33,171 nt of DNA from Clostridia bacterium (GTDB lineage: Bacteria; Bacillota; Clostridia; Christensenellales; Borkfalkiaceae), in assembly GCA_017467275.1 (NCBI GenBank), contig JAFTSN010000005.1, positions 1 through 33,171 on the forward strand. The letters run 5' to 3'. The notes beneath the pieces were generated by a model. The model was not told the origin of the DNA, ran no database searches, and worked only from the letters and a program-made list of their open reading frames with translations. Made by a program: the position numbers and the translations under genes. This document shows, one piece after another, positions 1 through 33,171 of this stretch (within the stretch, counting starts at the first letter, position 1; each line of letters begins with the position of its first letter).

Positions 1-74
1 GCTGGGGTGGCAGGATTTGAACCTACGAATGCCGGAATCAAAATCCGGTGCCTTAACCACTTGGCGACACCCCA
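1..74 (-). tRNA. tRNA-Gln(TTG)
   Basis: The minus strand folds as a complete cloverleaf. The acceptor stem TGGGGTG (5' end at 74) pairs with CACCCCA. The anticodon stem CCGGA/TCCGG carries the loop TTTTGAT with anticodon TTG. The T arm has GGTTCAAATCC. The discriminator is G at position 2, and position 1 is the first C of a probably encoded CCA that is cut by the window edge. It is the last gene of a four-tRNA minus-strand group. Confidence 0.95.
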
Positions 75-82
75 ATAATAAA

Positions 83-160
83 TGGGGCGGGCAGAGAGGA
101 TCGAACTCACGACCTCCAGGGCCACAATCTGGCGCTCTAACCAACTGAGCTATGCCCGCC
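83..160 (-). tRNA. tRNA-His(GTG)
   Basis: The minus-strand cloverleaf has anticodon loop TTGTGGC with anticodon GTG. It shows the histidine identity element: an extra 5' G at 160 opposite discriminator C at 86. CCA is encoded at 85-83. The anticodon stem CCAGA/CCTGG has an A-C mismatch at its innermost pair (positions 31-39), where T39 would be usual. The other stems are intact, so it is probably functional. Confidence 0.95.
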
Positions 161-168
161 ATTTATAC

Positions 169-245
169 TGGTGCGCCTGAAGAGATTCGAACTCCTGACA
201 CACGGCTTAGAAGGCCGTTGCTCTATCCAACTGAGCTACAGGCGC
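169..245 (-). tRNA. tRNA-Arg(TCT)
   Basis: Minus-strand cloverleaf. The acceptor stem GCGCCTG pairs with CAGGCGC. The anticodon stem ACGGC/GCCGT carries the loop CTTCTAA with anticodon TCT, which reads AGA/AGG. The T arm contains GTTCGAATC, and CCA is encoded at 171-169. Confidence 0.95.
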
Positions 246-269
246 ATATTTGACACGCCCGCAAAAAAG

Positions 270-343
<74 letters not shown>

Positions 344-379
344 ATATCCATAACGGTGCCGTATCAACAACGCCTGTAT

Positions 380-408
380 ATAATAACACTATTTCGGGGA
401 ATTGTCAA
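380..408 (-). promoter_or_regulatory. Sigma-A promoter of the tRNA group
   Basis: On the minus strand TTGACA (408-403) and TATTAT (385-380) are separated by exactly 17 bases. A TGT triplet precedes the -10, giving an extended -10. Predicted initiation lies about 30 bases upstream of tRNA-Gly. Confidence 0.85.
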
Positions 409-459
409 ATATTTTTTGCGCTTTTTTATAAAATTTTCCCAAAAATTTTTACCTTTTCC

Positions 460-480
460 AAAACGGCGCCGTTTTTCAGC
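460..480 (-). terminator. Possible terminator of the DUF1294 gene
   Basis: A perfect 16-base palindrome (460-475), AAAACGGC/GCCGTTTT, lies about 40 bases past the minus-strand DUF1294 stop. The T run of its right arm could serve as the U tract. The stem is short and the rest of 409-512 is AT-rich with no gene seen, so the call is weak. Confidence 0.35.
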
Positions 481-512
481 TTTGAAAGGGATTTTTACCG
501 CTGAAATCCTAA

Positions 513-848
513 TTAAACGATAAAAAATGTAAATCCTGAACGGAATGCCAACACCCATATATACACGTTAAACACGGCAAGCATGGGTATGACCAACATC
601 AAAAACAGACTCTTCAAGCGGTATTTATAAAAAAACATGCAGACGTAAATGGTGATTGCACCGCCTAAAAACGCCGTTAAAAACAGACGACCGTCAGAGG
701 ACTTGTTCGGCTCGCCATCCACCGTTTCGTCCTTAAGCCCTTTGATAAGCAGAAAAGCATAGAAATTAATAGCGAGAATATATGCGATAAAAAAGAGATA
801 GAGGATACGCATATAAAAAGTATGCGCGCTTTCCGAAAAAAAACACAT
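513..848 (-). CDS. DUF1294 family small membrane protein
   Basis: This small integral membrane protein of 111 residues has three or four hydrophobic segments. A first helix begins near residue 14, and a Gly-Gly-Ala helix near 60 is followed by a basic Tyr-Lys-Tyr-Arg-Leu-Lys stretch and then a last pair of hydrophobic segments. That order (helix, linker, GG-containing helix, basic loop with Lys, helix) is the DUF1294 pattern, whose function is unknown. Neither possible start, ATG at 848 or ATG at 812, has a good ribosome site. The 812 start puts the first helix at the N-terminus as is usual for the family, so the protein may be only 99 residues. The gene begins seven bases after the U tract of the upstream gene's terminator and no separate promoter is obvious. 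It may be expressed by read-through. Confidence 0.7.
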   Translation of the reverse strand: MCFFSESAHTFYMRILYLFFIAYILAINFYAFLLIKGLKDETVDGEPNKSSDGRLFLTAFLGGAITIYVCMFFYKYRLKSLFLMLVIPMLAVFNVYIWVLAFRSGFTFFIV

Positions 849-854
849 CCGTTA

Positions 855-880
855 AAAAACGCGCCTTAAAATAAGGCGCG
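855..880 (-). terminator. Intrinsic terminator after the TSCPD gene
   Basis: On the minus strand a perfect 9-base-pair stem CGCGCCTTA/TAAGGCGCG with a 3-base loop is followed by a run of T (complement of 855-859). It ends the minus-strand HPr-like/DUF4364/TSCPD group. Confidence 0.85.
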
Positions 881-921
881 CTAGTGCAAATAAGCTCTTG
901 CATAAACCTGTGAGAAGACCT

Positions 922-1188
922 TTACTCAGCAGATTCGGCGAGTTTGGTCTGTTTATAATCCGTGATCGCTTTGGAAAGCTGGTCGGGGCAGGACGTGCCG
1001 TTACGGCATTTGATTCCTGCAAGCAAGCTTTCGATTTCATCAATCGTTTTGCCCTCGACGAGTCGCGCAATGCCTTGAAGATTGCCGCCGCAACCGCCGA
1101 TAAAACGCACGCCGTGCAGTCTGTTATCGGCGTCGACCTCAAAGAGAATTTGACGGGAACAGGTCCCTTTGGTGGAATAAGTAAACAT
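922..1188 (-). CDS. TIGR03905-type TSCPD domain protein
   Basis: An 88-residue protein made of a single TSCPD domain. It opens with MFTYSTKGTCSR, has the Gly-Gly-Cys-Gly-Gly-Asn motif near residues 31-36, and holds the family-naming Thr-Ser-Cys-Pro-Asp at about 65-69. The four cysteines (C10, C33, C61, C67) match the four-Cys small stand-alone family common in Clostridia. TSCPD domains also occur at the C-terminus of class II ribonucleotide reductases, where they are thought to bind metal or nucleic acid; the role of the stand-alone form is not known. The start has an AAGAGG ribosome site. It lies 44 bases downstream of DUF4364 on the same strand and is probably cotranscribed with it. Confidence 0.9.
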   Translation of the reverse strand: MFTYSTKGTCSRQILFEVDADNRLHGVRFIGGCGGNLQGIARLVEGKTIDEIESLLAGIKCRNGTSCPDQLSKAITDYKQTKLAESAE

Positions 1189-1232
1189 ATCGATTTATAC
1201 CTCTTTCTTATATTTTTCTTGGTGATAAGGAT

Positions 1233-1760
1233 TTAATCTACGAGCGTTTCATAGATGGCGGAGTATAACTCCGAAGCTTTGCTTTCCCAGCTTTTATAAA
1301 TATTTTGCGCCGTCTTTTTATCGGGAAGCACAAACTTAAGCTCGAGCATAGGTTGCATGGGCGCGAGGATTTTCAAAAACACTGTGTAGGTGCCGTCTTT
1401 ATTGCGAAAATAATCTGCCTTACACTGTTGTCTCGTGCGAAGCTTACTGCTGTTCTTTTTAACGAATGCGGAAATTTCCTCACGGGTACTTTTGGGAATA
1501 TTGATATAAAAATTATTCAGACTCTCCCTACCGTCGGAGGTAATGGTGTAGAGCGGTTCCTCCTCCGTGAAATTGGATTGGCAGATAAATCCGTCCTCGA
1601 TAAGACGGGGGATAAGCTCCATGCAGTCCATATAGTTTAACCATGAGTTGCTCGTCGTGCACATTTCCACGAGCGTGCGCTCGGAAAGCGCGCTTTCCAT
1701 TTTATCGAAAACGAAAAGCACGATAAGTTTATTGACTGACGTTTCACCTTGGATCTGCAT
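1233..1760 (-). CDS. DUF4364 family protein (winged-helix-like)
   Basis: A 175-residue soluble protein matching the Firmicute DUF4364 family. The N-terminal half (residues 10-80) reads like a winged helix: a short helix, a recognition segment around the TTSNSWLNYMDC stretch, then a beta hairpin ending in the acidic EEEPLYTIT stretch. The C-terminal half is an alpha/beta domain. The family is usually described as a putative transcriptional regulator, with no proven target. The start is clear: AAGGAG lies six bases before ATG. It is the middle gene of the minus-strand group between the HPr-like and TSCPD genes. Length is normal for the family. Confidence 0.85.
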   Translation of the reverse strand: MQIQGETSVNKLIVLFVFDKMESALSERTLVEMCTTSNSWLNYMDCMELIPRLIEDGFICQSNFTEEEPLYTITSDGRESLNNFYINIPKSTREEISAFVKKNSSKLRTRQQCKADYFRNKDGTYTVFLKILAPMQPMLELKFVLPDKKTAQNIYKSWESKASELYSAIYETLVD

Positions 1761-1793
1761 TTTGAGCTCCTTAAAATTTTTCTTTTGCAGTTC

Positions 1794-1829
1794 AAAAAAG
1801 ACGAAACGGCGCGCCCGATAAAGGGCGCG
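1794..1829 (-). terminator. GC-rich hairpin after the HPr-like gene
   Basis: CGCGCCC (1810-1816) pairs with GGGCGCG (1823-1829) around a 6-base loop. On the minus strand an A/T-rich stretch with six T follows about ten bases later. It could terminate or attenuate transcription between the HPr-like and DUF4364 genes. The U tract is too distant for a confident call. Confidence 0.45.
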
Positions 1830-1868
1830 ACCGACCGAAGCGTTTTCTTCCGCTTTTCTTGCCGAAAA

Positions 1869-2096
1869 TCAGGCGGCGAAAGCTTGAAGCTTCTCTAAAA
1901 GTTCTCCGCAGTCGTCCGAATAGATCTCAACGGTGAGCGGCTGGGAAAGATCGAGAGAGAAAATACCGAGAATAGACTTTGCGTCAACCACGTATTTTCC
2001 ACTCTTTAAAAGGATTTCGTAAGGGCAATCCTGCGTGATCGCAACGAATTCCTTAACCTTTTGTGCCATTTCAAGCGAAATTTTAACAGATTTCAT
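1869..2096 (-). CDS. HPr-like protein lacking the phosphoacceptor histidine
   Basis: A 75-residue protein that aligns with the second half of HPr, the PTS phosphocarrier. Ala-Lys-Ser-Ile-Leu-Gly (39-44) corresponds to the conserved region around the regulatory Ser46 of Bacillus HPr, followed by the Phe-Ser-Leu strand and a C-terminal helix. The N-terminal loop that should carry the Gly-(Ile/Leu)-His-Ala-Arg active site is shortened and has neither His nor Arg; the whole protein has no histidine. It therefore cannot pass phosphate from Enzyme I in the usual way. A Crh-like regulatory role through the serine (Ser41) is possible but is inference. The start has GGAGG eight to twelve bases upstream and its own strong promoter at 2132-2160. 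Confidence 0.8.
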   Translation of the reverse strand: MKSVKISLEMAQKVKEFVAITQDCPYEILLKSGKYVVDAKSILGIFSLDLSQPLTVEIYSDDCGELLEKLQAFAA

Positions 2097-2131
2097 AAAA
2101 CAAATAACCTCCGAACTTAATGGTTGCCTAT

Positions 2132-2160
2132 ATTATACATGAAATTTTGCATAAAATCAA
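2132..2160 (-). promoter_or_regulatory. Promoter of the HPr-like gene group
   Basis: On the minus strand TTGATT (2160-2155) and a perfect TATAAT (2137-2132) are spaced by 17 bases. The predicted start near 2125 leaves a leader of about 28 bases carrying the GGAGG site. Confidence 0.8.
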
Positions 2161-2180
2161 GAATTTTCCAAAAAAATATT

Positions 2181-2208
2181 TTGAATATTTTCGTTTTTGT
2201 ATTATAAT
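2181..2208 (+). promoter_or_regulatory. Promoter of the NUDIX gene
   Basis: TTGAAT (2181-2186) and TATAAT (2203-2208) with a 16-base spacer lie about 50 bases upstream of the NUDIX start. It is divergent from the HPr-like promoter, with the two -35 regions about 20 bases apart. Confidence 0.65.
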
Positions 2209-2258
2209 GATATTATAAGCGGCGAAAAGCTGTTGATTTTAGCCGAAAGGAGTAAATT

Positions 2259-2786
2259 ATGCAATTAACGGAAACCACGGTCCAAAAAAATTACGTCTAT
2301 CGCGGTAAAATTATTTCGGTGCGTTCGGATGACGCGCTTCTTCCCGACGGGTCTCCCTGCAAGCGGGAGCTAATCGAGCACTCGGGCGGGGCGGCGGTTC
2401 TTTACGTGGAGGACGGAAAACTCCTTCTCGTCAAGCAGTTCCGCTATGCCTACGGCGAAGTGATTTACGAGATTCCCGCAGGCAAGCTGGAAAAAGGGGA
2501 GGATCCGAAACAGGCGGCGCTTCGCGAGTTGGAGGAGGAAGCGGGCGTGTGTGCGACAGAGGCAGAACTTCTCTTTGTGCTCTATCCGACTCCTGGTTAC
2601 ACGAATGAAAAGATATATATCTATAAAGCTGAAAACGGCGTTAAAAAGACGGCTCATCCCGACGACGGGGAATTTATCGCCGCGGAGTGGATTGCGCTTT
2701 CTGAGGCGGAAAGAATGCTTAAAAACGGTGTTTTAAGAGATGCGAAAACCATTGTCGCGCTTCAGGCTTATTTATTGAATAAATAA
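2259..2786 (+). CDS. NUDIX hydrolase, ADP-ribose pyrophosphatase-like
   Basis: A 175-residue NUDIX protein of the ADP-sugar pyrophosphatase (NudF/YffH-like) group, expected to split ADP-ribose or a related nucleotide sugar into AMP and a sugar phosphate in the cytosol. The full NUDIX box is present at residues 75-97: G-x5-E-x7-REL-x-EE-x-GV, with Arg-Glu-Leu-Glu-Glu-Glu as the metal-binding core. The YPTPGYTNE segment downstream is typical of the ADP-ribose subgroup. Ribosome site AAAGGAG lies seven bases before ATG. It is a single-gene unit, with a promoter at 2181-2208 and a strong terminator directly after the stop. The exact substrate cannot be fixed from sequence. Confidence 0.9.
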   Translation: MQLTETTVQKNYVYRGKIISVRSDDALLPDGSPCKRELIEHSGGAAVLYVEDGKLLLVKQFRYAYGEVIYEIPAGKLEKGEDPKQAALRELEEEAGVCATEAELLFVLYPTPGYTNEKIYIYKAENGVKKTAHPDDGEFIAAEWIALSEAERMLKNGVLRDAKTIVALQAYLLNK

Positions 2787-2790
2787 AAAA

Positions 2791-2821
2791 ACGGGGTCGA
2801 TGTTTCGACTCCGTTTTTTTT
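2791..2821 (+). terminator. Intrinsic terminator of the NUDIX gene
   Basis: ACGGGGTCGA pairs with TCGACTCCGT (10 pairs, one G-T) around a 4-base loop, followed by eight T. It begins five bases after the stop codon. Confidence 0.9.
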
Positions 2822-2893
2822 GCCTGAGCGGGGATCGAGCTCGGGCGTTCTTGTTTGCGCTTTTTAAGGCGTGATTCCGTTTTCGGAAAACGC

Positions 2894-3106
2894 TCAGCAA
2901 CCGCAGTTACATCCACAGCCGCAGCTGGGCGTAAGCAGGGACGAAAGCGTGCCGTTTTTGTAAAGACAATAGAGAAGCGCGATGATGATGGGTAAGCCGC
3001 AGCCGCTGAAAATACCTTCGCAGAACACTCCGTCTTTCGAGCCGAGCACAAGCAAAGCGATGAGAATCCAAAGGGTGGTGTTATGACCCTGAGAGCAGCA
3101 ATTCAT
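2894..3106 (-). CDS. Small Cys-rich hydrophobic protein
   Basis: A 70-residue protein with no family I can name with certainty. It starts Met-Asn-Cys-Cys and has two hydrophobic stretches (about 11-22 and 38-49). It ends in an alternating Gly-Cys tail (Cys-Gly-Cys-Gly-Cys-Asn-Cys-Gly-Cys), with nine cysteines in all. Similar Cys/Gly-tailed mini membrane proteins recur in Clostridia and are sometimes labelled chorion-like high-cysteine proteins. GGAGG lies seven bases before ATG, so it is well supported as a translated gene. Its 5' leader overlaps a two-level inverted repeat (3129-3181). Metal binding or spore/cell-envelope structure are possibilities only. Confidence 0.7.
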   Translation of the reverse strand: MNCCSQGHNTTLWILIALLVLGSKDGVFCEGIFSGCGLPIIIALLYCLYKNGTLSSLLTPSCGCGCNCGC

Positions 3107-3128
3107 AAATGAAACCTCCTGTGTTTTT

Positions 3129-3181
3129 ACCGCAGGGGATATGTAAAAACGATTTTGCGTAGTATACGCAAGGCCTGCGGT
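3129..3181. repeat. Two-level inverted repeat in the leader of the Cys-rich gene
   Basis: The outer arms ACCGCAGG (3129-3136) and CCTGCGGT (3174-3181) are exact complements. Between them an inner hairpin TTGCGTA/TACGCAA (3155-3161, 3165-3171) has a 3-base loop. The element sits immediately upstream of the ribosome site of the minus-strand Cys-rich gene, so its transcript leader should fold. Around it, 3182-3261 is AT-rich with no gene seen. Confidence 0.6.
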
Positions 3182-3261
3182 TTTATCTTTCTATTACATT
3201 TTATTATCGCACGTAAAAAAATGTTACGGTATCGCTTTTTTGATTTTTCCCGTTTATTTTC

Positions 3262-3290
3262 TTGCCAAGTAAAAAAAAATGCGTTATAAT
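3262..3290 (+). promoter_or_regulatory. Promoter of the ECF-coaX group
   Basis: TTGCCA (3262-3267) and TATAAT (3285-3290) with a 17-base spacer. Predicted initiation is near 3297. Confidence 0.85.
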
Positions 3291-3296
3291 ATAAAA

Positions 3297-3416
3297 GAAC
3301 GGTTGTGTTTTTTGTGGCAGATATGCTTACGGTAGTCTGACCGATCAAACGAAAAGCGCAAACGGAATACTATTTTTCTACGGGTACTTTTGCTAAAAGG
3401 CTCGATGGAGGTTATT
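3297..3416 (+). other. Long 5' leader of the ECF transporter gene
   Basis: About 120 transcribed bases separate the predicted start from the ATG at 3417. Small hairpins are possible (CGGT/ACCG near 3330-3345; CTTTT/AAAAG just before GGAGG at 3407-3411). I do not recognise a known riboswitch class. The leader is longer than most others in the window and precedes a vitamin-type transporter, so regulation is plausible but unproven. Confidence 0.35.
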
Positions 3417-4025
3417 ATGGAAGCAGGAAAGAATTTCTTTTCGGCAAAAAACGTGACGGGGACTGCGGTTCTTCTCGCCCTCGTGATCGTTTTGCAGGCA
3501 GTGGGCGGCACGATTTCAATCGGTGTCGCGCAGTTGAATTTCACTTTGATCCCGATCGTTCTCGGGGCAGTGTTGTTCGGACCGCTTGTCGGTGCCTTTT
3601 TGGGGTTGGCGTGCGGTGTGGTCGTACTGATTCAAGTAATTATGGGAGGAATTCCATTTTATGCGCTCATCTGGACGAACGACCCCGTTGTAACAACGCT
3701 TACCTGTATCTTGAAAACAACGGCGGCAGGTTTTGTTGCGGGCTGGATTTTCAAATTATTGCAAAAAAAGAACGATTATCTGGCTCTGTTCGTCGCGTCG
3801 GGAATCGTTCCTGTGATAAATACGGCACTATTTATTCTCGGGTGCCTTTGTATGACCGATTCCGTCTACACTATGGCGGGAGAGCAGAACGTGCTCGTGT
3901 TTATTCTCGTGGGGATCGTAACGTTTAATTTCTTTATCGAATTTGGACTCAATCTAATCGTTGCTCCTGCGCTTCAAAGAACGATAGGCGTTATCAATAG
4001 AATTTATGGAAGGAAAAAAGCATGA
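3417..4025 (+). CDS. ECF transporter S component, probably for pantothenate
   Basis: This is the substrate-binding membrane subunit of an energy-coupling-factor vitamin importer, about 202 residues with six hydrophobic helices. It has the usual S-component features: a short N-terminal cytosolic piece, a Gly/Ala-rich first helix with the Ala-x3-Ala type contact region, and the GxxxGxxxG-rich segment after FGPLVGAFLG. The start at 3417 has GGAGG five bases upstream; upstream ATGs in frame lack this. The stop overlaps the coaX start by four bases (ATGA), which suggests translational coupling and a shared pathway, so pantothenate (PanT-like) is the best guess for substrate. The A, A' and T subunits are not in this window and are presumably shared. 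Confidence 0.8.
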   Translation: MEAGKNFFSAKNVTGTAVLLALVIVLQAVGGTISIGVAQLNFTLIPIVLGAVLFGPLVGAFLGLACGVVVLIQVIMGGIPFYALIWTNDPVVTTLTCILKTTAAGFVAGWIFKLLQKKNDYLALFVASGIVPVINTALFILGCLCMTDSVYTMAGEQNVLVFILVGIVTFNFFIEFGLNLIVAPALQRTIGVINRIYGRKKA

Positions 4026-4813
4026 TTATTTGTATCGACGTTGGTAACACAAACGTAAAATATGCAATCTACGACGGGGAGACGCTGAAAATTTCGTTTC
4101 GTGTTTCCACCGATTTAAAAAAGACCTCGGACGAATACGGCTCGCAGCTTGTGAATATGCTAAAAGTGATGGACATTCGTCGTGCGGACGTGACGGGCGG
4201 CATCGTTTCCTCCGTCGTGCCCTCGCTCGATTACACAATCGACAGAATGTGCGATCTCTATTTGGGAATCAAGCCGCACCATATTGCGCCGGGGCTTAAA
4301 TCGGGGCTGAATATCCGTTGCGACGACGTGAGAGAGGTAGGCGCTGACCGAATCGTGAACTGTGTTTCGGCAATTGTGGAATACGGCGAAAATAAGCCCA
4401 TGATTGTGGTGGATTTCGGCACGGCGACAACCTTCAACGTGATTAGTGAAAACAACGAATTTATCGGCGGCGTCATTTCGCCGGGGATCAAGGGCTCCTT
4501 GGATTCCCTTGTCAACGGCACGGCGAAGCTGCCCAGAGTGGAGATTGAAGCACCGAAGAGCATTATTGCGAAAAACACCGTCACGAATATGCAGGCGGGG
4601 ATCGTTTTCGGGTTTGCGGGGTTGGTGGAATATATAGTCACGCGGATCAAAAAAGAACTCAAGCGCAGTGACGTTAAAACGGTTGCTACGGGCGGCTTCA
4701 GCGAGATTATTTCCAAAGAGGTCTCGTGTATCGACGTGGTGGATAAGCTGCTCACGCTCAAGGGCTTGAAATATCTCTATTATCTTAACAGACAGACAAG
4801 CCGTACCGAATAA
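4022..4813 (+). CDS. coaX: Type III pantothenate kinase
   Basis: Phosphorylates pantothenate to 4'-phosphopantothenate, the first step of coenzyme A synthesis. At 263 residues it has normal length. The ASKHA-fold signatures are present: phosphate-binding Asp-Val-Gly-Asn-Thr-Asn at 6-11, Gly-Ala-Asp-Arg at 107-110 (pantothenate site, catalytic Asp), and Asp-Phe-Gly-Thr-Ala-Thr-Thr at 131-137, followed by the GGVISPG segment. CoaX enzymes need a monovalent cation and are not inhibited by CoA. It overlaps the ECF S component by four bases, so uptake and phosphorylation of the vitamin are probably coupled. The next gene follows after about 50 bases on the same strand. Confidence 0.95.
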   Translation: MIICIDVGNTNVKYAIYDGETLKISFRVSTDLKKTSDEYGSQLVNMLKVMDIRRADVTGGIVSSVVPSLDYTIDRMCDLYLGIKPHHIAPGLKSGLNIRCDDVREVGADRIVNCVSAIVEYGENKPMIVVDFGTATTFNVISENNEFIGGVISPGIKGSLDSLVNGTAKLPRVEIEAPKSIIAKNTVTNMQAGIVFGFAGLVEYIVTRIKKELKRSDVKTVATGGFSEIISKEVSCIDVVDKLLTLKGLKYLYYLNRQTSRTE

Positions 4814-4864
4814 AAACGCGTTGAATGCGGGAAAATAAGAGAAGTCAAAAAGGAGAAGTGGCTC

Positions 4865-6064
4865 ATGTTGAAAAGGATGGGTATCGCGGTGCTCGGAACG
4901 GGTGATTTGGGTAAAGAGGTGTATCGTCTCTTTGATCGGAATCGGGAGTTTTATCTGAAAACGCAAAACGTCGAGTTCACCTTGGAGAGTGTGCTCGCGG
5001 AAAACGGCGGAGACGTGCCCGTAAAATGGGTGCCGACGGAAAAGCTTGCGGGCAATATTGCTGAGGTAATCGCGGATCCCGCCGTCGACGTCGTGATCGA
5101 CGCGCTTTCAGACGTGGAGCAGGCAAAGACCTATGCGCTCGCCTCGCTGCACGAGGGAAAGAACGTGGTGACGGCGAATGCCGAGCTTATTTGCCGATAT
5201 TTCTCCGAGCTTGAACGGGTTGCTAGGCGCAACGGTTGCGGCGTCTTTTTCGGCGCTTGCTGTTTAAGCGGTATTCCTGCCGTGCGTACACTTGCGGACG
5301 GTGTGCAGGCAGATAAGATTGCCGAAATTGCCTTAAACGTTCCCGATTTAAAAAAAGCGGGAAATAGGAACGGAGAACCTTACGCCGCCTATTGTCTGTC
5401 CGTTCTCGCGTCGCTTGCCTTTCACGTGCGGGTGGCGGTCGGGAAAATATTCCAAGATCTTGCGGCGGTCGAAAAAGCGGACGTTGAGCTCGGCAAAAAG
5501 TTTGGCTACGAATTAAAGACGCTCGCAATTGCCAAAAACACGGAAAAAGGCGTGGAGGCGCGCCTGCATCCCGTATTCGTTAAAAAATCCCATCCGCTTG
5601 CGGGCGTTGCGGAGGACGTGAGCGCCATTTGCTTGAAAGGCGAAAAGAGCGGCTGCTTGGTATTAAGCGGTAAAGGCGGCGTTTCCGCGACGGCGAGCGC
5701 GATCGTCAGCGACGTTTTGGGTGCGGCGACGCATTCAGAGCTCGGTTATGCCGTGGATCGGAATTTTGCTTCGTCTGATACGGGGACAAAGATTGTCAAC
5801 GATTTTAAAAGCGGCTATTATCTCCGCTTTAAATCCGTTGGCTCCGAGGGGCTTTTAAGTAAGCTTTCCGCCGTGCTTTCACGGGCAGGAATTTCCGTTT
5901 CAAGACTGGAGCAAAAGACGGGCGTAAGTCAGCTCGTCGAGTGGGAATCCGTGACCTTAGTAACCGAACAAAGCAGTGAAAACGCCATGAAGAATGCCAT
6001 TTCCAAAATCAAAAAGACGGGCGAAGTCACGCTTGAGGCGTTTGTCCGCGTGGAAGAGGACTGA
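4865..6064 (+). CDS. Homoserine dehydrogenase-like protein with ACT domain, catalytic core lost
   Basis: A 399-residue paralogue of homoserine dehydrogenase (aspartate-semialdehyde to homoserine, threonine/methionine pathway). The layout is N-terminal Rossmann fold (GTGDLG at 11-16, VVTAN at 101-105), a shortened catalytic domain with the family's ARLHPVF (232-238), HPLAGV (243-248) and Gly-rich closing segment, then a C-terminal ACT domain (about 318-395). Key residues are missing. The Lys after VVTAN is Ala106. The Glu of the usual EAxVxGxIP is replaced (the segment is FGACCLSGIP). The NGT-x-NYI and E-x-DP-x2-D-x2-G-x-D blocks are gone, the region 157-172 being far too short to hold them. 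Ordinary catalysis is unlikely; a regulatory or different dehydrogenase role is inferred. Ribosome site AAGGAG precedes the ATG. It sits between coaX and a PfkB kinase. Confidence 0.75.
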   Translation: MLKRMGIAVLGTGDLGKEVYRLFDRNREFYLKTQNVEFTLESVLAENGGDVPVKWVPTEKLAGNIAEVIADPAVDVVIDALSDVEQAKTYALASLHEGKNVVTANAELICRYFSELERVARRNGCGVFFGACCLSGIPAVRTLADGVQADKIAEIALNVPDLKKAGNRNGEPYAAYCLSVLASLAFHVRVAVGKIFQDLAAVEKADVELGKKFGYELKTLAIAKNTEKGVEARLHPVFVKKSHPLAGVAEDVSAICLKGEKSGCLVLSGKGGVSATASAIVSDVLGAATHSELGYAVDRNFASSDTGTKIVNDFKSGYYLRFKSVGSEGLLSKLSAVLSRAGISVSRLEQKTGVSQLVEWESVTLVTEQSSENAMKNAISKIKKTGEVTLEAFVRVEED

Positions 6065-6099
6065 AATTTTAACAAACAAAAAATCAGGGAGAGAAGAGT

Positions 6100-7008
6100 A
6101 TGATTCTTTGCGTCGGCGAAATTTTGGCAGACATGATCGGAACGCTTTCAAACGGTTCGTTTTCTTATGAAAGAAAAGCTGGCGGGGCTCCTTTCAACGT
6201 TGCCTGTGCGGCTAAAAAATTTGGGGCGCGAGCGTCCTTTGTAGGTTCGGTCGGCGAGGATACGATCGGTTTATTTTTGGAAAACTTTGCAAGTGGTTGC
6301 GGGCTCGATGGGTTATATCTGCGTCGGGACGCGAGCCGTAATACGACGCTTGCCTTTGTCGAGCTGGACGAAAACGGAGAAAGATTCTTTTGCTTCTATC
6401 GGAAACATACGGCGGATTACGTTCTACCCGAAATTCCAAGCGCTCTTTTTAGCGAGGCGGATATCGTACATATCGGCTCATTGATGCTTGGCGAAGATTG
6501 CGGGAAGGAGTATGCCAAGGCTCTTGCGCTTCGTGCAAAAAATGCGGGAAAACTTGTCAGCTTCGACGTGAATTACCGCACGGATATCTTTCGCGACCGC
6601 GAGGAGGCCGTTTGGGCGTATAAAGAAATTCTTGCGGTTTCCGACGTCGTGAAATTTTCGGAAGACGAAGTGGAAATCTTCACGAAAGAATATATAAAGA
6701 ACGAGCTTGCCGAAAAACTTGTCTGTATTTCCCTCGGCGGCGAGGGCAGCGAATGGCATTATCGGGGAAAGGTTGGACGGGTGCCGACCGTTAAGGTCAA
6801 GCCCGTGGATACGACGGGTGCGGGCGATGCTTTCTATGCCGGCGTTTTGTCCAGATTGGACGGCGTCGGACGCGAGGATTGGACGGAAGAGCTTTTTTCT
6901 TCTGCGTTGCGCTTTGGTAACGTTTGCGGTGCGCTCAACACTTTGGGGCGCGGAGCAATCGATTCTCTCCCGACTCTTGCACAGATCGAGGAAGCGTTAA
7001 AAAAGTAA
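6100..7008 (+). CDS. PfkB-family carbohydrate kinase (fructokinase-like)
   Basis: A 302-residue cytosolic sugar kinase that moves the ATP gamma-phosphate to a sugar hydroxyl. Both PfkB signatures are visible: N-terminal Gly-Gly-Ala-Pro-Phe-Asn-Val-Ala (about 28-35) and C-terminal Asp-Thr-Thr-Gly-Ala-Gly-Asp (237-243), with Asp243 as the catalytic base. The opening LCVGEILADMI and the GGAPFNVACAAKKFGA run resemble bacterial fructokinases more than ribokinases or KDG kinases, but the substrate is not fixed. A purine-rich ribosome site (GGGAGAG) is ten bases from ATG. It is the last gene of the plus-strand run begun by the ECF gene and ends at a strong terminator. No sugar transporter sits next to it. 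Confidence 0.85.
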   Translation: MILCVGEILADMIGTLSNGSFSYERKAGGAPFNVACAAKKFGARASFVGSVGEDTIGLFLENFASGCGLDGLYLRRDASRNTTLAFVELDENGERFFCFYRKHTADYVLPEIPSALFSEADIVHIGSLMLGEDCGKEYAKALALRAKNAGKLVSFDVNYRTDIFRDREEAVWAYKEILAVSDVVKFSEDEVEIFTKEYIKNELAEKLVCISLGGEGSEWHYRGKVGRVPTVKVKPVDTTGAGDAFYAGVLSRLDGVGREDWTEELFSSALRFGNVCGALNTLGRGAIDSLPTLAQIEEALKK

Positions 7009-7012
7009 AATA

Positions 7013-7050
7013 AAATTCTCCGTCCCACCTTCGGGCGGAGAATTTTTATT
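7013..7050 (+). terminator. Bidirectional terminator between the PfkB and PH-domain genes
   Basis: TTCTCCG(T)CCC and GGGCGGAGAA form a 10-pair stem with one bulged base, flanked by A-rich and T-rich tails on the two sides. It serves the plus-strand PfkB gene and the convergent minus-strand gene ending at 7060. Confidence 0.85.
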
Positions 7051-7059
7051 TTTGGCAAA

Positions 7060-7554
7060 TCAATCTTTTTTTTCGGTTTCGGGCGGCTTATTTTCCGTGA
7101 TCGTGAAGCTATAATCAATCTTTGGATTGCTTTTTAAAAGCGCCCGCGCGAATGTTTCGTTATATTTTTCAGGCATGGAAACGACGGAATAGGTCTCGCC
7201 AACGTAAACGGCGATTTTCTTCGTTTCGGTGTCGAGTACAATTGCCGTGATATCTTTGGTTTCGATCTTGCTTTTCACAACCCCGAATTGCGTGATAAGG
7301 GTCTTTTCTTTAACGACGTAACGGGAGCGAATGAGCAAAGAAACGATCACGACGATTCCGAAAATACAAATGAGAATAAGCAAGGGATATTGCAGGGCGT
7401 CGTAGAGCCCGTGAATCCCTTCGCGGATAATGCCGAACACGGAAACCACGCCGCCGATTACGCATAAACAAAGCGCGGCGATAGAAAGTGCGATAAGTGT
7501 TTTGGTGAAACGGAAAGGAAAAAATTCCGTTTGCTGTTCGTTTTGCTGTTTCAT
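7060..7554 (-). CDS. Membrane protein with C-terminal bacterial PH domain
   Basis: A 164-residue protein of unknown function. Two hydrophobic helices (about 18-42 and 56-74) are followed by a cytosolic beta-rich domain (about 77-150) that begins Ser-Arg-Tyr-Val-Val-Lys-Glu-Lys-Thr-Leu. This reads like the bacterial PH (YdbS/bPH) type, with the repeating strands VVKEKTLITQFGVVKS and ITAIVLDTETKKIAVYV. The gene has no ribosome site. Its promoter (7561-7589) has the -10 only six bases from the ATG, so the transcript should begin at or next to the start codon (leaderless). It converges on the PfkB gene and shares its terminator. Confidence 0.75.
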   Translation of the reverse strand: MKQQNEQQTEFFPFRFTKTLIALSIAALCLCVIGGVVSVFGIIREGIHGLYDALQYPLLILICIFGIVVIVSLLIRSRYVVKEKTLITQFGVVKSKIETKDITAIVLDTETKKIAVYVGETYSVVSMPEKYNETFARALLKSNPKIDYSFTITENKPPETEKKD

Positions 7555-7560
7555 AGTTCT

Positions 7561-7589
7561 ATTATACCACCGAAAAAAAGAAAAATCAA
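7561..7589 (-). promoter_or_regulatory. Promoter of the PH-domain gene, apparently leaderless
   Basis: On the minus strand TTGATT (7589-7584) and TATAAT (7566-7561) have a 17-base spacer. Only AGAACT separates the -10 from the ATG at 7554. Initiation at the usual seven-base distance falls on the A of the start codon. Confidence 0.75.
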
Positions 7590-7590
7590 C

Positions 7591-7628
7591 AAAAAGAAAC
7601 CCTGCGGGAAGAATTTGCTTCCGCAGGG
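7591..7628 (-). terminator. Terminator of the DUF1508 gene
   Basis: On the minus strand CCCTGCGGAAG pairs with CTTCCCGCAGGG (one bulge) around a short loop and is followed by TTTCTTTTT. It starts 13 bases past the stop at 7642. Confidence 0.85.
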
Positions 7629-7641
7629 CATATATTTGAGT

Positions 7642-8499
7642 TTACGAATGCTTGGTGACCGTTTCGTTATCGGCAAGGACGGGCGCATTTTTGGCAAAGC
7701 GTCTCACCGATTCGATTGCGCTTTCACAGCGTCTGCGCGTCTTATAGTGTTCGCCGAGGCACAAGAGCTGATTGTTGCCGTTGAGGAGCTTATAGATATA
7801 ATCTCCGCGTTTAGTGAGCGAAACGCGGAAATTGCCGCGCTCGATATTCGTTTTATGCGTCTCAATTCCGTTGACTGCGCCGATATACGTCGTATATTCC
7901 TCGCTGGAAAGAAGCTTTTCGCCGTTGGAGGCATAAAGCTCGAAATAAAACACCTGTTCGCCGTCTGCCGCGGTCTGTGCGCGGATGATCCATTTTCCGT
8001 TATAGCCGTTATCCACGTACACGGGCGCGTCGTCTTCGTCCTCGGTGGGGGCGTTGATAATAATGTCCTGCACGTTTTCGTCGATGATCGCCGTCGCCGC
8101 AAACCGCTTTGCTGATTCGATCGCGCTTTCGCAACGCGCTTTCGTCGGGTAGTTTTCGCCCATGCAAAGGAGCATATTCTTACCGCTTAACAGCTTGAAG
8201 ATATAATCGCCTTTCTTGGAGGGCATGATCTTAAAATTGCCTTTTGCAATATTATTCTTATGCGTGGTAATACCGCTCAAAGCACCCGAATAGGAGGTGT
8301 ACTCCTCGCTAGTGAGCAGTTTTTCGCCGTTGGACGCGCGCAGCTCGAAGAAATACATTTCCTCGCCCGTCGTGCGGTCGCTGTGTTCGCCGCCAATCGC
8401 CGTCATCACGCGGCAAATTACCCATTTTCCACTGTAACGGGCAACCTTATCATTCTCGTTTTCGTCGTCAAAGACGTTGCTTTCGTCTTCGACGGGCAC
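7642..8499 (-). CDS. Tandem DUF1508 (YegP-like) protein, C-terminal part of a frameshifted gene
   Basis: This open frame holds two YegP-like modules, each of two DUF1508 half-repeats, so four half-units in all. Module one spans roughly residues 24-130 and module two 165-275 of this frame. Each has the marks SGKW/NGKW, then (Tyr-)Phe-Glu-Leu-x-Ala-Ser-Asn-Gly-Glu-Lys-Leu-Leu, then Gly-Asp-Tyr-Ile-(Phe/Tyr)-Lys-Leu-Leu, and a Cys-Glu-Ser-Ala-Ile-Glu-Ser helix. DUF1508 function is not established. No ribosome site supports an independent start, and the frame stays open and sensible upstream of the first ATG (Lys/Thr/Pro/Glu-rich). It therefore almost certainly continues the membrane-anchored protein encoded at 8418-9122, from which it is separated by one base at 8628-8633. 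Confidence 0.8.
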   Translation of the reverse strand: MPVEDESNVFDDENENDKVARYSGKWVICRVMTAIGGEHSDRTTGEEMYFFELRASNGEKLLTSEEYTSYSGALSGITTHKNNIAKGNFKIMPSKKGDYIFKLLSGKNMLLCMGENYPTKARCESAIESAKRFAATAIIDENVQDIIINAPTEDEDDAPVYVDNGYNGKWIIRAQTAADGEQVFYFELYASNGEKLLSSEEYTTYIGAVNGIETHKTNIERGNFRVSLTKRGDYIYKLLNGNNQLLCLGEHYKTRRRCESAIESVRRFAKNAPVLADNETVTKHS

Positions 8500-9122
8500 G
8501 TCCTTGAGTTCCTCGAGACGGACCTTTTCGTCCTTGGCTTTTGTCGTTTTTTTGCTCGGTGCGGTCGTTTTCTTTGCTGCAGTTGCGGGCGCCGCTGCCC
8601 TTTTCTCGGGGGGCGTCTGCTTCTCAGTTTTTTCTCTTCGGTGGGAGCAGGTGCGGTTTGAATCGTTTTTTCTTCCGTTTTTACCGTCTTTTTGGGGGCG
8701 GGAGAAGTTTTCTTTTTCGCCGCAGGTTTTGTTTCCGTTTTTGGGGTGGCAGCAGGGGCTTCAACCGCTTTCTCTGCTATAACGGGAGTTTCTTCCGACG
8801 GCTTGATTTCTGCCTTTGGCGTGCTTTCGGAGGCTGTCTCCGTTGCTTTGGGCGCGGGGACAGGTTTTACTTCTTCGGCTTTGGTTGCGGGGGCAGGTTG
8901 TGCCACCTCTGCTTTGGGTGCGGGGGCGGCTACCGTTTCCTTGACTGCCGATTTTTGCGCGGCGGCTTGCGCAGCCTGTGCTTTTGCACGTTTTTTCGCT
9001 TTGGAGCTCTTAACGCAAAGCGCGATGATCACAATCAGGATCAAAAGAACACACCCGCCGACGATTGCCGTGAGAATAAGGTTTTCAGAGAAATAATTGA
9101 TCAGCTTTTTAACGTACTCCAT
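8418..9122 (-). CDS. Membrane anchor and Ala/Pro/Lys-rich linker, N-terminal part of the frameshifted DUF1508 gene
   Basis: Clear start with AAGGAG eight bases before ATG. One transmembrane helix (about residues 15-37) is followed by a basic Lys/Ala stretch and a long low-complexity linker of Ala, Pro, Lys, Glu and Thr (about 50-165). After Pro-Thr-Glu-Glu-Lys-Lys the frame becomes an Arg-rich string with no sensible composition, up to a stop at 8418. The sibling frame instead continues the linker (Thr-Glu-Lys-Gln-Thr-Pro-Pro-Glu-Lys) into the DUF1508 modules. Adding one A to the A6 run at 8628-8633 (minus-strand AAAAAA) would give one protein of about 493 residues. The last 60 or so residues of this frame are probably not real. 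Confidence 0.7.
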   Translation of the reverse strand: MEYVKKLINYFSENLILTAIVGGCVLLILIVIIALCVKSSKAKKRAKAQAAQAAAQKSAVKETVAAPAPKAEVAQPAPATKAEEVKPVPAPKATETASESTPKAEIKPSEETPVIAEKAVEAPAATPKTETKPAAKKKTSPAPKKTVKTEEKTIQTAPAPTEEKKLRSRRPPRKGQRRPQLQQRKRPHRAKKRQKPRTKRSVSRNSRTCPSKTKATSLTTKTRMIRLPVTVENG

Positions 9123-9257
9123 GATAACTCCTTGTGATTTAAAATATTTCCTGTGTCATTATATGTTTGAGTATTTATATTTTAATATAAAAATCTCAAA
9201 AAGTCAAGGCTTAAATAAAAAAATTCCGCACGCTTTTTCCAAATATTTTCAAATGGA

Positions 9258-9286
9258 TTGACAAGACGGGAGAAAAGAGGTAAAAT
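9258..9286 (+). promoter_or_regulatory. Promoter of the FAD oxidoreductase genes, near-leaderless
   Basis: Consensus TTGACA (9258-9263), a 17-base spacer and TAAAAT (9281-9286). The ATG at 9296 is only nine bases past the -10, so the predicted leader is zero to three bases. The purine run GAGG lies inside the spacer and could not be transcribed. Confidence 0.75.
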
Positions 9287-9295
9287 AAAAGCGTT

Positions 9296-10528
9296 ATGGA
9301 AAATACGTACACGGAAAAGAATAAAAAAATAAAGAATTTGATCGTCGGTGGCGGTGCGGCGGGGCTTGCGCTTGCCGTTATGCTTAAGGAGGGGAAAAAC
9401 ACCCTTCTTTTAGAGCGGGGCGAGCGTGTAGGGCGCAAGCTTTCCGCAACGGGGAACGGGCAGGGCAACGTCACCAATCTCGGGGTAGACGAGAATCGGT
9501 ATTTCTCCTCTGAAGCAGAGACAAAGGCGCGGTTAAAGGAGATCTTTTCCCGTTTCTCCCATCGGGAAACGGTTTCGTTTTTAGAGGGGTTGGGCGGTTT
9601 GTTTTTGCCTGACGAGCGCGGGCGCGTATATCCCGCAGGCAGACAGGCGTCCGCCGTGACCGATCTAATGCGATTTGCGGCGGCGCAAAACGGCGTCGAA
9701 CTGGAAACGGGAAGCATGGTAACGTCCGTTGAATGTGCGGGAAACGGCTTTATCGTCTCTACGCAAAAGGGAAAGATTTTTGCGGAAAACGTCGTGCTTT
9801 GTGCGGGTGGAAAAGCGGCGAAAAACTTCGGTACGGACGGCAACGGCTATGCGCTTGCGAAAAGCTTGGGGCATACTGTTTCCGCGCTGTATCCTTCACT
9901 CGTGCAGTTAAAGACGGACGCGCGTCAAACCAAGATTTTAAAGGGGATTCGCGTGAACGACGCGCGCGTCACTGCCTACGCGCAAGAAAAAACGCTCGCC
10001 GAAGTGCGCGGCGATTTGATTTTTACGGACTACGGAGTTTCGGGCGACGCAATTTTTCGCCTGTCCGCCTTTGTTGCTGACAGAGTCGTTAAGGGCGAGA
10101 GGATCGCGCTTGAAGTGGATTTGCTTCCCGATATTGCGGAAAGTAAATTGTTGGAAATTCTCTCGAATAAAGCGGCGACAGGTCTCTTTAGCGGTGCGAA
10201 TAAGAGTGAAATTTTGTGCGGAATTATAAACAATCAGGTGGGCAGGGTTGCGACGAAGTTGTTTTCGGGGGGCTTAAATGAGCTTGTCCGAGGCGTTAAA
10301 AATTTTCCGATTCAAGTTACGGGAACGCTCGGCTTCGACTATGCTCAGGTGACGAAAGGAGGCGTGCTGCTGTCGGAAACAACGAAAGAATTAGAGAGTA
10401 AAAAGCATAAAGGCTTATATTTTGCGGGAGAAATTCTCGACGTGGACGGCGAATGCGGCGGTTTTAATCTTCAGTGGGCGTTTTCTTCTGCTCACGTTGT
10501 GGCTTCGGCGTTGAACGAAAAAGAGTAA
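9296..10528 (+). CDS. HI0933-family flavoprotein (NAD(P)/FAD oxidoreductase)
   Basis: A 410-residue flavin-dependent oxidoreductase of the HI0933/BaiN-like family. The FAD dinucleotide fold opens with Gly-Gly-Gly-Ala-Ala-Gly-Leu at 18-24. The family signature Gly-Arg-Lys-Leu-Ser-x-Thr-Gly-Asn-Gly-x-Gly-Asn-Val-Thr-Asn follows at about 46-61. The C-terminal FAD-binding stretch Gly-Glu-x-Leu-Asp-Val-Asp-Gly-Glu-Cys-Gly-Gly-(Phe/Tyr)-Asn-Leu-Gln is near the end. The substrate is unknown; family members are suggested to act on varied organic acids or act as NADH-dependent reductases. The only start that keeps the FAD motif is the ATG at 9296, which lacks a ribosome site and nearly coincides with the predicted transcript start. 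A second flavoprotein gene follows after ten bases. Confidence 0.85.
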   Translation: MENTYTEKNKKIKNLIVGGGAAGLALAVMLKEGKNTLLLERGERVGRKLSATGNGQGNVTNLGVDENRYFSSEAETKARLKEIFSRFSHRETVSFLEGLGGLFLPDERGRVYPAGRQASAVTDLMRFAAAQNGVELETGSMVTSVECAGNGFIVSTQKGKIFAENVVLCAGGKAAKNFGTDGNGYALAKSLGHTVSALYPSLVQLKTDARQTKILKGIRVNDARVTAYAQEKTLAEVRGDLIFTDYGVSGDAIFRLSAFVADRVVKGERIALEVDLLPDIAESKLLEILSNKAATGLFSGANKSEILCGIINNQVGRVATKLFSGGLNELVRGVKNFPIQVTGTLGFDYAQVTKGGVLLSETTKELESKKHKGLYFAGEILDVDGECGGFNLQWAFSSAHVVASALNEKE

Positions 10529-10538
10529 GGGGCGGTTT

Positions 10539-12107
10539 ATGGAGTGGAAAACGCTTTCAAATTTGAAGCTTACGCTCTCTGAGAGTGAGGAGAAGCTGAA
10601 AAGAATTGCCGAAAAAAAGTTGGGCGGTAAGCTCGGCAGTTTTAAAATACTCAAAAAATCCTTGGACGCGCGGGATAAAAAGGATATTCACCATGTCTAT
10701 TCGATTGCCTTTTCGGCGGAACAGATTCATCTGAATGAGGAAAAAATAGAACGTATATCCGAAAATAAACGCCCCAAATTGCCTGTTTTGGTTGTGGGGA
10801 GCGGACCTGCTGGGCTCTTTTGCGCCATTCGGTTAATCGATCGCGGCTTTAAACCGATTTTGATCGAACGCGGCGATTCCGTGGAGGAGAGAGAAAAGAA
10901 AATTCGCTCGTTTATTTTGGATGGAACGCTCGATGGGGAGTGTAACGTGCAGTTCGGCGAGGGCGGCGCAGGCACTTTTTCGGACGGCAAGCTCAACACG
11001 CAGACGCACAGCGGTTGGAATAAGGAGGTTTTATCCACGTTCGTCCGTTTTGGCGCACCTGAAGAAATAGAGTATTTGAATAAGCCGCATATCGGTAGCG
11101 ATAATTTAAAAAAAGTCGTCAAAAACATGCGCGAATATATCCTCGACAACGGGGGCACGGTCGAGTTTAACGCCAAACTTTGTGATATTGCCGTAAAAGA
11201 GGGCAGACTTGTTTCCGTGCGAATATCCAAGAAAAAAAACGGACGTACGTACGAAGAGGAGAAAGCGGTTTCGGCGCTTGTTCTTGCGATCGGTCACAGC
11301 GCGCGGGACACCTTTGAGATGTTGCTTTCCCGCGGGGTAAAAATGGAGCGCAAGGATTTTGCGATCGGTGCGCGAATCGAGCATCTTCAGTCGGAGATTT
11401 CCTTGTCGCAATACGGCAAGGTGCATCCGCTGTTGCCGCCTGCCGATTATAAGCTTGTTTCCCATGCCTCCGATCGCGCGGCGTTTACCTTTTGTATGTG
11501 TCCCGGCGGCTACGTTATGCCCGCGGCAAGCGAAGAGGGCGGGGTCGTGACCAACGGTATGAGCAACTATGCCCGTGACGGTGTAAACGCCAACAGTGCG
11601 TTAATTGTGCAGGTTAGAAGCAGTGATTTAACGGGCGAATCGCCTCTGGCGGGGGTGGAGTTTCAGCGTGCGATCGAGCGGGCGGCGTTCGAGGCGGGCG
11701 GGCGCAATTATTTTGCGCCTGTGCAGTTGGTGGGAGATTTTTTGCGCGGAAGAGAAAGTGCGGCTTTTAAAAGCGTACTCCCGACCTACGGTGCGGGAGA
11801 AAAAAGTGTTTCTTTTGCGCCCATGGAGGCGGTTTTGCCCGCGTTTATTTGCGATGCGATGAAGGGTGCAATCGAAGATATGGACAGGCGGCTCAAGGGC
11901 TTTGCATGCCCCGATGCAATCTTGACCGCGGCGGAAACGCGCACGAGCTCTCCTGTGAGGATTGTACGCGACGACGGACTTTGTGCGGTCGGCATTTCAG
12001 GCTTATACCCCTGTGGCGAGGGGGCGGGTTATGCGGGGGGAATTACCTCCTCCGCAGCGGACGGACTGCGTGTTGCCGAACGTCTGTTTTGTCTGTTTAA
12101 CGGTTAA
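10539..12107 (+). CDS. FAD-dependent dehydrogenase, COG2509-type
   Basis: A 522-residue cytosolic flavoprotein. Residues 1-80 form a small N-terminal domain typical of this group. The FAD fold follows with Val-Val-Gly-Ser-Gly-Pro-Ala-Gly-Leu at 85-93 and the second-strand Glu-Arg-Gly. The conserved Asn-Val-Gln-Phe-Gly-Glu-Gly-Gly-Ala-Gly-Thr-Phe-Ser-Asp-Gly-Lys-Leu stretch near 130-148 is diagnostic of the FAD-dependent dehydrogenase/isoprenoid-reductase-like family. Near the C-terminus the Thr-Ser-Ser-Pro-Val-Arg, GLYPCGEGAGYAGGI and SSAADG motifs complete the FAD site. Length is normal for the family and the physiological substrate is unknown. It starts ten bases after the HI0933-family gene and shares its promoter. 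A GGGGCGG ribosome-like stretch precedes ATG. Confidence 0.85.
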   Translation: MEWKTLSNLKLTLSESEEKLKRIAEKKLGGKLGSFKILKKSLDARDKKDIHHVYSIAFSAEQIHLNEEKIERISENKRPKLPVLVVGSGPAGLFCAIRLIDRGFKPILIERGDSVEEREKKIRSFILDGTLDGECNVQFGEGGAGTFSDGKLNTQTHSGWNKEVLSTFVRFGAPEEIEYLNKPHIGSDNLKKVVKNMREYILDNGGTVEFNAKLCDIAVKEGRLVSVRISKKKNGRTYEEEKAVSALVLAIGHSARDTFEMLLSRGVKMERKDFAIGARIEHLQSEISLSQYGKVHPLLPPADYKLVSHASDRAAFTFCMCPGGYVMPAASEEGGVVTNGMSNYARDGVNANSALIVQVRSSDLTGESPLAGVEFQRAIERAAFEAGGRNYFAPVQLVGDFLRGRESAAFKSVLPTYGAGEKSVSFAPMEAVLPAFICDAMKGAIEDMDRRLKGFACPDAILTAAETRTSSPVRIVRDDGLCAVGISGLYPCGEGAGYAGGITSSAADGLRVAERLFCLFNG

Positions 12108-12158
12108 ATCTGCTGTTGTTACAGTTTTGTAAAAATATTAAAACGCAAGGTCAATCGC

Positions 12159-12187
12159 TTGATTTTTATGATTAAAAGGAGTATAAT
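12159..12187 (+). promoter_or_regulatory. Promoter of the two membrane-protein genes
   Basis: TTGATT (12159-12164) and TATAAT (12182-12187) with a 17-base spacer. Predicted initiation is near 12194. Confidence 0.8.
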
Positions 12188-12199
12188 GTTCGTGTTGTC

Positions 12200-12230
12200 C
12201 TTTGGAAAAGTTTGAAATTTTATTCCAAAG
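12200..12230 (+). repeat. Leader hairpin before the 12244 gene
   Basis: CTTTGGAA (12200-12207) is the exact complement of TTCCAAAG (12223-12230), with a 15-base AT-rich loop. It lies in the 50-base leader just before the ATG at 12244, which has only a weak ribosome site, so it may influence translation. Confidence 0.5.
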
Positions 12231-12243
12231 CGCTGTAAGATTT

Positions 12244-12780
12244 ATGAAAAAACGAGTTCTAAAAATTATATTGGCACTGTTTTTTGTCTGTGTGGGCGTG
12301 TTCTTGCCGCTGAAAACGGGCGCACCGTCTATCCAAGGCAAACAGGTAACCGTTTTTGCCGCCACGTTAGTTTCCGACAACGAGGTGGACGAGAGCGAGT
12401 TTGATAAGCTGCAAGGGGCGGAAGCCGAGCTTTCAGGACTAGAAGACGGCTTTGGAAAAACAGGCTTTTTAGAGGGGGAAGAAAACGACGTATTTGTGTT
12501 GATTCTTGCCGTTTTAGGTATGGTGGCGATTGCTGTGGGGATATCTTATCTCGTCTCCAAGCTCCGTCAAAGCACACAGCAACGAAGCCGCCGAAAGAAA
12601 TATAAAAACAGAGGAATTCGCGGCATAAAGATCGGGCAGGTCTATCGGGAAACGGAGGACAGCGAAGAAAGGGAAGAGCCGATCGTTCAAAGGAAACGGA
12701 GATACGAGGGCTTGCATGCCCGTCTCGAGGAAAAGAACGCCGCGTTGAGAGATCAGAGCGAATCGGAAAAAGAGGACTGA
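12244..12780 (+). CDS. Secreted or membrane protein of unknown function
   Basis: I do not recognise a family. From ATG 12244 the protein has 178 residues. A signal-like N-terminus (Lys-Lys-Arg then about 18 hydrophobic residues to 23) is followed by an acidic extracytoplasmic part (about 40-80), one transmembrane helix (about 85-105) and a strongly charged cytosolic tail rich in Arg, Lys and Glu (110-178). This ATG was chosen because it gives a proper signal sequence. A TTG at 12202 in the same frame would add 14 residues and lies only about eight bases from the predicted transcript start, without a ribosome site. Probably cotranscribed with the polytopic membrane gene at 12848. Confidence 0.65.
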   Translation: MKKRVLKIILALFFVCVGVFLPLKTGAPSIQGKQVTVFAATLVSDNEVDESEFDKLQGAEAELSGLEDGFGKTGFLEGEENDVFVLILAVLGMVAIAVGISYLVSKLRQSTQQRSRRKKYKNRGIRGIKIGQVYRETEDSEEREEPIVQRKRRYEGLHARLEEKNAALRDQSESEKED

Positions 12781-12790
12781 AATACGAAAG

Positions 12791-12820
12791 AGAACGACGG
12801 AACTATCCGCCGTTCTTTAT
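12791..12820 (+). terminator. Weak hairpin between the two membrane genes
   Basis: AGAACGACGG and CCGCCGTTCT form ten pairs with one A-C mismatch around a 6-base loop, followed by a poor T tract (TTTAT). It may lower read-through into the 12848 gene. Confidence 0.4.
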
Positions 12821-12847
12821 GCAAAAAGACTTTGAAGGTGTAAAATT

Positions 12848-13786
12848 TTGGAAAAGTTTAAAAAATTTCTCGTTAAAATTTTATATTTACCCGTCTGGCT
12901 CACCGTAATTTTACCGATTGTCGCGGCGGCGGCTCTAATTTGCTCCTTTTTAGGCATTTGGAATTTTGCGCTCCTAGATTATCTTATCTATGCTTTCTCC
13001 GCTTATGCCCTCGCGGTCGTTAGCGTGCGTGTTCCCGCGATTGTAAAGGGCACGCGCAGGTGGGTACGTTCCACTAAATGGGGCAATCGATATTTCAACG
13101 ATCCGCATTTCCGCGTCAGATTCTCTCTCAACGTATCCTTGATTTTCAATTTGGCTTATGCCGTATTTAAGATCGTTTCGGGGGTTGCACTCTCGTCTTG
13201 GTGGGTGTGGACGATCGGTATTTACTACGCCTTGCTTGCGTTCATGCGGATATATCTATTCCGCTTTACCAAGCGCATGTTCAAAAGAAGAACGGGTGAG
13301 GCGGAGAAAAACGTTGGCGTCGAGGAGGCGCGAGCGGAGCATCTCAAAGAAGAACTTGAAAAATACCGCTTTTGTGCCTATATGCTTCTCGTGACGGCAT
13401 TTGTGCTGTCGGGGTTAGTCATCATGATGGTGCTCAAAAACGAGGGTTACTATTATCCTGGGCTGTTTATTTACGTCGCGGCAACTTATGCTTTTTACTC
13501 CGTGACAACCGCAATTTACGGGCTGTTCAAATATAGAAAAATTTTGTCGCCCGTGCTGTTTGCCGCTAAGGTAGTGCGTTTTGTGACGGCGCTTGTCTCT
13601 CTACTTGCCCTTCAAACGGCACTCCTCTCCGAATTTGGCGGTGAGGCGTCCTATGGGCGAATATTCAACGCATTAACGGGTGGAGCCGTCTGCTTGCTTA
13701 TAGCCGCCTCGGGGATTTACATGATCGTTCAAGCAACGAAAAAAATACGGGGAAGCACGCTTTGTAAAACGATGGAAGAGGAATAA
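12848..13786 (+). CDS. Polytopic membrane protein of unknown function
   Basis: A 312-residue integral membrane protein with about seven hydrophobic segments (approximate residues 10-38, 40-62, 95-115, 118-137, 177-197, 205-225, 238-255, 275-295). A charged cytosolic loop rich in Arg, Lys and Glu lies near 138-172 and may be coiled coil. I do not recognise the family. The start used is TTG at 12848, with GAAGGTG about eight bases upstream; no ATG lies near enough to keep the first helix. The gene ends twelve bases before a strong terminator. The preceding gene also begins near a TTGGAAAAGTTT string, repeated here. Confidence 0.7.
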   Translation: MEKFKKFLVKILYLPVWLTVILPIVAAAALICSFLGIWNFALLDYLIYAFSAYALAVVSVRVPAIVKGTRRWVRSTKWGNRYFNDPHFRVRFSLNVSLIFNLAYAVFKIVSGVALSSWWVWTIGIYYALLAFMRIYLFRFTKRMFKRRTGEAEKNVGVEEARAEHLKEELEKYRFCAYMLLVTAFVLSGLVIMMVLKNEGYYYPGLFIYVAATYAFYSVTTAIYGLFKYRKILSPVLFAAKVVRFVTALVSLLALQTALLSEFGGEASYGRIFNALTGGAVCLLIAASGIYMIVQATKKIRGSTLCKTMEEE

Positions 13787-13797
13787 TGAATAAAGAA

Positions 13798-13830
13798 CAC
13801 CCGACCGTTTTTCGGTCGGGTGAAATTTTT
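13798..13830 (+). terminator. Intrinsic terminator, convergent genes
   Basis: CACCCGACCG and CGGTCGGGTG form a perfect ten-pair stem with a T5 loop, followed by AAATTTTT. It lies between the plus-strand membrane gene and the end of the minus-strand ROK gene. Confidence 0.85.
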
Positions 13831-13837
13831 AGTCGGT

Positions 13838-14803
13838 TTACTTTTCGAGTCCGTAGGCGGCGATGGAAAGGGCGGCGTAATCGCCGATCTTTTCGCCGAG
13901 AGCCGCGGGAAGAATTTCAACGCTTGCCGTGCCCTTGAGAGCCTCTCTTTCGAGCGCGCGGCGCATAGCCTTTTCCATCAGTTTATGCGAACGCATGAAA
14001 ACGCCGCCTGCGATGATTCTTTCGGGATTGAGAAGATCGGCGAGCACGGCGCAGATGCGACCGAAGTTTTCTCCGACTTCTTCGTAGACGGCAAGCGCTA
14101 ACGCGTCTCCCTGTTGGGCGGCAAGCGCAACGGATTTTGCTGTGATATTATCGATCGACTGTGCATCGGGCGCGAACGACGGGGGATTTCCCTGTTGCAA
14201 CGCTTCAAGTGCACGCGTCTTAGCGAGCTGTGCGATTCCCGCGCCGCTGCAAAAGCCCTCGAACGAGCCACTTTTTCCGTAGCCAACGGGCCCGTGTTTT
14301 TCGAGACGGATATGTCCGAGCTCGCCCGCGAAATTGCTTGCGCCCGTGTAGAGAGCGCCGTTTAAAATAAGCCCAGCGCCGAGTCCCGTGCCAAAAGTTA
14401 AAAACACCATATGCTTACAGCCCTTACCTGCGCCGTATTGCCATTCCGCGAGCGCGCCTGCGTCCGCGTCGTTGCAAAGAAATGCAGGAACGCCGAGCGC
14501 CTTCTCCACCTCTTTCACAACGTAAATTTCGTCCCAACCAATGAGATTAGGCGGGGAGAGGACCACGCCGCGCGCCCCATCCAAGGGGCCGCCGCAGGAG
14601 ATTCCGACCGCCTCAACGTCCTTTTCCGTTTTTCCGATTTGGGTTAAACTATCTTTTAATAGGGCAACCATGTCCTCGATCACTTTGCTCGGGGCTCCCT
14701 TGGTCGGGAACTCGTTGCGGGAAAGGACGCAAAGTCCGTCTTGTGTTTTTTCGCCTAACGTGACGGCGCATTTCGTGCCACCGATATCAAAGCCTGCCAG
14801 CAT
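13838..14803 (-). CDS. ROK-family sugar kinase (glucokinase-like), zinc cysteines absent
   Basis: A 321-residue ROK protein expected to phosphorylate a hexose with ATP. The phosphate-1 motif Asp-Ile-Gly-Gly-Thr is at 6-10, the catalytic Asn-Asp at 111-112, Phe-Gly-Thr-Gly-Leu-Gly-Ala-Gly at 137-144, and the sugar-binding Glu-Leu-Gly-His at 161-164. There is no N-terminal DNA-binding domain, so it is an enzyme-type ROK. The usual zinc motif C-x-C-G-x2-G-C-x-E reads Val173-Gly-Tyr-Gly-Lys-Ser-Gly-Ser180-Phe-Glu: all three cysteines are replaced while Gly and Glu are kept. That points to a zinc-free subfamily. AAGGAG precedes ATG and the promoter at 14833-14861 drives it alone. Which hexose it uses is not visible. 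Confidence 0.85.
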   Translation of the reverse strand: MLAGFDIGGTKCAVTLGEKTQDGLCVLSRNEFPTKGAPSKVIEDMVALLKDSLTQIGKTEKDVEAVGISCGGPLDGARGVVLSPPNLIGWDEIYVVKEVEKALGVPAFLCNDADAGALAEWQYGAGKGCKHMVFLTFGTGLGAGLILNGALYTGASNFAGELGHIRLEKHGPVGYGKSGSFEGFCSGAGIAQLAKTRALEALQQGNPPSFAPDAQSIDNITAKSVALAAQQGDALALAVYEEVGENFGRICAVLADLLNPERIIAGGVFMRSHKLMEKAMRRALEREALKGTASVEILPAALGEKIGDYAALSIAAYGLEK

Positions 14804-14832
14804 ATAAAGTACTCCTTTGTGAACTTACGATT

Positions 14833-14861
14833 ATTATAACATAAGAGTTTTAGGAATTCAA
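14833..14861 (-). promoter_or_regulatory. Promoter of the ROK kinase gene
   Basis: On the minus strand TTGAAT (14861-14856) and TATAAT (14838-14833) with a 17-base spacer. The leader is about 22 bases. Confidence 0.8.
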
Positions 14862-14967
14862 GCGTTTAAAGAGGGAAGAAAACAATTAAACGAACATTGT
14901 GAGGGGATTTAGTTGTCTGTATTGCAAAAAATTTTAAAATTTTTTTATGATAATCCCCCTCAAATTA

Positions 14968-14996
14968 TTGAAAAAACAAAATAAATTTGCTATAAT
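14968..14996 (+). promoter_or_regulatory. Promoter of purC
   Basis: TTGAAA (14968-14973), a 17-base spacer ending in TGC (extended -10), and TATAAT (14991-14996). Predicted initiation is near 15003. The roughly 58-base leader holds no recognisable purine riboswitch. Confidence 0.8.
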
Positions 14997-15060
14997 AGTG
15001 CCGTGCTTAGGAAATTCCGAGCGAAAAATGGTATTCTATTATAAAAGAGGACATATAAAA

Positions 15061-15744
15061 ATGGAAAAGCTCTACACAGGTAAAACAAAAGACGTTTACA
15101 AGCTCGAGAACGGCAACGTTCTGTTAAAGTTCAAGGACGATTGCACGGGAAAAGACGGGGTGTTCGATCCCGGTGAAAACACCGTTGGACTCACGATAGA
15201 GGGAATCGGCAAGGCGAACCTTAAATCTTCTGTCTACTATTTTGAGCTTCTTAAAAAAGCGGGCATTAAAACGCATTATGTGTCCGCGGACATCGACAAT
15301 GCTACGATGGAAGTTCTTCCTGCAACCGTGTTCGGTCACGGTCTTGAAGTGATCTGCCGTTTGGTTGCCACGGGCAGCTTTATTCGCAGATATGGCGAAT
15401 ATATCGCGAACGGCACCAAGCTCGACGGCGGCTACGTCGAATGTACCTTTAAAAACGACGAAAAGGGCGATCCTCTGGTCACGGCGGAAGGACTTGCGGC
15501 GCTCGGCGTAATGAGCATGGAAATGTTCAACAGCATGAAAGAACAGACCCTCAAAATCACCAAGGTGGTTGCGGACGATTTGAAAACGATCGGTCTCGAT
15601 CTTTGGGATATCAAATTTGAATTCGGCTATAATAACGGCGAGGTAATCTTAATTGACGAGATTGCGTCGGGCAATATGCGTGTGTATAAGGACGGAAAGA
15701 TCGTCGATCCCGTTGAGCTCACCAAGCTGATCAACGAAAGATAA
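15061..15744 (+). CDS. purC: SAICAR synthetase (phosphoribosylaminoimidazole-succinocarboxamide synthase)
   Basis: Joins CAIR and aspartate with ATP to make SAICAR in de novo purine synthesis. The 227-residue protein starts [13 protein letters not shown], the Gly/Lys-Thr-Lys-Asp-Val-Tyr nucleotide-binding opening of PurC. It holds the Cys-Arg-Leu-Val-Ala-Thr-Gly-Ser-Phe segment near 97-105 (family (V/C)RxxxxGS) and the metal/ATP-site stretch Leu-Trp-Asp-Ile-Lys-Phe-Glu-Phe-Gly followed by Ile-Asp-Glu. An in-frame upstream ATG at 14947 lies before the promoter and is rejected. The gene stands alone, with its own promoter and terminator and not in a pur operon here. Confidence 0.93.
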
Positions 15745-15768
15745 ACCTGAATCCTCTCAAAAAATGAG

Positions 15769-15796
15769 CCGCCGATTTTCGGCGGTTTATTTTTAT
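15769..15796 (+). terminator. Intrinsic terminator of purC
   Basis: CCGCCGA and TCGGCGG form a seven-pair stem with a 3-base loop, followed by TTTATTTTTAT. Confidence 0.85.
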
Positions 15797-15806
15797 AAAA
15801 ATAGGG

Positions 15807-15835
15807 TTGCGTTTTAGGGAATGTTCGTGTATAAT
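15807..15835 (+). promoter_or_regulatory. Promoter of the Phd/Doc pair
   Basis: TTGCGT (15807-15812) and TATAAT (15830-15835) with a 17-base spacer. The leader is about 16 bases and contains AAGGAGG. AT-rich sequence around the -10 could hold an antitoxin operator, but no clear palindrome is visible. Confidence 0.7.
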
Positions 15836-15857
15836 ATAAATAATAAGGAGGAAACAT

Positions 15858-16100
15858 ATGTTGATTTGCGATGAACAAACTGTGTCTGTTAAAGACGCGT
15901 GTCGGGATTTTTCTGAAGTTATAAAGCTCGCGGAGCAGTCTAGTAGCGTTGTGTTGCTTGAAAACGGCAGTCCCCGCTATAAAGTGATTGATTTAGAAAA
16001 AAATCCTGTTTTTGAGCTGACGGAGGAGGAAAAGATCGACGTCGTGGCAAAGCGTGTTCTCAAACGGTATAAAAAAGCGTTCGAGGTGCTTGCGGAATGA
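15858..16100 (+). CDS. Phd/YefM-family antitoxin
   Basis: An 80-residue antitoxin. The N-terminal part (1-48) has the Phd/YefM DNA-binding fold marks: a short strand with Val-Ser-Val-Lys-Asp-Ala, the helix Arg-Asp-Phe-Ser-Glu-Val-Ile, then Ser-Ser-Val-Val-Leu-Leu-Glu-Asn-Gly-Ser-Pro-Arg-Tyr-Lys-Val-Ile. The C-terminal 30 residues are charged and would wrap the toxin. Its stop overlaps the toxin start (ATGA), the usual translational coupling in such modules. The family represses its own promoter, helped by toxin at the right ratio. A strong ribosome site AAGGAGG precedes ATG. Confidence 0.85.
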   Translation: MLICDEQTVSVKDACRDFSEVIKLAEQSSSVVLLENGSPRYKVIDLEKNPVFELTEEEKIDVVAKRVLKRYKKAFEVLAE

Positions 16101-16471
16101 TGAAAATAAGCAGAGAAAAGGTTATTCATCTACATGAGCTGATGGTTTCAAAAACGGGCGGAGACGCGGGCTTGCGCGATCTTGGTTTGTTGGATTCCGC
16201 GTTGGAAGCGGCATACGCCACTTTTGACGGGGTGGAGTTGTTCCCCACGAAGGAGGAGAAAGCTGCGCGCATGGGCGTCGGACTAGTGTCTAACCATGCG
16301 TTTGTCGACGGAAACAAGCGCATCGGTCTATTTATCATGCTGATTTTTCTTGAACTGAACGGGGTGCTGCTAAAAGCGACGAACGACGAGCTTATTTCGG
16401 TGGGGTTGTCGCTCGCGGGGGGGAGCATGAAATATCCCGAACTTTTAGAATGGCTGAAAGCGCATAAATAA
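16097..16471 (+). CDS. doc: Doc-type Fic-domain toxin
   Basis: A 124-residue toxin of the death-on-curing family. The Fic core His-Ala-Phe-Val-Asp-Gly-Asn-Lys-Arg-Ile-Gly is at 67-77. As in phage P1 Doc, the core fits a kinase-type Fic that phosphorylates EF-Tu and stops translation. The N-terminal helix with Leu-His-Glu-Leu and the Arg-Asp-x-Gly-Leu-Leu-(Asp)-Ser-Ala segment (27-35) match Doc proteins, and length equals the family norm. It is coupled to the upstream antitoxin by a four-base overlap. All core residues are present, so it should be active. The pair follows the purC terminator and ends at a hairpin shared with the convergent AraC gene. Confidence 0.88.
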   Translation: MMKISREKVIHLHELMVSKTGGDAGLRDLGLLDSALEAAYATFDGVELFPTKEEKAARMGVGLVSNHAFVDGNKRIGLFIMLIFLELNGVLLKATNDELISVGLSLAGGSMKYPELLEWLKAHK

Positions 16472-16487
16472 CCAATTTAATCGAAAG

Positions 16488-16519
16488 GAAACCGCCGTGT
16501 GTAAAAGCACGGCGGTTTC
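16488..16519. terminator. Strong hairpin between convergent doc and AraC genes
   Basis: GAAACCGCCGTG (16488-16499) and CACGGCGGTTTC (16508-16519) form a perfect twelve-pair stem with an 8-base loop. T tracts on both sides are modest. It probably stops transcription from both directions. Confidence 0.75.
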
Positions 16520-16528
16520 TCTACGTTG

Positions 16529-17392
16529 TTAAGGTGTTGGATTGTTCTTGTTTGCTTTGCGATATTGGGAGGGAGAAACCCCGTAAGTTTCGCGGAATTT
16601 TTTTGAAAAGTATAGGGCGTCGATAAAGCCTACTTTATACCCGATATCCGAAATCGGACTGTCGGTATTTAAAAGGAGCTCGGCTGCCTGTTCCATGCGA
16701 ACGCCCGATAAATACGCTTTAACCGAAATTTTCGTCGCTTTTTTAAAAATGCTGCACATGTAGGAGTGACTCAGGTGAATCATTAGTGCAAGATCTTCCA
16801 TTTTGAAATTTGGATTGGAATAGTTCAAATATACGAGTTTGCGTATTCTTTCTATATAATAATCCGTTTCATTATGGGCGCCGTGGGGCAGACCAAGTCT
16901 TTCCTCCTTGAGCCTGCCGAGCAGTGTATAAAAGAACGCGAGACATTTTTCGGCGGAGGAGTTATAATTTGGATTATTATAGAAAAAATCGCGGGCAAGC
17001 ATTTTAAATTGTTCTGCCGTTTGCGCTTTGTAGACAGGATTTTCCACGGAAAAAAGAAATTTTTTCATATATTCTTCTGCTTTACTGCCGTTAAAGGCAA
17101 CCCAAAAATATTTCCAGGGATTCGTGGACTTTGGAAAGTATTTGATTGCTTCGTTCGGCGGTAGGAAGAACATATCGTTTTCTTTAAGGTTATATGATTT
17201 TCCGCGAAAAAACAGTGTTCCTTCTCCTTCTAAAACAAAGTGCAGAGTAAAAAATTCCTGTTTTCGTTGGTGCTTAAAAGGTGCGACGTGGTTTAAATCG
17301 TTATATCCGACCTCCAAGACGTGCAACTCCGAAAATTCAGGCGGATAAATTTGTATCATATATTTTGCCGGTAAAAAGTCATAATTGAACAT
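16529..17392 (-). CDS. AraC-family transcriptional regulator
   Basis: A 287-residue regulator with an N-terminal cupin-like sensor domain (about 35-120) and a C-terminal double helix-turn-helix of the AraC/XylS type (about 185-280). The first HTH lies around Met-Glu-Asp-Leu-Ala-Leu-Met-Ile-His-Leu-Ser. The second, Ser-Pro-Ile-Ser-Asp-Ile-Gly-Tyr-Lys-Val-Gly-Phe, is followed by the hallmark Tyr-Phe-Ser-Lys-Lys-Phe-Arg-Glu-x-Tyr-Gly-Val-Ser-Pro-Ser-Gln-Tyr-Arg. The start at 17392 has GGAGG eight bases upstream. Longer in-frame starts overlap the promoter and are rejected. It is divergent from the glycan operon beginning at 17568, whose promoter lacks a good -35. It is therefore probably that operon's activator, responding to a sugar. 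Confidence 0.9.
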   Translation of the reverse strand: MFNYDFLPAKYMIQIYPPEFSELHVLEVGYNDLNHVAPFKHQRKQEFFTLHFVLEGEGTLFFRGKSYNLKENDMFFLPPNEAIKYFPKSTNPWKYFWVAFNGSKAEEYMKKFLFSVENPVYKAQTAEQFKMLARDFFYNNPNYNSSAEKCLAFFYTLLGRLKEERLGLPHGAHNETDYYIERIRKLVYLNYSNPNFKMEDLALMIHLSHSYMCSIFKKATKISVKAYLSGVRMEQAAELLLNTDSPISDIGYKVGFIDALYFSKKFRETYGVSPSQYRKANKNNPTP

Positions 17393-17417
17393 TTTTTCAG
17401 CCTCCGTATTTGTTTCC

Positions 17418-17446
17418 ATTATAACCCAAAAAAATACAAATGGCAA
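17418..17446 (-). promoter_or_regulatory. Promoter of the AraC regulator gene
   Basis: On the minus strand TTGCCA (17446-17441) and TATAAT (17423-17418) with a 17-base spacer. Predicted initiation is near 17411, leaving a leader of about 20 bases with GGAGG. Confidence 0.8.
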
Positions 17447-17519
17447 GAAAAACCAAACAAGAGAATAAATTATTCCATATTCTTTGTAAAAAAATATCTA
17501 TCGCTTAAGAAAACGGATG

Positions 17520-17528
17520 TGATATAAT
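17520..17528 (+). promoter_or_regulatory. Extended -10 promoter of the glycan operon
   Basis: TGA followed by TATAAT (17523-17528) gives an extended -10, and no convincing -35 lies 16-18 bases upstream. The ribosome site AAAGGCGGAG precedes ATG 17568. A weak -35 next to a divergent AraC gene suggests an activator-dependent promoter; the operator is not identified. Confidence 0.6.
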
Positions 17529-17567
17529 ATGGCTACAATATATTTTGCGTAAAGGCGGAGAATAAAA

Positions 17568-18776
17568 ATGCAGGAAAAAACAGTACAAGTCGGAGTTATC
17601 GGGTTAGGCGTTCGGGGAATGTCTATTTTAAAGGCAATTCTTTTGAAAAATCCTGAGGTCCGTGTTGTTGCCGTTTGCGATCTTTACGAAGATCGGGCGC
17701 AAAAGGCTTACGAGCTGGTTTCGGAAAAATATGCCGCGCCCATAAAAACGACGGCTTATGGTGACGTGTTACAAAACGGAGAAGTGGAAGCGGTTTTTGT
17801 AATCACGGATTGGACGACACATATCAGTATCGCCATAGAAGCGATGGAACGGGGAAAAGCAGTTGCTATGGAGGTTGGCGGCGCTTATTCCCTCGAGGAG
17901 TGCTGGGCACTTGTCAATACGCAGGAGCGAACAGGTGTGCCCTTTATGATGTTGGAAAATTGTTGTTTTGACAAGAATGAGCTGATGGTCATGAATATGG
18001 TTCGTCAGGGAGTGTTGGGGACCGTGGTGCACTGCTCTGGCTCCTACGGGCATGATCTCCGTCCCGAAATAGCCGACGGATATAAAAATAGACATTATCG
18101 AAAAGATCAGTATCTCAACCGTAACTGCGACAATTATCCCACGCACGAGCTCGGGCCGATTGCAAAAATTCTCAATATCAATCGCGGGAACCGTTTGGTT
18201 TCTCTTGTTTCGGTTGCCAGTAAGAGTGTGGGTATGAAAGAATTTGTCAAGGAAAAGCGTTCTGAGGATTATACGGATTTCTTAAACTATGAGCAGGGAG
18301 ACGTGGTCACGACGATTATAAAATGCGCGCACGGTGAGACCATTCTTTTGAAACTCGATACGACGCTGCCTCGCAGATACGATCGGGAATTCAGGGTCTG
18401 TGGAACGAAGGGGAATTTTAATCAGACCTTGCAATCGGTCTTTCTCGACGGCGACGACGAATGGGCAAAAACAAAAGACGTTGCAGATAATCTCGATAAA
18501 TACGGAGAGTATCTTGCACCCGTTTGGAAAAATATGACCGACGAGCAGAGAAAAACGGGGCATGGCGGGATGGACGGAATCACAGTGGGAGCGTTTATTA
18601 AGGCGTTAAAAACAGGGAGCGAAATGCCCGTGGACGTTTACGACGCTGCCACTTGGATGAGCGTGAGTGTTTTGTCCGAGCAGTCGATTTTGACGGGCGG
18701 AACTGTGACTTGCCCCGATTTCACAAGAGGAAAATGGACCCTCCGTGAGTCGAAAGACGTCATTGAGCTTGAATAA
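17568..18776 (+). CDS. Gfo/Idh/MocA-family protein, GH109-like
   Basis: A 402-residue NAD(P)-binding protein. The Rossmann motif Gly-Leu-Gly-Val-Arg-Gly is at 12-17 and the second fold mark Glu-Val-Gly-Gly at 102-105, where many family members have Glu-Lys-Pro. The segments Glu-Asn-Cys-Cys-Phe-Asp (130-135), Arg-Gln-Gly-Val-Leu-Gly (146-151), Tyr-Pro-Thr-His-Glu-Leu-Gly-Pro (190-197) and Asn-Ile-Asn-Arg-Gly (203-207) resemble GH109. Those enzymes cleave alpha-N-acetylgalactosamine with bound NAD by an oxidise-eliminate-reduce route. No signal peptide is present, unlike classical GH109, so it would act on imported sugars. First gene of the operon, nine bases before the permeases, which supports a role on a transported amino sugar glycan. 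A plain sugar dehydrogenase is the alternative. Confidence 0.8.
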   Translation: MQEKTVQVGVIGLGVRGMSILKAILLKNPEVRVVAVCDLYEDRAQKAYELVSEKYAAPIKTTAYGDVLQNGEVEAVFVITDWTTHISIAIEAMERGKAVAMEVGGAYSLEECWALVNTQERTGVPFMMLENCCFDKNELMVMNMVRQGVLGTVVHCSGSYGHDLRPEIADGYKNRHYRKDQYLNRNCDNYPTHELGPIAKILNINRGNRLVSLVSVASKSVGMKEFVKEKRSEDYTDFLNYEQGDVVTTIIKCAHGETILLKLDTTLPRRYDREFRVCGTKGNFNQTLQSVFLDGDDEWAKTKDVADNLDKYGEYLAPVWKNMTDEQRKTGHGGMDGITVGAFIKALKTGSEMPVDVYDAATWMSVSVLSEQSILTGGTVTCPDFTRGKWTLRESKDVIELE

Positions 18777-18785
18777 GGTGAAGGC

Positions 18786-19745
18786 ATGAATAAGGAAAGA
18801 AGCTTACAATTAAACAAACCGAAATTTGGTGGAAAATGGACGAAGTCGGACGTACAGGTGTTTTTAATGAGCAGCGTCGGACTCCTGTTTTTGATCGTAT
18901 TTTCCTATTTGCCCATGTTCGGTATCGTGCTCGCCTTTAAGGACGGAGATTTGCAATTAAATATCTTAAACGCAATTCTTCGTTCGGATTGGGTGGGGTT
19001 GGATAATTTTAAGGCGTTTTTTGTCGATCCCAATTTTTATTCCGTGCTTTGGAACACTCTGGGACTCAACATTTTAATGCTTTTGATTACATTTCCGATC
19101 ACGCTGATTTTTGCCCTTTTGATGTGTGAGGTCAGGCACCGCCGTTATCGCAATGCATTGCAGACGGTCGTGGCGTTTCCGCATTTTATCAGCTGGACAA
19201 TCTTTGCGGGCATGTTCATCGCCATGGCAGATATGAGTACGGGTATTCTCAATCCAATCTTGGAGGCGCTTGGGATCATGGACGCGAAAAATCCTTCGAA
19301 TCTTTTAGAGGCGAGATATTTTTGGTCGGAGATCATTATTTGCTCGGTGATCAAGGACACGGGGTGGAGTTGTATTATTTACGTGGCGGCAATCGGCAAT
19401 ATTGATCCCTGCTTATACGAGGCGGCAAAGCTGGACGGCGCAAACCGCGTTCAGGTGGCGCTTAAAATTACGCTTCCCATGATTAGCTCGACGATCACGG
19501 TGTTTTTGCTTCTTGCGATCAGTAGGCTTTTATCCAATTCTTTCGAGCAGTTCTATGCGTTCCAGAATATTACCAATCTCGATAAGAGCGAGGTGATTGC
19601 GACCTACGTATATAAAATGGGCATTAGTAACCGTCGTTATTCGTATACGAGTGCCCTCGGTCTTTTCAATTCGGTGGTGGCGATAGTTCTTTTAGCGGGA
19701 AGTAATTTTGTTAGCAAAAAATTGACGGGAAGGGGGATCTTGTGA
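18786..19745 (+). CDS. Sugar ABC transporter permease, LplB-type
   Basis: One of two membrane subunits of an oligosaccharide importer, 319 residues with six transmembrane helices. The binding-protein-dependent permease signature (EAA loop) reads Tyr-Glu-Ala-Ala-Lys-Leu-Asp-Gly-Ala at about 214-222 and contacts the ATPase. A soluble N-terminal tail of about 22 residues precedes the first helix, as in LplB/YtcP-group permeases that work with very large lipoprotein binding proteins such as the one at 21916. GGTGAAGG precedes ATG, and the stop overlaps the next permease by four bases. No ATPase gene is present, so a shared MsmX-like ATPase is expected. Confidence 0.92.
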   Translation: MNKERSLQLNKPKFGGKWTKSDVQVFLMSSVGLLFLIVFSYLPMFGIVLAFKDGDLQLNILNAILRSDWVGLDNFKAFFVDPNFYSVLWNTLGLNILMLLITFPITLIFALLMCEVRHRRYRNALQTVVAFPHFISWTIFAGMFIAMADMSTGILNPILEALGIMDAKNPSNLLEARYFWSEIIICSVIKDTGWSCIIYVAAIGNIDPCLYEAAKLDGANRVQVALKITLPMISSTITVFLLLAISRLLSNSFEQFYAFQNITNLDKSEVIATYVYKMGISNRRYSYTSALGLFNSVVAIVLLAGSNFVSKKLTGRGIL

Positions 19746-20629
19746 TGCGCGGTAAGATAGTCGGAAAACGCCGCAAGCCTCTTCAGGCGGCAGAATTCGT
19801 TATTTATCTTTTTATGGGGCTGTTTGCTCTAGTGACAATCTATCCTTTTTGGTATACCGTTGTCGGCTCTTTTTCGGACGGTATGGATTATCAAGGCGGC
19901 GGCGTTTGGTTGTTTCCCCGCATATTTACGACGGCGAATTACAGCGTTGTATTTGCGGATGCGAGGCTTTGGACTGCGTTCGGTACGACGATTTTAAGGA
20001 CGTTGGCGGGGACCTTTCTATCCCTCGTCGTGACCTCGTGTACTGCCTATGGCATGAGTCGACCTAACTTGAAGTTTAGACGCGTGCTTCAATGGCTGAA
20101 TATGTTCACGATGTTTTTTAGCGGCGGTCTCATTCCCTATGTTCTGATTATTAATATGCTAGGGCTATATAATTCCTTTTGGGTATACGTTATCCCTTCA
20201 GCATATTCCGTTTACAATATGATTATTATTCAGAACTTTTTCAAAGGGATACCGACAGAACTGCATGAGGCGGCGGTTTTGGACGGTGCGTCGGAGTTCC
20301 GCATCTGGTGGAATCTGTTTATTCCGCTTTCGGGTTCTGTGCTTGCAACCGTTGCGCTCTGGTGTGCGGTTGGGCATTGGAATAACTATATGCAGACCAT
20401 GCTCTATACGAATAATCCTAAGCTTATTACCTTGCAGTATTATTTGATGCTGCTTATTAAAGAGGCGAACGTGGAATTCGGGGAGCTTGGTGATAATATT
20501 ACATCCCAGGTGACGGCAAGAACGGTTTCGTTTGCCGCAATCGTGGTGGCAAGTCTGCCGATTTTGTGCGTGTATCCGTTTGTGCTCAAGCATTTTGCGG
20601 GTAGCGTTATGATCGGTTCATTAAAATAA
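19742..20629 (+). CDS. Sugar ABC transporter permease, YtcP/LplC-type
   Basis: The second membrane subunit, 295 residues, MalG-like, with six helices. The EAA loop reads His-Glu-Ala-Ala-Val-Leu-Asp-Gly-Ala near 178-186. The long stretch after the first helix (Gly-Ser-Phe-Ser-Asp-Gly-Met-Asp-Tyr-Gln-Gly-Gly-Gly-Val) matches the LplC/YtcP group. It starts at GTG 19742 or the ATG at 19745, with AAGGGGG upstream serving either. It is coupled to the preceding permease by overlap. Substrate is inferred from context to be a mucin-type oligosaccharide. Confidence 0.92.
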   Translation: MMRGKIVGKRRKPLQAAEFVIYLFMGLFALVTIYPFWYTVVGSFSDGMDYQGGGVWLFPRIFTTANYSVVFADARLWTAFGTTILRTLAGTFLSLVVTSCTAYGMSRPNLKFRRVLQWLNMFTMFFSGGLIPYVLIINMLGLYNSFWVYVIPSAYSVYNMIIIQNFFKGIPTELHEAAVLDGASEFRIWWNLFIPLSGSVLATVALWCAVGHWNNYMQTMLYTNNPKLITLQYYLMLLIKEANVEFGELGDNITSQVTARTVSFAAIVVASLPILCVYPFVLKHFAGSVMIGSLK

Positions 20630-20712
20630 TAAAAGCAAATAAACGTCAGATAAATAGCGCAATGGCTCAAAAATTTCGCGGTCGAAAATTAGCAGTCGAG
20701 AGTAATATTAAT

Positions 20713-21696
20713 ATGGAATTAGCGGAAATTTTCACAGATAATATGGTTTTTCAGGCAAACAAGCCGCTTCGCTTTTGGGGGCGAGGCAGTGGAAATATTA
20801 GTGTTACGTTGCATGATAAGACCTACAAGAAAGAATGCCTTGAGGGAAAATGGGTTATGGAATTACCCTCTCAATCTTACGGAGGTCCTTTCGATATTCT
20901 GTTGGAATTGCAAGGAGAGAAAACTGTTTTAAAAAATATTGCTTTCGGTGATGTCTTTCTTTGTGCGGGGCAATCGAATATGCAATTTACGATTGCTGAA
21001 GAAAAAGGTGCATGCACTATAATGGATAATAACCGCATTCGCTATTTCGTTTCGGATAGAATTGAACAGTACACTGGACAAAAAAGTGCCGATGGTTGGA
21101 AGATTTGCAAAAACGAGGAAGTGGGGACGTGGTCGGCTTTAGCTTTGCACATAGCTGAAAATTATCAGAAAAAGAAAAATGTATTTGTGGGGATAGTTGG
21201 TTGTTTTCAGGGGGCTTCTGTTATTAGAAGTTGGATTCCCGAAAAATATCTTGACGAAAGTGTTTATATATCCATGGAGGAGAGACATATCGACAGTATC
21301 AAGCCAAAATATTCGGCATGGAATAGCGATTCGATATTATATAAAAAAACCTTTTTGCCGATTACGCCGTTTTCTTTTAAAAGCGTAATCTGGTATCAAG
21401 GAGAAAGCAATACAACCGTTGCGGAGAGCAGAGTATATACGAGTTTGCTTTCGAAATTGATTTTTTCATGGAGAGAAGCCTTACGGGACGAGGAATTATC
21501 GTTTGTTATTGTGGAAATATGCGATTTTGACGAGCGAAATGACGAGGGTTGGCGATCGATTCAGAGGTGTCAGAAAACGGTAGGAAAAATTGTGCCGAAT
21601 GTGATAATCGTAACAAGCAAAGATGTTTGTGAACATAATCATATTCATCCTCAAAACAAGGAAAGACTGGCCGAAAAAATATTTTGTTTGCTGTAA
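20713..21696 (+). CDS. SGNH hydrolase, sialate O-acetylesterase-like
   Basis: A 327-residue enzyme expected to remove O-acetyl groups from sialic acid or other glycans. The SGNH blocks are clear: Gly-Gln-Ser-Asn-Met at 86-90 with nucleophile Ser88, Trp-Tyr-Gln-Gly-Glu-Ser-Asn at 227-233, and the catalytic-dyad region with His312 (His-Pro-Gln-Asn-Lys). A small beta domain (1-75) with the family opening Ile-Phe-Thr-Asp-Asn-Met-Val-Phe-Gln precedes the catalytic fold. Start at 20713 was chosen because it matches that opening; an ATG at 20662 has no ribosome site. There is no signal peptide, so it acts inside on imported sugar. The gene is visibly more AT-rich than its neighbours, suggesting separate acquisition. 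Confidence 0.88.
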   Translation: MELAEIFTDNMVFQANKPLRFWGRGSGNISVTLHDKTYKKECLEGKWVMELPSQSYGGPFDILLELQGEKTVLKNIAFGDVFLCAGQSNMQFTIAEEKGACTIMDNNRIRYFVSDRIEQYTGQKSADGWKICKNEEVGTWSALALHIAENYQKKKNVFVGIVGCFQGASVIRSWIPEKYLDESVYISMEERHIDSIKPKYSAWNSDSILYKKTFLPITPFSFKSVIWYQGESNTTVAESRVYTSLLSKLIFSWREALRDEELSFVIVEICDFDERNDEGWRSIQRCQKTVGKIVPNVIIVTSKDVCEHNHIHPQNKERLAEKIFCLL

Positions 21697-21915
21697 GCTT
21701 TTTAAATGAATTTTTTTAATGAGCACAGGAAGAAATAATGAGTTACCTTTGGAAATGTTGATGACGCTAGCGTTTACGAATGGCAATCTATAAGAGACGA
21801 AATTTTTTAATGTGGGAAAAATTATTTATTTTTAGTTTAGGTGCCCGAATAATAAAAAAGAAAAGTATTTATGCTTGAATACTTTTTTGATAAAATATTA
21901 TAAAAGGAGTAAATT
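21697..21915 (+). other. AT-rich intergenic stretch with terminator-like hairpin
   Basis: No gene is seen in these 219 bases. AAAAGTATT (21861-21869) pairs with AATACTTTT (21878-21886), followed by more T, giving an AT-rich terminator-like hairpin. A TTGAAT at 21875 with TATAAA at 21899 (18-base spacer) could be a weak promoter for the binding-protein gene. Partial termination here would set different levels for the binding protein and the permeases. Confidence 0.4.
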
Positions 21916-23832
21916 ATGAGAAAAAGATTGAAGAAAATTTCAGTGCTGTTGCTTTCAGCTTGTTTGTTCTTGCCTACGGTAGGTTGCGGGGGCATGAGTA
22001 GTGCTTCGGGCTCGAGTTTGAATTACCCCGATTACGGTTACGCAAACGCGGATTCCGATAGTTGGAAGCAAATCGAGGATCTGGATAAAACCGTTCAAGT
22101 GACTTGGTATGTCGACAGCTCGACTCTCACGGTCAGCAATGAGCTCATTGAAATAGTCAAAGACAAATTTAATATTGCGATCACGCCCAGAAAGCCTGTG
22201 AGTGACGATGGATCGGAGCTTTCTAGCTATATCATCAACAATACTCTACCCGATATTATAACCGTTTCCGATTATACAACGATTGTACAGCTTGGACAAC
22301 ACGAATACGTATATCCGTTGCAGGATCTTGCGGCGAAATACGCGCCATCGATGCTCGAGCGTATTCCTCAAGACCTTGTTGATTTTTGGGGCGATGCGAA
22401 CGGAAAAATCTACGGTTGGCCCGCAAACTTCTTTTCAAACGCCGATCTCGCTTCGCTCGAAAAGACGGGCAGTCATCTTATGTCCAATTACGGCTTGGTC
22501 GTACGAGAAGACTATTTAGAGGCGTATTTATCGGCTTATCCGTCGGCGGCGGATAGTGCAATGTCGCCGAGTGAGTTTATTTCTATGTGCGAATGGGTCA
22601 AGGACACGTATCATTTAGGAGACAATAACCCCACAGTGTGCCTTGAGAATTTCACCACCGATTCAACGACGGAGGGGAGCCGTGCGATTACCGCTTTGAG
22701 CGAATTTTTTGCCGTACCGCTAGAGGATAGCGAGGGGAATCTTACCTACCGTTGGGAGCAGGAGGAGATGAAAGAGGTCATGCTCTTTTTAAACGAGCTT
22801 TATAGAAAACGTCTCGTTATTTCGGGCAACCTTTCCGCGACCGCCGCGCAGGTGGGTAGCTATATCCAAAACGGTTTGCCCTTTGCCGTGGTGGGGGCAA
22901 CGCAGAACTATCAGTCCTATTTCCGAAATCTTTATATCAACACACTCAATTCTAAAGATTACGAGGAGCCTGTGAATTACGTTCCCATTGTGATTACCAA
23001 TGCGGCGGGAGATATGCCCGTTTTGGGAAATATAGCGGGGCGCGGAAACCGTCTCACCATGATCTCGGGGAATTGCGAACGCGTGGATCGCGTGATTAAG
23101 CTTTTTGATTGGCTGGTAAGCGAAGAGGGACATCGTGAGACCTATTTCGGGCAAGAGGGCGAGACCTACACAGTGGAAAAAGCAGTTGGAACGACGGAAA
23201 ACATTACCGTGAACGGCGAAAGCGTTTCCTATACCTATCCGTATGGGCAGATGAAGTGGACGGATTCCGCTTGGAATGCGTATCAGCACTATAATTTCAC
23301 CAAGCTTAAGATTCACACCTATTCGTATTTACATAATCCGCTCTATGCCTATCTTACGGACGCAACGGGTAAGGGTTACGGCTATATTACCATGGCGAAT
23401 TATATGAATTATAATCATAAGGCTGCTTATATGCCCTTGACTTATAATAAAATTCCATTCAAATTCAATCTTGATCCCAATCATTCGGACTATACAAAGA
23501 TGATTGCCCTCCAATCACAACTTGAGTTGCATTGGATACAGTATATTTCAAGAATCATTATGGCACCGACGGCGACGGAGGCGTCTTCATTATACGATAA
23601 AGCGCTTCAGGATGCGCAAAAGCAGGGAAGTGAATCGCTTCGGGCATTCCAAAACGCTTCTTTCCTTGCGTTGAAATCAAAAATGGGCTTGACGAACGCA
23701 TGGCCGCCGAATGTAGGCGAAATACCGACGACGATGCCGCTTCGCGGAGACAGAAGCTATGAGCTTGAGGTGCCCGCGAATGTGAACTATGAGTCGTATA
23801 ACGGCGGAAATAAGGTCTATACCGTCGATTGA
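21916..23832 (+). CDS. Large solute-binding lipoprotein of the sugar ABC importer
   Basis: A 638-residue extracellular binding protein. The signal has Arg/Lys at 2-7, a hydrophobic core and a lipobox ending Thr-Val-Gly-Cys24, so Cys24 should be lipidated. The mature part begins with a Ser/Gly linker, then the type of two-lobe fold found in LplA/YtcQ-like family 1 binding proteins. These are unusually long (500-650 residues) and pair with LplB/LplC-like permeases. The conserved Trp/Tyr-rich ligand region around Trp-Tyr-Val-Asp (about 59-62) and the Asn-Thr-Leu-Pro-Asp-Ile stretch are visible. Ribosome site AAAGGAG is strong. Together with the permeases it should capture a host-type oligosaccharide. 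Confidence 0.9.
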   Translation: MRKRLKKISVLLLSACLFLPTVGCGGMSSASGSSLNYPDYGYANADSDSWKQIEDLDKTVQVTWYVDSSTLTVSNELIEIVKDKFNIAITPRKPVSDDGSELSSYIINNTLPDIITVSDYTTIVQLGQHEYVYPLQDLAAKYAPSMLERIPQDLVDFWGDANGKIYGWPANFFSNADLASLEKTGSHLMSNYGLVVREDYLEAYLSAYPSAADSAMSPSEFISMCEWVKDTYHLGDNNPTVCLENFTTDSTTEGSRAITALSEFFAVPLEDSEGNLTYRWEQEEMKEVMLFLNELYRKRLVISGNLSATAAQVGSYIQNGLPFAVVGATQNYQSYFRNLYINTLNSKDYEEPVNYVPIVITNAAGDMPVLGNIAGRGNRLTMISGNCERVDRVIKLFDWLVSEEGHRETYFGQEGETYTVEKAVGTTENITVNGESVSYTYPYGQMKWTDSAWNAYQHYNFTKLKIHTYSYLHNPLYAYLTDATGKGYGYITMANYMNYNHKAAYMPLTYNKIPFKFNLDPNHSDYTKMIALQSQLELHWIQYISRIIMAPTATEASSLYDKALQDAQKQGSESLRAFQNASFLALKSKMGLTNAWPPNVGEIPTTMPLRGDRSYELEVPANVNYESYNGGNKVYTVD

Positions 23833-23864
23833 CGGAAAAAATAAATTTCAAAGGGAGAAAAAGC

Positions 23865-26800
23865 ATGAAAGTTTTCTTAAAAAAGGCGAAAGTACTTTTG
23901 TTTTTCGCGTTCTGTTTTGTTTTCGGTTTGGGAATTTGGTTTTCCGCTGTGCCCCAAAAAGCAGGGGCGGACGAGCCGACGCCCGTTGCCGTCACGAAAT
24001 GGGACGAGGGCGCGGTGTCCGTTTGGTACGGAAACTACAGCGGCTCGCAGATTGCGTGGTTCGATAGCGTTCAGTTTACGAGAAACGGCGCGGTAGGCGC
24101 GCATTCGGGTATTCAGCTCAACGGAATCGATTATACATTTACGCAAGAAGAACTTGCGACGAAAAGTTTGTTTATCCGTTTGAGTTCGGTGTCGCAACAG
24201 CCCGTGATGTACGTGCGTTTAAAACGCGATAGCAGCACGGAGATGTATCCGATTGCAACGCTTACGGACGTTCGCTTGATCCATGCGGGCGCAAACGGCG
24301 GCGGGGGCGCATGGCGTGTGGAGCAGGCGACGACCGCTACCAATACGATCAAGCTCACGCAGGCGACCTCAAATGTCACGACGGCGGGACAGTATGCGTA
24401 TTATAGCTTTAGCGGATATCTCGTTATGCCGCTCACGCAATTCAATACATCCGCGCTGACCGAGGGGTTTAAGCTTACAGATATCAGTATCTACGGCTTT
24501 GACAACGGAAACTTTGTCCGTGTGAACGCGGGCGAGGTCTATGTCGGCGATACGGCGTCTGCGACGATCGGCGGAACATTTGATCCCGCTGCGGCAAATG
24601 CGGGAACGACGAAGATTTATACGCCGACGACGAACAATTTCTCGGTGTATAACAAAGCCGACAACACGACGGTAAAACACGTAAAGAAAGGTACGACCAC
24701 GTTAAGCCGCTACTATTCGGGTACGGCGTATGCGGACACGAATATATATCTGACCTCACCGAAGAGTCTGATCAAATCGGACGATAGCGGGAGATATATC
24801 GATACGGACGAGGTAAAAGGCATCACGCTGACGGTGGATAACACGAACGGCGGGGATATCAAGGGCTTACAGCTTCGTGTTTACGACTATCTGACGGCGC
24901 CGAGCTCGGGCTCGAATTTCCGTTATTTGTTTGATAAAAGCAAGGCTTACGTTTTGAAAGACGGAACGGACGTTTGGACGACGCAACAGGCGAACATGAT
25001 TCCCGCGGGCTTTAAGGGAAAGATTTATCTTGCGTTCGATACGACGACTTTCAGCTATGTGAATGGCACGATAAATGCTCTGACCTCGTCGAATAAGCTC
25101 AACCCCGTTTTACGACTCTACTTGAATCAAGTGAGCACGGACGCGGTAATTATTTCCGATTTCGGCATGGTGACGGGCGACGTTCCTCAAGTCACGTTGG
25201 AAAAGGGAGAAAACGTCTCTGAAATGACGCTTTCCGCGCCCTATCTGATAGACGGGAATAAGGTCAGCGTGAAAGCGACGGCGGCGGAGCATTACCGCGT
25301 AAGCTCGGTCAAGATCAATGGTACGCCGATTGACGCCGCCGCGCTTGAGGCGATCGTTTCCGAAAACGGCTATTCGTTTACGGCGAGCGCGGATACGTCG
25401 GTTTTGGTGGAGGCTTCGCCTGTGGATTACTCGGTGAAATACGATTTGGATGGCGGCACGCTCTCCGAGGAGAATGCGGCAAGCTTCAACGTGACGAGCG
25501 ATATCGCACTCGGTTCGCCCTCTAAGCTCGGATACGTGTTTACGGGCTGGTACGTGGTTTCGGAGGGGAGCGTTACAAGCCGCTCGGTTTCCCGTCTCGA
25601 CGATTCTGTTTTGGACGCGTTAGAGAACGGTAAGCTTACTTTAAAAGCCGTTTATACGCAAAAGACGACGTATACCGCCACCGCAGAGTCTGTTTCGGGT
25701 GGTAAGATCAGCTTTGACCCTGCGAGCGGTACCGTGATTGAGGATATGTCCTGTACGGTATATTTCCGCCCTGACCGCTATCATAAGCTGGTTTCCGCAA
25801 GCATCAACGGTCAGGATGTGACCGACGAGCTTGTAGACGGAGCGTATACCGTTTCGAGCGTGACGCAAAATATTACTGCGGACGCGGAGTTTGCTTCTTA
25901 CGATACGATCGCGTTGACGGCGGACAGAATCAATGTTTGGAACTATGCCTATTCGGGGAGCTTCTATTCCGCAATCGACGGCGTGAGTTATGAAAAGAAT
26001 ATTCTTGTGAACGGCGTCTCGGGCGTCACTTTAAAGACGGAGTCCGTGGCGATCCCTTCAAACGGCGTAATCGATATGGAGATCCACGTGCCCTCGGGCT
26101 CGCAAAAGCTTTCCTTCCTCTTTAAGGTCGGGGAGAGCGCGCTTTCTTTGAAAGACGGTGAAGAAGTCTCGTTCAAAGGGGTAAACGGCGAAGAAAAAAC
26201 GCTTTTGATCGAAAACGGGAAGCTTACGCTTGCGACGACCGCAGTCCGTGAAACGGGAGCTTGGTATTATCTGGGGTGTCTCGGTACGCTTTCCGTGCCC
26301 GTTTCCGCATTGGACGGCGAAGCGGTAGGGGACTTAAAAGAAGTGACCGTCTTTTCAACGGGCACCGCCGATAACGCGTTCCGCTACACGGTCGGGGAAA
26401 TCTCCGTGGGAGAAACGGCGGTTCGCCAAGCGGACGGGGAATACTCCGTTTACGATCCCGACGGGATCTTAACGGACGGCGATGTTACGGTCGGCTACGT
26501 GAAAGCGGGGGAATTGACCGTTTCGCAGAACATGACCTACAATGCGACTACGGAAAAATACAGCTATGCAAACGGGCATATTTATTTCAGCTTGCCCGAG
26601 GAGACCTATCATACGGAGAACGTGAACGGTACGGATTACGTCTATGCCGATCTTAACGAGATCAAGGGGATATCTTTCCGCGTGAAAAACGAGAGCTCTG
26701 TCGCTACGGCGGGTCTGTTCTTCTACGTTTACGATTATATCTCGGGTTCGCCCGGGACCTATGCCACGGGCAGATCGACGATTTCAACGAGTCAGTGCAT

Positions 26801-27605
26801 TATGATCTCGGATGACGGTGTGATCAATAATAAGGCAGATCCGACTAAAATCCCCGCAGGCTTCTCCGGCGAAATTATTTTGCCGTTCACGGCAGAGGTG
26901 TTCAAAAACCAGCCAAATGAATTCCCCTCAAAGATCAAGCCCATTGTTCATCTTACGGTAAACACGGTCAATGAAAAATCGGTGATTCTCGAGGACGTTA
27001 CAGTACATTTGAACGAGGGCGTGTGGGCGACGCATAACGTTGATGTCACAGTCACGAGCGGCGGAAACGTGCAGTTAAATACTCCTTCGGTTTTGCATGG
27101 CGGCACGGCAACGGTTACCGTGAGTCCGAGTAAGGGCTATAATATCGTTTCTTGCGTATATTATGATAATCAACTTACGCAGCACGCGTTCGAGCTTGAC
27201 GAAAACGGTACTTTCACACTTGAAAATATCACGGGAGACGTTTCTTTTAGCGTGACGTTTGAGGCGATCGAGTACAGCGTGAAGTATGAACTCAATGGGG
27301 GCGAGAATAACGTGGCGAATCCGACCACGTACTACGTTTACAGCGCAAACGCGATCCTTGCCGATCCCACGAGAAAGGGCTATAAATTTGCGGGCTGGTA
27401 CACCGATGCGGAATTTAAAAACGCCGTTTCCGTTCTCGCAAAGGGCACAACGGGCGACGTGACGCTGTATGCGAAATGGGAAAAGACGAGCTCCAAGGGC
27501 TGCTCTGGTTCGACAAACGCCTTTGCGGGAATTATGGCGATCTGCGCGGTTGCAGGCGTTGCGATCGCTTTGAAAAAACGGAGAGATTTGCATGAAGAAA
27601 ATTAA
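23865..27605 (+). CDS. Large surface protein with duplicated module and Listeria-Bacteroides repeats
   Basis: A 1246-residue exported protein. A signal peptide (1 to about 35, ending Lys-Ala-Gly-Ala-Asp) precedes a first long module (about 50-600) and a second copy (about 690-1210). Each copy has beta-sandwich-like segments opening Val-Trp-x(3)-Tyr-Ser-Gly-Ser. A second domain has Lys-Gly-Ile-x-(Leu/Phe) and Ile-Pro-Ala-Gly-Phe-x-Gly. A third, short repeat resembles bacterial repeat domains. Each copy closes with a Listeria-Bacteroides (Flg_new) repeat starting Tyr-Ser-Val-Lys-Tyr at 522 and 1137. The C-terminus is Lys-Gly-Cys-Ser-Gly, a hydrophobic helix and Lys-Lys-Arg-Arg. Start 23865 has GGGAG upstream; the earlier ATG lacks a signal sequence. 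The beta domains may bind glycans (inference). It overlaps the sialidase gene by 14 bases. Confidence 0.82.
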   Translation: MKVFLKKAKVLLFFAFCFVFGLGIWFSAVPQKAGADEPTPVAVTKWDEGAVSVWYGNYSGSQIAWFDSVQFTRNGAVGAHSGIQLNGIDYTFTQEELATKSLFIRLSSVSQQPVMYVRLKRDSSTEMYPIATLTDVRLIHAGANGGGGAWRVEQATTATNTIKLTQATSNVTTAGQYAYYSFSGYLVMPLTQFNTSALTEGFKLTDISIYGFDNGNFVRVNAGEVYVGDTASATIGGTFDPAAANAGTTKIYTPTTNNFSVYNKADNTTVKHVKKGTTTLSRYYSGTAYADTNIYLTSPKSLIKSDDSGRYIDTDEVKGITLTVDNTNGGDIKGLQLRVYDYLTAPSSGSNFRYLFDKSKAYVLKDGTDVWTTQQANMIPAGFKGKIYLAFDTTTFSYVNGTINALTSSNKLNPVLRLYLNQVSTDAVIISDFGMVTGDVPQVTLEKGENVSEMTLSAPYLIDGNKVSVKATAAEHYRVSSVKINGTPIDAAALEAIVSENGYSFTASADTSVLVEASPVDYSVKYDLDGGTLSEENAASFNVTSDIALGSPSKLGYVFTGWYVVSEGSVTSRSVSRLDDSVLDALENGKLTLKAVYTQKTTYTATAESVSGGKISFDPASGTVIEDMSCTVYFRPDRYHKLVSASINGQDVTDELVDGAYTVSSVTQNITADAEFASYDTIALTADRINVWNYAYSGSFYSAIDGVSYEKNILVNGVSGVTLKTESVAIPSNGVIDMEIHVPSGSQKLSFLFKVGESALSLKDGEEVSFKGVNGEEKTLLIENGKLTLATTAVRETGAWYYLGCLGTLSVPVSALDGEAVGDLKEVTVFSTGTADNAFRYTVGEISVGETAVRQADGEYSVYDPDGILTDGDVTVGYVKAGELTVSQNMTYNATTEKYSYANGHIYFSLPEETYHTENVNGTDYVYADLNEIKGISFRVKNESSVATAGLFFYVYDYISGSPGTYATGRSTISTSQCIMISDDGVINNKADPTKIPAGFSGEIILPFTAEVFKNQPNEFPSKIKPIVHLTVNTVNEKSVILEDVTVHLNEGVWATHNVDVTVTSGGNVQLNTPSVLHGGTATVTVSPSKGYNIVSCVYYDNQLTQHAFELDENGTFTLENITGDVSFSVTFEAIEYSVKYELNGGENNVANPTTYYVYSANAILADPTRKGYKFAGWYTDAEFKNAVSVLAKGTTGDVTLYAKWEKTSSKGCSGSTNAFAGIMAICAVAGVAIALKKRRDLHEEN

Positions 27606-29211
27606 GTATTGGATTCTTTGTCTGTTGATGCTTGCGGTTATTCCGTGCGCTATGCCAAGAACGTCGGCACAGGCTAAAATGGTTGCACCATTGCCCGATA
27701 ACTATAAGGGAACGGGAGAGTCCTCCAACTCTCCCGCCGTGGTGCTCCGCGCCGACGAAAAACTTCTTGAAACGCCGATTGACGAGGCGGAGGAGGTGGC
27801 GGGCGAGACCTATTCTCCGTCCGATCGGAAATATGCGGGAATGCCGAGCATTGCCCGCACGGGAAACAGACTTTGGGCAACCTGGCGAAGCGGTTATACG
27901 TGGGAGGGAAAGTATAATTATTTCCCCATCGTATATAGTGAAGACGACGGCGAGACATGGGTGGATCCCTATTTTATCGTCGATCATCCCGATGCCAAGG
28001 GGAGCGGAATCGGCGTGGGAACGCCCGAGCTTTGGACGGATCCCGACGGAAACTTATGGCTCTTCTACACGACGGGCGGCGTTTGGGCTATTAAATTTAC
28101 GGGTGCAGACGGCGACGTTTCAAAGATTACTTGGGCGACGAGCCATATCATCTACGAGCACCTGATCGCCAAAAAACCTACGGTGATTAAGAATGCCGAG
28201 GGGCAAGAAGAATGGATGGTAATTTGTTACAGCACCTCTAATGCGGGCTTGGGGCTTACGTCTACGGCGGCGTTCGTTTCGACGGACAAAGGTGAATCTT
28301 GGACGGAGCGCGGCAGAGCGTTCACGGATGCGACGAACCTTCGTAAATACGCCGAAGCAAACGTCTACCAGACCTCGGACGGTACACTTTATCAAGTTTG
28401 CCGTCTTGACGGTGGCGGCGGGGGATTGGAGCGTTCCGCGTCCTATGATTACGGCAAGACGTGGTCATCGTTCGAGAGATATCTTGGAGAGCCCTTTTCA
28501 GGACCTGCCTCCAAGCCGCATTATCTCTCTTTGGGCGATGGCAAATTGTTGGCGATCAATCATGCGAGCGAAACCTCGCGCACTGCGCTCACGGCATATC
28601 TTTCCGAGGACGACGGAAAAACCTGGCAATATAAGCTTCTCTTGGATGACAGAGAGGACGTTTCCTATCCCGACGTGGCGTATGAGAGAGGAAAGATATA
28701 TATTGTCTACGACAGAGACCGTGCGGGCGCGCAGGAAATTAGGCTTGCGCGGATTACCGTGGAGGATATCAAGGCGGGGAAGCTCGTTTCGGATTCTTCG
28801 GCGCTTCGGTTGCGGCTCTGGCAAAATTCCGAGCTAAAGGATATTGTCTCCGTGCAGGAGGAATTGCCCGAGGTGCTTTCGGTGGCGCTTGGAGCAAAGC
28901 GCGAGGCGGCGCTAAAGAGTCTGCCTACCACTCTTCATGTGACCGATGAGGACGGAACGGTTTACACGCTAACAGGGAGCTGGTATTTGCCCGTCAGTTT
29001 CAGCACAGAAAAGGCGGCGAGTTATACGGCGCAGTTCCGTACTTCCGCGCTTCCCGAGAGCTTGCAGGACGCTTACGGTAAACTGGTTGTGACGGTTTTA
29101 ACAAAGAAAGAGGATAAGGGCTGTTCGGGTGCATTGACGGGACTTTCCGCTATTGCGGGGATTCTTCTTTTGGGCGCGGCTCTTTTGTGGAAAAAACGGA
29201 GTAAGATATGA
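27592..29211 (+). CDS. Secreted BNR/Asp-box sialidase-like protein
   Basis: A 539-residue exported beta-propeller protein, probably an exo-alpha-sialidase or relative. The signal peptide is residues 1 to about 28 (Thr-Ser-Ala-Gln-Ala-Lys). Four Asp boxes (Ser-x-Asp-x-Gly-x-(T/S)-Trp) are visible: Ser-Glu-Asp-Asp-Gly-Glu-Thr-Trp, Ser-Thr-Asp-Lys-Gly-Glu-Ser-Trp, Ser-Tyr-Asp-Tyr-Gly-Lys-Thr-Trp and Ser-Glu-Asp-Asp-Gly-Lys-Thr-Trp. Arg residues after Ala-Thr-Trp and the late Ser-Tyr-Pro-Asp-Val-Ala-Tyr stretch could form part of the sialidase site, but I cannot confirm a complete Arg triad. After the propeller comes a small beta domain (about 420-505) and the same C-terminus as the preceding protein: Lys-Gly-Cys-Ser-Gly, helix, Lys-Lys-Arg. 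It is translationally coupled to both neighbours by overlaps. Confidence 0.82.
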   Translation: MKKIKYWILCLLMLAVIPCAMPRTSAQAKMVAPLPDNYKGTGESSNSPAVVLRADEKLLETPIDEAEEVAGETYSPSDRKYAGMPSIARTGNRLWATWRSGYTWEGKYNYFPIVYSEDDGETWVDPYFIVDHPDAKGSGIGVGTPELWTDPDGNLWLFYTTGGVWAIKFTGADGDVSKITWATSHIIYEHLIAKKPTVIKNAEGQEEWMVICYSTSNAGLGLTSTAAFVSTDKGESWTERGRAFTDATNLRKYAEANVYQTSDGTLYQVCRLDGGGGGLERSASYDYGKTWSSFERYLGEPFSGPASKPHYLSLGDGKLLAINHASETSRTALTAYLSEDDGKTWQYKLLLDDREDVSYPDVAYERGKIYIVYDRDRAGAQEIRLARITVEDIKAGKLVSDSSALRLRLWQNSELKDIVSVQEELPEVLSVALGAKREAALKSLPTTLHVTDEDGTVYTLTGSWYLPVSFSTEKAASYTAQFRTSALPESLQDAYGKLVVTVLTKKEDKGCSGALTGLSAIAGILLLGAALLWKKRSKI

Positions 29212-30242
29212 ACAGAATTAAATTAGTACACTTGGATTCTCTTTCTTGCGAGGCGATTTTCCGCATTGCGCCTAACGGCGATTATGTAATCATTTCGCAG
29301 GTCGGTGACGTAACCGAGCCCGCCCCCCAAAATCGTGTACATCTTTTCAGGAGTACCGATAAGGGCGAGAGCTGGTCGAAAGGTGAGAGTATCTATCCTG
29401 AGGACGGCAGAGCCGTATATTTGACGGAGGTTGCCGTCAACGGACAGGACATGTACGTGTTCGCGCAGATACACGATGGAGCTTTTCTAGATTGGGATTG
29501 CGTCGTTCTGCATAGTGCGGACAGCGGGTATACGTGGGAAAACCTCGGACGAGTGCCATGTTTTGAGCGGTCCTTTGTGTTTATCCGCAGTGCAATTCGT
29601 TTGAAAAACGGGGCAATCATGCTCTCCTATCATAACTACGAGGTCTCCGAAGAGGAGAACGAGCGCCTGAAAAGAGAGGGGAAGCTGATTGTCCATGCCG
29701 ATCTCGAGAGTGTGGAGACGGGTACGATCGTCAGCTACGACGAGGGCAAAACGTTTGAAAAATGCAAAAAACCGTTTATAATTCCGCTTTCGACGCCCGA
29801 AGGGAAGAGGCTTTGGCAGTGGACGGAGCCTACACTTATGGAGCTGAAGGACGGCAGGATTGTTATGCTTATCCGCATAAACGGTACGGGATATCTTTGG
29901 CGTAGTGAATCGTGCGACGGAGGCATGAGCTGGAGTGAACCCGTTCGGACGGATATTCCAGGACCCAATAATAAGCCCAAGCTTATCCGTCTGCCAGACG
30001 GAAAAATCGCACTTTTAAACACGCCCAATTCCAAATTGGGGCTTCGGCAGCGTTATCCGCTCACGGTTTGGATCAGCGACGATGAGCTTGAGAGCTTTTC
30101 GTATAAGCGTGTGATTGCGGACATGCCTGGGGCATATTCCTATTCGGACGGTGTTCCATCTCCTGATGGTAAGCATATTCTTTTTGCGTTTGAATTCAAT
30201 CGACACGATATTTATTTTGTCGATCACGAAATAGAAACGTAA
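29208..30242 (+). CDS. Cytosolic BNR-repeat sialidase-like protein
   Basis: A 344-residue six-bladed-propeller protein of the sialidase superfamily (BNR_2-like) without a signal peptide or membrane segment. Asp-box sequences: Ser-Thr-Asp-Lys-Gly-Glu-Ser-Trp, Ser-Ala-Asp-Ser-Gly-Tyr-Thr-Trp, Ser-Tyr-Asp-Glu-Gly-Lys-Thr-Phe and Ser-Cys-Asp-Gly-Gly-Met-Ser-Trp. A Trp-Thr-Glu-Pro-Thr-Leu segment and the C-terminal Tyr-Ser-Asp-Gly-Val-Pro are typical of putative active-site blades. Its start overlaps the stop of the secreted sialidase-like gene (ATGA). Being inside the cell, it should act on imported glycan fragments; sialic acid is likely but other sugar acids are possible. It is the last gene of the operon, followed at once by a strong terminator. 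Confidence 0.82.
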   Translation: MNRIKLVHLDSLSCEAIFRIAPNGDYVIISQVGDVTEPAPQNRVHLFRSTDKGESWSKGESIYPEDGRAVYLTEVAVNGQDMYVFAQIHDGAFLDWDCVVLHSADSGYTWENLGRVPCFERSFVFIRSAIRLKNGAIMLSYHNYEVSEEENERLKREGKLIVHADLESVETGTIVSYDEGKTFEKCKKPFIIPLSTPEGKRLWQWTEPTLMELKDGRIVMLIRINGTGYLWRSESCDGGMSWSEPVRTDIPGPNNKPKLIRLPDGKIALLNTPNSKLGLRQRYPLTVWISDDELESFSYKRVIADMPGAYSYSDGVPSPDGKHILFAFEFNRHDIYFVDHEIET

Positions 30243-30258
30243 ATATTTCCATTTAAAA

Positions 30259-30291
30259 ACGGATCTGCAAAAAAGAAGCAGATCCGTTTTT
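30259..30291 (+). terminator. Strong bidirectional terminator ending the glycan operon
   Basis: ACGGATCTGC (30259-30268) and GCAGATCCGT (30278-30287) form a perfect ten-pair stem with T5 on the right and A5 on the left. It also serves the convergent minus-strand gene ending at 30308. Confidence 0.92.
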
Positions 30292-30307
30292 GTAATTTTA
30301 AGTAAGG

Positions 30308-30559
30308 TTATATAATTGCGTGAGAGGTTAGATTCCCGATGGCGACGCTTGCGGTGTAAAATATATCGGATATGTCGCAAACAGTACAGTTCAAACAAGA
30401 AGAGACTTTGCTGATAATCATGAGTCCGATTGCCAACGCGAAAATTAAAAAGAGAAACGGAAGCAACGCGCGTGCCACCGTTATGGCAAGAAGAAGTAGA
30501 AAGACAACGATAACAACGCCGATAACAACGGCTGCACAATTATCCGCACAAGCACCCAT
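30308..30559 (-). CDS. Small Cys-containing membrane protein
   Basis: An 83-residue protein I do not recognise. A short Cys-containing N-terminus (Met-Gly-Ala-Cys-Ala-Asp-Asn-Cys) precedes a long hydrophobic region of two adjoining helices (about 9-29 and 31-50). A soluble tail follows with Cys-Leu-Asn-Cys-Thr-Val-Cys (about 55-61). The two cysteine clusters on either side of the membrane part suggest metal or redox chemistry or disulphides, which is inference. A GGAG lies 12 bases before ATG. The gene has its own consensus promoter (30587-30615), which makes it a real transcribed gene. It separates the sialidase operon from the fucose genes. Confidence 0.65.
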   Translation of the reverse strand: MGACADNCAAVVIGVVIVVFLLLLAITVARALLPFLFLIFALAIGLMIISKVSSCLNCTVCDISDIFYTASVAIGNLTSHAII

Positions 30560-30586
30560 TTTTTAACACGCTCCGAATTTTTTCAC

Positions 30587-30615
30587 AGTATAACACACTT
30601 TTTCGGTATTGTCAA
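30587..30615 (-). promoter_or_regulatory. Promoter of the small membrane-protein gene
   Basis: On the minus strand TTGACA (30615-30610) and TATACT (30592-30587) with a 17-base spacer. Confidence 0.82.
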
Positions 30616-30688
30616 GTATTTCAGTATTCTTTATTTGTTGTAATATTAAGTGGTATTATGAAAACTTTTTTTCATATGCAACTTTTAG

Positions 30689-30717
30689 TAGACAATGCGT
30701 TTATTTTATGGTAAACT
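30689..30717 (+). promoter_or_regulatory. Promoter of the fucose genes
   Basis: TAGACA (30689-30694) and TAAACT (30712-30717) with a 17-base spacer. It is weaker than others in the window, about 20 bases upstream of AAGGAGA and ATG 30745. Confidence 0.55.
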
Positions 30718-30744
30718 TACAGTAATCGAATAAGGAGACCATCT

Positions 30745-31167
30745 ATGTTAAAGGGAATATCGAAAATTGTATCGCCGGAGCTTTTAAAAATCTTATGTGA
30801 AATGGGGCACGGGGATGAAATCGTAATTGCAGACGGGAATTTTCCGAGTGAAAATTATGGAAAACGGGTTATTCGTGCGGATGGGCTCGGCGGCGTGGAG
30901 ATGCTTGAAGCGGTTCTTTCTCTAATTCCGCTCGACGCCTATGCCAATGAGAATTTTTTGCTTATGCAAACAACGAAAGGCGATCCTAGACCGACGATTT
31001 GGGACGAGTATTTTGACGAGGCGAAAGCGGTCGACGATAATCTTCGCGCGGGATTTTTAGAACGCTTTGCATTTTATGAGAGGGCAAAACAAGCATATGC
31101 AGTAATTGCAACCGGAGAAGGGGCTGTTTACGCGAATATCATTATTAAGAAAGGCGTAATTCAATAA
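30745..31167 (+). CDS. fucU: L-fucose mutarotase (RbsD/FucU family)
   Basis: A 140-residue mutarotase that interconverts alpha and beta anomers of L-fucose, feeding the isomerase. The family core is present: Met-Gly-His-Gly-Asp-Glu-Ile-Val-Ile-Ala-Asp at 20-30 with catalytic His22 and Asp30, then Gly-Asn-Phe-Pro-Ser. The C-terminal Arg-Phe-Ala-Phe-Tyr-Glu-Arg-Ala-Lys and Ala-Val-Ile-Ala-Thr-Gly-Glu segments match FucU rather than RbsD (FucU has Phe-Tyr-Glu-Arg-Ala). AAGGAGA is nine bases from ATG. It heads the fucose gene group and fits release of fucose from host glycans. Ribose or another 6-deoxy sugar is the alternative substrate. Confidence 0.88.
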   Translation: MLKGISKIVSPELLKILCEMGHGDEIVIADGNFPSENYGKRVIRADGLGGVEMLEAVLSLIPLDAYANENFLLMQTTKGDPRPTIWDEYFDEAKAVDDNLRAGFLERFAFYERAKQAYAVIATGEGAVYANIIIKKGVIQ

Positions 31168-31243
31168 ACGCTAGACATGATTTAAAATAAAGATAAAAGT
31201 ATTATTATGAAAAAAAGATTTAAATATACAATATGCAGAAAAT

Positions 31244-31972
31244 TTGGAATGCAAATTAGATATTTATACTCCCGAAGAAAGAGGTTTTGAAACAATCGTT
31301 TGGTTTCACGGTGGCGGTTTGGTATGCGGTAAAAAAGAATGCGGGAAAGAACTTGCAGAAGATTTTGTAAAAGCAGGATATGCTTTTGTGAGCGTTGAGT
31401 ATCGTATGTATCCGGATCAGGCGAGGTTCCCCGATTATATTTGCGATTGCGCAAAAGCGATCGCTTTCATTAAAAATATAATCAAAGATTACGGCGGGGA
31501 CGGAAACAAGATTTACGTTTCAGGACAATCTGCGGGGGCTTGGATAGCGTTAATGCTTTGCTTAAATGAAAAATATTTGGCGGATGTGGGTATAAAGGTG
31601 GAAGATATTTGCGGTTGGCTTATTGACAGTGCGCAAACCACCTCTCATTTCAACGTTTTAAAATATGAATGCGGAGAAGATGAAAAAGCGCAAAGAATAA
31701 ACGAATTTGCGCCTATATATTACGTTTCGGATAAAATGTCTTTTTCAAAAATGCTTCTTATGTTTTATGAAAACGATATGCCCTGCCGTTATGAGCAAAA
31801 CATGCTTTTCTATAAAGCTGTATTATATTTTAACCAAGATGCCGATATTACATATAGGGTATTAAAAGGTGGACATTGTCAAGGTTCAGGTAAACGGGAT
31901 GAAAATGGTGAATTTGAGTATGTACAGATTTCTTTGCAATGCTTGAAAAAGTGGCAAGAAAGTAGATTTTGA
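31244..31972 (+). CDS. Alpha/beta hydrolase (esterase), probable N-terminal frameshift
   Basis: A serine esterase of the hormone-sensitive-lipase-like alpha/beta hydrolase family. Counting from the TTG at 31244, the oxyanion motif His-Gly-Gly-Gly is at 22-25 and the nucleophile elbow Gly-Gln-Ser-Ala-Gly at 94-98 (Ser96). The catalytic His is probably in Gly-Gly-His-Cys-Gln near 210. The TTG has no ribosome site. The frame stays open and family-like upstream (Lys-Lys-Asp-Leu-Asn-Ile-Gln-Tyr-Ala-Glu-Asn) to a TGA at 31208. That TGA overlaps an ATG at 31207 followed by seven A. Removing one A would join this ATG to the hydrolase frame, so the true start is probably 31207. It may remove acetyl groups from sugars, since it lies between fucU and a DUF4886 gene. 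Confidence 0.78.
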   Translation: MECKLDIYTPEERGFETIVWFHGGGLVCGKKECGKELAEDFVKAGYAFVSVEYRMYPDQARFPDYICDCAKAIAFIKNIIKDYGGDGNKIYVSGQSAGAWIALMLCLNEKYLADVGIKVEDICGWLIDSAQTTSHFNVLKYECGEDEKAQRINEFAPIYYVSDKMSFSKMLLMFYENDMPCRYEQNMLFYKAVLYFNQDADITYRVLKGGHCQGSGKRDENGEFEYVQISLQCLKKWQESRF

Positions 31973-32008
31973 TAAAACGGGTGAGATACTATAACAAGGA
32001 GAAATAAA

Positions 32009-32728
32009 ATGAAAATATTATCGATAGGGAACAGTTTTTCACAGGATGCACAAAGATATCTGCATAGGCTTGCAAAGCAAGATGGTGAAAATCTAACAAC
32101 CGTAAATCTTTACATAGCCGGTTGTGATCTAAGAAGGCATTATCTCAACATTTTAGAAGATAGCGTAGCTTATGAGCTTCAATGCAACGGAGAATCTTCG
32201 GGTGTTAGAGTATCTATTAAACAGGCACTCATCGGCGATGAATGGGATGTTATCACTTTGCAACAAGCAAGTCATCTTAGTGGAAAAAGTCAAACATATT
32301 CTCCATATATTGAAGAGCTGGCGGCGTATGTAAAAAAATATTGCCCTCACGCTAAGATATTTATTCATCAAACTTGGGCATATGAAGACGGTAGCGAAAG
32401 ATTGACAAATGTGGCAGGCTATTCCAGTGCAAAGGATATGTTTGTGCATATTCGAGATTCCTATCAAAAAGCGGAGCAAGCAATCTGTGCAGACGGAGTT
32501 ATTCCTTGTGGAGAAGTAATGCTAAAAGCCTTAGAAAGGGGCATTAAAAAGGTGCATAGAGATACTTTTCATGCTTCCTTAGGGATAGGGAGATACTTAT
32601 TGGCTCTTTGCTGGTATAAAAAATTGTTGGGGAAAGATATTACAAAAAATTCTTTTAACGATTTTGACGAGAGTGTAACGGAAGAAGAAAAAATAATCGC
32701 TCTTGCGACCGTAAATGCTGTTGTATAA
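32009..32728 (+). CDS. DUF4886 SGNH-like protein
   Basis: A 239-residue protein of the DUF4886 family, which has an SGNH/GDSL hydrolase-like fold. It opens Met-Lys-Ile-Leu-Ser-Ile-Gly-Asn-Ser-Phe-Ser-Gln-Asp, where Ser9 sits at the place of the SGNH nucleophile. Later come Val-Ile-Thr-Leu-Gln-Gln-Ala-Ser (about 85-92), His-Gln-Thr-Trp-Ala-Tyr (about 120-125) and Asp-Thr-Phe-His-Ala-Ser, a possible Asp/His pair. The family occurs often in gut glycan-utilisation loci but has no settled activity. There is no signal peptide, so a cytosolic de-esterase is the guess. Ribosome site AAGGAG is eight bases from ATG. It lies in the same strand group as fucU and fucI. Confidence 0.82.
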   Translation: MKILSIGNSFSQDAQRYLHRLAKQDGENLTTVNLYIAGCDLRRHYLNILEDSVAYELQCNGESSGVRVSIKQALIGDEWDVITLQQASHLSGKSQTYSPYIEELAAYVKKYCPHAKIFIHQTWAYEDGSERLTNVAGYSSAKDMFVHIRDSYQKAEQAICADGVIPCGEVMLKALERGIKKVHRDTFHASLGIGRYLLALCWYKKLLGKDITKNSFNDFDESVTEEEKIIALATVNAVV

Positions 32729-32845
32729 GATTATTGCGGACAATCAATAGAATGTGCAAGCAATTAAATTGGTAAGTTTTTAGTTGGGATTATTAAAAAA
32801 TAGAATCATATCTAATTTTAATTTTTTTCTTGGAGATAAAATATT

Positions 32846-33171
32846 ATGGCAAAAAGCAGACTTATTGGGAGCTATCCCGTAATCGGTATTAGACCGACTA
32901 TCGACGGCAGAAGAGGACCTTTAAAGGTTAGAGAAAGTCTCGAAGTACAAACGATGAATATGGCGAAGAACGCGGCAAAACTCATTCAAGAAAACGTGTT
33001 CTATTCCAACGGCGAACCCGTAAAGGTCGTCATTGCGGACACGACGATCGGTCGTGTTGCGGAGGCGGCGGCTTGCGCGGATAAGTTTAAAAAAGAGGGC
33101 GTAGATATTACCCTTACCGTAACTCCTTGCTGGTGCTACGGCTCTGAAACAATGGATATGGACCCTATGAC
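32846..33171 (+). CDS. fucI: L-fucose isomerase, N-terminal part (cut by window edge)
   Basis: Converts L-fucose to L-fuculose, the first committed step of fucose use. Only the first 108 residues are in the window. They match FucI closely: [13 protein letters not shown] near the start, Val-Arg-Glu-Ser-Leu-Glu-x-Gln-Thr-Met-Asn-Met-Ala, and the closing [16 protein letters not shown]. The frame is open to the last base. GGAG lies about 12 bases before ATG. The 117 bases before it are AT-rich with no gene and no convincing promoter, so it may be read from the fucU promoter. Fuculokinase and aldolase genes may follow outside. Confidence 0.93.

Follow-up and report, generated by a model that had tools for sequence, protein, structure and literature searches.

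Among the C-terminal sorting signals (CTERM), Synerg-CTERM contains a cysteine, CGP-CTERM is paired with MrtA, and different myxosortases may be used for one type of signal across lineages. In Myxococcus, a tail of the cysteine type is sorted by a CPBP protease, and the paper presents this as the first such report (PMC11980579). We analyzed a 33,171-nucleotide stretch of DNA from an uncultured Clostridia bacterium of the family Borkfalkiaceae (hereafter, the window), in which two neighboring surface proteins end in a tail with a Gly-Cys motif. The tail is probably a cysteine-type tripartite C-terminal sorting signal of this Clostridia lineage, processed by one subfamily of CPBP proteases, here CPBP-T.

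Both genes lie on the + strand. The first (23865..27605) encodes a secreted surface protein of 1246 residues with InlB/Listeria-Bacteroides repeats (PF09479), and the second (27592..29211) encodes a secreted BNR/sialidase-like protein of 539 residues (PF13088, E 3.2e-25). Using our own heuristic (basic n-region, hydrophobic core and Shine-Dalgarno sequence) rather than SignalP, we assigned a signal-peptide-like N-terminus to the 1246-residue protein (approximately residues 1-35; 23865..23969) and to the 539-residue protein (approximately residues 1-28; 27592..27675). An earlier note on this DNA had described the same ending for the two proteins, namely Lys-Gly-Cys-Ser-Gly followed by a hydrophobic stretch and a basic cluster, and this was confirmed: the motif is located at 27495..27509 in the 1246-residue protein (residue 1211) and at 29116..29130 in the 539-residue protein (residue 509), followed in both by about 20 hydrophobic residues (approximately 27513..27572 and 29131..29190, respectively) and then by KKRR (27573..27584, with DLHEEN after it) or KKRSK (29191..29205). 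The absence of LPxTG, claimed in the same note, also held for both tails; the lone LPFTA of the 1246-residue protein lies outside the tail.

An HMM, a check proposed with the original observation, placed the tail on 18 proteins of the window's genome (assembly 79% complete) rather than on these two alone. The tail was at the extreme C-terminus in all 18, and 16 had a signal-peptide-like start by our heuristic; of the remaining two, one is truncated at a contig edge and the other has a signal-like start upstream in a different frame. Sialidase-like (BNR) or sialate-esterase (SASA) proteins accounted for 9 of the 18, and the bodies as a whole carried LRR, SASA, BNR, Metallophos (phosphoesterase), Big_3 or InlB-repeat domains, or were unassigned. 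All 18 tails share Gly-Cys, an invariance that is partly due to selection because the HMM itself contains GC, and the distance from the Cys to the first basic residue is 20-24 residues. Two extra weak matches from later profiles, which start beyond the motif, were left out. The bodies of the 18 proteins (14,073 residues) contain 11 GC dipeptides and no instance of [KSGT]GC[GSKN][SG]; the Gly-Cys tail of this genome exceeds chance. When proteins with a signal-like start, a single C-terminal transmembrane segment and a basic end were counted without requiring GC, in fetched regions of which the majority had been picked for holding a tail, GC was present in 59 of 64, and two of the five others had a Cys at the same place (ACSGG and SCVSS). 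At the DNA level, a narrow pattern, KGC[S/T-like]G, recovered both window sites and one further place where no tail was seen, and a wider pattern gave no excess over a reversed-pattern control (101 versus 109 places), which is why the HMM was used.

Over 92 tails from the window's genome and its relatives, the core reads [K/G/S]-G-C-[G/K/S]-[S/G], the residue after the Cys being G, K or S in 88% and the next one S or G in 94%, and the basic end is rich in lysine (K:R 1.9). We provisionally name the tail GC[GKS][SG]-CTERM. In the family sample, 89 of 201 genomes gave matches, and these genomes fall in 15 of its 18 genera; some further families of the same order carry GC tails as well. In the class sample, 10 of 245 genomes matched, and the two shown to carry GC tails both belong to the family. 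The tail hardly extends beyond the order in the class sample. Because it occurs on many proteins per genome, always at the C-terminus (18/18), on signal-peptide-like proteins, with near-fixed spacing and lineage-wide, the sequences support well the role of a sorting or anchoring signal that the earlier note had proposed.

CPBP-T is one subfamily of the CPBP (Rce1/CAAX-type) intramembrane proteases and is cleanly split from the other CPBPs by score (at least 156 versus at most 74.5 bits). The two members scanned match PF02517 at 61.7 and 60.3 bits (cut-off 22.4). Residues E150, E151, R155, H188, N191 and H232 are invariant in 18 CPBP-Ts, with equivalent residues invariant in 36, and form a catalytic-type pattern (EExxxR...HxxN...H). 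An AlphaFold model had a mean pLDDT of 81.7, and a search of solved structures by sequence gave no relevant match. Matches weaker than E 1e-29, found in 4 family genomes, were left out of the CPBP-T counts.

In the 201 family genomes, with uncurated tails, 74 had both tail and CPBP-T, 15 the tail only, 23 CPBP-T without a detected tail and 89 neither (p = 2e-19); for the 130 that were at least 90% complete, the corresponding counts were 49, 5, 14 and 62 (p = 3e-17, odds ratio 43; tails again uncurated). At that completeness, CPBP-T was present in 35 of 36 genomes with at least two tails and in 19 of 19 with at least five, and at any completeness in 53 of 60 and 29 of 31, respectively. Similar results were obtained in the order sample outside the window's family (11, 5, 3 and 255; p = 1e-13), with tails read by eye and with 21 of the 46 matching genomes entered as tail-negative (18 not read by eye and 3 read as non-GC); uncurated, the counts were 19, 27, 5 and 246 (p = 2e-13). 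The association also held within genera g1, g2 and g4 combined (stratified exact p = 6e-4; g1 by itself, p = 0.12). As a tail partner, generic CPBPs were rejected, being present in 17 of 18 genomes with a tail and 18 of 19 without (37 genomes). Tails and CPBP-T showed no regular gene linkage, as a motif search of 40 tail regions gave only three scattered CPBP-motif matches, and no GC tails adjoined CPBP-T in the stretches examined of three tail-negative genomes (G213, G257 and G413). Among CPBPs, CPBP-T is the best candidate for the enzyme that would process the tail.

The pairing has gaps. The earlier note had placed the protease outside the window and named CPBP among the possible types; a CPBP subfamily does co-occur with the tail, but the incomplete assembly to which the window belongs yielded no CPBP-T. 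This genome has the highest tail count among those listed, and its two CPBPs above the Pfam cut-off are both of the generic kind. In a synteny search, the tuf gene on contig C4 was intact but had no CPBP-T next to it, and the PotD-like neighbor of CPBP-T had no match in this genome; the position of CPBP-T differs between species. CPBP-T was absent from 7 of 10 tail-matching genomes of the window's genus below 90% completeness, more than about 18% incompleteness predicts, and therefore part of the genus may truly be without it. It was likewise not found in the GC-tail genomes read from families f90 (four) and f82 (one), two of which (G458 and G450) are 94-97% complete. These genomes, the window's own with its 18 tails included, speak for a genuine sorting signal cut by some other protease (another CPBP, a rhomboid, an exosortase-like enzyme or a sortase), with CPBP-T correlating through a shared lifestyle. 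We consider this unlikely, though the strongest of the alternatives, given that the association is strong in two samples and within genera combined and that generic CPBPs show none. Moreover, NCBIfam has several myxosortase families (MrtC, MrtP and MrtZ), so that one signal type may have different enzymes by lineage, which would leave the role of CPBP-T elsewhere unaffected.

To anchor a protein, a hydrophobic helix followed by basic residues would suffice, and one long protein of the window's genome has an ordinary non-GC anchor. The tail could then be a plain, uncleaved single-pass anchor whose Cys is retained on other grounds, for instance to be S-acylated or to form a disulfide at the membrane surface. 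Plain anchors, however, need neither Gly-Cys, near-fixed spacing and a lineage-wide consensus over varied domains nor a co-occurring intramembrane protease, and we regard this explanation as improbable. Chance, or common ancestry of just two neighboring genes with a 14-base overlap, is refuted, as the two window proteins match different Pfam domains, 16 more proteins with LRR, SASA, BNR, phosphoesterase or unassigned bodies bear the tail, and the matches span most genera of the family sample.

For the favored reading, processing by CPBP-T, we propose the following sequence of events. The N-terminal signal peptide would direct export by Sec, and the C-terminal helix would act as a stop-transfer segment, with the basic end predicted inside and Gly-Cys just beyond the membrane on the outside. 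CPBP-T, presumably of the glutamic type, would cleave near the Cys with loss of the helix, as suggested by co-occurrence and homology; for the species of the window, we assume that CPBP-T is present. By analogy with MYXO-CTERM and its myxosortase, the Cys is probably lipidated before this cleavage, and the enzyme or adhesin would be kept on the surface by the lipid at its new C-terminus, behind a linker rich in P, G, E, D, T and S. Taken as a whole, a Cys-based sorting system of Bacillota in which an Rce1-like glutamic protease trims the GC[GKS][SG] tail, probably after lipidation, and a C-terminal lipid holds sialidase-like enzymes and adhesins is a possibility that we put forward tentatively. 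If true, it would be a bacterial counterpart to GPI or CAAX anchoring in gut Clostridia that does not need LPXTG sortases. It would also extend CPBP/Cys-tail sorting to Bacillota, in mostly uncultured and largely gut-derived Clostridia, suggest how sialidase-like and esterase proteins stay on their surface, give one orphan CPBP subfamily a function and offer a simple HMM for locating part of the surface proteome in metagenomes. A cultured carrier exists, Pumilibacter intestinalis, whose strain CLA-AA-M10 has a CPBP-T gene at L302:5584-6579.

Compared to the named sorting models, the two window proteins gave no match at cut-off, and the tail thus did not coincide with an already named CTERM. 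MYXO-CTERM (GC_trans_RRR, TIGR03382) had no match reported on the window proteins and matched one of the 18 tails at E 2.1, and the 13 families that had matches to the 18 tails at E of at most 10 did not include Synerg-CTERM. LPXTG (TIGR01167) scored 15.0 bits on the tail of the 539-residue protein (cut-off 15.9) and matched 6 of 18 tails at E of at most 10 (best 0.021), a weak likeness through the helix and basic end. Among CPBP-T members with scores listed, none reached the cut-off of the Mrt models (Mrt_core NF040914; MrtJ, MrtS, MrtP, MrtC and MrtA). Weak Mrt_core matches occurred in 13 of 18 CPBP-Ts (best E 1e-7), at no more than 31.6 bits against a cut-off of 100 for the 7 of 18 listed in full. 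Where reported, CPBP-Ts scored 17.2-38.6 bits with MrtS (cut-off 130) and 22.5-33.8 with MrtJ (cut-off 75), compared to 24.9-34.3 and 20.0-27.7 for generic CPBPs of the same lineage; two generic CPBPs scored 23.5 (first) and 21.9 (second) with MrtJ. A special kinship of CPBP-T to myxosortases was thus not upheld: relative to four generic CPBPs its MrtJ scores were slightly higher and its MrtS scores mostly lower, and all were equally weak.

In its architecture, the tail resembles LPXTG/sortase of Bacillota in being a tripartite C-terminal signal of Gram-positive surface proteins, but has Cys where LPXTG has Thr-Gly. With GlyGly-CTERM/rhombosortase, as presented in PMC11980579, it shares a short motif, a helix, a basic end and an intramembrane protease, which is a serine (rhomboid) enzyme there and a glutamic candidate here, and the motif here includes Cys. 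Synerg-CTERM/MrtS and CGP-CTERM/MrtA combine a CTERM with a CPBP protease (MrtS and MrtA by their NCBIfam names), and JDVT-CTERM/MrtJ pairs a Cys-containing CTERM with one (PMC11980579). MYXO-CTERM and its myxosortase MrtX share the tripartite tail, a GC-type motif in which the Cys is invariant, targets that number in the dozens per genome, bear signal peptides and in many cases are surface hydrolases or adhesins, and a CPBP (Rce1-like) protease, linked to the tail here by co-occurrence (PMC11980579). The two differ in that MYXO-CTERM belongs to Myxococcota, has an R-rich end and follows the consensus GCGC, whereas the tail described here belongs to Bacillota, has a K-rich end and follows GC[GKS][SG], with its cleavage predicted.

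The two neighbouring proteins of the window, of 1246 residues (23865-27605, plus strand) and 539 residues (27592-29211, plus strand), end in KGCSGSTNAFAGIMAICAVAGVAIALKKRRDLHEEN and KGCSGALTGLSAIAGILLLGAALLWKKRSKI, respectively, and both thus carry the tripartite tail reported in the earlier note, a Lys-Gly-Cys-Ser-Gly motif followed by a hydrophobic helix and a basic end (GC tail). Both have signal-peptide-like N-termini by our own heuristic; the larger contains InlB/Listeria-Bacteroides repeats and the smaller a BNR (sialidase-like) domain. Their flanks (18786-23832 and 29208-30242) encode, as judged by eye, two sugar-type ABC permeases, a SASA-like (sialic-acid-esterase) protein without a signal peptide, and a solute-binding lipoprotein, as well as a second BNR protein, also without a signal peptide, and these neighbours and the two tail proteins are probably one glycan-use cluster. 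The N-terminal lipobox of the binding lipoprotein (21916-23832, plus strand) reads LPTVGC-GGMSS, and since its TVGC-GG core has the letters Gly-Cys-Gly in common with C-terminal tails, on the opposite side of the membrane helix, the tail resembles a mirrored lipobox; we record this as an observation only.

A profile built from the two window tails gave 10 matches in the window's genome (1.55 Mb, 79% complete), and a 12-tail profile gave 18 (E ≤ 0.011); later profiles gave 20 and 19, the extra matches being left out because they start past the motif. All 18 tails lie at the extreme C-terminus of an open frame (413-1621 aa) and contain Gly-Cys, with 20-24 residues from the Cys to the first basic residue. 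By the same heuristic, 16 of the 18 proteins have a signal-like start, while one of the remaining two is truncated where its contig ends and the other has such a start just upstream in a different frame (locus L068, contig C13, minus strand, near 5810), which is a frame break, true or assembly-made. The tail therefore extends beyond the two neighbours and, as far as sequence can tell, is a signal used genome-wide. The earlier proposal that it holds glycan enzymes at the cell surface suits 9 of the 18 proteins, window's two included, with BNR (6) or SASA (3) bodies, and does not suit the others, whose domain matches, where there are any, are to LRR, phosphoesterase, Big_3, or InlB-type families. 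Two tail proteins of about 1615 aa each stand in tandem on contig C23 (L071, 4912-14613, minus strand), with similar N-termini and shared matches to BNR and Big_3; they seem to have arisen by duplication. As a contrast case, the genome also encodes a secreted protein of 2679 aa (L272, 2326-10362, minus strand; C4:34325-42362) that has an ordinary non-GC membrane anchor with a long cytoplasmic end.

On the window proteins and on both tails alone, every NCBIfam sorting model stayed below its cut-off, the closest being LPXTG_anchor on the second tail (15.0 bits vs a cut-off of 15.9). Across the 18 tails, scanned by E-value with cut-offs given for the first member only, LPXTG matched most often (6/18, best E 0.021); PEFG-CTERM matched one (E 3e-4), MYXO-CTERM one (E 2.1), and Synerg-CTERM none.

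The 18-tail profile matched 10 of 245 genomes of the class (E ≤ 0.01), with GC tails confirmed in two, the window's genome and another of its family (G234); of the remaining eight, G175 is unread, and the others matched solely downstream of the motif or proved non-GC on reading. In the sample of the family Borkfalkiaceae, tail matches occurred in 89 of 201 genomes and 15 of 18 genera. A 43-tail profile matched 46 of 297 genomes of the order Christensenellales (25 read as GC tails, 3 as non-GC, 18 unread), the GC tails falling in six families (f1, f82, f90, f91, f100, and f102). The core of 92 tails, window's genome included and Gly-Cys being the selection criterion, was [K/G/S]-G-C-[G 63%, K 15%, S 10%]-[S 60%, G 34%], preceded by a linker rich in P/G/E/D/T/S and followed by a K-rich end. 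When Gly-Cys was not required, 59 of the 64 proteins with a signal and a C-terminal anchor still had it, and 2 more had the Cys in place, in regions mostly picked for holding a tail.

A motif search found no constant protease neighbour of the tail genes. CPBP (Rce1/CAAX-type, PF02517) intramembrane proteases were searched in 37 genomes picked by tail presence or absence, and one subfamily, here CPBP-T, was set apart from every other CPBP found (at least 156 vs at most 74.5 bits). Of the 18 tail genomes, 17 had CPBP-T, all but the window's, as did 3 of the 19 without tails. Generic CPBPs were rejected as the partner, being present alike in tail (17/18) and no-tail (18/19) genomes. A CPBP-T profile was then applied to the family and order samples already used for the tails (counted at E < 1e-29). 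Within the family, 74 genomes had both, 15 the tail only, 23 CPBP-T only, and 89 neither (n = 201; p = 2e-19); at ≥90% completeness the counts were 49, 5, 14, and 62 (n = 130; p = 3e-17), both p-values being inflated by shared ancestry. CPBP-T was found in 35/36 genomes of ≥90% completeness with at least 2 tail matches and 19/19 with at least 5 (53/60 and 29/31 at any completeness). In the order, the corresponding counts were 19, 6, 5, and 267 with curated tails, 19, 27, 5, and 246 with uncurated tails, and 11, 5, 3, and 255 with curated tails outside the window's family. A within-genus test, taking g1 from the family data and genera g2 and g4 from those of the order, gave a stratified exact p of 6e-4 (g1 alone, p = 0.12); a g4 genome whose match read as non-GC was scored tail-negative here.

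CPBP-T, a candidate for the co-occurring membrane protease that the earlier note suggested looking for, tracks tails in the family and order, but it is missing from some genomes that have them. CPBP-T was not found in the window's own assembly despite its 18 tails, the only two CPBPs above the Pfam cut-off there being generic; incompleteness may explain this. Among genomes of the window's genus that are <90% complete, however, 7 of 10 with tail matches lacked CPBP-T, more than expected, and part of the genus may therefore use a different processing enzyme. The same may hold for the four f90 genomes (G458, G502, G535, and G549; loci L144, L141, L142, and L138) and the one f82 genome (G450; L151) in which GC tails were read and CPBP-T was not found; G458 is 97% and G450 94% complete. 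Conversely, 23 of 201 family genomes had CPBP-T and no detected tail, and none was seen in the examined stretches of three such genomes.

Two CPBP-T proteins scanned against PF02517 scored 60-62 bits (cut-off 22.4). E150, E151, R155, H188, N191, and H232 were invariant in 18 CPBP-T, and the corresponding residues in 36. Pumilibacter intestinalis CLA-AA-M10 has CPBP-T (L302:5584-6579, NZ_CALPCH010000003.1) and 7 tail matches, 1 read as a GC tail, and offers a practical test organism.

The tail proteins have a secretion-type start and a C-terminal helix with a basic end, the Cys lying just outside the predicted helix. From the co-occurrence, a CPBP protease could process the tail and, by analogy with myxosortase, the CPBP partner of MYXO-CTERM, the Cys would be lipidated and the protein held by a C-terminal lipid. 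According to PMC11980579, myxosortase cleavage depends on conserved cysteines, and lipidation before cleavage is proposed, not proven. CPBP-T scored weakly with the myxosortase models, about level with generic CPBPs, and so we do not file it as a myxosortase. Among the open-access titles and abstract starts listed, none gave an account of the tail or of its pairing with a CPBP. Together, these sequence comparisons suggest that Bacillota have a C-terminal sorting signal of the Cys type, for which a CPBP protease is the candidate enzyme.
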